Below, piece by piece: positions 1 to 41,955 of a stretch of 41,955 nucleotides of DNA (its first letter is position 1; the number at the start of each line of letters is the position of its first letter). The notes below the pieces were generated by a model, which did not search any database, was not told the origin of the DNA, and saw only the letters and a program-made list of their open reading frames with translations. The stretch lies in IMG/VR virus record IMGVR_UViG_3300028388_000491, positions 1-41,955 of that record. The stretch is one strand, 5' to 3'. This stretch comes from a virus. Position numbers and translations under genes: made by a program.

Positions 1-1
1 G

Positions 2-2476
2 GCTTCTCAGGCAGGACTCAGCAATGACTGGCTAGGCTTCTATGGGTATAGCGATGTTCCAATGATTGAGCTAGATTGTTTTGCTATTTATTCTTATCAG
101 GTGCCAGAGGTGGTTGCCAAGCGTAGGTTTGTTTATGGCCAGGGTGTTGAGTTCCCAGAAAATATCAACGCCTCTTTTGGGGGAGACTCTGCGTTTATTG
201 ATTATAGATTTTCTGAGTATTCTAATAATTACTTGTATCCCGACATAGGTAGGTGGGAACAGGGAACATCAGAAAACCTTACAAACGAAAACAACATACT
301 ATCTGGTCCCCAGTTAGAGTTGCCTCAAATTGTTTTACAGAATGACGAGAATGCAGATCAATGGATAGCTGATTCGCAAGCAGCATTCGAAAGCTCCTCA
401 GAAACAGTCTCATTTCTGGACTTTTCTTCAAAACAGGGGTACCTGCTTTTTGAATCAATTAACACTACTCAGCAGTCAACAGAGGCAGTATATGGAGTTT
501 TCAAGACTCAATCTACAGATACTCAAACTTTGTTTAGAATAGAAGATAGAAGTAACGGAAACTATCTATCTGCAAAGGTTTCAGGATCTACCATTTCTTA
601 TGTTTTCAAGTACGGGGATGCTGCTGAGCAAACTCTGTATTCTGTTGACGAACACACCCCTGGAGTCTTCTTTAATGCTGGTATTAATTTTGCAGAGTTT
701 GAGTCAATAGGCAGCAATGTAGCGTCATTTTTAAATAATAGAACTAGGCTAAGAGTCTATGTCGGAGGACAGTCAAACTTTGCAAATGGATTCAAAGGAA
801 GCTTGTACAGGTTTGGCTTTTCTACTCAAAGAAATTTAAACAAGATATCTTCACTATTTGCCAGCAATGGCGTAGCTTTAAATGAAGATGAAATATTTGA
901 CCTTGCGTCTATTACAGACGGAGGGACCCCATCAACTTCTTATACCATTATTACTAGTGGAGGTAGCCCATCAACAACTAGCTTTGACGATAGCCTTAAC
1001 GGTGGGGCTCCAGCGTCAACCTCTGATTTATCATTTGTTTCTCATATTGCATCCTACACACTAATTCCAAAATACTACTTAGGATCATTTAGAATAGATG
1101 TTGGCTGTGACTCTTACTGGCAAGACTATGTTCCACTAAAATATTTCGGGAAATTTGTAGAGGATCAGGGTGGAGACAGTAGCTACGGGTTAGACTTTTT
1201 GCAAATAAACTTGGGATACCCCAAATTGCAGAGGGTAAACTCTTTAGGCAACTATATAACTAATGACTTGTCTATTAGAACTTTCGTATCCTTTCAGTAC
1301 ATTTCTACTGGAGCCAACAATAGCGACCAATACTACACTACCACCTTCGCTGCACCATCTTCTGGAGTCGTGGATCCAGGCTCAGAATGGCTCAACTCCA
1401 AATACGAAATAACAGATGACACAATAGTATATATTCCTAAAAATGTTGACTTTAATCAAATTGCAGTAGTTTTTCATATTCAATTTGTTTCTGATGGCAT
1501 ATTTACAAATAACTTTAGGCTTAAATCCCTTCAGATTGCAGGTCAAGCACTTAGCTACCATGTACCAACTCCAGTTGGCACTAGGTTTGGAGCAAAGATA
1601 GTTCCGTACTACATGCGAGGTGTATACCAGGACTACAAAACCAACAATCCTTTCAGCATTTACAAAGGCAGCAGTCCATACCTATACTTAACATCTACTA
1701 CGGGCATAAGATTGAGGGGACATCCAGATCAGATCGAGAATAGAGCTTTAGAATTTAAGATTAATCCAAATAGAATATCCACATATAGACTTGGGGCAAG
1801 CCAGCTAGCTTATAGATATTCTGAAAGGCAATTTCCAGTAGAGCCAACAAAAATATTTGAAATAGAAAGTCTTAATCAAAAAATTATATTTTATATCCAG
1901 GCAAGTAACTCAAGCCGCAATAGAGGTAAGATATACGCCATTGACTTTGCCACTCAGCTGCCAGTACAAGGACTCTCTTATTACTTGAACGGAAAGCGTG
2001 TCAAAGAGGCTTACGTCCTTGCCGAAGAGTGGAATATGATTGGCATCCAGTATTTAAACGCTTTAAATTTTGATAATTATCAGGGCACTATAAAGTTAGT
2101 AGGCCCAGGCCTAGTAAATAATGTTGCAAGCTACCAGCTATCAGCAACTCAGCAAGCGACAAGTACTATATTCAGAACTTGGGCTCAAGTGCCAAGCATG
2201 CTAGATAAAGAAGACGATCCAAGCACAACAGAGATTGACGAATCCGTAACTTATTGGGGAGACTTCCTAACCGAAGAATACTTAACAAACTGGGGAGAAG
2301 TTTTGTTTATCCCAGTAATCAAGTCATACTCATTGGACCCCGAATTAATATACACAGCATACACAGGAACCAATAAGTCCATCGTAGACAATCCAAAAGT
2401 CTTGCGGTTTGGAGATTACTCATATACATTTTATAAAGATGTTGATTGGCAGTCGACTATACGTGAACCTGTTTAA
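2..2476 (+). CDS. LamG-like virion structural protein (5' end outside window)
   Basis: The frame is open from the first bases of the window, so the start lies upstream; the first in-window ATG at 62 is probably internal. About 825 residues are visible. Residues roughly 90-280 (counted from that ATG) are rich in alternating beta-strand residues and resemble a concanavalin/LamG-type jelly roll, including a stretch in which expected ligand, strand and turn patterns recur (FRIEDRSNGNYLSAKV, LRVYVGG, GSLYRFGFST). The rest is Ser/Thr/Tyr/Asn-rich beta structure typical of virion surface proteins. There is no signal peptide or membrane segment. It precedes the portal gene, an unusual place for an adhesin-like protein, so it could be a capsid or neck decoration or a fibre rather than a tail protein. 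The structural role is inferred from composition and context; the exact role is unknown. Confidence 0.75.
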   Translation, partial: ASQAGLSNDWLGFYGYSDVPMIELDCFAIYSYQVPEVVAKRRFVYGQGVEFPENINASFGGDSAFIDYRFSEYSNNYLYPDIGRWEQGTSENLTNENNILSGPQLELPQIVLQNDENADQWIADSQAAFESSSETVSFLDFSSKQGYLLFESINTTQQSTEAVYGVFKTQSTDTQTLFRIEDRSNGNYLSAKVSGSTISYVFKYGDAAEQTLYSVDEHTPGVFFNAGINFAEFESIGSNVASFLNNRTRLRVYVGGQSNFANGFKGSLYRFGFSTQRNLNKISSLFASNGVALNEDEIFDLASITDGGTPSTSYTIITSGGSPSTTSFDDSLNGGAPASTSDLSFVSHIASYTLIPKYYLGSFRIDVGCDSYWQDYVPLKYFGKFVEDQGGDSSYGLDFLQINLGYPKLQRVNSLGNYITNDLSIRTFVSFQYISTGANNSDQYYTTTFAAPSSGVVDPGSEWLNSKYEITDDTIVYIPKNVDFNQIAVVFHIQFVSDGIFTNNFRLKSLQIAGQALSYHVPTPVGTRFGAKIVPYYMRGVYQDYKTNNPFSIYKGSSPYLYLTSTTGIRLRGHPDQIENRALEFKINPNRISTYRLGASQLAYRYSERQFPVEPTKIFEIESLNQKIIFYIQASNSSRNRGKIYAIDFATQLPVQGLSYYLNGKRVKEAYVLAEEWNMIGIQYLNALNFDNYQGTIKLVGPGLVNNVASYQLSATQQATSTIFRTWAQVPSMLDKEDDPSTTEIDESVTYWGDFLTEEYLTNWGEVLFIPVIKSYSLDPELIYTAYTGTNKSIVDNPKVLRFGDYSYTFYKDVDWQSTIREPV

Positions 2477-2478
2477 TA

Positions 2479-2487
2479 TGGTATACT
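2479..2487 (+). promoter_or_regulatory. Extended -10 promoter, leaderless, for the small gene before the portal
   Basis: TGG followed by TATACT (2482-2487) lies 7 bases before the ATG at 2495, placing a transcription start on or next to the start codon. No convincing -35 box is seen 16-18 bases upstream. It lies just after the stop codon of the previous gene. Confidence 0.55.
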
Positions 2488-2494
2488 AGTGGTT

Positions 2495-2890
2495 ATGAGT
2501 GGTGAATTATTAGACAAATATGGCAATCCAATGATGCCAGGCCAGGTGGGCGAATCAAAGATTTCAGTGATTGACAAGGGATATCACTGGGGAATATACG
2601 TATGGCAGAAATCAAACGGTAAATGGTTCACTGATGGTGACGGCAACATCTTGAACATACCGTCCTATAGGGATGATCAGAATCAAATCAGCAAGCTTCG
2701 TGATGCAGCCAAGCACTACGGAGAGCCAGACGGTAAACCAGTATTCTTTTCTGGAATGGGAAGAATTTCAGATGAAGAATACAGCGAACAAGTGGATAGG
2801 ATGAGTAACGGTCTTATTCCAAACCTTAATGACTTGGGTGCTGTTAAAGCAGCTAAGGACACAATTGAAATGTACGGTGACGAGGAATAA
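2495..2890 (+). CDS. Conserved hypothetical protein upstream of portal
   Basis: Encodes 131 residues. I chose the ATG at 2495 rather than the in-frame GTG at 2489 because it sits 7 bases after a TATACT -10 box and no Shine-Dalgarno sequence precedes either. The protein is soluble and mixed alpha/beta, with an aromatic N-terminal half (GYHWGIYVWQKSNGKW) that looks like a small beta domain and an acidic helical C-terminus. Its stop codon overlaps the portal start (TAATG), which suggests coupling to head assembly. I do not recognise a named family. Position next to the portal is the only clue to function. Confidence 0.8.
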   Translation: MSGELLDKYGNPMMPGQVGESKISVIDKGYHWGIYVWQKSNGKWFTDGDGNILNIPSYRDDQNQISKLRDAAKHYGEPDGKPVFFSGMGRISDEEYSEQVDRMSNGLIPNLNDLGAVKAAKDTIEMYGDEE

Positions 2891-4497
2891 TGACTGACGA
2901 AGTTCAAAGAATATTTGTAAAAACAGATGACCCCGTCAAAGAAGACGACACATTCAAAAAGCAAGACCCATTTAACAACTCCTGGAACGATCTTCGTAAT
3001 CTTTCAGGAATCAATAACAACTTTAAGCGTAGAAGTGACAGGCAGATGCAAAAGGCTGCAGATGTCAATGCACCAGGATACAAAGACCAAGCCAAGTCTG
3101 GAAGGTCTGGAGTTAATGGGGCATCCTCAAAAGAAATCAATCCTGGAGAAGTATTCCGTAATGGTTACAGTATGTTTGATGTCATTACCCCTCCTTGGAA
3201 CCTGTACGAGCTAGCCAACTATTACGACACTTCATTTGCCAATCACGCAGCAATTGATGCAAAGGTAGAAAACATTGTAGGACTAGGTTACGACTTTGAA
3301 GTTTCTGAGCGTACAATGATGAAGCTTGAAACTGTTATGAATCCAGAGCAAAGAGAGCGTGCTCGTAATCGCATTGAGCGTGCAAGGATTGAAATGAGGG
3401 ATTGGATAGAGAGTCTGAATGACGACGATTCTTTTACCAACACCATGATGAAGGTTTACACAGACATTCAGGCTACTGGAAATGGATATCTAGAAATTGG
3501 AAGAACCGTTACTGGCGAGATTGGATATGTAGGACACATCCCCTCTGTAACAATGAGAGCACGCAGACTTCGTGATGGATATGTACAGATTATTGGTCAC
3601 AAGGTAGTTTACTTTCGTAATTTTGGGGCAAAGAATGACAATCCAGTAACCGAAGACAAGCGTCCAAATGAAATTATTCACTTTAAAGAATATTCACCTC
3701 TTAATACTTTTTATGGTATTCCAGATATTATGTCTGCCGTTTCTTCTTTACATGGAGACCAGTTAGCTTCTCAGTACAATATTGATTACTTTAGCAACAA
3801 GGCTGTACCACGTTATGTTGTAACCCTAAAGGGTGCAAAGCTTTCAGAAGATGCAGAAGATAAGTTGTTTAGATTCCTGCAGACTGGCCTTAAGGGGCAG
3901 TCGCACAGAACCTTGTACATCCCTCTACCTGGAGACAACGATATGAACAAGGTAGAGTTTAAGATGGAGCCAATTGAAAATGGCGTACAGGAGGCATCTT
4001 TTAAAGAATATCGTAAACAAAATCGTGACGACATCTTAATTGCCCACCAGGTACCCCTTTCAAAAATTGGCGGTAGCGATGCATCAAACATTGCGTCAGC
4101 CCTTGCACAAGATAGGACATTTAAAGAGCAAGTCGCTCGTCCAGCACAGAAAAACCTAGAGAAGATGCTTAACAAAATTGTTAAAGAAAAGACTGATATT
4201 CTAGACTTTAGATTTAAAGAGCTAACACTTACAGATGAGATTGCACAGTCACAGATTCTGGAGCGTTACGTAAAGACTCAGGTTATGACTCCCAACGAGG
4301 CCAGACAAGAGCTTGGCTTGCCACAGCGTGAAGATGGGGACACTCCATTTACTATGAGTGCTAGACAGGCAGCAGATTCACGTGCAAATCTTGCAGGGAA
4401 CAGGGAGCGAGATGCGAATAGGTCTAATAATTCTTCAGATGATGCCGCAACCCTAGAAGGAAGAAGCCCACAGGGCGAAGGAAGATCTGCAGAATAA
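2890..4497 (+). CDS. Portal protein
   Basis: Encodes 535 residues, a usual length for siphovirus portals. The portal dodecamer forms the DNA channel at one capsid vertex and docks the terminase. Family-like features are the N-terminal block LYELANYYDTSFANHAAIDA followed by a KVENIVGLGYDFEV-type strand, the mid-protein stretch with NTFYGIPDIMSAVSSLHGDQ, and a VPLSKIGG loop near residue 390 followed by a long helical stem and crown region. The C-terminal 50 residues are charged, low complexity and probably disordered. It starts at the TAATG overlap with the preceding gene and is followed by a short promoter-bearing gap and the prohead protease, the standard head-gene order. The call rests on sequence pattern and position. 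Confidence 0.93.
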   Translation: MTDEVQRIFVKTDDPVKEDDTFKKQDPFNNSWNDLRNLSGINNNFKRRSDRQMQKAADVNAPGYKDQAKSGRSGVNGASSKEINPGEVFRNGYSMFDVITPPWNLYELANYYDTSFANHAAIDAKVENIVGLGYDFEVSERTMMKLETVMNPEQRERARNRIERARIEMRDWIESLNDDDSFTNTMMKVYTDIQATGNGYLEIGRTVTGEIGYVGHIPSVTMRARRLRDGYVQIIGHKVVYFRNFGAKNDNPVTEDKRPNEIIHFKEYSPLNTFYGIPDIMSAVSSLHGDQLASQYNIDYFSNKAVPRYVVTLKGAKLSEDAEDKLFRFLQTGLKGQSHRTLYIPLPGDNDMNKVEFKMEPIENGVQEASFKEYRKQNRDDILIAHQVPLSKIGGSDASNIASALAQDRTFKEQVARPAQKNLEKMLNKIVKEKTDILDFRFKELTLTDEIAQSQILERYVKTQVMTPNEARQELGLPQREDGDTPFTMSARQAADSRANLAGNRERDANRSNNSSDDAATLEGRSPQGEGRSAE

Positions 4498-4532
4498 TCG
4501 TTATAAATATGTTAAAATTGTAAAAAAGGGTA

Positions 4533-4538
4533 TATAAT
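4533..4538 (+). promoter_or_regulatory. Near-leaderless promoter for protease-scaffold gene
   Basis: The sequence TATATAATAA contains TATAAT at 4533-4538, 9 bases before the ATG at 4548. Transcription would start within about 3 bases of the start codon. There is no Shine-Dalgarno sequence. The upstream 30 bases are very AT-rich, and no good -35 is visible. Confidence 0.55.
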
Positions 4539-4547
4539 AAACTTAGT

Positions 4548-5909
4548 ATGACTATATCAAAAGCTAGTTGGAGCTCAGAGGGCGAGTCCCTCCGCCTTTC
4601 CATGCCCTTTTCAAAGGTAGATAAAGACAGGCGAATTGTTTCTGGTTTTGCAACGGTAGATAACGTTGATAAGCAAAACGACATTGTAACCACAGACGCA
4701 AGTCTAAAAGCGTTTGATAAGTTTAGAGGAAACATCCGTGAGATGCACGGACCAACAGCAGTTGGAAAAATGGTTTCCTTTAAGCAAGAAAAATATTTTG
4801 ATCCAGAGTCACGCAAATTTTATTCTGGAGTTTACGTATCAGCATACGTTTCTAAGGGTGCCCAGGACACTTGGGAAAAGGTTCTAGATGGCACTCTTTC
4901 TGGTTTTTCCATTGGTGGAAAGATGAACAAGTGGGACGACGCATATGATGAAAAATCAGATGCATCAGTTCGTGTAATTAAAGATTATGACTTGGTGGAG
5001 CTTTCCCTTGTTGACAATCCTGCAAATCAATTTGCAAACATCATGTCTATCGAAAAGGTAGACGGGGTTGATGTTGTAAAGGGTGAAATTGCAGACGTCG
5101 AAACAGAAAATGTTTTTTGGGATAAAGACTCAGGTCTGGTACTGCTATCTCAAGACGAGTCGGCAGTAAGCCCCACTAATGGCAATGAGATGGAAAACAT
5201 AGGTTTCGTTGAAAAAACTGATAACGAAAAAACAGAAATGATAAAGTTCTTAGTAGATAGTGCTAAAGGCATTGGTGCTAAGATAACAAAGGAGGTAAGT
5301 CCTATGGATGAAACAGTAGAAAATGTTGTAGAAAACAACGACGCTGTTGAAAAGACAGAGGTCGCTCCAGAGGCAGACGCCAACATCGAAGCTGAGGTTG
5401 AAAAGACCGACGACGCTGCTGACGTAGAAAAAGCCGAAGATACCGCAGAGGTAGAAAAGGCTGATGAGTCAGTAGAGGTAGAGATGGAGCAGGCAGAGGA
5501 AGAAAAATCTGAATCTCCTGATGATGTAGCCAAAGCCGATGAGGCCGAGGTTGCAGAAGAGGTGTCAAAGTCCGATGAGGTTGTCGCAGCAGTTGCTGAG
5601 ATTAAAGACAGCCTGACCACAGCCTTTAGCGACCTGACATCAGTTGTGAAATCTCTAAATGAAGAGGTATCAGAACTGAAGAAGTCCCTTGGTACAGCCA
5701 ACGAAGAGCTTGCAAGCGTAAAGAATGAGCTCAACGAAGCTAAGGGAACTTTTGACGAGTTTGGAAAGAGAGTGGACGCTGTAGAAAACGACACTGCTTT
5801 CCGTAAATCTGGCGATCTAGGCGAGATCGTTCAGGAAAATCAGATGGAAAAGTCTGATAAATCCCTATGGGGCGGTCGTTTCCTCAAAACTGCCGATCTA
5901 TTTAGATAA
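4548..5909 (+). CDS. Prohead protease (S78_2/XkdF-like) fused to scaffold
   Basis: Encodes 453 residues. Residues 15-165 match the phage prohead protease family: a beta-rich start (RRIVSGFATVDNVDKQNDIV), His67 in the EMHGP motif as the likely catalytic histidine, and a LSGFSIGG motif at 117-124 holding the likely nucleophile (Ser118 or Ser121). A DLVELSLVDNPANQ motif follows, typical of this family. Residues 250-400 are extremely Glu/Asp/Val-rich, then comes a heptad coiled coil (about 345-410), as expected for scaffold. The enzyme would cleave scaffold, and perhaps the capsid N-terminus, during prohead maturation, then itself. It lies directly before the capsid gene. An internal start at 5304 can make the scaffold alone. 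Confidence 0.92.
   Translation: MTISKASWSSEGESLRLSMPFSKVDKDRRIVSGFATVDNVDKQNDIVTTDASLKAFDKFRGNIREMHGPTAVGKMVSFKQEKYFDPESRKFYSGVYVSAYVSKGAQDTWEKVLDGTLSGFSIGGKMNKWDDAYDEKSDASVRVIKDYDLVELSLVDNPANQFANIMSIEKVDGVDVVKGEIADVETENVFWDKDSGLVLLSQDESAVSPTNGNEMENIGFVEKTDNEKTEMIKFLVDSAKGIGAKITKEVSPMDETVENVVENNDAVEKTEVAPEADANIEAEVEKTDDAADVEKAEDTAEVEKADESVEVEMEQAEEEKSESPDDVAKADEAEVAEEVSKSDEVVAAVAEIKDSLTTAFSDLTSVVKSLNEEVSELKKSLGTANEELASVKNELNEAKGTFDEFGKRVDAVENDTAFRKSGDLGEIVQENQMEKSDKSLWGGRFLKTADLFR
5304..5909 (+). CDS. Nested in-frame scaffold protein (internal start)
   Basis: Within the protease-scaffold gene, AAAGGAGGT (5288-5296) stands 7 bases before an in-frame ATG at 5304 (codon 253). This is among the strongest ribosome binding sites in the window, while the full-length start has none. 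The product would be 201 residues: the acidic region plus coiled coil, with no protease domain. Lambda C/Nu3 is a well-known precedent for this arrangement, in which excess scaffold comes from the internal start. The sequence evidence is direct; the function is inferred from the precedent. Confidence 0.75.
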   Translation: MDETVENVVENNDAVEKTEVAPEADANIEAEVEKTDDAADVEKAEDTAEVEKADESVEVEMEQAEEEKSESPDDVAKADEAEVAEEVSKSDEVVAAVAEIKDSLTTAFSDLTSVVKSLNEEVSELKKSLGTANEELASVKNELNEAKGTFDEFGKRVDAVENDTAFRKSGDLGEIVQENQMEKSDKSLWGGRFLKTADLFR

Positions 5910-5928
5910 TCACTTAGGAGGTGACAAA

Positions 5929-7047
5929 ATGTCGGAAGAGATTAAGAAAAACTATCCAGATGGCGAAGGCAACCCAACCGAAAACGGTGAGGGAGCATTT
6001 GCTTCTGGTGGCATTGGTGGTGTAACTGATCCAGGTGCAAGCACACTTGGAAACATCCCAACTGCTGAATTTGGTGTAACCACTGGTCCTAATGCCGTAA
6101 ATCCTTCGGGTGAAGCAGGCAGCGGAATTTTGCGTCCAGAGCAGGCACGTCGTTTTATCGACTACGTCTGGGATGGAACAGTTCTCGCCAAAGATGGTCG
6201 TAGAGTTACCATGCGTGCGAACACCATGGAGCTAGAGAAGGTCAATGTTGGAGAGCGTGTTATTCGTGCAGCCAACCAGGCCGACGCTACATACACCAAC
6301 GCTGGTGCACAGTTCACAAAGGTTGAGCTAACCACCAAAAAGATCCGACTAGACTGGGAGGTCTCAGCTGAGGCTCTCGAAGATAACATCGAGGGTGCAG
6401 CTCTAGAAGACCACCTAGTTCGCTTGATGACCAATGCATTTGCAAATGACATTGAGGATCTAGCTATTAACGGAACAGGTGACTCAAACGATGGAGCATT
6501 CTTGTCAATCATGGACGGTTTCGTAAACCGTGTTAAGACTGATGGAGATGCACACGAGTCAGTTGTAACAGTAACCAATGATGCATGGACACCAGAGGTA
6601 ATGCAGGACATCATTCTTGCAATGCCACGTAAGTACCGTGCACTAAAGAGCAACCTGAAGTTCTACGCAGGTACCGACGCATTCCAGGGCATCGTTAAGA
6701 ACAACGGAACCCTAGCCGACGCAATTGCAGAGGCATTCGCAGGTACCCCAGGTGGAACCGAGAGCAACCGCCAGTCATACCTAGACGGTGCAGGCCAGAC
6801 CTTCGGAGACAGCCGTACCACTCGTGTTCTAGGAATTGACGTAATGGAGGTTCCTTACTACCCAGCAGGTTACGTTGACCTGACATTCCCAGCTAACCGC
6901 ATTTGGGGATTCCAGAGAGACATCACTGTTAACCGTGAGTACGTACCCAAGAAGGACACAATCGAGTACACCGTATTCGTGCGTTTCGGCGTTCAGTGGG
7001 AAGAGCAGGACGCTATTGCTTTTGCTGATGCAGAGGCAGATTCCTAA
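5929..7047 (+). CDS. Major capsid protein, HK97 fold
   Basis: Encodes 372 residues. It starts at an ATG preceded by AGGAGGTGAC, a near-perfect ribosome binding site. Residues 1-65 are a Gly/Thr/Asn-rich extension without clear structure, possibly removed or packed as an N-arm. From about residue 67 the sequence follows the HK97-like capsid pattern: EQARRFIDYVWDGTVL, an E-loop-like segment, the helix EALEDNIEGAALEDHLVRLM (spine-helix region), and a C-terminal A-domain/P-domain region ending in strands (YTVFVRFGVQWEEQDAIAF). Arginine codons are almost all CGN, unlike the AGA/AGG-rich tail genes, consistent with very high expression. A strong terminator follows the stop codon. Confidence 0.93.
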   Translation: MSEEIKKNYPDGEGNPTENGEGAFASGGIGGVTDPGASTLGNIPTAEFGVTTGPNAVNPSGEAGSGILRPEQARRFIDYVWDGTVLAKDGRRVTMRANTMELEKVNVGERVIRAANQADATYTNAGAQFTKVELTTKKIRLDWEVSAEALEDNIEGAALEDHLVRLMTNAFANDIEDLAINGTGDSNDGAFLSIMDGFVNRVKTDGDAHESVVTVTNDAWTPEVMQDIILAMPRKYRALKSNLKFYAGTDAFQGIVKNNGTLADAIAEAFAGTPGGTESNRQSYLDGAGQTFGDSRTTRVLGIDVMEVPYYPAGYVDLTFPANRIWGFQRDITVNREYVPKKDTIEYTVFVRFGVQWEEQDAIAFADAEADS

Positions 7048-7069
7048 TTCTTAGGTAAGTCATACCATT

Positions 7070-7101
7070 AGGGGCAGGGGCATCTAGCTCCTGCCCCTTT
7101 T
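7070..7101 (+). terminator. Rho-independent terminator after capsid gene
   Basis: AGGGGCAGG (7070-7078) pairs with CCTGCCCCT (7090-7098). Three further inner pairs give a 12-bp, very GC-rich stem with the loop ATCTA (7082-7086), and a T-run follows (7098-7101). This is the strongest terminator in the window and sits 23 bases after the capsid stop codon. Confidence 0.88.
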
Positions 7102-7114
7102 ATTATGACTAATC

Positions 7115-7123
7115 TGGTATAAT
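7115..7123 (+). promoter_or_regulatory. Extended -10 promoter for the neck operon
   Basis: TGG plus TATAAT (7118-7123) lies 14 bases after the capsid terminator and 18 bases before the ATG at 7142. The region where a -35 would lie is the terminator's T-run, so the promoter must rely on the extended -10. An AGGAGG site at 7131-7136 serves the gene. Confidence 0.7.
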
Positions 7124-7141
7124 TTATTACAGGAGGTATTT

Positions 7142-7612
7142 ATGTCAAATATCAACAATTGGGATTTCGAAGGCGAAGATACAGAGCCATTAGAGACCAC
7201 AGAAGAATCAGTAGAAGAGACCACCAAGTCGGAAGAAGTAGCACAAGAGTTTGATATCACAGCGACTATCAAAGAAGAGAACGACGACAAGGTTGCGGAA
7301 GAAAACAACGTTATTGGTTCTAAGACCACACCATCAAAGGGTAGAAAGAAAAAGTCTGCTCTTACTCCTAACGCATCAGGAGTAATCTCAAGTGGTTCGG
7401 TTTCAGAAGAGCCAAAGAAGGCATCAGCTCCCAAGAAAGAGAAAAAGGAGAGAATCGCAGTATTCTCAACTAAGAACGTTACTTGGAGCGGAGTAGGCAA
7501 GGTGTATCGTGGATACAACATTGTTACTCAGGAGCAGGCAGACCTATGGGTTACACGTGATCACATCCGTCTAGCTACTCCAGAAGAAATCGCACAAGAG
7601 TTCGGTGAATAA
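7142..7612 (+). CDS. Hypothetical protein downstream of capsid
   Basis: Encodes 156 residues. An AGGAGG ribosome binding site stands 5 bases before the ATG. Residues 1-70 are highly acidic and low complexity (many Glu, Thr, Ser), residues 58-100 are Lys/Ser/Pro-rich, and only residues 100-156 look folded, with the motif AVFSTKNVTWSGVGKVYRGY followed by an ATPEEIAQEFG tail. The charged N-terminus and folded C-terminus could suit a head or neck accessory protein; position between capsid and connector supports this, but I recognise no family. The next gene starts right after its stop (TAAATG). Confidence 0.85.
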   Translation: MSNINNWDFEGEDTEPLETTEESVEETTKSEEVAQEFDITATIKEENDDKVAEENNVIGSKTTPSKGRKKKSALTPNASGVISSGSVSEEPKKASAPKKEKKERIAVFSTKNVTWSGVGKVYRGYNIVTQEQADLWVTRDHIRLATPEEIAQEFGE

Positions 7613-8512
7613 ATGGAGTTATTGAGGGTTCCGCCATACGGCAGTAAGACTGTTTCTATCGAGGTACCAACAGGGTATACCGATGAGACCTTTACCGCAC
7701 ATATTCAAGATATGGCGGACCTCTCTACTTCAACTCAAAGCCTTGCAGGAAGCACTGGAGACAATCTCTCTATTTCACTTCCAGCCCGATACGACACCGA
7801 TTACTCGATTGAGCTCAGAGACTCTAGCAATAATATTATTGCCGCAGAGACTTACGAATTGCGTAGACCATACTCGTCTTCAGACGCAGAACTAGCTTCA
7901 GAAAAAGCTGAGTATGCCCAGTATGAGGAAATCTCCAGGGCAGTTATTGACTCAATTGTAAAGCAAGGATTTTACTACACAAGGCACACCATTGAACACA
8001 GCGGTCTTGGGGGAGATTTTGTTCCGTTATGGGTAGATGCTAAAAAGATTTTAAAAGTATATGAAAACAATGTTTTAGTTTATGATGTTAACGACATTGA
8101 GAATGCTACAAGAAAGTACGAAATCACAAAAGACAAATCTGCTATTGTAGAAGTTTACGATGGAACCATTAATCGTATGCAGTCTCATCCAAATTGGCTT
8201 CCAGCCAGTAACTCTGACCTGCTAGATATGAATTATTCTTATAGAGGTTTCCCAAAGGGATTTGATTATAGGATTGTTCTAGAAGTTGGCTACACTACAG
8301 TCCCTGCTGATATTAAAAAAGCATCCGCAATGCTTACAGATGACATTGCTTGCGGAAGACTAGAATATTACAAGAGATATATTAACGACTACAATACAGA
8401 TCAATTTAAGCTTAAGTTTGATAGCAGAAGTTTTGATGGCACAGGAAACATTTTAGTAGATAAGATTTTAACAAAGTATGCGAAAACAATAGTTAAACCT
8501 GGAGTATTCTAA
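7613..8512 (+). CDS. Head-to-tail adaptor (connector) protein, putative
   Basis: Encodes 299 residues. Residues 1-90 form a beta-rich domain (tandem strand patterns, possibly Ig-like). Residues 95-299 have the layout of gp6/gp15-type adaptors: a long N-terminal helix (YAQYEEISRAVIDSIVKQGF), a central beta insertion with an EVGYTTVPADIKKA motif typical of such adaptors, and C-terminal helices (LTDDIACGRLEYYKRYINDY). This ring would bind beneath the portal to continue the DNA channel. The position directly downstream of the capsid region and upstream of stopper and tail completion genes agrees. The first domain is an addition to the classical short adaptor. Family assignment is by pattern and order. 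Confidence 0.7.
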   Translation: MELLRVPPYGSKTVSIEVPTGYTDETFTAHIQDMADLSTSTQSLAGSTGDNLSISLPARYDTDYSIELRDSSNNIIAAETYELRRPYSSSDAELASEKAEYAQYEEISRAVIDSIVKQGFYYTRHTIEHSGLGGDFVPLWVDAKKILKVYENNVLVYDVNDIENATRKYEITKDKSAIVEVYDGTINRMQSHPNWLPASNSDLLDMNYSYRGFPKGFDYRIVLEVGYTTVPADIKKASAMLTDDIACGRLEYYKRYINDYNTDQFKLKFDSRSFDGTGNILVDKILTKYAKTIVKPGVF

Positions 8513-8961
8513 TGAAGTGTGAGTCCACTGACTTCATGTTTCCAATGCTTGCTGATGTCTACTATCCAGTAGTCACTGTAGGAGAATATGGAAATGTTAG
8601 TAAGCAGTGGATCGCAGACAGAACCATTGCATGTTCGTTTAACTCAGCTGGAGTAGAATACAAGGAAGAAGTCAAGGCAGAGCCCAACATAGTTTTAGAA
8701 AAAATATTGCTCGGCAGAGTAAAAAGCGATATACGAATATCTGAAAATGAAATTCAAGAAAATGCTATAACCAATGTTTTAGTGACAAATATCCGAACAG
8801 GGGATGGACAGGAAATATATCACGAAACTTCTGGTCCCCGTAAAGGAAAGTCTACATTATTTGAGGTAGCCAAGGTTGACCCATTTGCGGGACCCTTTGG
8901 AGGAATAGAACACTACAAGGTAGTACTTCGCAGATCAGAGAATCAGGGGATTAATCTATGA
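8512..8961 (+). CDS. Head closure / stopper protein, putative
   Basis: Encodes 149 residues, with the start overlapping the previous stop (TAATG). The protein is small and beta-rich: two blocks of alternating strands around residues 15-60 and 75-145, including CSFNSAGVEYKEE and a C-terminal FGGIEHYKVVLRRSENQG. Size, fold type and the slot after the adaptor match a head-tail stopper ring, the SPP1 gp16-like role that closes the channel until the tail attaches. No catalytic motif is present. Assignment relies mostly on gene order. Confidence 0.55.
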   Translation: MKCESTDFMFPMLADVYYPVVTVGEYGNVSKQWIADRTIACSFNSAGVEYKEEVKAEPNIVLEKILLGRVKSDIRISENEIQENAITNVLVTNIRTGDGQEIYHETSGPRKGKSTLFEVAKVDPFAGPFGGIEHYKVVLRRSENQGINL

Positions 8962-9632
8962 TTTCAGTAAAATTTGACTCTCGAAAGTTTGCACGAGAGA
9001 TGGACAACATTATGAAGTATACCCAGGGATTTCTTGAAGGGGCAGAGCGAGGTAAAACAATTTTCCTAGCAAACCTGGGGGAGTCAGTGAAGGAGCTCCT
9101 GGAGCAATACATTGATTCAAGTGCTAGGGTAAACCCAGCAATGCTTCATCATGTGTACGAATGGTATGAGACTGGCAGTCCAGATGCTAGGCTGTTCAAT
9201 ATTGATTACACTATTAGCAATATAGGTCTTTCCTTTAAGAGTTCTTTTACTCAGTCTACTTCGTTTGCCGAAGGATCTTACGACGCATTTCGTAACAAGG
9301 CAAAGGTGATGGAGAATGCCCAGAGTGTAACAATTAGACCTAAAAAGGGGGAGTTCTTAAAATTTGAAGTTAACGGAGAAACAATCTTTTCTAAAGGTCC
9401 CGTCACTGTAGATAATCCAGGTGGCCAAGATGTAGAGCGGGGCTTCGAAAGAGTTTTTGATCAATTTTTTCAGCAATACTTTACTCAGGCATTCCTTAAA
9501 ACTAGCGGTATAGCTCAGTATCTAGAAAACCCTGTAGCCTATAAAAGAGACTTGCCAAAGGCAAAAACTATGGGTAAGTCAGCAGGAGTGTCTGCTGGAT
9601 ATCGGTGGGTAGCTAATGGAGGGATGATTTAA
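8958..9632 (+). CDS. Tail completion / neck protein, putative
   Basis: Encodes 224 residues and overlaps the previous gene by 4 bases (ATGA). The N-terminus (VKFDSRKFAREMDNIMKYTQ then a long helix) is like the HK97-gp10 family, where the protein sits at the head-tail interface. The middle is helical and aromatic, and the last 25 residues are basic (KRDLPKAKTMGKSAG). It lies exactly where gp10-like genes lie, between stopper and tail terminator. It is longer than the usual 120-150 residues. Confidence in the coding region is high, and in the role moderate. Confidence 0.6.
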   Translation: MISVKFDSRKFAREMDNIMKYTQGFLEGAERGKTIFLANLGESVKELLEQYIDSSARVNPAMLHHVYEWYETGSPDARLFNIDYTISNIGLSFKSSFTQSTSFAEGSYDAFRNKAKVMENAQSVTIRPKKGEFLKFEVNGETIFSKGPVTVDNPGGQDVERGFERVFDQFFQQYFTQAFLKTSGIAQYLENPVAYKRDLPKAKTMGKSAGVSAGYRWVANGGMI

Positions 9633-10300
9633 TGACAGAATCATACCTAAATACTCCTATGCTATGGATTAATGCCTACTTAAAGGAAAAGCTATCGGAA
9701 GAGCTAGGCGAAGGAAGAGATACTGTGCCATTTTTCCCAACTTCTCCTAGTTCTATAGACGAGCTTACAGAGACATTTCAAACAAGCCTAGGGTTGTTCG
9801 CTGTTTATGACAGAATGTTTAAAATGCGTAGATCCTCATTTCCACACATTAAAGATGAGCAAGCATTATATTACTTTTACGGCACTCAGGATAACGCTAT
9901 CTTAAACATGATTAAGCTGCAGGAATTAATTTTCAGATACATGGACAGACAAGATGAGTCTGCCGAAGAAATTAATAAATGGGCATATGGAAAGACTCTT
10001 GATGTTCAGGACACGGATGGGTCAGTCTTATCTTTAAAGAATAAGTTTTATTTTCATAAATTTAAAGTTTTTCAGCTAGAAGAATCAAGAGACATTATCG
10101 ACTTTGGAACTGCCAGAACATTCGCAGGTAATAAAATAATTATTGATTACTGCTATCACCAGATGACTCCAAAGTATCAAATAGAGGATGACGGCTCCTA
10201 CACAAATATTAAAGACATTAATAATGCCGATATCCCTGGAACCAGGGTTGTTTTAGAAGACGGACCACTTGATGATGGTTTCGAGAACCCTCCAGTTTAA
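9632..10300 (+). CDS. Tail terminator-like protein, putative
   Basis: Encodes 222 residues; the start overlaps the preceding stop (TAATG). It is a mixed alpha/beta protein with a Pro/Ser-rich loop (FFPTSPSSIDEL) near residue 35, a helical middle and a strand-rich end. By position it lies immediately before the major tail tube gene, where tail terminator (gpU-like) genes sit in siphoviruses. The sequence itself shows no diagnostic motif, and the protein is longer than gpU (about 130 residues). Another neck role is possible. It is followed by 84 non-coding bases with a promoter. Confidence 0.5.
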   Translation: MTESYLNTPMLWINAYLKEKLSEELGEGRDTVPFFPTSPSSIDELTETFQTSLGLFAVYDRMFKMRRSSFPHIKDEQALYYFYGTQDNAILNMIKLQELIFRYMDRQDESAEEINKWAYGKTLDVQDTDGSVLSLKNKFYFHKFKVFQLEESRDIIDFGTARTFAGNKIIIDYCYHQMTPKYQIEDDGSYTNIKDINNADIPGTRVVLEDGPLDDGFENPPV

Positions 10301-10322
10301 TTCATAAAACTATAAAAACGTC

Positions 10323-10331
10323 TGTTATAAT
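10323..10331 (+). promoter_or_regulatory. Extended -10 promoter for the tail tube gene
   Basis: TGT plus TATAAT (10326-10331) stands 53 bases upstream of the tail tube ATG at 10385. Only a weak -35-like TTCATA lies about 19 bases upstream. Unlike most promoters here it yields a leader with a ribosome binding site (GAGGTG, 10373-10378). The leader contains no obvious hairpin. Confidence 0.55.
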
Positions 10332-10384
10332 TACCTTGAGGAAACACATCGCCCAGTTTATTCTAAGAAAAAGAGGTGAATAAA

Positions 10385-11047
10385 ATGGCATATTCAAGAG
10401 GTTCAAGTGCTAACATTATTGTTGGTGCAGCAGCTTTGTTTACATACGAGGCTGGACCAATTGGTCAGGCTACGGACGGCACAATTACTGACGTTCAGGC
10501 CGAGCTAGACTTGCCCGACTACGTTGACGGTACTTCTTTCAAGGACACCTTGCAAGATGACGCAGGATTCCGTAACGTTGGTTACACCATGAATGGTTTG
10601 GAAATTGCTTTCCAGCCAGACTTTGGTGAGGTACAGGTCGACCAGCTGCTAGACGTTGCACGTCTATACAAGCAGGGAATGACTGTGAACATGAACACAG
10701 CATTCGCAGAGTCAACACTAGAGAACTTGCTCTTTGCGTTGGCCAACAAGGATGAGGACTTGGCAACCGTTAGTGGAAACCCAACAATGGACATGTCCGC
10801 AGGTGACATTGGAGACGTTCCTATCGAGCGTGGCCTTGTTGCTATCGGTCCTGGTTCAGGTTCTGCTGACGAGGCAGCCAACCTAGAGCGTGTGTACGTT
10901 GCATACCGTGCGTTGTCAATTGAGAACGTTACAGTATCAGCTAAGCGTGACGAGGCTACAATGTTCGAGGTTTCATTCCGTTTGCTACCAAACGACAATG
11001 CATCCTACGGAAAGATTGTAGACCGTACCATTACAGCATCTAGCTAG
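10385..11047 (+). CDS. Major tail tube protein
   Basis: Encodes 220 residues. I chose the ATG at 10385 because GAGGTG lies 6 bases before it; a GTG at 10376 is part of that ribosome binding site. The protein starts MAYSRGSSANIIVGAAALFTYE and has the beta-rich layout of tube proteins (DYVDGTSFKDTL, GLEIAFQPDFGEVQVDQLLD, then a C-terminal strand set EATMFEVSFRLLPND). Like the capsid gene it favours CGT for arginine and C-ending codons, which suggests high expression. The location just before the tail assembly chaperones and the strong terminator afterwards support the call. Confidence 0.85.
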   Translation: MAYSRGSSANIIVGAAALFTYEAGPIGQATDGTITDVQAELDLPDYVDGTSFKDTLQDDAGFRNVGYTMNGLEIAFQPDFGEVQVDQLLDVARLYKQGMTVNMNTAFAESTLENLLFALANKDEDLATVSGNPTMDMSAGDIGDVPIERGLVAIGPGSGSADEAANLERVYVAYRALSIENVTVSAKRDEATMFEVSFRLLPNDNASYGKIVDRTITASS

Positions 11048-11070
11048 TAAAAATATAACTTAATAAAAAG

Positions 11071-11099
11071 CAGCCCTGGCATTTTGCTGGGGCTGTTTT
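11071..11099 (+). terminator. Rho-independent terminator after tail tube gene
   Basis: CAGCCCTGGC (11071-11080) pairs with the following GCTGGGGCTG (11086-11095), with two G-T wobbles near the middle, around a T-rich loop. A TTTT run follows at 11096-11099. It starts 23 bases after the tail tube stop codon. Confidence 0.82.
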
Positions 11100-11107
11100 G
11101 CTATAAT
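11099..11107 (+). promoter_or_regulatory. Leaderless extended -10 promoter for the long tail chaperone
   Basis: TGC plus TATAAT (11102-11107) begins at the last base of the terminator T-run. The ATG at 11114 is 6 bases downstream of the box, exactly where transcription would start. There is no Shine-Dalgarno and no -35; the -35 position falls in the terminator hairpin. Confidence 0.75.
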
Positions 11108-11113
11108 AGATAT

Positions 11114-11821
11114 ATGGCAACTTCAATATATAGTATCGAGTACATAAATTTAATTGACGACACAGTGCTTGAGATTACTCCCCTCAAGATAAAGTACATG
11201 CGTCAGTTTATGGACGCATTTCAAGAAATAAATAAAGCTAAAGATGACATAGAGGCAATAGGTAGTCTGGTAGAGTGTACAAGAATAGCAATGAAGCAGT
11301 ATATGCCATCTTTTAAGACCACAGAAGATGTGGAGGATAACATTAGCCTCCCAGAAATTTATAAGCTTATGGACTACTCTGCAGGGGTAAAATTTAATGA
11401 AAACTCAGATAAAGAATTTAAAGAGCAGAAGCAAGAACAAGACAAAGGAAATACCTGGGAAGATTTAGATTTGGCTAAGCTTGAGTCAGAGGCTTTCTTG
11501 CTGGGCATTTGGAAAGACTTTGATGAGCTAGAACGATCTATGTCTATGCCTGAGCTACTGGCTGTTTTAGGTGAAAAAAGAGAGCTAGACTACAGCGAAC
11601 GAAAATTCCTAGCAGCTATTCAAGGAGTAGACCTAGACAAACACACATCAACTGGACCCAATGGTGGAGACCCTTGGGAAGAAATGAAGGCTAGGGTATT
11701 TAGCAAGGGGAAGGCCAAGGATGCAAATGACATTGTGTCTTATCAAGGAAGCAAGGCATCTAAAGCTGGTTTCGGTATTGGCATGGGCTTAGATTATGCG
11801 GATATGACTTCCCAAGAATAG
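11114..11821 (+). CDS. Tail assembly chaperone, long form
   Basis: Encodes 235 residues from the leaderless ATG at 11114. Residues 14-90 form the chaperone core (ITPLKIKYMRQFMDAFQEIN, then LVECTRIAMKQY, then SLPEIYKLMDYSAG), which is repeated in the next gene. Residues 95-235 add a second domain (ESEAFLLGIWKDFDELERSM, ELLAVLGEKRELDYSERKFL) typical of the extended GT-type product, with a Gly/Lys-rich tail. Such chaperones coat the tape measure during tail assembly. The long form is usually made by a frameshift from the short one; here it is one unbroken gene ahead of it. I see no slippery site needed to read it. Confidence 0.82.
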   Translation: MATSIYSIEYINLIDDTVLEITPLKIKYMRQFMDAFQEINKAKDDIEAIGSLVECTRIAMKQYMPSFKTTEDVEDNISLPEIYKLMDYSAGVKFNENSDKEFKEQKQEQDKGNTWEDLDLAKLESEAFLLGIWKDFDELERSMSMPELLAVLGEKRELDYSERKFLAAIQGVDLDKHTSTGPNGGDPWEEMKARVFSKGKAKDANDIVSYQGSKASKAGFGIGMGLDYADMTSQE

Positions 11822-11828
11822 CCCCCTG

Positions 11829-11837
11829 TGCTATAAT
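11829..11837 (+). promoter_or_regulatory. Extended -10 promoter for the short tail chaperone
   Basis: TGC plus TATAAT (11832-11837), with a partial -35 TTCCCA at 11809-11814 separated by 17 bases. The ATG at 11876 is 38 bases downstream and has an AAGGAGA site (11861-11867). This is the best-formed of the TATAAT promoters. Confidence 0.68.
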
Positions 11838-11875
11838 TGATATAGCCAAAAGCCCTAAAGAAGGAGAATATATAC

Positions 11876-12199
11876 ATGGCAAATACTACGGTAAATGAAC
11901 AAAAAGAAGTCAAGCTAATTGACGGTACCAAAATAAACGTGAGACCACTCAAGATTTCTCTTCTTCGTGAATTCATGAAGAAGTTTGAGGGTATTGCAGC
12001 GGTGGCAGATGACAATGATAAGTCAATGAACTTGCTTATGGAGTGTGTACAAATCGCTATGCGTCAGTACAAGCCTGAGCTTGCAGATGACAAGGATGCC
12101 CTAGAGGAAAACTTGGATCTGCCTACTGTTTACAAGATTGTCGAGGAAGCTTCTGGAATTAATATGTCCCAGACTCCTGTCGGCAACCTTGGCAAATAA
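11876..12199 (+). CDS. Tail assembly chaperone, short form (paralog of upstream gene)
   Basis: Encodes 107 residues, with AAGGAGA 8 bases before the ATG. Almost its whole length aligns with the N-terminal half of the preceding gene: INVRPLKISLLREFMKKFEG against ITPLKIKYMRQFMDAFQE, LMECVQIAMRQYKPEL against LVECTRIAMKQYMPSF, and DLPTVYKIVEEASG against SLPEIYKLMDYSAG. It lacks the second domain, so it corresponds to the short gpG-like chaperone. It lies 19 bases before the tape measure. Separate promoters could set the long:short ratio that other phages set by frameshift; that is inference. Confidence 0.82.
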   Translation: MANTTVNEQKEVKLIDGTKINVRPLKISLLREFMKKFEGIAAVADDNDKSMNLLMECVQIAMRQYKPELADDKDALEENLDLPTVYKIVEEASGINMSQTPVGNLGK

Positions 12200-12218
12200 A
12201 CCAAAGGGGTACTAGCGA

Positions 12219-15170
12219 ATGGCTGATATTCAGTCAAACATTAATATAAATGTAGATACTACGAATGCCATGGCGGCAATTCGTAATCTACAGTCTCAGA
12301 TATCAGCATTCCATCAACAAATGCAGAAGTCGGGGTCTGCGGCAAACGCCGCAGCCTCGGCTAACATGCAACGTAACTTAATAAATAATGTAAACGCTAC
12401 TAAAAAGTTTTCCGCATCGCTCACAAATGTAAGCACGGAAACTGAATCTTTTACTAATGCCCTAGAAAAAAACAAGCTGTCCATGGGACAGTACTTTAGA
12501 TACGCAGGGGCATCCTCAAGAACTTTTGGAAGAGTATTCCGCAATGAGTTCAACACAATCAGCAAAGTGGCTGAGTCACGTGTAAGAACTCTACAAACTC
12601 AGTATGTCAAGATGGGCCGTGATGCAAGCGGTGCGATGAAGGCAATTAAGATTAGACCTCTGTCTCTTGATATGCAAAATCTTTCTACACAAACAATGTT
12701 GGCTGCTCAAAAACAGCAAATTTTTAATCAACTTCTCAAACAAGGCTCAACCAACCTTCTAAACTTTGGTAAAAATACTCAGTGGGCTGGACGGCAGCTT
12801 ATGGTTGGTTTTACTGTTCCCTTGTCAATCATGGGTGCTACAGCTATCAAAGAGTTTCAAAAGATTGAAGAGCAGGTAATCAGACTTAAGCGTGTTTATG
12901 GAGACATGTTTACAACTGATGCTGAAACAGAAAAAGCAGTCGAAAGCGTCAGACGGCTAGCAGACGAATTTACTAAATACGGTATTGCAGTTGAGTCAAC
13001 TATCGGACTAGCAGCGAGTGTTGCTCAAATGGGTAACGTCGGTGCCGATATGATCAATCAGGTAACTGAAGCAACCAAACTTGCTGTTTTGGGAGGTATG
13101 GAGCAAGAGAAAGCTCTAGACACAACCATCTCTTTGACAAACGCTTTTGGAATAGCAACAGAAGACCTTACAAACAAGATTAACTTTCTAAACGCTGCTG
13201 AAAACCAAACAATCCTAGCTATTGATGACTTTACTGAAGCAGTACCCAAAGCTGGTTCAGTTGTTGCACAGCTTGGTGGTAGCGTAGAAGATCTAGCATT
13301 TTTCTTAACGGCTATGCGTGAGGGTGGCGTAAACGCATCTCAAGCAGCTAACGCACTTAAGTCATCCCTGGCACGACTTGTAAACCCAACCAAGCAAGCA
13401 CGAGAAGACCTGGGTAAACTAGGTATCGATATTTTAGATATTGTAGAAAGCAATGTCGGAAACTTGAGGGGCACCATCATGGATCTGGGGGTAGCCCTAG
13501 ATGAACTAGAGCCACTACAAAGATCACGTGCCTTGGAAGAGCTGTTTGGAAAATTTCAATTTGCTCGTATGTCAACACTGTTCCAGAACATTTCTAAAGA
13601 AGGCTCTCAGGCTCAAGAAATTCTAAAGCTTACTCGTAATAGTGCTGCAGAGTTGCAGGTACTGGCAGACAGAGAGTTGAGTCGTGTAGAAGAGTCACCA
13701 GCAACTAAGCTTCAAAAATCAATCGAAAAGCTGCAGGCATCCCTAGCACCAATTGGTGCAGAGTTTGCAAAACTAGTAACTCCACTGGTTGAGTTTATTA
13801 CAGGTGTTCTTAAGAAGTTTAACGAAATGGGAGATGGTGCTAAGTCATTCGTTACTGGATTAGTTACTGTACTTGGTCTGATTGCTCCCGCTGCTATTAT
13901 GGCTTTTGGTTTGATAGCCAACGGTATAGCAAACGTAATGAAGGCATTTAATGCTTATCGCTCATTCTTGCAAATTTTAAGTGGTTCTAATAGAGATATA
14001 ACTACAAGCACTCAATACATGACTCAAGAGCAGCTTGAGTCTGCTTCTGTAGCCACAAATCTTGGTCAAGCACACCAATACTTGGCACAACAGTTTACTG
14101 TAGAGGCCAGTGCATTAGCACAACTAACTGAAGTTTATCGTGCCGCCACAGTAGAACAACTCAAATATAATGCAGCTACTAATGGAACTCCAGCAAGGCC
14201 AGTTGGTGCTATGCGTGTTGCCCCACCAATAACTAGGGCAACTGCGGGTAGAAGAGCTGTATCTCCTGGCGGACCAGTTGGTTATAACAAGGGTACTCTT
14301 AATGTGCCAGGACCAAGAGGTGCAGGAGATATTGTACCAGCAGTACTATCTCCAGGCGAAGCAGTTATCCCAGCACGCCAATCCCAAAAATACTCTGGCT
14401 TCCTAGAAGCAATTATGAATGATCAGGTTCCAGGCATGATGTTTGGCGGAATAATGGGCAGGATGATGTCTAGGTTTAAGAAGCCTGGCTTCTCTGAAAT
14501 GAGCAAGATGCGACAAGACCCTAGGGTTATCCAAAAATGGATGCGTGGTCGCAGAAACAAGGTGGGTGTCAGAATGTCTTCTGACAACTTGTTTGAAATG
14601 CTTGCTAGCGGAGATAGCAGATATAGCAACTTGTTTGATACGGGTAAGTTTAACCAAGAAAGAAGGGTCGGTCTTAGGTACGCAAAGAATCGATTCTCTA
14701 ACTTTTTGACAAGATTTGGCTTTGGAAAAAGAAGGGTTGCGAGGCAAGGATTCGATTACGGCACGGGCAACTTGCTTAATGACGAAACACTTAGGTATGG
14801 CAACTTAACTCTAGTTCCAAACAAGAAAGCAATTGAAAACAGGACTACCTTTACCTATGGAGATAGTTATAACGCTCGCAATGAGCAGTTTGCGACACCT
14901 CTGCCATGGAAGCAGGCAAGTAAAGCCACTCAAGAACAGGTTAAGGGTGCGTATACTAGCAAAGACAAGTTCTTTGTAGAAGCACAGATTATGGGTGGGT
15001 TTGACCTTAAAGATGTAGAAAGAATTATCACTACACAGCCTAGGCTAAAACCAGTAATTGAAGACAGGCTAAGAAGAGCTGGATACAACATTCCTGTTGG
15101 TCTGCCAAGATACTCGTTTATGGATCAGCTAAAGAGGATATTCTATCCAAAAACCAGCTTCCAACAATGA
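12219..15170 (+). CDS. Tape measure protein, N-terminal part
   Basis: Encodes 983 residues. A weak AAAGGGG site precedes the ATG. Residues 1-130 are helical and Gln/Asn/Ala-rich. Residues 170-560 match the TP901-type tape measure core (GRQLMVGFTVPLSIMGATAI, LAASVAQMGNVGADMI, REGGVNASQAANALKSSLARL, PTKQAREDLGKLGID). A hydrophobic segment lies at about 543-575 (VTGLVTVLGLIAPAAIMAFG). A PGE-type motif at 692-727 ([20 protein letters not shown]) is followed by a basic Arg/Lys-rich region. It ends in an ATGA overlap with the next frame, which continues tape-measure features. It sets tail length and is likely exported with DNA at infection. Confidence 0.9.
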   Translation: MADIQSNININVDTTNAMAAIRNLQSQISAFHQQMQKSGSAANAAASANMQRNLINNVNATKKFSASLTNVSTETESFTNALEKNKLSMGQYFRYAGASSRTFGRVFRNEFNTISKVAESRVRTLQTQYVKMGRDASGAMKAIKIRPLSLDMQNLSTQTMLAAQKQQIFNQLLKQGSTNLLNFGKNTQWAGRQLMVGFTVPLSIMGATAIKEFQKIEEQVIRLKRVYGDMFTTDAETEKAVESVRRLADEFTKYGIAVESTIGLAASVAQMGNVGADMINQVTEATKLAVLGGMEQEKALDTTISLTNAFGIATEDLTNKINFLNAAENQTILAIDDFTEAVPKAGSVVAQLGGSVEDLAFFLTAMREGGVNASQAANALKSSLARLVNPTKQAREDLGKLGIDILDIVESNVGNLRGTIMDLGVALDELEPLQRSRALEELFGKFQFARMSTLFQNISKEGSQAQEILKLTRNSAAELQVLADRELSRVEESPATKLQKSIEKLQASLAPIGAEFAKLVTPLVEFITGVLKKFNEMGDGAKSFVTGLVTVLGLIAPAAIMAFGLIANGIANVMKAFNAYRSFLQILSGSNRDITTSTQYMTQEQLESASVATNLGQAHQYLAQQFTVEASALAQLTEVYRAATVEQLKYNAATNGTPARPVGAMRVAPPITRATAGRRAVSPGGPVGYNKGTLNVPGPRGAGDIVPAVLSPGEAVIPARQSQKYSGFLEAIMNDQVPGMMFGGIMGRMMSRFKKPGFSEMSKMRQDPRVIQKWMRGRRNKVGVRMSSDNLFEMLASGDSRYSNLFDTGKFNQERRVGLRYAKNRFSNFLTRFGFGKRRVARQGFDYGTGNLLNDETLRYGNLTLVPNKKAIENRTTFTYGDSYNARNEQFATPLPWKQASKATQEQVKGAYTSKDKFFVEAQIMGGFDLKDVERIITTQPRLKPVIEDRLRRAGYNIPVGLPRYSFMDQLKRIFYPKTSFQQ
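14292..14399 (+). repeat. PGE-motif module, copy 1 (tape measure)
   Basis: Codes for residues 692-727 of the first tape measure gene. Key residues are the [17 protein letters not shown] and QKYSG blocks. A clearly related copy lies at 15314-15421 and a more diverged one ([17 protein letters not shown]) near 21185-21240. The copies are similar at protein level and partly at DNA level. Confidence 0.8.
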
Positions 15171-18100
15171 ATCGCCAAGGAATATATAAAGACAGATCAT
15201 ATAAGCCTGGGTATGGCAGAAAGTCTGGAACTGGAAGCGACTTTATCACCGAGCCAGGGCTCGAAGGCAACCTATTCCAAAGGCTGTTCGGTGCTATCAA
15301 GGGTTATGAAAACGGCGTATTTAGTGTTCCTGGACCAAAGGGTGCTGGAGACATCGTTCCAGCTATGCTTGCCCCAGGCGAAGCGGTAGTTCCAGCAAAA
15401 CAAACACAAAAATATGCTGGATTAATTAAGGGAATCATTTCTGACAACATTCCTGGGTTTGTGAAATCTAACAAAAAAGAGATTCCCAAAGTAAACAATG
15501 CAGTTGTTACTAAAGGTACGTCACAGGCACAGCTTAGCATGGAAAAGCAAAAAAACGAAATGCTTGCTGCAGCCAAGTCGGTCGGCACAGAAGTTTTTGA
15601 AGCACTTACTCAAAGGATTAAAGAGGCAGGCGGTCAGTTAACACAGAGCATAAAAAATGATCCTCAGTTCTCTCTTCTTAATAGTATGACTTCTGCAAAG
15701 GGTGGAAGGAGTACTGGAAGTCAGGGGATGGTAAAGTCTCATGGTTCAGAAAAAACTCCTTTGTCAAAAGAACAGGCTATGCAGATGGCCTCTCCCGCTC
15801 AACAAAAAAACTTAAAAAATGCCAGCTCTATCTCAGCATTTAACAATTTAACATTCCTAGAGCCAGCAGGTGCAAATCAAGGAAAGCTTTCTGGTCAAGA
15901 GCGTGGGTCATTTATTAAACAAAATCCAGAAATGTTTATGAATCAAATGTCCCAGCAATCTGGAATAGATGCTTCTGATCCTGATTTTAAAAGATTTGCT
16001 GTCAATGTTGCAAATCAACTAGAGCAAGCGGGAGCCGAAGCAGTAACCGATAGTCAGTTTGCAGAAATGGTCGAGCGGGCCATGGAAGAAGAGATATACG
16101 ATGCTGCTAAAGGAACCAAAGAAAATGTAAAGCAAGCGTTTACGGAGGCTAAGAAAACTAGTGCAATCGGATACACAGTAACTGATAAAGATGGAAAAGC
16201 TAGAACCAATAGAATAAATATTACAGAGGCGAACAAGGGCAAGTCTGTAGACGGAATAGAAACAATCTCTAAGGGCACAAAAGGATATCGAAGCATTTCT
16301 ATTCCCAAAGGTGCACACGAAGTAGCCGATGAGTTCCAGGCCGACATTACTAAGGCCAGGGTTCAAAAAACAAAGACAGCTGGGGGCAAAAGACGAGCGT
16401 CAAAACCTCAAACAACTGTAGCAGCACAAGAGGCAAAGCAAGATGCACAAGCATACACTAACGAGTTTAACAATACTGTAGAGCAGGCACCAACTCCTTT
16501 TGAAACGATTGATGACCCCGACTCCGACGCTCAAGCAGCGGCTGCTGGTGCAAGTAATGGTCGTAAGTATCGTGATAAAATGGATGCTGAAATAGCGGCT
16601 CGTAGAGCACAACCCACTCCAGGTCAGACCACGCAGTCTGGAGCACCAGTACCTCCAGGACAAAGAAGAAGATCTGGAGCACCTGCTGGAGCACCTCCAC
16701 CACTGCCCACCTCTCCAGGCGGGGTACCTCAGCCAGGAGGGTACACTAGCCCAATCGTAGACCCAATGGGAACTCCAGAAGGCAAGAGAGAAACCAAGAA
16801 AGCTGCTAAAGGATTTTTAGCAAACTTTACAAGTAAGTTTAAGAATGCTGGAGCATCTATTGGTAAGCAGGTAATGAGTGGGGTTGAAAACTCCTCACTT
16901 GGACGAGGAATTGCCGCCAAGTTAGGGGCGGCAGCGGGAAATACAGTAGTTGATAGCAATGGTAATGTTATGTATGATGCCGATACAGACACAAGCTATG
17001 ATAAAGATGGAAATGCTGTAGGTGCGGGATACGCAGCAAATCAAGCTGCTCAAAACCGAGCTGAAGCTGGGAAAATTGACGAAGATGTTCTTAGAGACCC
17101 CGAAACTGGAGATCCAGTTCTTGATAAAAAGGGAAGGACTATCTCTAAGAAAGAGGCAGAAAGACAAACTCGTAAAAATGCTTCTAGACAAAAACGAGGT
17201 ATGGTAGCAGGTCGTCTAGCTGGAGCAATGGGTTCAGCCTCTATGATGCTAGGTATGACATCAATGATGCCAGGTGTTGGGGATAATCCAATGATGCAAG
17301 CAATTCAAGGATTTATGCCAGCCTTGTTCGGACTCTCAGCAGTGCTACCACTATTAGCAGCATTACCAGCACCCCTCGCAGCTTTAATCGCTGTAGTGGC
17401 TGCTGGAGTAACAGCTTTTGTCATGTTTAACAATCATATGGACAAGCTAGCCTCTGAAGCAAGAAAAACCGCAGAGGTCATGGGCGTAGGTACTCAAGCC
17501 ATGGAAAAACTCGCAGAAGCATCTGGAAATGTAACTGCTACCCAGGCCATGGATGTTACCAGATCCGAAGCGTTTCAGCCTTTTTCTATTGCAGCAGGAA
17601 AGAACCCCTTCGGAGCCCAGTTTGTGGATTCTGAAACAGGTCAAGAGCTATTGGGAGAAGTTAAAAAAGCTGGACTTGAAAATTCTGGAGGTAGTCTGTT
17701 CGCACAGCTTTCTTCAGCAGTTGCAAGCGGTGCTCTGGACGTTAACCAAGCAAGGCAAATATCTTACGCCATTGGAGAAGAACTAAGCAATCAGAATATT
17801 GCTATGGATGTAAACGCAAAGCTTACTAAGATGTTTGGTCCCGATGGACAGAACTTATTGCAAGACCCTTTGGGTATACAGCTTCAAATAATAGAGATGA
17901 CCTCTGAAGACTTAGATAAAAGCTTTGAACGGCTAGACGAATCGTTGAGCCTGTCTCCATTAGAAACAGAAAAAGCCGTAGAAAGTCTTAAAAAAGATGT
18001 CAAAGAAGGTCTAGATGAAACATACGACAAAGCAACAGAAGAAGGATTTTTAGCACCAGTTGCAAAATTCTTTAGTGACACTTTTCCATTTTTAAGCAGA

Positions 18101-20449
18101 GGTCTAATTGACGGATTTAACCAGGCAGGAACCGAGATGCTTGCTCCAGCTGCCCAATCTGTCAGACAATATCAGGTTACTATTGCAAATGCAGAGGCAT
18201 ATACAGTAAAGGCACAAAATGCATTGCAAAATTTCCAGTCCAGCGTAGATGCACTCGATGTAAACTACGACAAGCAAATTGAGGCAGCAAAGGCAGCAGG
18301 GGACCAGGAAAAGGCTCAAGAGCTATTGCTTGAAAAAGAGCAAAAGCGAAACGAGCTAATGACCCAATACGGAGACGCCGTAAATCAAGTAAGAAAAAAC
18401 TTCGATAATTATGCAAATGCTCAAGAGGGACTTTCTGACACTCAGAAAAAACTGATGGACTCTGTAGACGGTTCCATAAAAAGAAAATTTGAAAATGACA
18501 AAGACTCTCAAATAATTTTCAAGGCTGCAGAAGAAAGCCTCAAGAATATGAACCTTCTGGCAGGAGATGAATATGAGCTTAAAATGCTTCTTGCAGCAGA
18601 TGCAATTACCCTAAACACGTTTGACTGGATCTCTACTAATTTAGATGCAGGCTCAGTATCTAGAGTTCTTAAGCTGGATGCAAAACTAACTGGAAAAGAC
18701 TTGAACACCTTCACCTTACTACTTTCTAGATTTGGAGATGATAATCAGGCTAACTTTATTGCTAAGTTTGAGACGATAGATAATGCACAGGGTGCAACAG
18801 AATTGCTTAATACATTTAGTCAGATAAATCAGCTAGCAGATACTTTGGGAGAAGAAAATGCCCAAGAGCTAATGAACTTCTATGTAGACCCAGATAACGC
18901 AGAGCAACTAGACAGGTTGAAAACGTCTATTGATGAAATAGCCAGTTACGAAGGCGAAAAAATAACTGTAGATTATATACAGAGTATTGAAGGCGGAGAG
19001 CAGTTTGCTAACGTGATTAAGGCAAACCAAGAATATTTCGACTCTTTAGACAAACAACAACAAATTACATACACGCAAATTATACAAACTATGGTTCTTT
19101 CGGATCCGATTCAGCTGCAAGAAGACGCAATGGCTTTTGCGATAGCTAGAGGCCTTAGCCCAACTGGGCCATATAGTCAAGAGATGATAGATAAAGCTGT
19201 TGTAGATTATGCAAATTACATAGCAGAAATCCGAACCAACTTTTTAGAGGCAATGGGGACCTCCAGCACAGGAAGTGGATCGGGAGGCAGCGGCAACGGG
19301 CCCGTGGCGTCTTCTCTAGACCAAATACTGAATAAGCTCAGGGACGTGCGGGATGAAACTGTACAGCTGAAGGATACTTGGGTAGACTCTTTTGCAGAGA
19401 TTAATAGAGTAGTTGGCGAGGGTATAGATAAATTTGAAGGATTGTCTCAACAACTTCGTAAGTTAGGTGCAAATCAGCCACTAATTCAATACATTCTCGG
19501 AATGAGTCCAGAAGAATACGAAGAGCGTAAAGATGAGCTTTTAGACTTTAGTGGAGCCAAAGTTGTAGGCCTAAAAGAAGGGGCAGAAAATCTACAGGTT
19601 GCCCTAAACGCTATTAAGCTTGGTGAATTTCAAGATGCTCAGCAATCATCCATCCAGGCTATTGGTGCACAGAATACGGCGATAACAAGGCTGGTTGCGG
19701 CAGGATATAATCTAGAAGAAGCCTATGAACTTGTATCAGACGAAACCCTTGCCTATGCAATTGCAGCAGAAGAAAACGTAGATGTGATGAACAGGCTTGT
19801 TGAAGTAACCAAAGAGGCTGCATCAGCCAATGAGTCATTTGCTTTCTCTCAAAAACTGGTAACGGATGCATCTGCAACAGCAACAAAAGACTCAGTCACC
19901 GACTGGATATCTGAAAATATTCCTGACATAAATAAGGCAATGTTTGATGCAGTCCTTTCCGATGAATATATTTCAGGACTACTAGACACTCTCCAGGGCG
20001 GAGGACTAATTACTCAAGAACAGTTTAAGCAGATAGAAGACTTCTTTAATAACCTAACCGCAAGCGGAGAGGTAGATCTTAAAGTAGGAGATATAGATTT
20101 TGCCCAAGCACCTATTGATGAGTTTAGCCAGGGCATGTCAAATGTTCAAAATAAATTTAAGATTATGGAAACAACAATCCAACTTAAATACGAAGGCCTG
20201 AACAGAGCAGATGAAAACATTATTCAATCAGCTGAAAATGATATTGCCCTACTTAACTATGAGCTAGACGACCTAAACGCCGAGCTAGACGATATATCAG
20301 AAAAAGAGCAAGAAGTTAATGAAAAGTACGATAAGCGTTTTGAAGCACTGGATAAAGTTAAAGAGGTTAATAGCGATATTGCTGCTCAACAAAAAGAGCA
20401 GCTTACCATTGCAGACGCACTTTCACTAACGCTGTACAAGCTGCACTAG
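15167..20449 (+). CDS. Tape measure protein, central part
   Basis: Encodes 1760 residues. The ATG overlaps the preceding stop (ATGA) and has no ribosome binding site, so translation would need coupling or a frameshift. Residues 50-85 carry the second PGE module. Residues 300-430 are charged and helical, and 480-530 are Pro/Gly-rich linker. The stretch at 690-755 contains hydrophobic segments ([35 protein letters not shown]). Residues 870-1750 are long helices with coiled-coil character and Gln/Asn/Ala bias. At its end [12 protein letters not shown] breaks the coiled coil, while the -1 frame carries on (see next gene). It is longer than a typical whole tape measure on its own. Confidence 0.85.
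15314..15421 (+). repeat. PGE-motif module, copy 2 (tape measure)
   Basis: Codes for residues 50-85 of the second tape measure gene: [20 protein letters not shown] followed by [12 protein letters not shown]. Nearly every motif position matches copy 1 at 14292-14399. Confidence 0.8.
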
Positions 20450-20532
20450 AAAAGCGTAAAGAAAATGAGCTTGCAAGCATCAGATCTGCCAGTGGACAAA
20501 CCAGGGAAGAGCTTGAAACTAAGATTAGAGAT

Positions 20533-21429
20533 TTGCAAAAAGAGATTCGTGACATAGAAGAGGACAGGCTAGAGCCTGCCCAAGAAAGAATTAGACTTCA
20601 AACCATTCTGATGGAAGAGGAGATCAAAGGTCTTACGGTCCTAGAAAAGACTCAGACAGAGTGGAACAACATCCAGAATGCGGTAGACATAGCAACTACT
20701 AAGACAGATGCATTTACAAAGAGTCTTGAGGCAGCAAGAGATGTAGCTGCTCAAATAGCTGACGGAACGCTTACTCCAGAAGGTTTGACCACCGCTCCAA
20801 CACCAACCATTAACGTCGAAGATATTATCGATACAGATCAAATTCAGCAAACTCCTGAGCCAGAGGAAACTCCAGAAGAAAAACCAGAAGAAAAGCCAGA
20901 AGAAAAGTCTAAAACATACAAGGTAAGGGGCGGAGACTCTCTATCTGCAATTGCTAGAAGATTCTATGGCGACTCTAGTCAATGGAGAAAAATCTATAAC
21001 GCTAACAAAGGTATTATTGGCTCAAATCCAAATATGATTTTCCCTGGACAAACATTTACAATACCAACTCTAGCTAGTGGAGGTATGGCAAAGGGTTACA
21101 GCATGGGTGGAAAAGTTAGCTACTTCCCAATGGGAGGACTAATTCCATACAAGTCAATGGGCGGAATGTTTAAGTCACTAGGTTCAGATACAATTCCAGC
21201 GATGCTAACTCCTGGCGAATTCGTAATAAAGCGTTCGGCTGTAAATGAATTTGGAATAGATAACCTAGAAAAAATTAACAATACTGGACAATTGAGCGAT
21301 GGTTCAGTGTATAATTATAGTGTAAACGTAAACGTTAGAAGTGACGCTAACCCAGACGAGATTGCAAGAAGCGTAATGTCTCAAATCAAGAGGGTAGACG
21401 ATCAACGAATAAGAGGGAATAAGTTTTAA
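20533..21429 (+). CDS. Tape measure C-terminal part with LysM domain (frameshifted continuation)
   Basis: The frame is open from 20374 to 21429, but no start codon with a ribosome binding site exists; the coordinate given is the first near-cognate start (TTG). From 20428 it reads [20 protein letters not shown], a coiled coil that continues the previous gene, so the two are probably one polypeptide split by a -1 shift or a single-base indel. A Pro/Glu linker ([16 protein letters not shown]) leads to a complete LysM domain at 20914-21066 ([20 protein letters not shown], then [14 protein letters not shown]). A Gly/Met-rich stretch and the third PGE motif follow. LysM binds peptidoglycan N-acetylglucosamine, so this end probably acts at the cell wall when the tail tip docks. 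Confidence 0.8.
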
Positions 21430-22085
21430 TGGCTGAATCATCTTACATGACAGGTAGAAGAAAATACTCTAGGCCTCAAGCCTTGCTGTTTTCAGACTCC
21501 CCGCCACAACGAGTAACGATAAATTCTGGTACACCAGATCAGACATTTCTTTTTGTACCCCCAGGAGTTGAAGAGCTTTCTGCAGACTATGCAGAGTCTT
21601 CTACTGATGGGTTTATAATCCTATCAGATCATAACCGTGGAGAGATTGACTTTACTAAAAGTAGAATTGAAAAACGAGAAAGAATGATCAACGGAAGAAT
21701 GCGTTCTTATCACATCGCAGATAAACTAAATATATCAACAGCATGGAGCAATTTGCCATCAAGATCTTTTTCTACCAACCCTTTGTTTGACGAAACTACT
21801 GGTGCAGCTACATCAAATGTAAATGACGGAAGGTTTACTGTTGACGGAGGGGCTGGAGGTGCAGACCTTCTAGATTGGTACGAAGCTCATCAAGGATCAT
21901 TTTGGGTATATTTAGCATACGATAAGCCCTCAGAGTTTGAGCAAGAAGATAACCCATATGCACATTTGTCTAAATATACAGAATTTGTAGAAATGTTTTT
22001 CGCAGATTTTCAGTATTCTGTTTCTAAAAGAGGTGCTAACACCCACGACTTTTGGAATGTGAGCTTTTCTCTGGAAGAGGTATAA
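21429..22085 (+). CDS. Minor tail protein, distal-tail-like
   Basis: Encodes 218 residues. It starts in a TAATG overlap after the tape measure. It is beta-rich and aromatic, with blocks such as TFLFVPPGVEELSADY near residue 38 and SFWVYLAYDKPSEF near 155, and a C-terminal strand pair (FADFQYSVSKRG, DFWNVSFSLEEV). The slot between tape measure and the large hub gene is where distal tail (Dit-like) genes lie, so this may form the ring that joins tube and hub. I see no lectin or enzyme motif. The role is by position. Confidence 0.6.
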   Translation: MAESSYMTGRRKYSRPQALLFSDSPPQRVTINSGTPDQTFLFVPPGVEELSADYAESSTDGFIILSDHNRGEIDFTKSRIEKRERMINGRMRSYHIADKLNISTAWSNLPSRSFSTNPLFDETTGAATSNVNDGRFTVDGGAGGADLLDWYEAHQGSFWVYLAYDKPSEFEQEDNPYAHLSKYTEFVEMFFADFQYSVSKRGANTHDFWNVSFSLEEV

Positions 22086-25000
22086 TGTTTATAGATAATG
22101 ATCTTAAAAACTATCTAGACTTTTCTTCAACAATTAAGTCACAGTCACTAGTAATTTCTGAGTGGAATCTAAATGTCTTTGAAAATATATTTACAATTGG
22201 AAACTACCGCTATCGTCCTGCAGACAGAGATTCACTGCCAGTTAGTGAGCAATCTGTTTACGCAAGCTTAAACAATACATTTGATCCCCAAGACGAAGGC
22301 AACTTTTACACTGGTGCAACGGATGCAGACGCCACTGTAGACGGGGAGTTCGAAGAGAATGACCTTCCAGTTGTTTTTAAGTCTTTAAAACAAAAAGAAA
22401 AGATACTATTTTCTTTAGAGGATTGCTTTGGTAGATTTAGGCCAAGGTCTGGAATTAACAAGCTAAGATACTTTGAAAACAGGTATACACACTTTAGCAA
22501 TCCAGACATGGCTTCAAGGCCAAGGTATTATATGGCAGATAGATATGATACATTTAAATACTGGAGCTCTTTTAGGACTGACGGGGCAAACGAGCGGGGC
22601 ATTGCTGAAAGAATCGTAAATGGTCAAAATTATGTAGATGATGTGGCACCATTTATAGTTTATAAAAATCCCATCCCAGCTAACAGGGTTGTCGTAAAAA
22701 TGCAAACAAACGTAGGCTCCACTGACCTAGGACCTTTTATAGAAGAAGGAGCATCTTTTAACGACCCATTTTTTGGGCAGGCAAACAAGACCATTCCTAT
22801 TCGATGGAAGATTCAGAAACTTGTTAATCAACAGTGGATTGACATGATTAACTTTGATGAAGATGTAGTCACTGAAGATGGATACTTAGAGCTACACTAT
22901 GGCCCACTGGGTGATAATCGGTATGGATGGTTTGTCGGATCTCAGGTAGCAGATGTAAACTCTTCCTATGTAACTACGTTGACTTCTCCAAAGAGTTTTG
23001 TAGATAACTCCGACGGGCTCACCAAATACGAAGAGTTCGAATACATAGAAGGACTAAGAATCGCAGTGGACACCATGAATGTTTTTGACTCCACTCTTGA
23101 CTTAATAGAGCTATCTCCTAGACTTGCCATAGATATAACAGACAGGACTTCAGATTTTTCCATTCAGAAGCAAGCATCTGACTTGGGAGTGTCTGGAATG
23201 CCAGTAGGGCAACTCCTGGCAGCAACTGGCAATATTGAAATATTTGATTTTGACAGGGCATTTAGCAAGAATAACGAAAAAAGCATACTTAAAGACATAC
23301 TAATCCAGAATGTTCAGTTTAAGTTTTATGAGGTTCTTACCGACAATAACCAGACAGATTATTTTGTTCCCATTAAGACTATGTACTCAGAGTCATTCCC
23401 AGAGACCAGCTATGAGGATAGATTTGTGAGCGTAGATTTACGAGACCTTTACTTTTACTTTGAGTCCTTGACCGCACCTCAAATACTATTAACTGATGTA
23501 TCTTTAAGCTTTGCCATATCTACTCTGCTGGACTCTGTTGGCTTTTCAAACTACAACTTTAAAAGGATACCTGGCGAGTCTGACCCAATTATCCCGTACT
23601 TTTTAATTGCACCAGACACTACGGTAGCTCAAGTACTTCAGGACCTGGCAGTGTCTACCCAGTATGCTATGTTCTTTGATGAGTATAACAACTTTGTAGT
23701 AATGAGTAAAAATTATGTAATGCCTAGTGTAGATCAAAGACCTACGGATTTAGTTCTTTATGGTTCAGAAAATCAGGAAGGTATTCAACCGTCTATTCAG
23801 GCAGTATCTTCTCAAGAAAACAAAATATATAACGATGGCCTAATAGCTTACACCACTAGATATATTCAAAGATCTTATGGCTCCATAAAGCAAGCAAGTT
23901 TAATTGATAGAGATAAAACCTGGATATACAAGCCAGCCTTGCTCTGGGAGGTATCTCCTACAGCATCAACCAAATCTATTAATGATCAGTCATCAGCACA
24001 GTCTAGCTATTCTTTAAGTGCTGTGCCCCTCAACTCAAATCTAACTGAAAGGTTGCCTACTGTAGTCAATCACAGAATTATTGACAACGTTATTGATTTA
24101 GGAGAGGGCGTCTATTGGCTAAGTAGATATAATGGATACTTTTATGCAAATGGAGAAATTATAAAATATGACGCTGTACAATATAGCATACCTGGCCTTA
24201 CAGTTGCAGATTCTGACGAAGCCTCCAACCTTGTGTGGATAAGCAGCGTTCAAGAATATCAAAAATATTTTGCAAAAATACCATTTAATGGTAAGCTATA
24301 CCCCACTGGGCTTGTACGCATATATAGCGAACCAAACTTTGAAGAAACCAACGGCGTCAGTCAGCTGCAAAATGGAGCGGTAGCACGGCACGGCAGAGGA
24401 CAGTTCGGGACACCAGTTGTAAATCACTCTGCAGGAATAGACAGCTATTGGACCAGTAACGAGCATGCCAGAGCAGTTGAGATGGATGCAAGCTATTTAT
24501 TTGGAGACAATGTTTATGAAGGCAGCTTGGATATTGGTCTTGCAGGACCAGCAAATCAGGTTGCCAGAGAGACATCTCGTAATGGAATTATAAATAATTT
24601 TTTAAGTGCCTCATTCCCTAAAGAATCAGAGACTAACAATCTCTATTCAACTCAAACGGGAACGATTCAGTCCTCCGCATTAGTCATGACTGGAAAAGCT
24701 TTTGCAGCTACAGATGAACCCATTAATTATGTATCATATGTGTACAAACAACTTGACAACAAGTTCAAGCATTTTGGAACCAGGATGAGAATTGTTGGCA
24801 AGGTCAATAATGATGATATTAGAATTCAGTCTCCTGCGGGAAGTATAAATTATTATACTATTGCAGAAACTAGGCCAAACGAAAACACTAGTGTCGGAGG
24901 CTCTTCTGGAGGACTAGCCGTTATGGTAAACCCAGAAACTAATGTCGGATATTACTTTGAAATTGTAGCTTTAACTGAAGACAGCGTTGACAGATATCAG

Positions 25001-26233
25001 GATTCATCTAACTTACACAATATTATATTTTACAAAATTATGCAAGATCCTCAAACAGGAGAAGCCATCCCCGTAAAGCTGTGGGGAGGACTTACGAAAA
25101 TTCTTGTTGACAGTGGAGACTTTGTTGGTCAGTACAGGATATCTGGAGAAGAAAACCCAACCGTATATGACCTAAGCGTAGAATATGAAAATGTTGGTGG
25201 GGTAGACACAGAGTTGAGAGAAGGAAGAAGGAGATTCTATCTTTATATTAACAACAAGCTTGTGCAAGTTGTTGATGATACATCCCCTCTACCAGAATAT
25301 CCAAACATGGGAGTATTCGTGCGTGGCTCAGCGAGATGCCTGTTTGAAAACGTATATGCGATTGGGGCAAACTATGCTCAAAACACTTCAACCATTTTGG
25401 ACGTTCCAGCAAAAGACTTGCCAGCAGTGTTTGGGGATCAAGAAATAAACGTTAGCGAATCGTTTAGGAAATATGCACTAAGCGGTATGGTCCAATCCAC
25501 ATATTTGCAGCATGTCAGTTCACATCAGGAACCAGGATACAACTTATTCTTTGACGAGTTTGGAACTATTATGAGGGAAGCTTCTTACTTTAATGTCAGG
25601 TACGATAAGGCATACCCAGCATTGTATGCCAAAATGTCTCCCACATTCAATAGGATTAAAGGATATACCGTTTCTGGATTCACAGCTGGGTCTTACGGTG
25701 CAGAGTTTTTGGTATTTAATGCAACAGACACCGCAATTAATCTAGATGAATCAAGCGGAAACTATTTAAGAATACAGGGGGTCACCTTTACTCAAGAGTC
25801 AGAAAACGAATTGAAAGTTGATGACTATTATGAAAATAGATCAAGGCTGTCCGACCCAATAATTCAGGGTAGTACTCTTATTGAGTCTCCGATAAAAGTA
25901 AAAAAGGAATACCAGGAAATTAGAAATAGCAGACTAACTCAGGGTCGTAAAGAGTTTTCTATTACTGCTCCTTATGTTCAAAGTCAAGACGACGCTAACG
26001 AACTAATGGGATGGCTTACTTCAAAAATCACTAAGCCCAGGGCATCAGTTGGAATTGAGATATTCCCCAACCCAACCATACAACTCGGAGACATTGTACA
26101 GGTAAACTATAAAGACCAAGAAGGTAGTGATATAGTGCTTCAAGACACAACAAGATTTGTTGTGTATAATATAGAATATAACAAAAGTTCTTCTGGGCCA
26201 TCTATGACAATTTATTTAAGTGAGGTATTTTAA
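22085..26233 (+). CDS. Large tail hub / adhesin with lectin-like domain
   Basis: Encodes 1382 residues. I chose the ATG at 22085 (GAAGAGG upstream, one-base overlap with the previous stop). Residues 470-545 (SFAISTLLDSVGFSNYNFKR, TVAQVLQDLAVSTQYAMFFD) and 1280-1382 (PYVQSQDDANELMGWLTSKI, LGDIVQVNY) look like the two halves of a tail hub such as gp27/Tal-type proteins. Between them, roughly 850-1100, lies a concanavalin-like beta domain ending in PNMGVFVRGSARCLFENVYA. So a hub carries an inserted carbohydrate-binding-like module, probably the receptor-binding centre of the tail tip. No protease or muramidase motif was found. Confidence 0.75.
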   Translation: MFIDNDLKNYLDFSSTIKSQSLVISEWNLNVFENIFTIGNYRYRPADRDSLPVSEQSVYASLNNTFDPQDEGNFYTGATDADATVDGEFEENDLPVVFKSLKQKEKILFSLEDCFGRFRPRSGINKLRYFENRYTHFSNPDMASRPRYYMADRYDTFKYWSSFRTDGANERGIAERIVNGQNYVDDVAPFIVYKNPIPANRVVVKMQTNVGSTDLGPFIEEGASFNDPFFGQANKTIPIRWKIQKLVNQQWIDMINFDEDVVTEDGYLELHYGPLGDNRYGWFVGSQVADVNSSYVTTLTSPKSFVDNSDGLTKYEEFEYIEGLRIAVDTMNVFDSTLDLIELSPRLAIDITDRTSDFSIQKQASDLGVSGMPVGQLLAATGNIEIFDFDRAFSKNNEKSILKDILIQNVQFKFYEVLTDNNQTDYFVPIKTMYSESFPETSYEDRFVSVDLRDLYFYFESLTAPQILLTDVSLSFAISTLLDSVGFSNYNFKRIPGESDPIIPYFLIAPDTTVAQVLQDLAVSTQYAMFFDEYNNFVVMSKNYVMPSVDQRPTDLVLYGSENQEGIQPSIQAVSSQENKIYNDGLIAYTTRYIQRSYGSIKQASLIDRDKTWIYKPALLWEVSPTASTKSINDQSSAQSSYSLSAVPLNSNLTERLPTVVNHRIIDNVIDLGEGVYWLSRYNGYFYANGEIIKYDAVQYSIPGLTVADSDEASNLVWISSVQEYQKYFAKIPFNGKLYPTGLVRIYSEPNFEETNGVSQLQNGAVARHGRGQFGTPVVNHSAGIDSYWTSNEHARAVEMDASYLFGDNVYEGSLDIGLAGPANQVARETSRNGIINNFLSASFPKESETNNLYSTQTGTIQSSALVMTGKAFAATDEPINYVSYVYKQLDNKFKHFGTRMRIVGKVNNDDIRIQSPAGSINYYTIAETRPNENTSVGGSSGGLAVMVNPETNVGYYFEIVALTEDSVDRYQDSSNLHNIIFYKIMQDPQTGEAIPVKLWGGLTKILVDSGDFVGQYRISGEENPTVYDLSVEYENVGGVDTELREGRRRFYLYINNKLVQVVDDTSPLPEYPNMGVFVRGSARCLFENVYAIGANYAQNTSTILDVPAKDLPAVFGDQEINVSESFRKYALSGMVQSTYLQHVSSHQEPGYNLFFDEFGTIMREASYFNVRYDKAYPALYAKMSPTFNRIKGYTVSGFTAGSYGAEFLVFNATDTAINLDESSGNYLRIQGVTFTQESENELKVDDYYENRSRLSDPIIQGSTLIESPIKVKKEYQEIRNSRLTQGRKEFSITAPYVQSQDDANELMGWLTSKITKPRASVGIEIFPNPTIQLGDIVQVNYKDQEGSDIVLQDTTRFVVYNIEYNKSSSGPSMTIYLSEVF

Positions 26234-26718
26234 TGGTTAACTCAATTCCAAATACGCCACAGCCAGACAAAAATTCCACCAGCAAGCTTTCTCAAATAGC
26301 AGATCCAGATATAATAATATTTGAAGAAGACCTGCCAATTGAGGGCATGGCAGATTTATTATTTGAGGACATAGGAGGCCAAGAGATAATAAATATTGCT
26401 CGTAATGATATAGTCAATGGACAAGAAGTGGCTTACAGGCCAATCAAAAATTTGTCAAAAATTGCACTAAAATATAACTCTCAAAACTTGTCACCTGTTC
26501 AAGATAGTTCTAAAAGCTTTTTCAATAATTTTCCGATTAAGCTAGAGAATCACATACCAGACAGCGGATCTGGACCCAATGGAGAAATAGTTTACATCGA
26601 AACCGATGGAAGCTTAGTTGTCAATGTAGTAGGGCTTGCACCAGACGAACGTGTAGAAGTACAAATACTTGCTAGGGGTGCAGTCCTTGATGATACAATA
26701 TATACAGGAGAATCATGA
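26233..26718 (+). CDS. Tail tip-associated hypothetical protein
   Basis: Encodes 161 residues. The start overlaps the hub stop codon by one base. The N-terminal 50 residues are polar and probably flexible; the C-terminal half is beta-rich (GEIVYIETDGSLVVNVVGLA, ERVEVQILARGAVLDD). No family is recognised. Being locked between the hub and the next large tail gene (4-base overlap), it is likely a baseplate or tip component. Confidence 0.7.
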   Translation: MVNSIPNTPQPDKNSTSKLSQIADPDIIIFEEDLPIEGMADLLFEDIGGQEIINIARNDIVNGQEVAYRPIKNLSKIALKYNSQNLSPVQDSSKSFFNNFPIKLENHIPDSGSGPNGEIVYIETDGSLVVNVVGLAPDERVEVQILARGAVLDDTIYTGES

Positions 26719-27914
26719 TAACTAATACAGGCAAAAATATTCTAGCCAAATATTTAATTGGGCAGGCCCCAGCTTACGCTTCATATATATCGTTTGGATG
26801 CGGTGCCCCAAAAGCTCTTGGTCCTGGCGATTCTTTTGGAGACTATAGCTCATACGAAAATCTTAATTTTGAAATGTTTAGGGCTCCTATTGTTTCCAGG
26901 GGATACGTTACAGAGCAGACTCTTGACGCAAATGATAACCCCGTAGAGGTTCCACAAATAGTTTTAACCGCAGAGTTGCCTACAGAGGAAAGATACGAGA
27001 TAACGGAACTTGGAGTATTTTCCGCAGGATCGAATCCATCTGCAGGAGCAAACGATAGCAAAATCTTATACGCATTTTCTAACAGCGAAAATTGGCAATT
27101 TCATAGCTCTACTGCTGGGGTGTCTTCAATTAGGCTGCACTCTCAGCCACTTGATTTGCAGCAAGACGGTACTCTTCAAGAGAATGACCTTGAGGGATCT
27201 ATCAATCAGCCAGAAAAAGTGTTTGCTGCTGACTCAGACAACCTTACTTTGGATGCACAAATTCGAGTAAACAGAGAAGAGCGTTGTAGATTTTTGAATA
27301 ACACTATATTTTTAAGAGGAGATACAACAGTAATTACTGGTACAGGCAACGATATGCAAGTTAGCCTGTCAGATGTTACGCATATTCACCTTAATGGTGT
27401 AAATCTAAATCTTGATAGAAACTCTGCAAGTGACCAAATAAAACTAGGGTTTTCTGTACTTAACAAGAATGCAGATTCGGCACAGCCAACCTCTGTAAAG
27501 ATTATAGTTGAGTTTGCTTCAGCAGACGTTGTCGATGGGGCAAACTATGAGTATGCAAGGCTTAAAACAGAGATAGATAGCTCGAATGTTGATTTTGCAT
27601 CTAGCCGATATTTTGTAGCCACCAAAGCTCTAGAAGAACTAGAGACAAGCAGCGGATTTAGCTGGAATCAAGTTGCCATTGTAAAGGTGTACGCCTCCAT
27701 TGCGGGACCAAATTCATCGGGAACACTTGTTGATTACTCTGATCAATTTTATGTAGGCTTGGATGCAATTAGGCTAGAAAACATAAGCACTAAAAATCCT
27801 TTGTATGGATTAACTGGTTATACAGTGGTCAAGACTGATAATGGTCAGCCAATCATCAAAGAGCCAAACTCCGCTAACCTGGTGGAATTTAGGTTTGCAA
27901 TGGACGTGCAGTAA
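26715..27914 (+). CDS. Minor tail protein (tip/fibre)
   Basis: Encodes 399 residues and starts at an ATGA overlap after GGAGAATC. The opening block (MITNTGKNILAKYLIGQAPA, then YISFGCGAPKALG) is like the conserved N-terminus of many actinophage tail-tip or fibre proteins. The middle part (EITELGVFSAG) resembles a tail-fibre anchoring domain found in several siphovirus proteins. The C-terminal 200 residues are beta strands with a jelly-roll-like rhythm (SVKIIVEFASADV, NQVAIVKVYASIAGP). No enzymatic motif is seen. The N-terminus would attach it to the hub and the rest face outwards. The named role is by similarity of layout. Confidence 0.65.
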   Translation: MITNTGKNILAKYLIGQAPAYASYISFGCGAPKALGPGDSFGDYSSYENLNFEMFRAPIVSRGYVTEQTLDANDNPVEVPQIVLTAELPTEERYEITELGVFSAGSNPSAGANDSKILYAFSNSENWQFHSSTAGVSSIRLHSQPLDLQQDGTLQENDLEGSINQPEKVFAADSDNLTLDAQIRVNREERCRFLNNTIFLRGDTTVITGTGNDMQVSLSDVTHIHLNGVNLNLDRNSASDQIKLGFSVLNKNADSAQPTSVKIIVEFASADVVDGANYEYARLKTEIDSSNVDFASSRYFVATKALEELETSSGFSWNQVAIVKVYASIAGPNSSGTLVDYSDQFYVGLDAIRLENISTKNPLYGLTGYTVVKTDNGQPIIKEPNSANLVEFRFAMDVQ

Positions 27915-28423
27915 TGGCTGAATTTAAGAAGGTTGTAATCCCAGAGTCTAGCTTGCCAGCAACTAATGCAAAAACAGAGCAATACGTTGTAAGATATCGT
28001 GTAATATCAGAAGATCGAAACAGAATTTCTCCTTGGTCTGGCCAATATGTATTAGACGTTTCTCCAACAGAAACCTTAGAATCAAATGTAGTAGATGTTA
28101 TTGGTACGAGTATTATTGTTTCGTGGATAGCGGAAGAATCTGCTGGAACTGCTTACGAAGTATATGCGAGTTGGGGATTTGACAATAACACTAGTGTCGG
28201 ACAGGTGTATCCAATTAGCGATCCTAACGTTACAGAGCTAGATATAAATAAGTATTATTATAAAAAAACTAGCGATAACAGCATTACGTTTCCAATACCT
28301 TCAAACTTCGAGGGTACAGTAGCAAAGGCTGTTCAGGTATTCATACAAAAGGAGTCTTACCCCAAGGGACAGATAAGTCCTAAAAGACTTATTGCCCAAT
28401 CTGCAGTAATCAGCCTGACTTAA
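27914..28423 (+). CDS. Fibronectin-III-like virion protein
   Basis: Encodes 169 residues; TAATG overlap with the previous gene. Strand patterns fit a single fibronectin-III or similar Ig-like domain: QYVVRYRVISEDRNRISPWS (the typical Tyr-Arg-Val strand followed by a Trp-Ser-Pro bend), TSIIVSWIAEESAGTAYEVY (WSxxY-type), then TVAKAVQVFIQKESYP. Such domains decorate tail and head proteins and bind sugars weakly. It ends the tail operon and precedes a promoter. Confidence 0.65.
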   Translation: MAEFKKVVIPESSLPATNAKTEQYVVRYRVISEDRNRISPWSGQYVLDVSPTETLESNVVDVIGTSIIVSWIAEESAGTAYEVYASWGFDNNTSVGQVYPISDPNVTELDINKYYYKKTSDNSITFPIPSNFEGTVAKAVQVFIQKESYPKGQISPKRLIAQSAVISLT

Positions 28424-28432
28424 TGATATAAT
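28424..28432 (+). promoter_or_regulatory. Extended -10 promoter, nearly leaderless
   Basis: TGA plus TATAAT (28427-28432) overlaps the stop region of the preceding gene and lies 9 bases before the ATG at 28442. There is no Shine-Dalgarno and no good -35. It starts the last structural gene and perhaps the early-replication block. Confidence 0.65.
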
Positions 28433-28441
28433 AGATACACT

Positions 28442-28882
28442 ATGCAAATACCACTACCCGAACGAGGACAGCCGTTAGATCTTTCATATATCTATCAGGT
28501 GACAGAAGCCGTAAACAATTTATCTAAAGAGGTTTTACCCTCAGCCAACAATTATGCAACTGTTGACACCGTATCAGCAGGCAAACAATCTGCAAGGATC
28601 AATGACTTAAAGATGATTGGCGGATATGTTGAAGTTGCAAACAATAGTACGGTGAACGCTGGTAATGAAAAATCATTCTTTTATGATTTCCCAGCTGACT
28701 TTAAATATGCCCCTATTGCTACCGCAACCCCCGTAAACGTTGGTGACACTCCAGCAGGAAGAAATGTATCTGTAATTTTAAGATCTGTTACAACTTCACG
28801 AGTTGAGGGTGTCGTTCGATTCAACGCTACTGGAGAGGTTTCCGTGGCAATCAACCTTATTATTATGGGTATCCCGAACTAG
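28442..28882 (+). CDS. Small beta-rich virion protein
   Basis: Encodes 146 residues. Start at 28442, leaderless. The N-terminus is helical (LSYIYQVTEAVNNLSKEVLP) and the rest is beta: EVANNSTVNAGNEKSFFYDF, then VSVILRSVTTSRVEGVVRF and a hydrophobic end, a pattern similar to small trimeric tail-tip or H-type lectin-like domains in tail proteins. No signal peptide. It is the last gene of the tail region; the next gene starts 11 bases after its stop, with a strong ribosome site. Confidence 0.65.
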   Translation: MQIPLPERGQPLDLSYIYQVTEAVNNLSKEVLPSANNYATVDTVSAGKQSARINDLKMIGGYVEVANNSTVNAGNEKSFFYDFPADFKYAPIATATPVNVGDTPAGRNVSVILRSVTTSRVEGVVRFNATGEVSVAINLIIMGIPN

Positions 28883-28892
28883 GAGAGTCCTC

Positions 28893-29435
28893 TTGGGGAA
28901 AAAGAACGGGTATAGAACCAGAGAAGAATACAACGACGCTCCGATCATACCAGGCAATAAAAAGGTCTGGTTTTTAAATGGAGACCTAGTAAGGGTTCAT
29001 CACCTCAATCGATCTAACGGAATAATGTCAGTATACAACATCATTAAAGATCAGATTGAAAGCTGTTTAATTGCAGACTTTAAGCGTAATCGTGAGCGTG
29101 CATACACTGTCGGAGAAACTGCAGACTTAGTAAATAGGCACAAAAAGTATATGCCAAGTCTAATGAATCGTGAAGTTATCCCAGAACCTACTGGAAGTCA
29201 AAAGGGTGGAGAGCGAGGGTGGCAAGTAAGAAGTTACTACTCAGAGTCGCAAGTAAAAGAGATTCGTGATATACTGGCAACTTATCATATTGGCAGACCA
29301 AGAAATGACAAATTGATAACAAATGATATAACTCCTACGGTTCAGGAGTTGACAAGACGTATGGGAGATGGTATGCTTACCTATACAAGAACTGAAGACG
29401 GTAGATTCATTCCTGTGTGGAGCGAATCAATTTAG
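28893..29435 (+). CDS. MerR-like helix-turn-helix DNA-binding protein
   Basis: Encodes 180 residues from a TTG at 28893, chosen because AGGAGAG (28881-28887) stands 5 bases before it and because upstream in-frame starts lie inside the previous gene. The middle segment (residues about 69-105) reads RAYTVGETADLVNRHKKYMP then NREVIPEP, the MerR-type winged helix-turn-helix pattern, followed by YYSESQVKEIRDIL, a typical dimerisation/wing end. A short N-terminal beta domain (KKVWFLNGDLVRVHHLN) precedes it. It stands at the boundary between structural and replication genes, so it may regulate or take part in replication; that is inferred. Confidence 0.7.
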   Translation: MGKKNGYRTREEYNDAPIIPGNKKVWFLNGDLVRVHHLNRSNGIMSVYNIIKDQIESCLIADFKRNRERAYTVGETADLVNRHKKYMPSLMNREVIPEPTGSQKGGERGWQVRSYYSESQVKEIRDILATYHIGRPRNDKLITNDITPTVQELTRRMGDGMLTYTRTEDGRFIPVWSESI

Positions 29436-29454
29436 TAAATACGAAGGGTATGAG

Positions 29455-29661
29455 ATGGAAAACGATAACACGAAGGTGACTGTATCTCTTGGATACACAC
29501 TTAACCTAGGCAACTTTCAGTCACTACGCATTGATATGGGTATAGAAGACTCAAAGCGTGAGGGTGAAAATATTAATGATGCTTTTGCAAGAGTTTACAC
29601 TTTTGTAGAAGACAAGCTAACGGAAAAGATTAAAGAGGCTTCAGCAGAAATTCAGTCATGA
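29455..29661 (+). CDS. Small conserved hypothetical protein
   Basis: Encodes 68 residues. The ATG at 29455 has GAAGGG about 6 bases upstream. The protein begins with two strands (TKVTVSLGYTLNLGNFQSLR) and ends in an amphipathic helix (YTFVEDKLTEKIKEASAE), so it is probably a small alpha/beta fold. Its stop overlaps the next start (ATGA), putting it in the helicase operon. I do not recognise it. Confidence 0.7.
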   Translation: MENDNTKVTVSLGYTLNLGNFQSLRIDMGIEDSKREGENINDAFARVYTFVEDKLTEKIKEASAEIQS

Positions 29662-29966
29662 CAGATAAGAACAAACGATTTGTATTGTTGTCTGTTTTTG
29701 ACAAAGCCTATAAAGACAAGTACGGGCAACCTCCAGTATATAACAAGTGGGCCGAGCAGTGGGCTGCGGATGCCCTTATACAGTCATACGGACTTGACGG
29801 GGCCACAGAGATCCTGGAGTATTACTGTGGCGTTGCTCAAAGACTTGACTGGAAGTATTTTTCCAATAACGCTGAGGATATAAGACAAAAAATGGAGTCT
29901 TTTAGAAAAGACTTGAGAGAGAGAACTGAGCGTAGGGCTCAGGCAAAAAGGTGGTTGAATGACTGA
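29658..29966 (+). CDS. Hypothetical protein preceding the helicase (possible loader)
   Basis: Encodes 102 residues, almost all helical and basic at the end (KDLRERTERRAQAKRW). Its start overlaps the previous stop and its end overlaps the helicase start by 8 bases, so the two should be translated together. Small helical proteins adjacent to DnaB-type helicases are often loaders or replication-initiation partners, but no specific motif shows it here. The aromatic segment (NKWAEQWAADALIQSYGLDG) may form a helical bundle. Confidence 0.6.
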   Translation: MTDKNKRFVLLSVFDKAYKDKYGQPPVYNKWAEQWAADALIQSYGLDGATEILEYYCGVAQRLDWKYFSNNAEDIRQKMESFRKDLRERTERRAQAKRWLND

Positions 29967-31179
29967 TTCAGAAAGTAAAGTAATTTCTGCAGTACTAAAA
30001 GATAAGCAGATCCATGTGTTGCTGCAAGCCAATGTTGAGAGGCTACTAAAAACACATAAAGATATTTGGCAGTTTGTAAGGAATTACTCCGAGGAAAACG
30101 GCACCGTGCCACCTCAAGAAGTGGTTGTAGAAAAGTTTAGAGATTTCAATCCAGATGCATCTGTGGGGGCAACCAAGCACCACTTGCAGGAACTGCAGAC
30201 AGAGTACTTAAATAATAGCCTGAAAGAAATATTGCGGACAGCAGCTGCAGAGGTGCAAAGCAATCAGGGCAACCTAGCACTTGAAAACATAATTAATCAG
30301 ACATCAGAACTTAAAAAAGACACGTCTATTGTTCGTGATATTGATGCAACAGACATAGACTCTGCAGTGGCATACTTCGAGCATGTTAAAGAGCAGCAAG
30401 CTCTTGGGGCTGTCGGAATTAAGACAGGCCTACCAGGCTTTGACAATTACCTGCCCTCTGGAATTATGCCAGGGCAGCTAGGGGTTTTCCTTGCGTACCC
30501 TGGTATTGGCAAGTCCTGGCTATCTCTATACTTTGCGGTACAGGCCTGGAAGCAGGGAAAGACTCCGATGGTAGTTAGCCTTGAGATGTCAGAAACTGAG
30601 GTTCGTAATCGTGTATTTGCCATCATGGGCGAAGGGCTGTGGTCTCACAGAAAGCTAAGCAATGGTGAGGTTGAGATTGACGACTTAAAGCGTTGGCACG
30701 GGACACACGTTAAAGGAAAGCCAGAATTCCACATTATTTCTAATGATTCTGGAGGAGAAGTTAACCCAGCAGTTTTGCGTGGAAAGATTGACCAGTATAA
30801 GCCAGACTTTGTGATCGTTGACTATTTGCAGCTCATGAACCCCAATCAGAAGTCAGACAACGAGACTGTCCGAATGAAGAACTTGTCCCGTGAGCTAAAG
30901 CTTATGGCAATTTCTGAAGAGATACCAATCATAGCTATATCCTCAGCGACCCCAGATGACGTCACAAAGCTAGATACAGTCCCAACCCTAGGTCAGACCG
31001 CCTGGTCACGTCAAATCGCCTACGATGCCGACTGGGTGCTTGCTCTGGGTAGGGGTACCAACAGCGACATCATTGAGTGCGTATTTAGAAAGAATCGTAA
31101 TGGTTTTATGGGAGAATTCCTTGTTCAGGCTGACTTTGACAAGGGCTGGTACAAGTATAAAGACTATGAAGAAAACTAG
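29959..31179 (+). CDS. DnaB-like replicative helicase
   Basis: Encodes 406 residues; ATG overlaps the previous gene by 8 bases. Residues 1-140 are a helical N-terminal domain, and 155-400 form the RecA-like ATPase. Walker A is FLAYPGIGKS (Lys185, Ser186), with the AxPxxGKS form usual for DnaB. Then come SLEMSETEVRNR (the DnaB catalytic-glutamate motif, Glu200) and Walker B FVIVDYLQLM (Asp288). A Gln/Arg-type sensor region (GQTAWSRQIAYDADWVLALG) follows. It would unwind DNA at the phage replication fork and act with the primase just downstream. It is shorter than bacterial DnaB (about 470), mainly in the N-terminus. Confidence 0.9.
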   Translation: MTDSESKVISAVLKDKQIHVLLQANVERLLKTHKDIWQFVRNYSEENGTVPPQEVVVEKFRDFNPDASVGATKHHLQELQTEYLNNSLKEILRTAAAEVQSNQGNLALENIINQTSELKKDTSIVRDIDATDIDSAVAYFEHVKEQQALGAVGIKTGLPGFDNYLPSGIMPGQLGVFLAYPGIGKSWLSLYFAVQAWKQGKTPMVVSLEMSETEVRNRVFAIMGEGLWSHRKLSNGEVEIDDLKRWHGTHVKGKPEFHIISNDSGGEVNPAVLRGKIDQYKPDFVIVDYLQLMNPNQKSDNETVRMKNLSRELKLMAISEEIPIIAISSATPDDVTKLDTVPTLGQTAWSRQIAYDADWVLALGRGTNSDIIECVFRKNRNGFMGEFLVQADFDKGWYKYKDYEEN

Positions 31180-31185
31180 TATAAT
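31180..31185 (+). promoter_or_regulatory. Leaderless promoter for the primase operon
   Basis: TATAAT (31180-31185) starts one base after the helicase stop codon and ends 6 bases before the ATG at 31192. The preceding bases are TAG rather than TGn, and no -35 is seen. There is no Shine-Dalgarno before this ATG. Confidence 0.6.
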
Positions 31186-31191
31186 AGTTAC

Positions 31192-31518
31192 ATGGTTAAG
31201 ACACATCATAAGTCGATTAAAAGGTTTGGCCTTGATGGTAGTATTAAGGACGACAGTTTTTTACCAAGACTTAAAAACGAATATCTCAGACTCCTTGAAA
31301 CAGAGATGAGATTAAAAGGTTATGTGCCAAGACTTGACATTAACCCAGACTTTACAATACAATACAATTATGCAAGAGAATACTTTGAATTCGAATTATC
31401 AGTATACGGAATATATTTAGGAAAGAAGAAGAGCCAATGGGTCTTAGGAGTGGACGAAACAAAGCTCATATATATGGAGAGCAGCAGGTCAAGCGAATCC
31501 TTGTCGGAAGCGGCCTAG
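31192..31518 (+). CDS. Conserved hypothetical protein overlapping primase
   Basis: Encodes 108 residues from a leaderless ATG. It begins with a basic stretch (VKTHHKSIKRFG), followed by a helix (LPRLKNEYLRLLETEMRLKG) and a beta-rich part (YNYAREYFEFELSVYGIYLG). Its last 82 bases overlap the primase gene in another frame, and the final 20 residues look like low-complexity overlap product (ESSRSSESLSEAA). No family is recognised; operon position suggests a replication accessory role. Confidence 0.7.
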   Translation: MVKTHHKSIKRFGLDGSIKDDSFLPRLKNEYLRLLETEMRLKGYVPRLDINPDFTIQYNYAREYFEFELSVYGIYLGKKKSQWVLGVDETKLIYMESSRSSESLSEAA

Positions 31519-32381
31519 ATGTAGAAAATGAGGTGGGCAGCGACTTTATCGTATTTTGCCCTTTCCATTCTAATCACAGAACTCCTGCAGGAGAAGTCGA
31601 TAAAGAAACAGGGATGTTCTTTTGCTTTTCTTGTCATAAGCACGCAGAAATAGTAGAGCTAGTAATGCATGTATCTGGACGAACCTACTTTGAGGCTGCA
31701 AGATTTATCAAGTCTAAGGAGACAGAGCAAGACATATCTGCCGAGATCGGCAAAAAGCTTGTTAAGAAACCAGACTACGAGCCCTACGACATTGCAACCA
31801 TAAGAAGGCTCCACGAACAGGCGATGCAGTCCGAACGAGCAATGTCTTACTATAACGGCAGACAGATAACTAAGCAGTCAGTAGAAAAATTTGGCCTGGG
31901 GTACTCTGAAAAACAGGACATGGTAACAATACCAATCTACGCACCAGACGGTGTTCCAGTCGGATTCGTGGGTAGGTCTGTCGAAGGCAAAGATTTTAAA
32001 AATACCCCCAAGCTACCAAAGTCTAAAGTTTTATTTAATTTTCATCGTGTCAAAACATCCAACGAAGTTTACGTCGTGGAGTCATCGTTTGATGCGATTA
32101 GACTCGATCAATGCGGAATGCCAGCAGTAGCAACTTTAGGCTCCATGGTTTCCAATTTTCAAATAGACCTACTCAGAAAATATTTCAACAATGTTTATGT
32201 TGTTGCAGATAATGATGAGGCAGGCGGGCACATGGCTGAAAGACTTCAAAAGTCTTTAGGCGGAGTTGTGTCCGTAGTACAGCTAGACAAACAATATAAA
32301 GATATAGGTGATATGAGTGACGACGTTATCAAAACGTTACAAGTATCATTTGACACCACTATCGAAGCAATGCTAAACTAA
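31437..32381 (+). CDS. DnaG-like DNA primase
   Basis: Encodes 314 residues. The ATG at 31437 has AAGAAGAG upstream. The zinc-binding CHC2 domain is clear: Cys41, His44, Cys63, Cys66 within CPFHSN and CFSCHK. The TOPRIM domain carries Glu215 in VYVVESSFDAIRL and Asp258/Asp260 in VVADNDEAGG, the metal-binding triad. The middle (NTPKLPKSKVLFNFHRVK) is the RNA polymerase basic motif-like region. The C-terminal helicase-interaction domain of bacterial DnaG is absent, so the protein is compact. It starts primers for the phage fork, working with the DnaB-like helicase two genes upstream. Confidence 0.9.
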   Translation: MGLRSGRNKAHIYGEQQVKRILVGSGLDVENEVGSDFIVFCPFHSNHRTPAGEVDKETGMFFCFSCHKHAEIVELVMHVSGRTYFEAARFIKSKETEQDISAEIGKKLVKKPDYEPYDIATIRRLHEQAMQSERAMSYYNGRQITKQSVEKFGLGYSEKQDMVTIPIYAPDGVPVGFVGRSVEGKDFKNTPKLPKSKVLFNFHRVKTSNEVYVVESSFDAIRLDQCGMPAVATLGSMVSNFQIDLLRKYFNNVYVVADNDEAGGHMAERLQKSLGGVVSVVQLDKQYKDIGDMSDDVIKTLQVSFDTTIEAMLN

Positions 32382-32419
32382 CATACACAAAATACAAACA
32401 GATATATAGGAGAAAATAT

Positions 32420-33076
32420 ATGGGTGTAATCAAAGGGCTACAAAATATCAACGACTTACTTGATAAGCCAAAATATGACGAGAGCAAGCCAAGGGTCAAG
32501 TGGCTTAAGCTTGCAGACGGCCAGGCCGCCAAGATTCGTTTTATCGAAGAGCTTGACGAAGACTCGCCGAACTACTCAGCAGACAGGGGACTAGCCCTTG
32601 TCGTAAAAGAGCACACAAATCCAAAGGACTACAGGCGTAAGGCTGTAGACACAATGGATACAGAGGGCCGTGACTGGGCCGAAGAAATGCATCGTAAAGA
32701 CCCTAAGGCAGGCTGGAGGGCTCGTCTACGTTTTTACTGCAACGTTTTGATTGACGACGGAGTTGAAGAGCCATACGTGGCGATCTGGTCAATGGGAGTT
32801 GGTAAGCAGTCTCCATTTAACACAGTACGTGAGTATGCACTAGAAACTGGTAGCATCTCAAATCTTACCTGGAAGGTAAAGCGTAATGGGGTGGGTACAG
32901 AGACTAGCTACACACTTATTCCAGGTGCACCAGACACAGAGCCGTTCGACTGGGGCAGTCACGAGCCATTCCCGCTGGAATCAGCACTAAGCAAGATTCC
33001 ATATGCAGAGCAGGAGGCCTTTTATCTAGGCTTTGACTCACCAAGCACATCATCCGCAACTAATATGGACTGGTAA
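32420..33076 (+). CDS. Single-stranded DNA-binding protein, putative (gp32-like)
   Basis: Encodes 218 residues; AGGAG lies 9 bases before the ATG. It begins with a lysine-rich, polar segment, then a beta-rich core (VKWLKLADGQAAKIRFIEEL, WRARLRFYCNVLIDDGVEEP, VAIWSMGVGKQ) that resembles the OB-fold core of T4 gp32-type proteins, where an NVL strand and a following gk-type helix are conserved. The C-terminal third is acidic-aromatic and ends NMDW, like SSB tips that recruit partners. Position between primase and polymerase supports the role. No Cys-based zinc site is visible, unlike gp32. The call is by pattern and context. Confidence 0.55.
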   Translation: MGVIKGLQNINDLLDKPKYDESKPRVKWLKLADGQAAKIRFIEELDEDSPNYSADRGLALVVKEHTNPKDYRRKAVDTMDTEGRDWAEEMHRKDPKAGWRARLRFYCNVLIDDGVEEPYVAIWSMGVGKQSPFNTVREYALETGSISNLTWKVKRNGVGTETSYTLIPGAPDTEPFDWGSHEPFPLESALSKIPYAEQEAFYLGFDSPSTSSATNMDW

Positions 33077-33087
33077 AAACACAGTAT

Positions 33088-36000
33088 ATGGGATACGTTG
33101 GGCTACACGTTCATACTCACTACTCACTATTCGATGGTATTGCTACACCAGCAGAATATGTAGAGCGTGCGGATGAACTTGGGATGAATGCAATTGCGAT
33201 TACAGATCATGGTTCCCTTTCTGGGCACCGTGAGATGTATCGTGCTGCAAAAGAAAAGGGCATCAAGCCAATTCTTGGAATTGAAGGCTACATTACAGAA
33301 GATCGTTTTGATCGTCGTGATATTGATAAAAGAGAAGGTCCTTTAGACCTAGTCTATAATCACATCATCATCCTTGCCAAGAACAAGAAGGGACTTGAAA
33401 ACCTTAACAAGCTCAACGAAATTGCGTGGACAGAAGGGTTCTTCAAAAAGCCACGCATAGATTATGAGGTACTAGAAAGATATTCAGAAGGATTAATTGT
33501 AGCCTCTGGGTGTCTTTCTGGTGCACTCGCCAAAGCAGTAGAGGCAGAAGAGTACGCAGAAGCAAAAAGAATTATTGAGTGGCACAAGCGTGTGTTTAAA
33601 GACGATTACTATATCGAGGTAATGCCACACAATCCACCAGAGATGAACAACAAGCTACTGGAGCTTGCTGATCAGTTCGGAGTTAAGGCAGTCCTTACTC
33701 CCGATTGCCACCACGCACACACGGGACAAAAAGAAATTCAGGAACTAAAGCTAATCCTGAACACCTATTCAAATAAGATTAAGAAAGATTCTACATACGA
33801 CAAATCTAAAAAGTATGAGAATCTAATGGAACGGCTTGACTATCTTTACGGAGAAAGAGACATTACCTTTTCCAAGTATGACATTCACCTTTTGTCAGAA
33901 GACGAGGTGAGGTCTGCTATGTTAGATCAGGGAATTGATAGGCAGGATATTTTAGATCACACCAATGAGGTGGCCGACAAGGTGGAAGACTACGAAATTG
34001 TAGACCACTTGGACCTGTTGCCAGTACAGTATCAGGACCCTGACGAAGAGCTTCGTAAGGTAGCGTTGTCTGGTCTTAAAAAGAGGGGCCTAGAAAACTC
34101 TCAAGAGTATCTGGATAGACTAGAAGAAGAGCTAGAAGTTATTAAGAATAAAAACTTTGGACCCTACTTTTTGGTTGTTCGTAATATGATTAATTGGGCA
34201 AAAAAGAATGACATCATGGTAGGACCAGGTCGTGGTTCTGCAGCTGGCTCGTTGCTTTGCTACGCCCTGGACATCACAGACATAGATCCTATTGAGCACA
34301 ACCTTTTGTTCTTTAGGTTTATCAATCCAGAGCGTAACGACTTTCCAGATATTGATACGGACATCCAGGACTCACGGCGTGACGAAGTAAAAGATTATCT
34401 TGTTAGACAGTACAGGCACGTCGCCTCTATTGCAACCTTCTTGTCGTTTAAAGACAAGGGGGTAATTCGAGACCTTGCGAGAGTTCTAAACATCCCCTTG
34501 GCGGACGTAAACAAGGTTAGTAAGCTGTTTGATACTTGGGACGAATACTGTACGTCTAAAGTTACCGCATGGTTTAGAGAGAAGTATCCAGAGGTTGAAC
34601 AATACGGAGAGCAGCTAAGGGGTCGCATTCGAGGAACAGGCATCCACGCTGCGGGTGTGGTAACTAGCAAGTCTCCCATCTTTAAAAATGCACCAATGGA
34701 AACACGCAATGCTCCAGGAACAAAAGAAAGAATCCCAGTTGTAGCTGTCGACATGGAAGAGGCTGAACGAATTGGCCTTATTAAGATTGATGCCCTGGGT
34801 CTAAAAACTTTGAGCGTGATGAAAGACGCACAGAAAATTATTAAGGATCGTCATGGCAAGGACATCGACTTTTTGTCTATCGACACTGATGATAAGAATG
34901 TTTACAAGATGCTATCTGACGGACACACAAAGGGTGTGTTCCAGTGTGAAGCAACCCCTTACACTAATCTGATTGTAAAGATGGGTGTAAAGAACTTTGC
35001 TGAATTAGCAGCATCTAACGCATTGGTTAGGCCAGGTGCCATGAATACTATCGGCAAGGACTACATTCTTCGTAAGCAGGGGAAGCAAGACATTGCCTAT
35101 CACCACACACAAATGAAAGAGTTAACAAAAGAAACTTACGGATGTATTCTGTACCAAGAGCAGGTTATGCAGGCATGTACCGAGCTTGGCGGAATGACTA
35201 TGGCAGAGGCCGATAAAGTCCGTAAAATTATTGGAAAGAAGAAGGATGCAAAAGAGTTTGACGTTTTTAAGGACAAGTTTGTTGAGGGTGCTTCAAGGTA
35301 TCTATCTCCTAACGCTGCTGCCGATCTATGGTCTGATTTTGAAGCCCATGCTGGTTATTCATTCAATAAGTCTCACGCTGTGGCGTACTCAACTCTCTCG
35401 TACTGGACAGCGTGGCTAAAGTACTACTACCCTATAGAGTTTATGTACTCAATTCTAAAAAATGAGAAAGACAAGGATGCAAGGACAGAGTATCTGATCG
35501 AAGCAAAGCGTATGGGGATTCCAATTAGGTTGCCACATGTTAACGACTCTGACATGGACTTTAAGATTGAGGGTAAAGGAATTAGGTTCGGACTCTCTGC
35601 AATTAAGTTTATTTCAGAAAAGGTTGCTAGTTCTTATATCTCTGCAAGACCCTTTAGTTCGTTTAAAGAGCTAGAAGATTTTGCGACCACCAAGGGCAAC
35701 ATCGCAGGAAGAAGGTCCCTGGAGTCCTTGAGGATAACTGGAGCCGCTACGTTTCCAGACAACCCTCGTAACGAGGAAGAAATTAAAGAGAACTTGTACG
35801 AGTATCTAAATTTGCCAGAGTTCAATATCACAGTTCCTAGCCACTATTATGCCTTTATTAATGAGGCAGACGAGTATGAGGAAAAGGGTGCGTTTATTCT
35901 TATGGGCATGGTAAAGAACATTAAGCGTGGCAAGGGTTGGTCCCGAATCGAGATACTGGATCGTACAGGAATGATTGGCATCTTTGATGAAGAGCAAACA

Positions 36001-36357
36001 ACAATTGAGGCTGGAAAGTCATACATCGTTCTTGCCAGCGACAACAGAATTCTAAAGGCTATACCATCAGAAGAAATTAGAAACTCTGACTCGGCCTTAA
36101 TTAAATTTCTTAATTACCGACAGTTTCCCTTTAAAGAGGATGAGCTGTACGTCATGGCATTTAAACAACGCATGACAAAGGCTGGTAAGAAGATGGCATT
36201 GATGACAGTTGCGGACTCTGACAGAGATCTTCAACCGATAACAGTCTTCCCTACTGCCTTCCCAAAGGCCTATATGAAAATAAAAGAGGGCGAAGCCTAC
36301 AAGCTTAAGCTTGCAAAAACAAAAGACGGAACAGTTATATTGGAGGATATACTTTGA
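33088..36357 (+). CDS. dnaE: Family-C DNA polymerase (DnaE-type, Pol III alpha)
   Basis: Encodes 1089 residues, close to full-length bacterial DnaE. An N-terminal PHP domain has all expected metal ligands: His7 and His9 (HVHTHYS), Asp16, Asp40-His41 (AITDHG), Glu66, His92, Cys142 (ASGCLSG), Asp206 and His208. The palm carries GPGRGSAAGS and PDIDTDI (Asp421, Asp423), with the third catalytic aspartate Asp568 in IKIDALGLK. HAAGVVTS and EQVMQACTELGGMT are further family motifs. The C-terminal part has an OB-like region. It copies the phage chromosome. No clear Shine-Dalgarno precedes the ATG. The intact PHP site suggests built-in proofreading. Confidence 0.95.
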   Translation: MGYVGLHVHTHYSLFDGIATPAEYVERADELGMNAIAITDHGSLSGHREMYRAAKEKGIKPILGIEGYITEDRFDRRDIDKREGPLDLVYNHIIILAKNKKGLENLNKLNEIAWTEGFFKKPRIDYEVLERYSEGLIVASGCLSGALAKAVEAEEYAEAKRIIEWHKRVFKDDYYIEVMPHNPPEMNNKLLELADQFGVKAVLTPDCHHAHTGQKEIQELKLILNTYSNKIKKDSTYDKSKKYENLMERLDYLYGERDITFSKYDIHLLSEDEVRSAMLDQGIDRQDILDHTNEVADKVEDYEIVDHLDLLPVQYQDPDEELRKVALSGLKKRGLENSQEYLDRLEEELEVIKNKNFGPYFLVVRNMINWAKKNDIMVGPGRGSAAGSLLCYALDITDIDPIEHNLLFFRFINPERNDFPDIDTDIQDSRRDEVKDYLVRQYRHVASIATFLSFKDKGVIRDLARVLNIPLADVNKVSKLFDTWDEYCTSKVTAWFREKYPEVEQYGEQLRGRIRGTGIHAAGVVTSKSPIFKNAPMETRNAPGTKERIPVVAVDMEEAERIGLIKIDALGLKTLSVMKDAQKIIKDRHGKDIDFLSIDTDDKNVYKMLSDGHTKGVFQCEATPYTNLIVKMGVKNFAELAASNALVRPGAMNTIGKDYILRKQGKQDIAYHHTQMKELTKETYGCILYQEQVMQACTELGGMTMAEADKVRKIIGKKKDAKEFDVFKDKFVEGASRYLSPNAAADLWSDFEAHAGYSFNKSHAVAYSTLSYWTAWLKYYYPIEFMYSILKNEKDKDARTEYLIEAKRMGIPIRLPHVNDSDMDFKIEGKGIRFGLSAIKFISEKVASSYISARPFSSFKELEDFATTKGNIAGRRSLESLRITGAATFPDNPRNEEEIKENLYEYLNLPEFNITVPSHYYAFINEADEYEEKGAFILMGMVKNIKRGKGWSRIEILDRTGMIGIFDEEQTTIEAGKSYIVLASDNRILKAIPSEEIRNSDSALIKFLNYRQFPFKEDELYVMAFKQRMTKAGKKMALMTVADSDRDLQPITVFPTAFPKAYMKIKEGEAYKLKLAKTKDGTVILEDIL

Positions 36358-37367
36358 CAACTATAGAAGAAGCGTTAGCCCAGCTAGATCCAAAGCTACG
36401 CAAAAGACTAACCAACGGCGTTGGCATTCATACAGAAAAGCAGCCAACTGCCAGTCCTGGCCTAAACAAGGCATTGGGTGGTGGCCTGCCATACGGAAGG
36501 CAGGTTCTTATTTGGGGAAGTAAGTCAAGTGCTAAATCCTCTATGTGTCTTCAGACAATCGGTATTGCTCAAAAAGAGGGCAAGCTATGTGCCTGGATTG
36601 ATGCAGAGATGTCTTATGACGAGGAGTGGGCTAAAAAGCTAGGGGTAGACACAGACAAACTAATCTACTCACAGGCAAAGACTATTAACGAAATGGTAGA
36701 TGTAGCCGTTGCTCTTATGCAGGCTGGAGTTGACCTACTAGTTATTGACAGTATCACATCCCTGTTGCCAGCAATCTATTTTGAGAAAGACTCTAGCGAA
36801 TTGAAGGCACTAGAGAATACTAAGCAGATCGGTGCAGAGTCTAGAGACTTTAGTAACGCATGGAAGATGATTAACTATGCAAATAATGAAACAAAGCCAA
36901 CTTTGGTTATTGCTATATCTCAATCCAGGAATAACATTAATGCTATGTATACTAGCCAGCAACCAACAGGTGGTCAGTCTACAAAGTTTTACTCATCAAC
37001 AGTAATTAAACTGTTTAGCTCAGAGTCTGATAATCAAGCACTAAAGGGCAAGATTAAGTCAGGAGACAAGCTCATCGAAGAAAAGATTGGTCGTAAGATC
37101 CGCTGGGAGCTTCAGTTCTCAAAGACTTCTCCAGGGTTTCAATCAGGAGAGTATGACTTCTACTTTAAGGGCGACAACATCGGAGTAGACGAGATTGCAG
37201 ATCTTGTGGACACCGCAGAGATGTCTGGCTTTGTAGAAAGAACTGGTGCCTGGTATAAGATTACCGAGGATGAAAAGGTGCAGGGTAGAGATGCTTTCGT
37301 GCAGTATGTAAAAGACAACCCAGACTTTCAAAAGAATCTAAAGGAGAAGGTCTTTGGGCAAGTATAA
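36354..37367 (+). CDS. RecA/UvsX-like recombinase
   Basis: Encodes 337 residues. It starts with TTG at 36354, overlapping the polymerase stop, with GGAGG 8 bases upstream. The RecA core includes Walker A GSKSSAKS (Gly55, Lys61, Ser62), catalytic Glu85 in DAEMSYDEEW, Walker B LLVIDS (Asp132), and a loop segment AISQSRNNINAMYTSQQPTG like the RecA L1/L2 region. The Walker A glycine before the lysine is alanine here, as is non-standard in T4 UvsX. The C-terminal domain is helical and continues to residue 337. It would promote strand exchange in recombination-dependent replication and repair. Two resolvase-type genes lie downstream. Confidence 0.9.
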   Translation: MTTIEEALAQLDPKLRKRLTNGVGIHTEKQPTASPGLNKALGGGLPYGRQVLIWGSKSSAKSSMCLQTIGIAQKEGKLCAWIDAEMSYDEEWAKKLGVDTDKLIYSQAKTINEMVDVAVALMQAGVDLLVIDSITSLLPAIYFEKDSSELKALENTKQIGAESRDFSNAWKMINYANNETKPTLVIAISQSRNNINAMYTSQQPTGGQSTKFYSSTVIKLFSSESDNQALKGKIKSGDKLIEEKIGRKIRWELQFSKTSPGFQSGEYDFYFKGDNIGVDEIADLVDTAEMSGFVERTGAWYKITEDEKVQGRDAFVQYVKDNPDFQKNLKEKVFGQV

Positions 37368-37515
37368 CGTACACCACGGCTCTTTTCCATGTCACACATG
37401 CGGAGTCGTCGTAACTAGTTTAAGGCATTACACCTCAGATAATCTGCTTACCTGGATGTGCCCAGAGAAACACCTTTCGGAGGTTTCCCTTGACACAAAG
37501 AAGGTAAGGGGGTAG
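37354..37515 (+). CDS. Small zinc-binding protein (53 residues)
   Basis: A short gene between the recombinase and the next gene. A TTG at 37354 has AAGGAGAAGG (37341-37350) upstream and reads MGKYNVHHGSFPCHTCGVVV and on to KKVRG. Cys13, Cys16, Cys36 and His40 form a CxxC...CxxxH zinc-ribbon-like pattern. It overlaps the recombinase end by 14 bases, and its stop is 2 bases before the next start. The reading frame has sensible amino-acid use throughout. Tiny zinc-ribbon proteins next to recombination genes are common in actinophages; the function is unknown. Confidence 0.7.
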   Translation: MGKYNVHHGSFPCHTCGVVVTSLRHYTSDNLLTWMCPEKHLSEVSLDTKKVRG

Positions 37516-37518
37516 AAT
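37490..37518 (+). promoter_or_regulatory. Sigma70-like promoter, -35 and -10
   Basis: A perfect TTGACA (37490-37495), a spacer of 17 bases, then TAGAAT (37513-37518). It is the only near-consensus -35/-10 pair in the window. A transcription start would fall near 37525, inside the next gene, so it may serve genes further downstream or be a chance match; the -10 box overlaps that gene's TTG start. Confidence 0.45.
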
Positions 37519-37811
37519 TGAGTGAGAGAAACGAAAGTAAACGAATAGGAGCCAAACAACATAAAAACTCAGGCAGAAACACTAAGAAGGGCGATGCCAC
37601 TTGGCACAACTTCGTAGTTGACTTTAAGGAATATCCGAAGGGTATTACAGTCAATCAGGAGATATGGGCTAAGGCTGTTACGGATGCAATGAAGTCTAAC
37701 GCAGATCCTGCACTCGTCCTGGTGTTAGGAGAAGACAACCAAAAGACTAGGCTAGCAGTGATAGAGCTTAGTTTGCTAGAGCAAATGATAGAAGATTTGG
37801 AAAAGAAATGA
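37518..37811 (+). CDS. Small basic protein, possible Hjc-like (PD-(D/E)XK) nuclease
   Basis: Encodes 97 residues from a TTG, with GGGGG 5 bases upstream. The N-terminus is basic (SKRIGAKQHKNSGRNTKKGD). The order SGR...KKGD (Asp26), then VVDFK (Asp35, Lys37), then EIWAKAVTDAMKSNADPALV and strands LVLVLGED and RLAVIE fits the core of archaeal-type Holliday junction resolvases: GD, then (D/E)xK, then a helix leading to PxLVL. An Asp stands where Glu is usual, and spacing from Asp26 is short. It lies beside RecA- and RuvC-like genes, so junction cutting is plausible. It is also possible that the similarity is coincidental. Confidence 0.5.
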   Translation: MSERNESKRIGAKQHKNSGRNTKKGDATWHNFVVDFKEYPKGITVNQEIWAKAVTDAMKSNADPALVLVLGEDNQKTRLAVIELSLLEQMIEDLEKK

Positions 37812-38539
37812 AAACTTTATTTTTAGATATTGAAACAACACCAATGCAGGTGTATACCTGGGGACTCTGGGATCAAAACATTGGAATTAATCAAATAATC
37901 AAACCAACAGAAATGATGTGCTTTGGTGCAAGGTGGGCAGGGCAGAAAAAGGTTCACTTTAAGTCTGTTCATCACCACGGCAAAGAAGAAATGCTAGAGC
38001 ACTTGTATGGCCTTATGGATGAAGCGGACGTTCTGGTTGGCTGGAACTCAGCCGCATTTGATCACAAGCACATTTTAAGAGAGTTTTTAGAGGCAGGATT
38101 TACTCCACCGTCACCTACAAAAGACCTAGATCTTATGTCAGTGGTCAAGTCAAATTTTAAATTCCCTAGTAACAAGCTAGATTATGTTGCACAGGCACTA
38201 GGAGTAGGGTCCAAGGTCAAGCACTCAGGATTTGATCTATGGCTCAAGTGCATGGACAACGACAAGAAGGCATGGGTAGAAATGAAAAAGTATCAGATTC
38301 AGGACGTAGACCTGCTTGTCGACCTTTACGACATTTTGCTGCCATGGGCAGATGGACCTAACATTGCAGCGTACGATATGCTAGAGGGGGCATGCGTTGC
38401 CTGCGGATCGCATAACCTAGAGGCCAAGGGTATTTCTGTAGGAACTACTGGAACTTATCAACGTCACCTATGTCTAGACTGTGGCAAGTGGTCTAAATCA
38501 ACTAAAGCAATTGCTACAACTGACATGACTAACGCCTAG
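37808..38539 (+). CDS. DEDDy 3'-5' exonuclease with C-terminal zinc ribbon
   Basis: Encodes 243 residues; ATGA overlap with the gene before. Exo I is LFLDIETT (Asp7, Glu9), Exo II is LVGWNSAAFDHKHI (Asn80, Asp85), and Exo III is the YQIQD pattern (Tyr162-Asp166), so this is a RNase H-like DEDDy exonuclease. The last 45 residues add a zinc ribbon, CVACG (two Cys) and CLDCG (two Cys). It could proofread for the phage polymerase or trim ends during recombination. It lies with nuclease genes rather than next to the polymerase. Stand-alone exonuclease of this type is common in actinophages. Confidence 0.85.
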   Translation: MKTLFLDIETTPMQVYTWGLWDQNIGINQIIKPTEMMCFGARWAGQKKVHFKSVHHHGKEEMLEHLYGLMDEADVLVGWNSAAFDHKHILREFLEAGFTPPSPTKDLDLMSVVKSNFKFPSNKLDYVAQALGVGSKVKHSGFDLWLKCMDNDKKAWVEMKKYQIQDVDLLVDLYDILLPWADGPNIAAYDMLEGACVACGSHNLEAKGISVGTTGTYQRHLCLDCGKWSKSTKAIATTDMTNA

Positions 38540-38546
38540 GGTGGTG

Positions 38547-38552
38547 TATAAT
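38547..38552 (+). promoter_or_regulatory. Leaderless promoter with ambiguous start
   Basis: TATAAT (38547-38552) lies 3 bases before ATG 38556 and 6 bases before an in-frame GTG at 38559. The weak -35 ATGACT at 38525-38530 is 16 bases upstream. Spacing elsewhere in the window (6-9 bases) favours translation from the GTG. Confidence 0.6.
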
Positions 38553-38555
38553 AGT

Positions 38556-38873
38556 ATGGTGGAAGAAACGCAGAAAGAACAAACGACAATCGAACAAATA
38601 AATGGTTTATCTGAAATTGCAGATTACATGGAGGACGAAGAGCTAACTGCAGCACTTACAATGGTGGCAAAGCTAATCGTAAAGCCAGATATCCCTATGA
38701 ACATCGCAACGGTAGAAATTGTAAGGCTACAGGCTATCGCTGCAAAGATGAGCTTCAAAGCCACATGGATGGCTAATGTAGATAAAGGAGACAGGGCTAA
38801 GAAAAACTTGTACTATACAGCAGCAGACTCCATCAATAGTTTGGTGTCAGCACTCAAGTACATTACCCGATAA
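38556..38873 (+). CDS. Hypothetical helical protein
   Basis: Encodes about 105 residues (ATG 38556; leaderless spacing would suit GTG 38559). It is mostly helical and soluble: IADYMEDEELTAALTMVAKL near the start, RLQAIAAKMSFKATWMANVD in the middle, and a last helix (SINSLVSALKYITR) that ends at the stop. Pattern is that of a small helical bundle, with no DNA-binding motif. It stands directly before the Cas4-like gene. I recognise no family. Confidence 0.75.
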   Translation: MVEETQKEQTTIEQINGLSEIADYMEDEELTAALTMVAKLIVKPDIPMNIATVEIVRLQAIAAKMSFKATWMANVDKGDRAKKNLYYTAADSINSLVSALKYITR

Positions 38874-38874
38874 T

Positions 38875-39678
38875 ATGATGGCTAAAAACTTACTTAATGA
38901 AATAATGATTAAAGCAGAAAAAGATGCTGAGATTAAAAAAATTGTAGACACTGATGCCCTTGTTGAAAAGATTCAGCACGGATACATCGCAAAGCGTGGT
39001 CCAAGACATCAGCAAAAGAAAACGTTTGCACCAAGCACGATTGCATTTTCTCACGGCGAATGCCCAAGGTATTGGTACCTAGCATTTGAAGGCGGGACTT
39101 TCGAAGATAACGCAGATGCGTATGCAGGGGCCAATATGACTAATGGTACTTTGTCTCACGAACGAATCCAGAAGGCCATGGAAGATGCTGGTATCTTAAA
39201 AGATGCCGAGTTTAAGGTTACCTGGAGCGATCCTCCAATTTTTGGATATGGAGATGTAATCTTAGATTGGGAGGGCGAAGACCTTCTGGGAGAGATTAAG
39301 ACAATGCCAATGGAGGGCTTTGAGTACCGTAAGAAAACGGGCAAGGCAAAGCTAGGTCACTTAATACAGCTGTTAATCTACATGCGTATTCTTAATAAGA
39401 CCAAAGCAGTTTTAATATACGAGAATAAAAATAACCATGACTTGCTAATCATTCCCGTACAGGCAAATGATTATCATGTTAGGTGGGTAGGCCAGGCCTT
39501 TGATTGGATGAAAACAGTTCGTAAAGCCTGGGAGGACAAAACGCTCCCAGAGAAGAACTATAGGTCTAATTCAAAGATTTGCAAAACTTGTCCACTAAGT
39601 GCGGTTTGCAGTGAAGCTGGTAAGGGAGATATTAAAATCAGTTCATTGGAGCCGCTAGATGAAAAACAAGCATTGTGA
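38875..39678 (+). CDS. Cas4-like PD-(D/E)XK exonuclease with Fe-S site
   Basis: Encodes 267 residues. The RecB-type nuclease core has a His in GTLSHERI, Asp127 in GYGDVILD, and the Glu140-x-Lys142 pair in GEIKT, with a QLLIYMRIL helix after it. Cys63 (GECPRYW) and Cys236, Cys239, Cys245 (CKTCPLSAVC) match the four cysteines that hold a 4Fe-4S cluster in Cas4/AddB-type proteins. No CRISPR locus is near. Phage Cas4-like proteins probably act in recombination or end resection, possibly together with the RecA-like protein. The start is one of two adjacent ATGs. Confidence 0.88.
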   Translation: MMAKNLLNEIMIKAEKDAEIKKIVDTDALVEKIQHGYIAKRGPRHQQKKTFAPSTIAFSHGECPRYWYLAFEGGTFEDNADAYAGANMTNGTLSHERIQKAMEDAGILKDAEFKVTWSDPPIFGYGDVILDWEGEDLLGEIKTMPMEGFEYRKKTGKAKLGHLIQLLIYMRILNKTKAVLIYENKNNHDLLIIPVQANDYHVRWVGQAFDWMKTVRKAWEDKTLPEKNYRSNSKICKTCPLSAVCSEAGKGDIKISSLEPLDEKQAL

Positions 39679-39949
39679 ATGGTGCGATAGTTCTTTTGAG
39701 GCCAGAGTGTCTTATCAGATCTATTGCTCTCCTGATTGCAGACAAGCTGCAACTAGAGAAAAAATAAATCAACGCTACCTGCAAAAACGCAGAGATCAAA
39801 GACGTTCTAAGCCAAAGCTTTGTAAGTCTTGTAAAAAGCCTTTGTCTGTTTATAATGATGAGCAGCTATGTCATAGCTGTTTAGTTAATCCTAAAGAGGT
39901 TAAGGATGCCCTTAAAGATTTGAAAGATTTGTTTGATGAAGATAAATGA
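39659..39949 (+). CDS. Two-zinc-finger basic protein
   Basis: Encodes 96 residues and overlaps the end of the Cas4-like gene by 20 bases. Cys6/Cys9 with Cys23/Cys27, and Cys55/Cys58 with Cys71/Cys74, make two C4 zinc modules. Between them is a highly basic helix (NQRYLQKRRDQRRSKPK), and the tail is acidic-lysine-rich. Zinc modules and a basic helix suggest nucleic-acid binding. The protein is one of a series of small zinc proteins in this region. The role is unknown. Confidence 0.75.
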   Translation: MKNKHCEWCDSSFEARVSYQIYCSPDCRQAATREKINQRYLQKRRDQRRSKPKLCKSCKKPLSVYNDEQLCHSCLVNPKEVKDALKDLKDLFDEDK

Positions 39950-40508
39950 GGCCCTTAGGCCAGATAAGATATGTTCTATTGATGCAAGCACCAACAGCTT
40001 AGCCTTTGCAATATTTAACAAAAAAGAATTGGTTAGATATGGGAAGATTGAGTTTACTGGCAAGAACATATACGAAAAAATTGCAGACGCCTCACGCAAG
40101 ACAGGATCGCTTTTAGAGCACTTTGATATAGACGCCATAGTGATTGAGCATTCCGTCTTTATGAACAGCCCCAAGACCATGTCAGAGCTTTCTATGGTGC
40201 AGGGTGCACTGCTAGGCTCCGCTGGTAGGAGCGGCATCAAGACAGCAGGCTCGATCAATCCAATAACCTGGCAAACATTTATAGGAAATGGAAAGCTCAA
40301 GCTTGAAGATCGTAAAAAAATAGTAGACGAAAATCCTGGAAAATCAAAAGCATTTTATAAAAAACTTGAGAGAGAGCAGAGAAAACTCAAGACTATTAAG
40401 TTTGTTAATACTTATTATGATATTGAAATAGAAGACAATGATGTAGCAGACGCTATTGGTGTTGGTCACTATGCATTTCATAACTGGGTAAAGATTGAAA
40501 AGGTTTGA
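39936..40508 (+). CDS. RuvC-like Holliday junction resolvase
   Basis: Encodes 190 residues from ATG 39936, overlapping the previous gene by 14 bases. RNase H-fold catalytic acids are in place: Asp16 in CSIDASTNSLAFAIF, Glu71 in AIVIEHSVF, and Asp169/Asp172 in EDNDVADAIGVGHYA, the standard RuvC layout. The middle TWQTFIGNGKLKLEDRKKIV corresponds to the DNA-binding helices. It would cut four-way junctions from recombination and help clear branched DNA before packaging. The start has no clear ribosome site, so coupling to upstream translation is likely. Confidence 0.9.
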   Translation: MKINEALRPDKICSIDASTNSLAFAIFNKKELVRYGKIEFTGKNIYEKIADASRKTGSLLEHFDIDAIVIEHSVFMNSPKTMSELSMVQGALLGSAGRSGIKTAGSINPITWQTFIGNGKLKLEDRKKIVDENPGKSKAFYKKLEREQRKLKTIKFVNTYYDIEIEDNDVADAIGVGHYAFHNWVKIEKV

Positions 40509-40519
40509 CAAGGAGAGAG

Positions 40520-40675
40520 ATGGCTGGTAAACTATATAAATCAGAAAGTTGGCTTCGCAAGAGATACTTGGTTGACAGGAAGACTCCGCAGGAAATTGCA
40601 AAAGAATCTGGGGCAAGTCTAGAAACAATATATGTATACCTTGCAAAATTTGGATTGAGGAAATCTAGAAGATGA
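40520..40675 (+). CDS. Small helix-turn-helix protein (51 residues)
   Basis: A short gene in the gap before the DUF1599-like gene. AAGGAGAG precedes the ATG at 40520 and the end overlaps the next ATG (ATGA). It reads MAGKLYKSESWLRKRYLVDR then KTPQEIAKESGASLETIYVY. The segment TPQEIAKESGASLETIYVYL is a clear helix-turn-helix, with a basic C-terminal end (FGLRKSRR). It could be a regulator or a terminase-like DNA binder. This kind of motif also appears in homing-endonuclease DNA-binding domains. Confidence 0.72.
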   Translation: MAGKLYKSESWLRKRYLVDRKTPQEIAKESGASLETIYVYLAKFGLRKSRR

Positions 40676-40938
40676 CAACACAAAACGATATCGTGAGGGT
40701 ATGCACAGATATCAGCGGAATGCTACAAGCAAAGAATGTAGCATATGGCGATTCTGCACTAGACCCCGTGCGTATATTTTCAAAGTCAAACGCTATAGAA
40801 CAGTTGCTAGTGCGTATTGACGATAAGCTATCTCGGTTTGCCAGGGGAACAGACTACCCTGGAGACAACGACATTGATGACTTAATTGGATATTTAGTAT
40901 TGTTAAAAATCGCTAAGGAGAGACATGGGCAGGCGTAA
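40672..40938 (+). CDS. DUF1599-like / MazG-like nucleotide-related protein
   Basis: Encodes 88 residues. The all-helical layout with AKNVAYGDSALDPVRIFSKS, then RIDDKLSRFARGTDYPGDND and DDLIGYLVLLKI resembles the DUF1599 group (all-alpha nucleotide pyrophosphohydrolase-like proteins found in phage nucleotide metabolism). The conserved acidic DDLIGYL helix at the end is the strongest match. It overlaps both neighbours. Substrate is unknown. Confidence 0.65.
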   Translation: MTTQNDIVRVCTDISGMLQAKNVAYGDSALDPVRIFSKSNAIEQLLVRIDDKLSRFARGTDYPGDNDIDDLIGYLVLLKIAKERHGQA

Positions 40939-41218
40939 AAAAGTAGTATTGGCAGAAACAAAGTTTGAGCGTACATACGAGTATGCATTTGATCACATCA
41001 ACGATACCCTAAAGCCAGGAGATTTGTTTAAGGTGTCTGGTGAGTACGGTATGAAGTTTAAGTTTCACAGCGTAGTTACTAATAAAGAAACTGGTGCCCA
41101 GTGGATAGACTGCTTTGAACTGCACAGGGGCAAGGGCGGACCCCAATCAGGCTGCCAAAGATCTTTTAAGTTTGATAGAATTAAACGTATACCAAGAAAG
41201 CGATACAAGAAAGTATGA
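40925..41218 (+). CDS. Basic hypothetical protein
   Basis: Encodes 97 residues, with AAGGAGAG 5 bases before the ATG. It is strongly basic at both ends (MGRRKK; RIKRIPRKRYKKV), with a beta-rich middle (PGDLFKVSGEYGMKFKFHSV, TGAQWIDCFELHRG) like a small SH3- or Tudor-type barrel. It probably binds nucleic acid. Its end overlaps the small terminase start (ATGA), suggesting a link to packaging. I recognise no named family. Confidence 0.65.
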   Translation: MGRRKKVVLAETKFERTYEYAFDHINDTLKPGDLFKVSGEYGMKFKFHSVVTNKETGAQWIDCFELHRGKGGPQSGCQRSFKFDRIKRIPRKRYKKV

Positions 41219-41754
41219 GTACCGAAAAAGATTTAGTAGACCATTTAGATAAGGTTAACGAGGTTGTCGGAGAATATCTAAAGGGTAATGACCCTACGAC
41301 CATCTCTAAGGAGCTGTCTATTCCAAGGCAGAAAGTAATGACCTACCTAAACGAATGGAAGGCAATGGCATCAGACAATGCCGCTATCAGGGCAAGGGCA
41401 AAAGAGGCCTTGGCGGCAGCCGACAGCCACTACAGCAGACTTATCAATAAGGCGTATGAAGTTATTGACGAAGCCACCACTACGGGCAACCTAAACGCAA
41501 AGAGTGGCGGAATCAAGATCGTAATGGACTTAGAGTCTAGAAGAATTGACATGCTACAAAAGGCAGGCTTGTTGGAGAACAAAGAGCTAGCAGAGGAGAT
41601 GGTTGAGATTGAGGAAAGGCAGCAAGTACTAATTAATATTCTTAAAGATATTGCAAGTGACTATCCAGAAATCCGTGATCAAATTATGAAGAGGCTTTCA
41701 GAGGTTTCGGATGAAGGTGAAGCCGTCACAATAGTTCATAAAGAGGATAGCTAA
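41215..41754 (+). CDS. Terminase small subunit, putative
   Basis: Encodes 179 residues. Residues 28-49 form a helix-turn-helix (TTISKELSIPRQKVMTYLNE), followed by long helices that could oligomerise (RAKEALAAADSHYSRLINKA, ESRRIDMLQKAGLLEN). The C-terminal 50 residues are acidic (EEMVEIEERQQVLINILKDI). The size, HTH plus coiled-coil layout and position immediately upstream of the large terminase match TerS, which recognises phage DNA to start packaging. The stop overlaps the next start (TAATG). Confidence 0.75.
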   Translation: MSTEKDLVDHLDKVNEVVGEYLKGNDPTTISKELSIPRQKVMTYLNEWKAMASDNAAIRARAKEALAAADSHYSRLINKAYEVIDEATTTGNLNAKSGGIKIVMDLESRRIDMLQKAGLLENKELAEEMVEIEERQQVLINILKDIASDYPEIRDQIMKRLSEVSDEGEAVTIVHKEDS

Positions 41755-41955
41755 TGTTTGACGATTTTATGGAGGCTCTGCAGGATGATCAATTTAAAGA
41801 AATTCCTGTAGATGTTAAAGAGTTTGTAGAGTCTCCAGATTATTTGGGGCAGCCTGTGCTGTCTGACATTCAATATGACATTGTACGAGCTATGAGTCAG
41901 ATATATAAACAAGAAGACTTAGAAAGAATTATGGGAGGCACCGAGGGTATACAAT
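41754..41955 (+). CDS. Terminase large subunit, N-terminal fragment (cut by window end)
   Basis: 67 residues and one base are visible and the frame is open at the window end. The sequence begins MFDDFMEALQDDQFKEIPVD, then FVESPDYLGQPVLSDIQYDI and a helix with MSQIYKQEDLERIMGG. The order FVESPDYL...PVLSDIQYDIVRA is like the N-terminus of actinophage TerL proteins, ahead of the Walker A motif, which lies outside. The call rests on this N-terminus and the TerS gene before it. Confidence 0.7.
   Translation, partial: MFDDFMEALQDDQFKEIPVDVKEFVESPDYLGQPVLSDIQYDIVRAMSQIYKQEDLERIMGGTEGIQ

Follow-up and report, generated by a model that had tools for sequence, protein, structure and literature searches.

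Few recoding events in tailed phages are as well conserved as the frameshift in the tail assembly chaperone gene, and the textbook chaperone pair, such as gpG/gpGT of phage lambda, is made in this way. In lambda, the long form arises by a –1 frameshift (Xu, Hendrix and Duda 2004, as cited in PMC7302621). Alternatives to recoding have also been described. Some Microbacterium cluster EA phages express two chaperone ORFs separately (PMC7302621; PMC11659878), and the title of a study by Vladimirov, Gautam and Davidson (2022, cited in PMC12859696) indicates that T4-like phages use a mechanism other than frameshift. In the open-access literature we found no described siphovirus chaperone pair of tandem paralogs, though one may still be described elsewhere.

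Here we analyze a virus record of 41,955 bases (IMGVR_UViG_3300028388_000491), taken whole and hereafter called the window, in which two adjacent genes most probably encode both tail assembly chaperones, short and long, of a Stanwilliamsviridae-related phage of the siphovirus type. We propose that in this lineage gene duplication replaced the frameshift, with unequal expression of the two genes setting the short:long ratio; to this explanation as a whole we assign a probability of roughly 80%.

The chaperone locus and its relatives

The pair is located between the major tail protein gene and the tape measure gene, all on the plus strand. The major tail protein gene (10376..11047) matches phrog_2175 at E 2e-31, and the name of this family, 'protein with Ig domain', is also what the major tail protein is called in the Streptomyces relatives. 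A promoter motif search placed an extended –10 element upstream of it on the plus strand (10323-10331). Its true start is probably ATG 10385, rather than the listed GTG at 10376; this ATG is preceded by AAGAGGTG and is a better fit than the GTG start. The long chaperone gene (11114..11821; P0001, 235 residues) contains in one frame an N domain (residues 1-97, 11114..11404), which is homologous to the N ORF of Stanwilliamsviridae, and a C domain (about residues 110-225, 11441..11788), which tblastn relates to the second chaperone ORF of Streptomyces and Rhodococcus phages. The short chaperone gene (11876..12199; P0002, 107 residues) encodes an N domain only. Start codons were set by homology, all forms beginning with MAT. 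Downstream lies the first of two tape measure ORFs (12219..15170), assigned by TIGR01760 (E 1.8e-27) and phrog_10030 (E 6.9e-97). The portal protein of the window is closest to those of Streptomyces phages (48%).

The sequence-only reading had held that an unbroken long gene comes first and is followed by a separate short paralog of its N-terminal part. Comparison of the two proteins by alignment and structure prediction bears this out, for they are paralogs both by sequence and by predicted secondary structure. The short protein aligns to the N-terminal 96 residues of the long protein, with 34% identity and 64% positives over 96 residues (BLASTP, E = 4e-20), and both match phrog_10504 (2.3e-20 and 2.8e-18), the long protein alone also matching phrog_10474. 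The AlphaFold2 models of both proteins share the same order of elements in the N domain, two strands followed by four or five helices. Against the PDB, the best match of the short model is the HK97 gp13 chaperone (2OB9) over 104 columns, a weak match with an E-value of 0.5 and a probability of 0.51-0.63; YqbN (3KLU) is also among its fold matches, all with weak E-values. When the short model was compared with viral models, the top-ranked match with a name was 'Tail assembly chaperone' (E 3e-6), and most of the lower-ranked named matches are chaperones too. The long model found no meaningful match in the PDB fold search, nor did a sequence search of PDB chains return a relevant one. No Pfam family exceeded the cut-off, GP24_25 and Phage_TAC_19 each being hit weakly by two members of the chaperone set; altogether, the Pfam, NCBIfam and PDB sequence searches of the two chaperones gave nothing decisive.

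We searched 277 related loci with profiles of the N domain and the C domain; 272 of them could be classified, the remaining five being incomplete or cut short. Two architectures were found. In 133 of the 277 loci, a long gene with N and C domains in one frame is followed by a second N gene, as in the window; in 139, a single N gene is overlapped by the C domain in the –1 frame, and there is no second N gene. Hybrids or intermediates that combine a frameshift with a second N gene are absent from the 272 classified loci. Alignment and frame comparison showed that the C domain found in the –1 frame in the frameshift relatives is in frame with the N domain in the long gene of the window. The isolate phages with homologs are Stanwilliamsviridae Streptomyces phages and a few Rhodococcus phages, in which many of the homologs are annotated as tail assembly chaperones. 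In a tblastn search of isolate phages with either window protein, each record had one N place, and no cultured tandem example was found; metagenomic virus contigs are the source of every tandem locus. Such an origin might suggest that the unbroken long gene and the separate short gene are sequencing or assembly artefacts. However, the arrangement recurs in 133 loci of divergent sequence from many samples, purifying selection acts on both genes, and the intervening signals are conserved, so that an artefact is refuted for practical purposes. Among bacterial genomes searched for relatives, 11 stretches fitted a pattern and none of them encoded a relative.

The tape measure gene of the window is itself split over 12219-20449 into two ORFs of 983 and 1760 residues, with an ATGA overlap and a shift to the –1 frame. 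In the nearest relative (L030), one unbroken tape measure ORF of at least 1990 residues matches both window ORFs, and the ORF also ends early in three other tandem loci (L018, L072 and L093). A protein-level repeat flanks the break (14300-15400): one copy lies near the end of the first ORF, the other close to where the second begins. The split may be real, a frameshift or an assembly error.

Slippery sites and the direction of change

A search for slippery sites in the relatives separated the two architectures. Among 75 distinct frameshift overlaps, 66 contain an in-phase X_XXY_YYZ heptamer, namely CCCAAAC in 50, CCCAAAT in 11, GGGAAAA in 3 and others in 2. In contrast, such a heptamer occurs in only 7 of 87 distinct long genes within codons 85-125, a longer stretch than the overlaps, and mostly as A-runs; CCCAAAC, the commonest ancestral site, is absent from this stretch in all 87. 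Moreover, the long gene is unbroken in each of the 133 tandem loci. The overlap with an in-phase heptamer that marks a programmed –1 frameshift gene was not found at the tandem loci, where the N and C domains share one frame.

The seven heptamer-bearing genes could be taken to mean that the long gene still gives both forms, by internal frameshift or early termination, and that the short gene is an extra copy. Yet the heptamer is missing from the great majority of long genes, and no complete tandem locus is without the short gene, which is strongly conserved; we find this reading hardly credible and retain the one in which each form has its own gene. On the count of 7 in 87, a residual frameshift in the long gene was rejected. 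A functional frameshift extending the short gene was also looked for and was not seen, as 75 distinct short genes contain no CCCAAAN site and no C-domain frame follows their stop codon.

The nine overlaps that lack a heptamer are all Bmoc/Jay2Jay-like (L110, L114, L123-L126, L128, L130 and L278). In phages of this type CCCGGAA stands at the place of CCCAAAC/T, and a slip would therefore need a non-canonical site. Two other frameshift loci, L230 and L249, carry CCCAAATTTA, which gives two overlapping in-phase heptamers.

To orient the change, trees were rooted on the Rhodococcus phages; in two of these, the annotation gives the chaperone gene as joined and frameshifted. In the C-domain tree, all tandem loci are nested within the frameshift loci, the support for the tandem group being modest (94/56). 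The tree of tail protein and tape measure protein likewise places the tandem loci inside the frameshift loci, with the exception of the frameshift locus L230, which groups with three tandem loci (support 93). Given this nesting in the rooted trees, the frameshift arrangement is ancestral. A single change would explain the data, with L230 reflecting a possible module exchange or a second change.

The N-domain tree, which rests on 98 columns, resolves one long clade (100/96) and one short clade (100/98). The short clade joins the frameshift relatives L234, L230, L140 and L186 (95/95), and the long clade lies outside on a long branch. According to the sequence-only reading, a shared clade of both N domains would support duplication. 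Each copy forms a clade of its own, and a single joint clade was neither recovered nor rejected: a tree constrained to unite the two copies is 31 log units worse (p-AU 0.154). The grouping of the short clade with frameshift relatives to the exclusion of the long clade is what one would see if the second N domain had been acquired from a related phage by recombination, rather than by tandem duplication, the working mechanism being the same. However, fast evolution of the long N domain would by itself push that copy outward in a tree of so few columns, the joint clade withstands the test above, and it is to these frameshift relatives that the long gene's C domain is closest. We regard acquisition as unlikely and prefer tandem duplication.

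The two copies have diverged at different rates. Compared over the same genome pairs, median identity is 70% for the short N domain and 49.5% for the long one, and the short copy is the more alike in 96% of cases. Median dN is 0.22 for the long N domain versus 0.04 for the short one, a roughly fivefold higher rate of amino-acid change. By the dN/dS ratios, about 0.15 for the long N domain and 0.06 for the short gene (rough values, with dS near saturation), both genes are under purifying selection. A slower short N domain and a faster but constrained long one are expected if the two roles separated. The short gene looks like the direct heir of the N product of the frameshift gene, with the long copy free to diverge.

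Promoter and translation signals

In the window, the gap between the major tail protein gene and the long chaperone gene contains an intrinsic-terminator-like hairpin on the plus strand (11067..11099; –23.2 kcal/mol, z –3.93), a feature absent from the sequence-only reading. The hairpin directly abuts the –10 box of the long gene, an extended –10 element TGCTATAAT (11099..11107, plus strand) whose hexamer ends 6 nt upstream of the ATG. The long gene has no Shine-Dalgarno sequence (duplex –0.4 kcal/mol). The promoter of the short gene has the extended –10 element TGCTATAAT at 11829..11837 of the plus strand, just 3' of the long gene stop codon and 38 nt upstream of the short ATG, and the Shine-Dalgarno sequence AAGGAGA at 11861..11867 (duplex –9.7 kcal/mol). 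A generic sigma-70 scan of the window ranked only the short gene promoter high; the long gene promoter ranked low because it lacks a –35 element.

Upstream sequences were then compared across 64 distinct tandem loci. Long genes have a –10 hexamer 4-11 nt from the start codon in 61 of the 64 (17% in shuffles), at a spacing of 6 nt in 50 and 7 nt in 8, and the extended TGn accompanies this proximal –10 in 60 loci. Short genes have a TATAAT 20-38 nt upstream in 63 of the 64 (28% in shuffles), together with a strong Shine-Dalgarno sequence in all 64. The mean Shine-Dalgarno duplex is –2.3 kcal/mol for the long genes versus –10.0 kcal/mol for the short ones. Because the –10 hexamer is conserved in nearly every long and short gene, both promoters of the window are more than chance matches. 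The sequence-only reading had ascribed to each gene a promoter of its own and had set a leaderless long gene against a short gene with a strong ribosome site, and both features are kept throughout the group. Frameshift genes resemble the short genes in the arrangement of promoter and Shine-Dalgarno sequence (81 of 84; mean duplex –9.9 kcal/mol).

Leaderless genes of Actinobacteria have a TANNNT box about 12 bp 5' of the start codon (PMC3160421). The long genes show this geometry, with a mode of 12 bp from the first T of the hexamer and no Shine-Dalgarno sequence. From these signals, the transcript of the long gene is predicted to start at the ATG itself and would be leaderless. A terminator-like hairpin is found 5' of the long gene in 61 of the 64 tandem loci (0.5% in shuffles), and in none of the 64 between the long and short genes.

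An alternative for the short gene is that its product is a regulator or decoy which shares the N domain and is no longer a tail chaperone. Against this, the gene keeps the ancestral promoter and Shine-Dalgarno sequence, lies directly 5' of the tape measure gene and is the more conserved of the two copies, and its model matches tail assembly chaperones. A regulator or decoy is very improbable, and we continue to treat the short protein as a chaperone.

Similar signals occur elsewhere in the window. The extended –10 motif TGnTATAAT/TATACT is present seven times on the plus strand (2479-2487, 7115-7123, 10323-10331, 11099-11107, 11829-11837, 28424-28432 and 29267-29275) and once on the minus strand, a total of 8 against a shuffle mean of 3.5 (8 or more in 4 of 100 shuffles), and most of these motifs lie just 5' of a gene. 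Leaderless-type starts are seen at the gene starting near 2495 and at 31192, which has a TATAAT 6 nt before it, and an extended –10 element is combined with a Shine-Dalgarno sequence at the 7142 gene and at the major tail protein gene. This pattern suggests two expression classes across the genome.

A putative route from frameshift to duplication, and comparison with known systems

At the sequence level, the comparisons establish the paralogy, the architecture, the loss of the slippery site, the conserved signals and the direction of change, and they lead us to the following putative model. The ancestor would have had one gene, making both forms via a –1 slip at a CCCAAAC/T-type site, and this gene was presumably duplicated once in the lineage. 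The downstream copy would have kept the ancestral promoter and the strong Shine-Dalgarno sequence and lost its C domain. In the upstream copy, the N and C domains would have been joined in one frame, with loss of the slippery site, and a leaderless promoter would have been set against the preceding terminator. Since there is no terminator between the genes, transcripts from the long gene promoter would read on into the short gene and carry it as well. Such read-through, in addition to the short gene's own promoter and strong ribosome site, would yield the short form in excess without recoding. We infer from these signals that expression level sets the protein ratio. Finally, the tape measure protein would be where the short and long forms co-assemble, and, if lambda gpG/gpGT is a guide, the C domain may recruit the major tail protein.

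A more tentative extension, which we put forward as a doubtful possibility, is that the long N domain has specialized to a role of its own at low copy number, such as nucleation at one end of the tape measure protein, with the ratio set by the leaderless/Shine-Dalgarno pairing. If so, the short:long ratio would shift with the ribosome state of the host, unlike a fixed frameshift percentage. Our main model, duplication in place of frameshift, predicts that frameshifting is only one way to reach unequal amounts of two chaperone forms. The locus looks like a natural case in which a frameshift was exchanged for gene duplication, and, with a well-populated tandem lineage and an extant frameshifting sister lineage, each gene can be set side by side in its states before and after the change. 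In environmental phages of this kind, one of the two genes, or both, will be mislabelled by annotation tools built to expect a joined gene.

The closest described counterparts are the frameshifted chaperone genes of the Stanwilliamsviridae Streptomyces phages Faust, BillNye, Bmoc and Jay2Jay and of the Rhodococcus phages Dorin, Trina and NiceHouse, which have homologous N and C domains and occupy the same position between the genes for the major tail protein and the tape measure protein. The promoter and Shine-Dalgarno sequence of their frameshift genes are of the same kind as those of the tandem short gene. Unlike the tandem loci, the Streptomyces and Rhodococcus phages have a single chaperone gene in which the frames overlap by –1, in most cases with a CCCAAAC/T-type or GGGAAAA heptamer, and no second N gene. 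Lambda gpG/gpGT and HK97 gp13 comprise a short N-only form and a long N+C form, as does the tandem pair, but lambda makes the long form by frameshift and the tandem phages by a separate gene.

Another parallel is found in T4 gp26 and gp51, which we take to be the chaperones studied by Vladimirov and colleagues. They are related to each other (BLASTP, E 2e-6), both match PF12322 and phrog_150, and gp51 has an additional C-terminal match to phrog_634. Like the tandem pair, they are two separate paralogous genes of unequal length without a frameshift; unlike it, they are divergent genes on opposite strands of a myovirus, whereas the tandem genes lie on the same strand in a siphovirus-type phage. 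The window proteins have no PF12322 match, and phrog_150 is matched marginally by the short protein only (E 0.066). The Microbacterium EA1 phages resemble the tandem pair in having two chaperone genes, the longer first, and no frameshift. However, the chaperones of Balsa (EA1) are not detectably paralogous (E 0.44) and match the two halves of the 312-residue phrog_18843, so that the N and C domains are split and there is no full-length long form, which the tandem pair does have. Of these two precedents, then, T4 gp26 and gp51 are paralogs and the EA1 pair is not. Chaperones made without a frameshift are known elsewhere, and it is the gene order, the regulation and the frameshifting sister lineage that set the tandem case apart.
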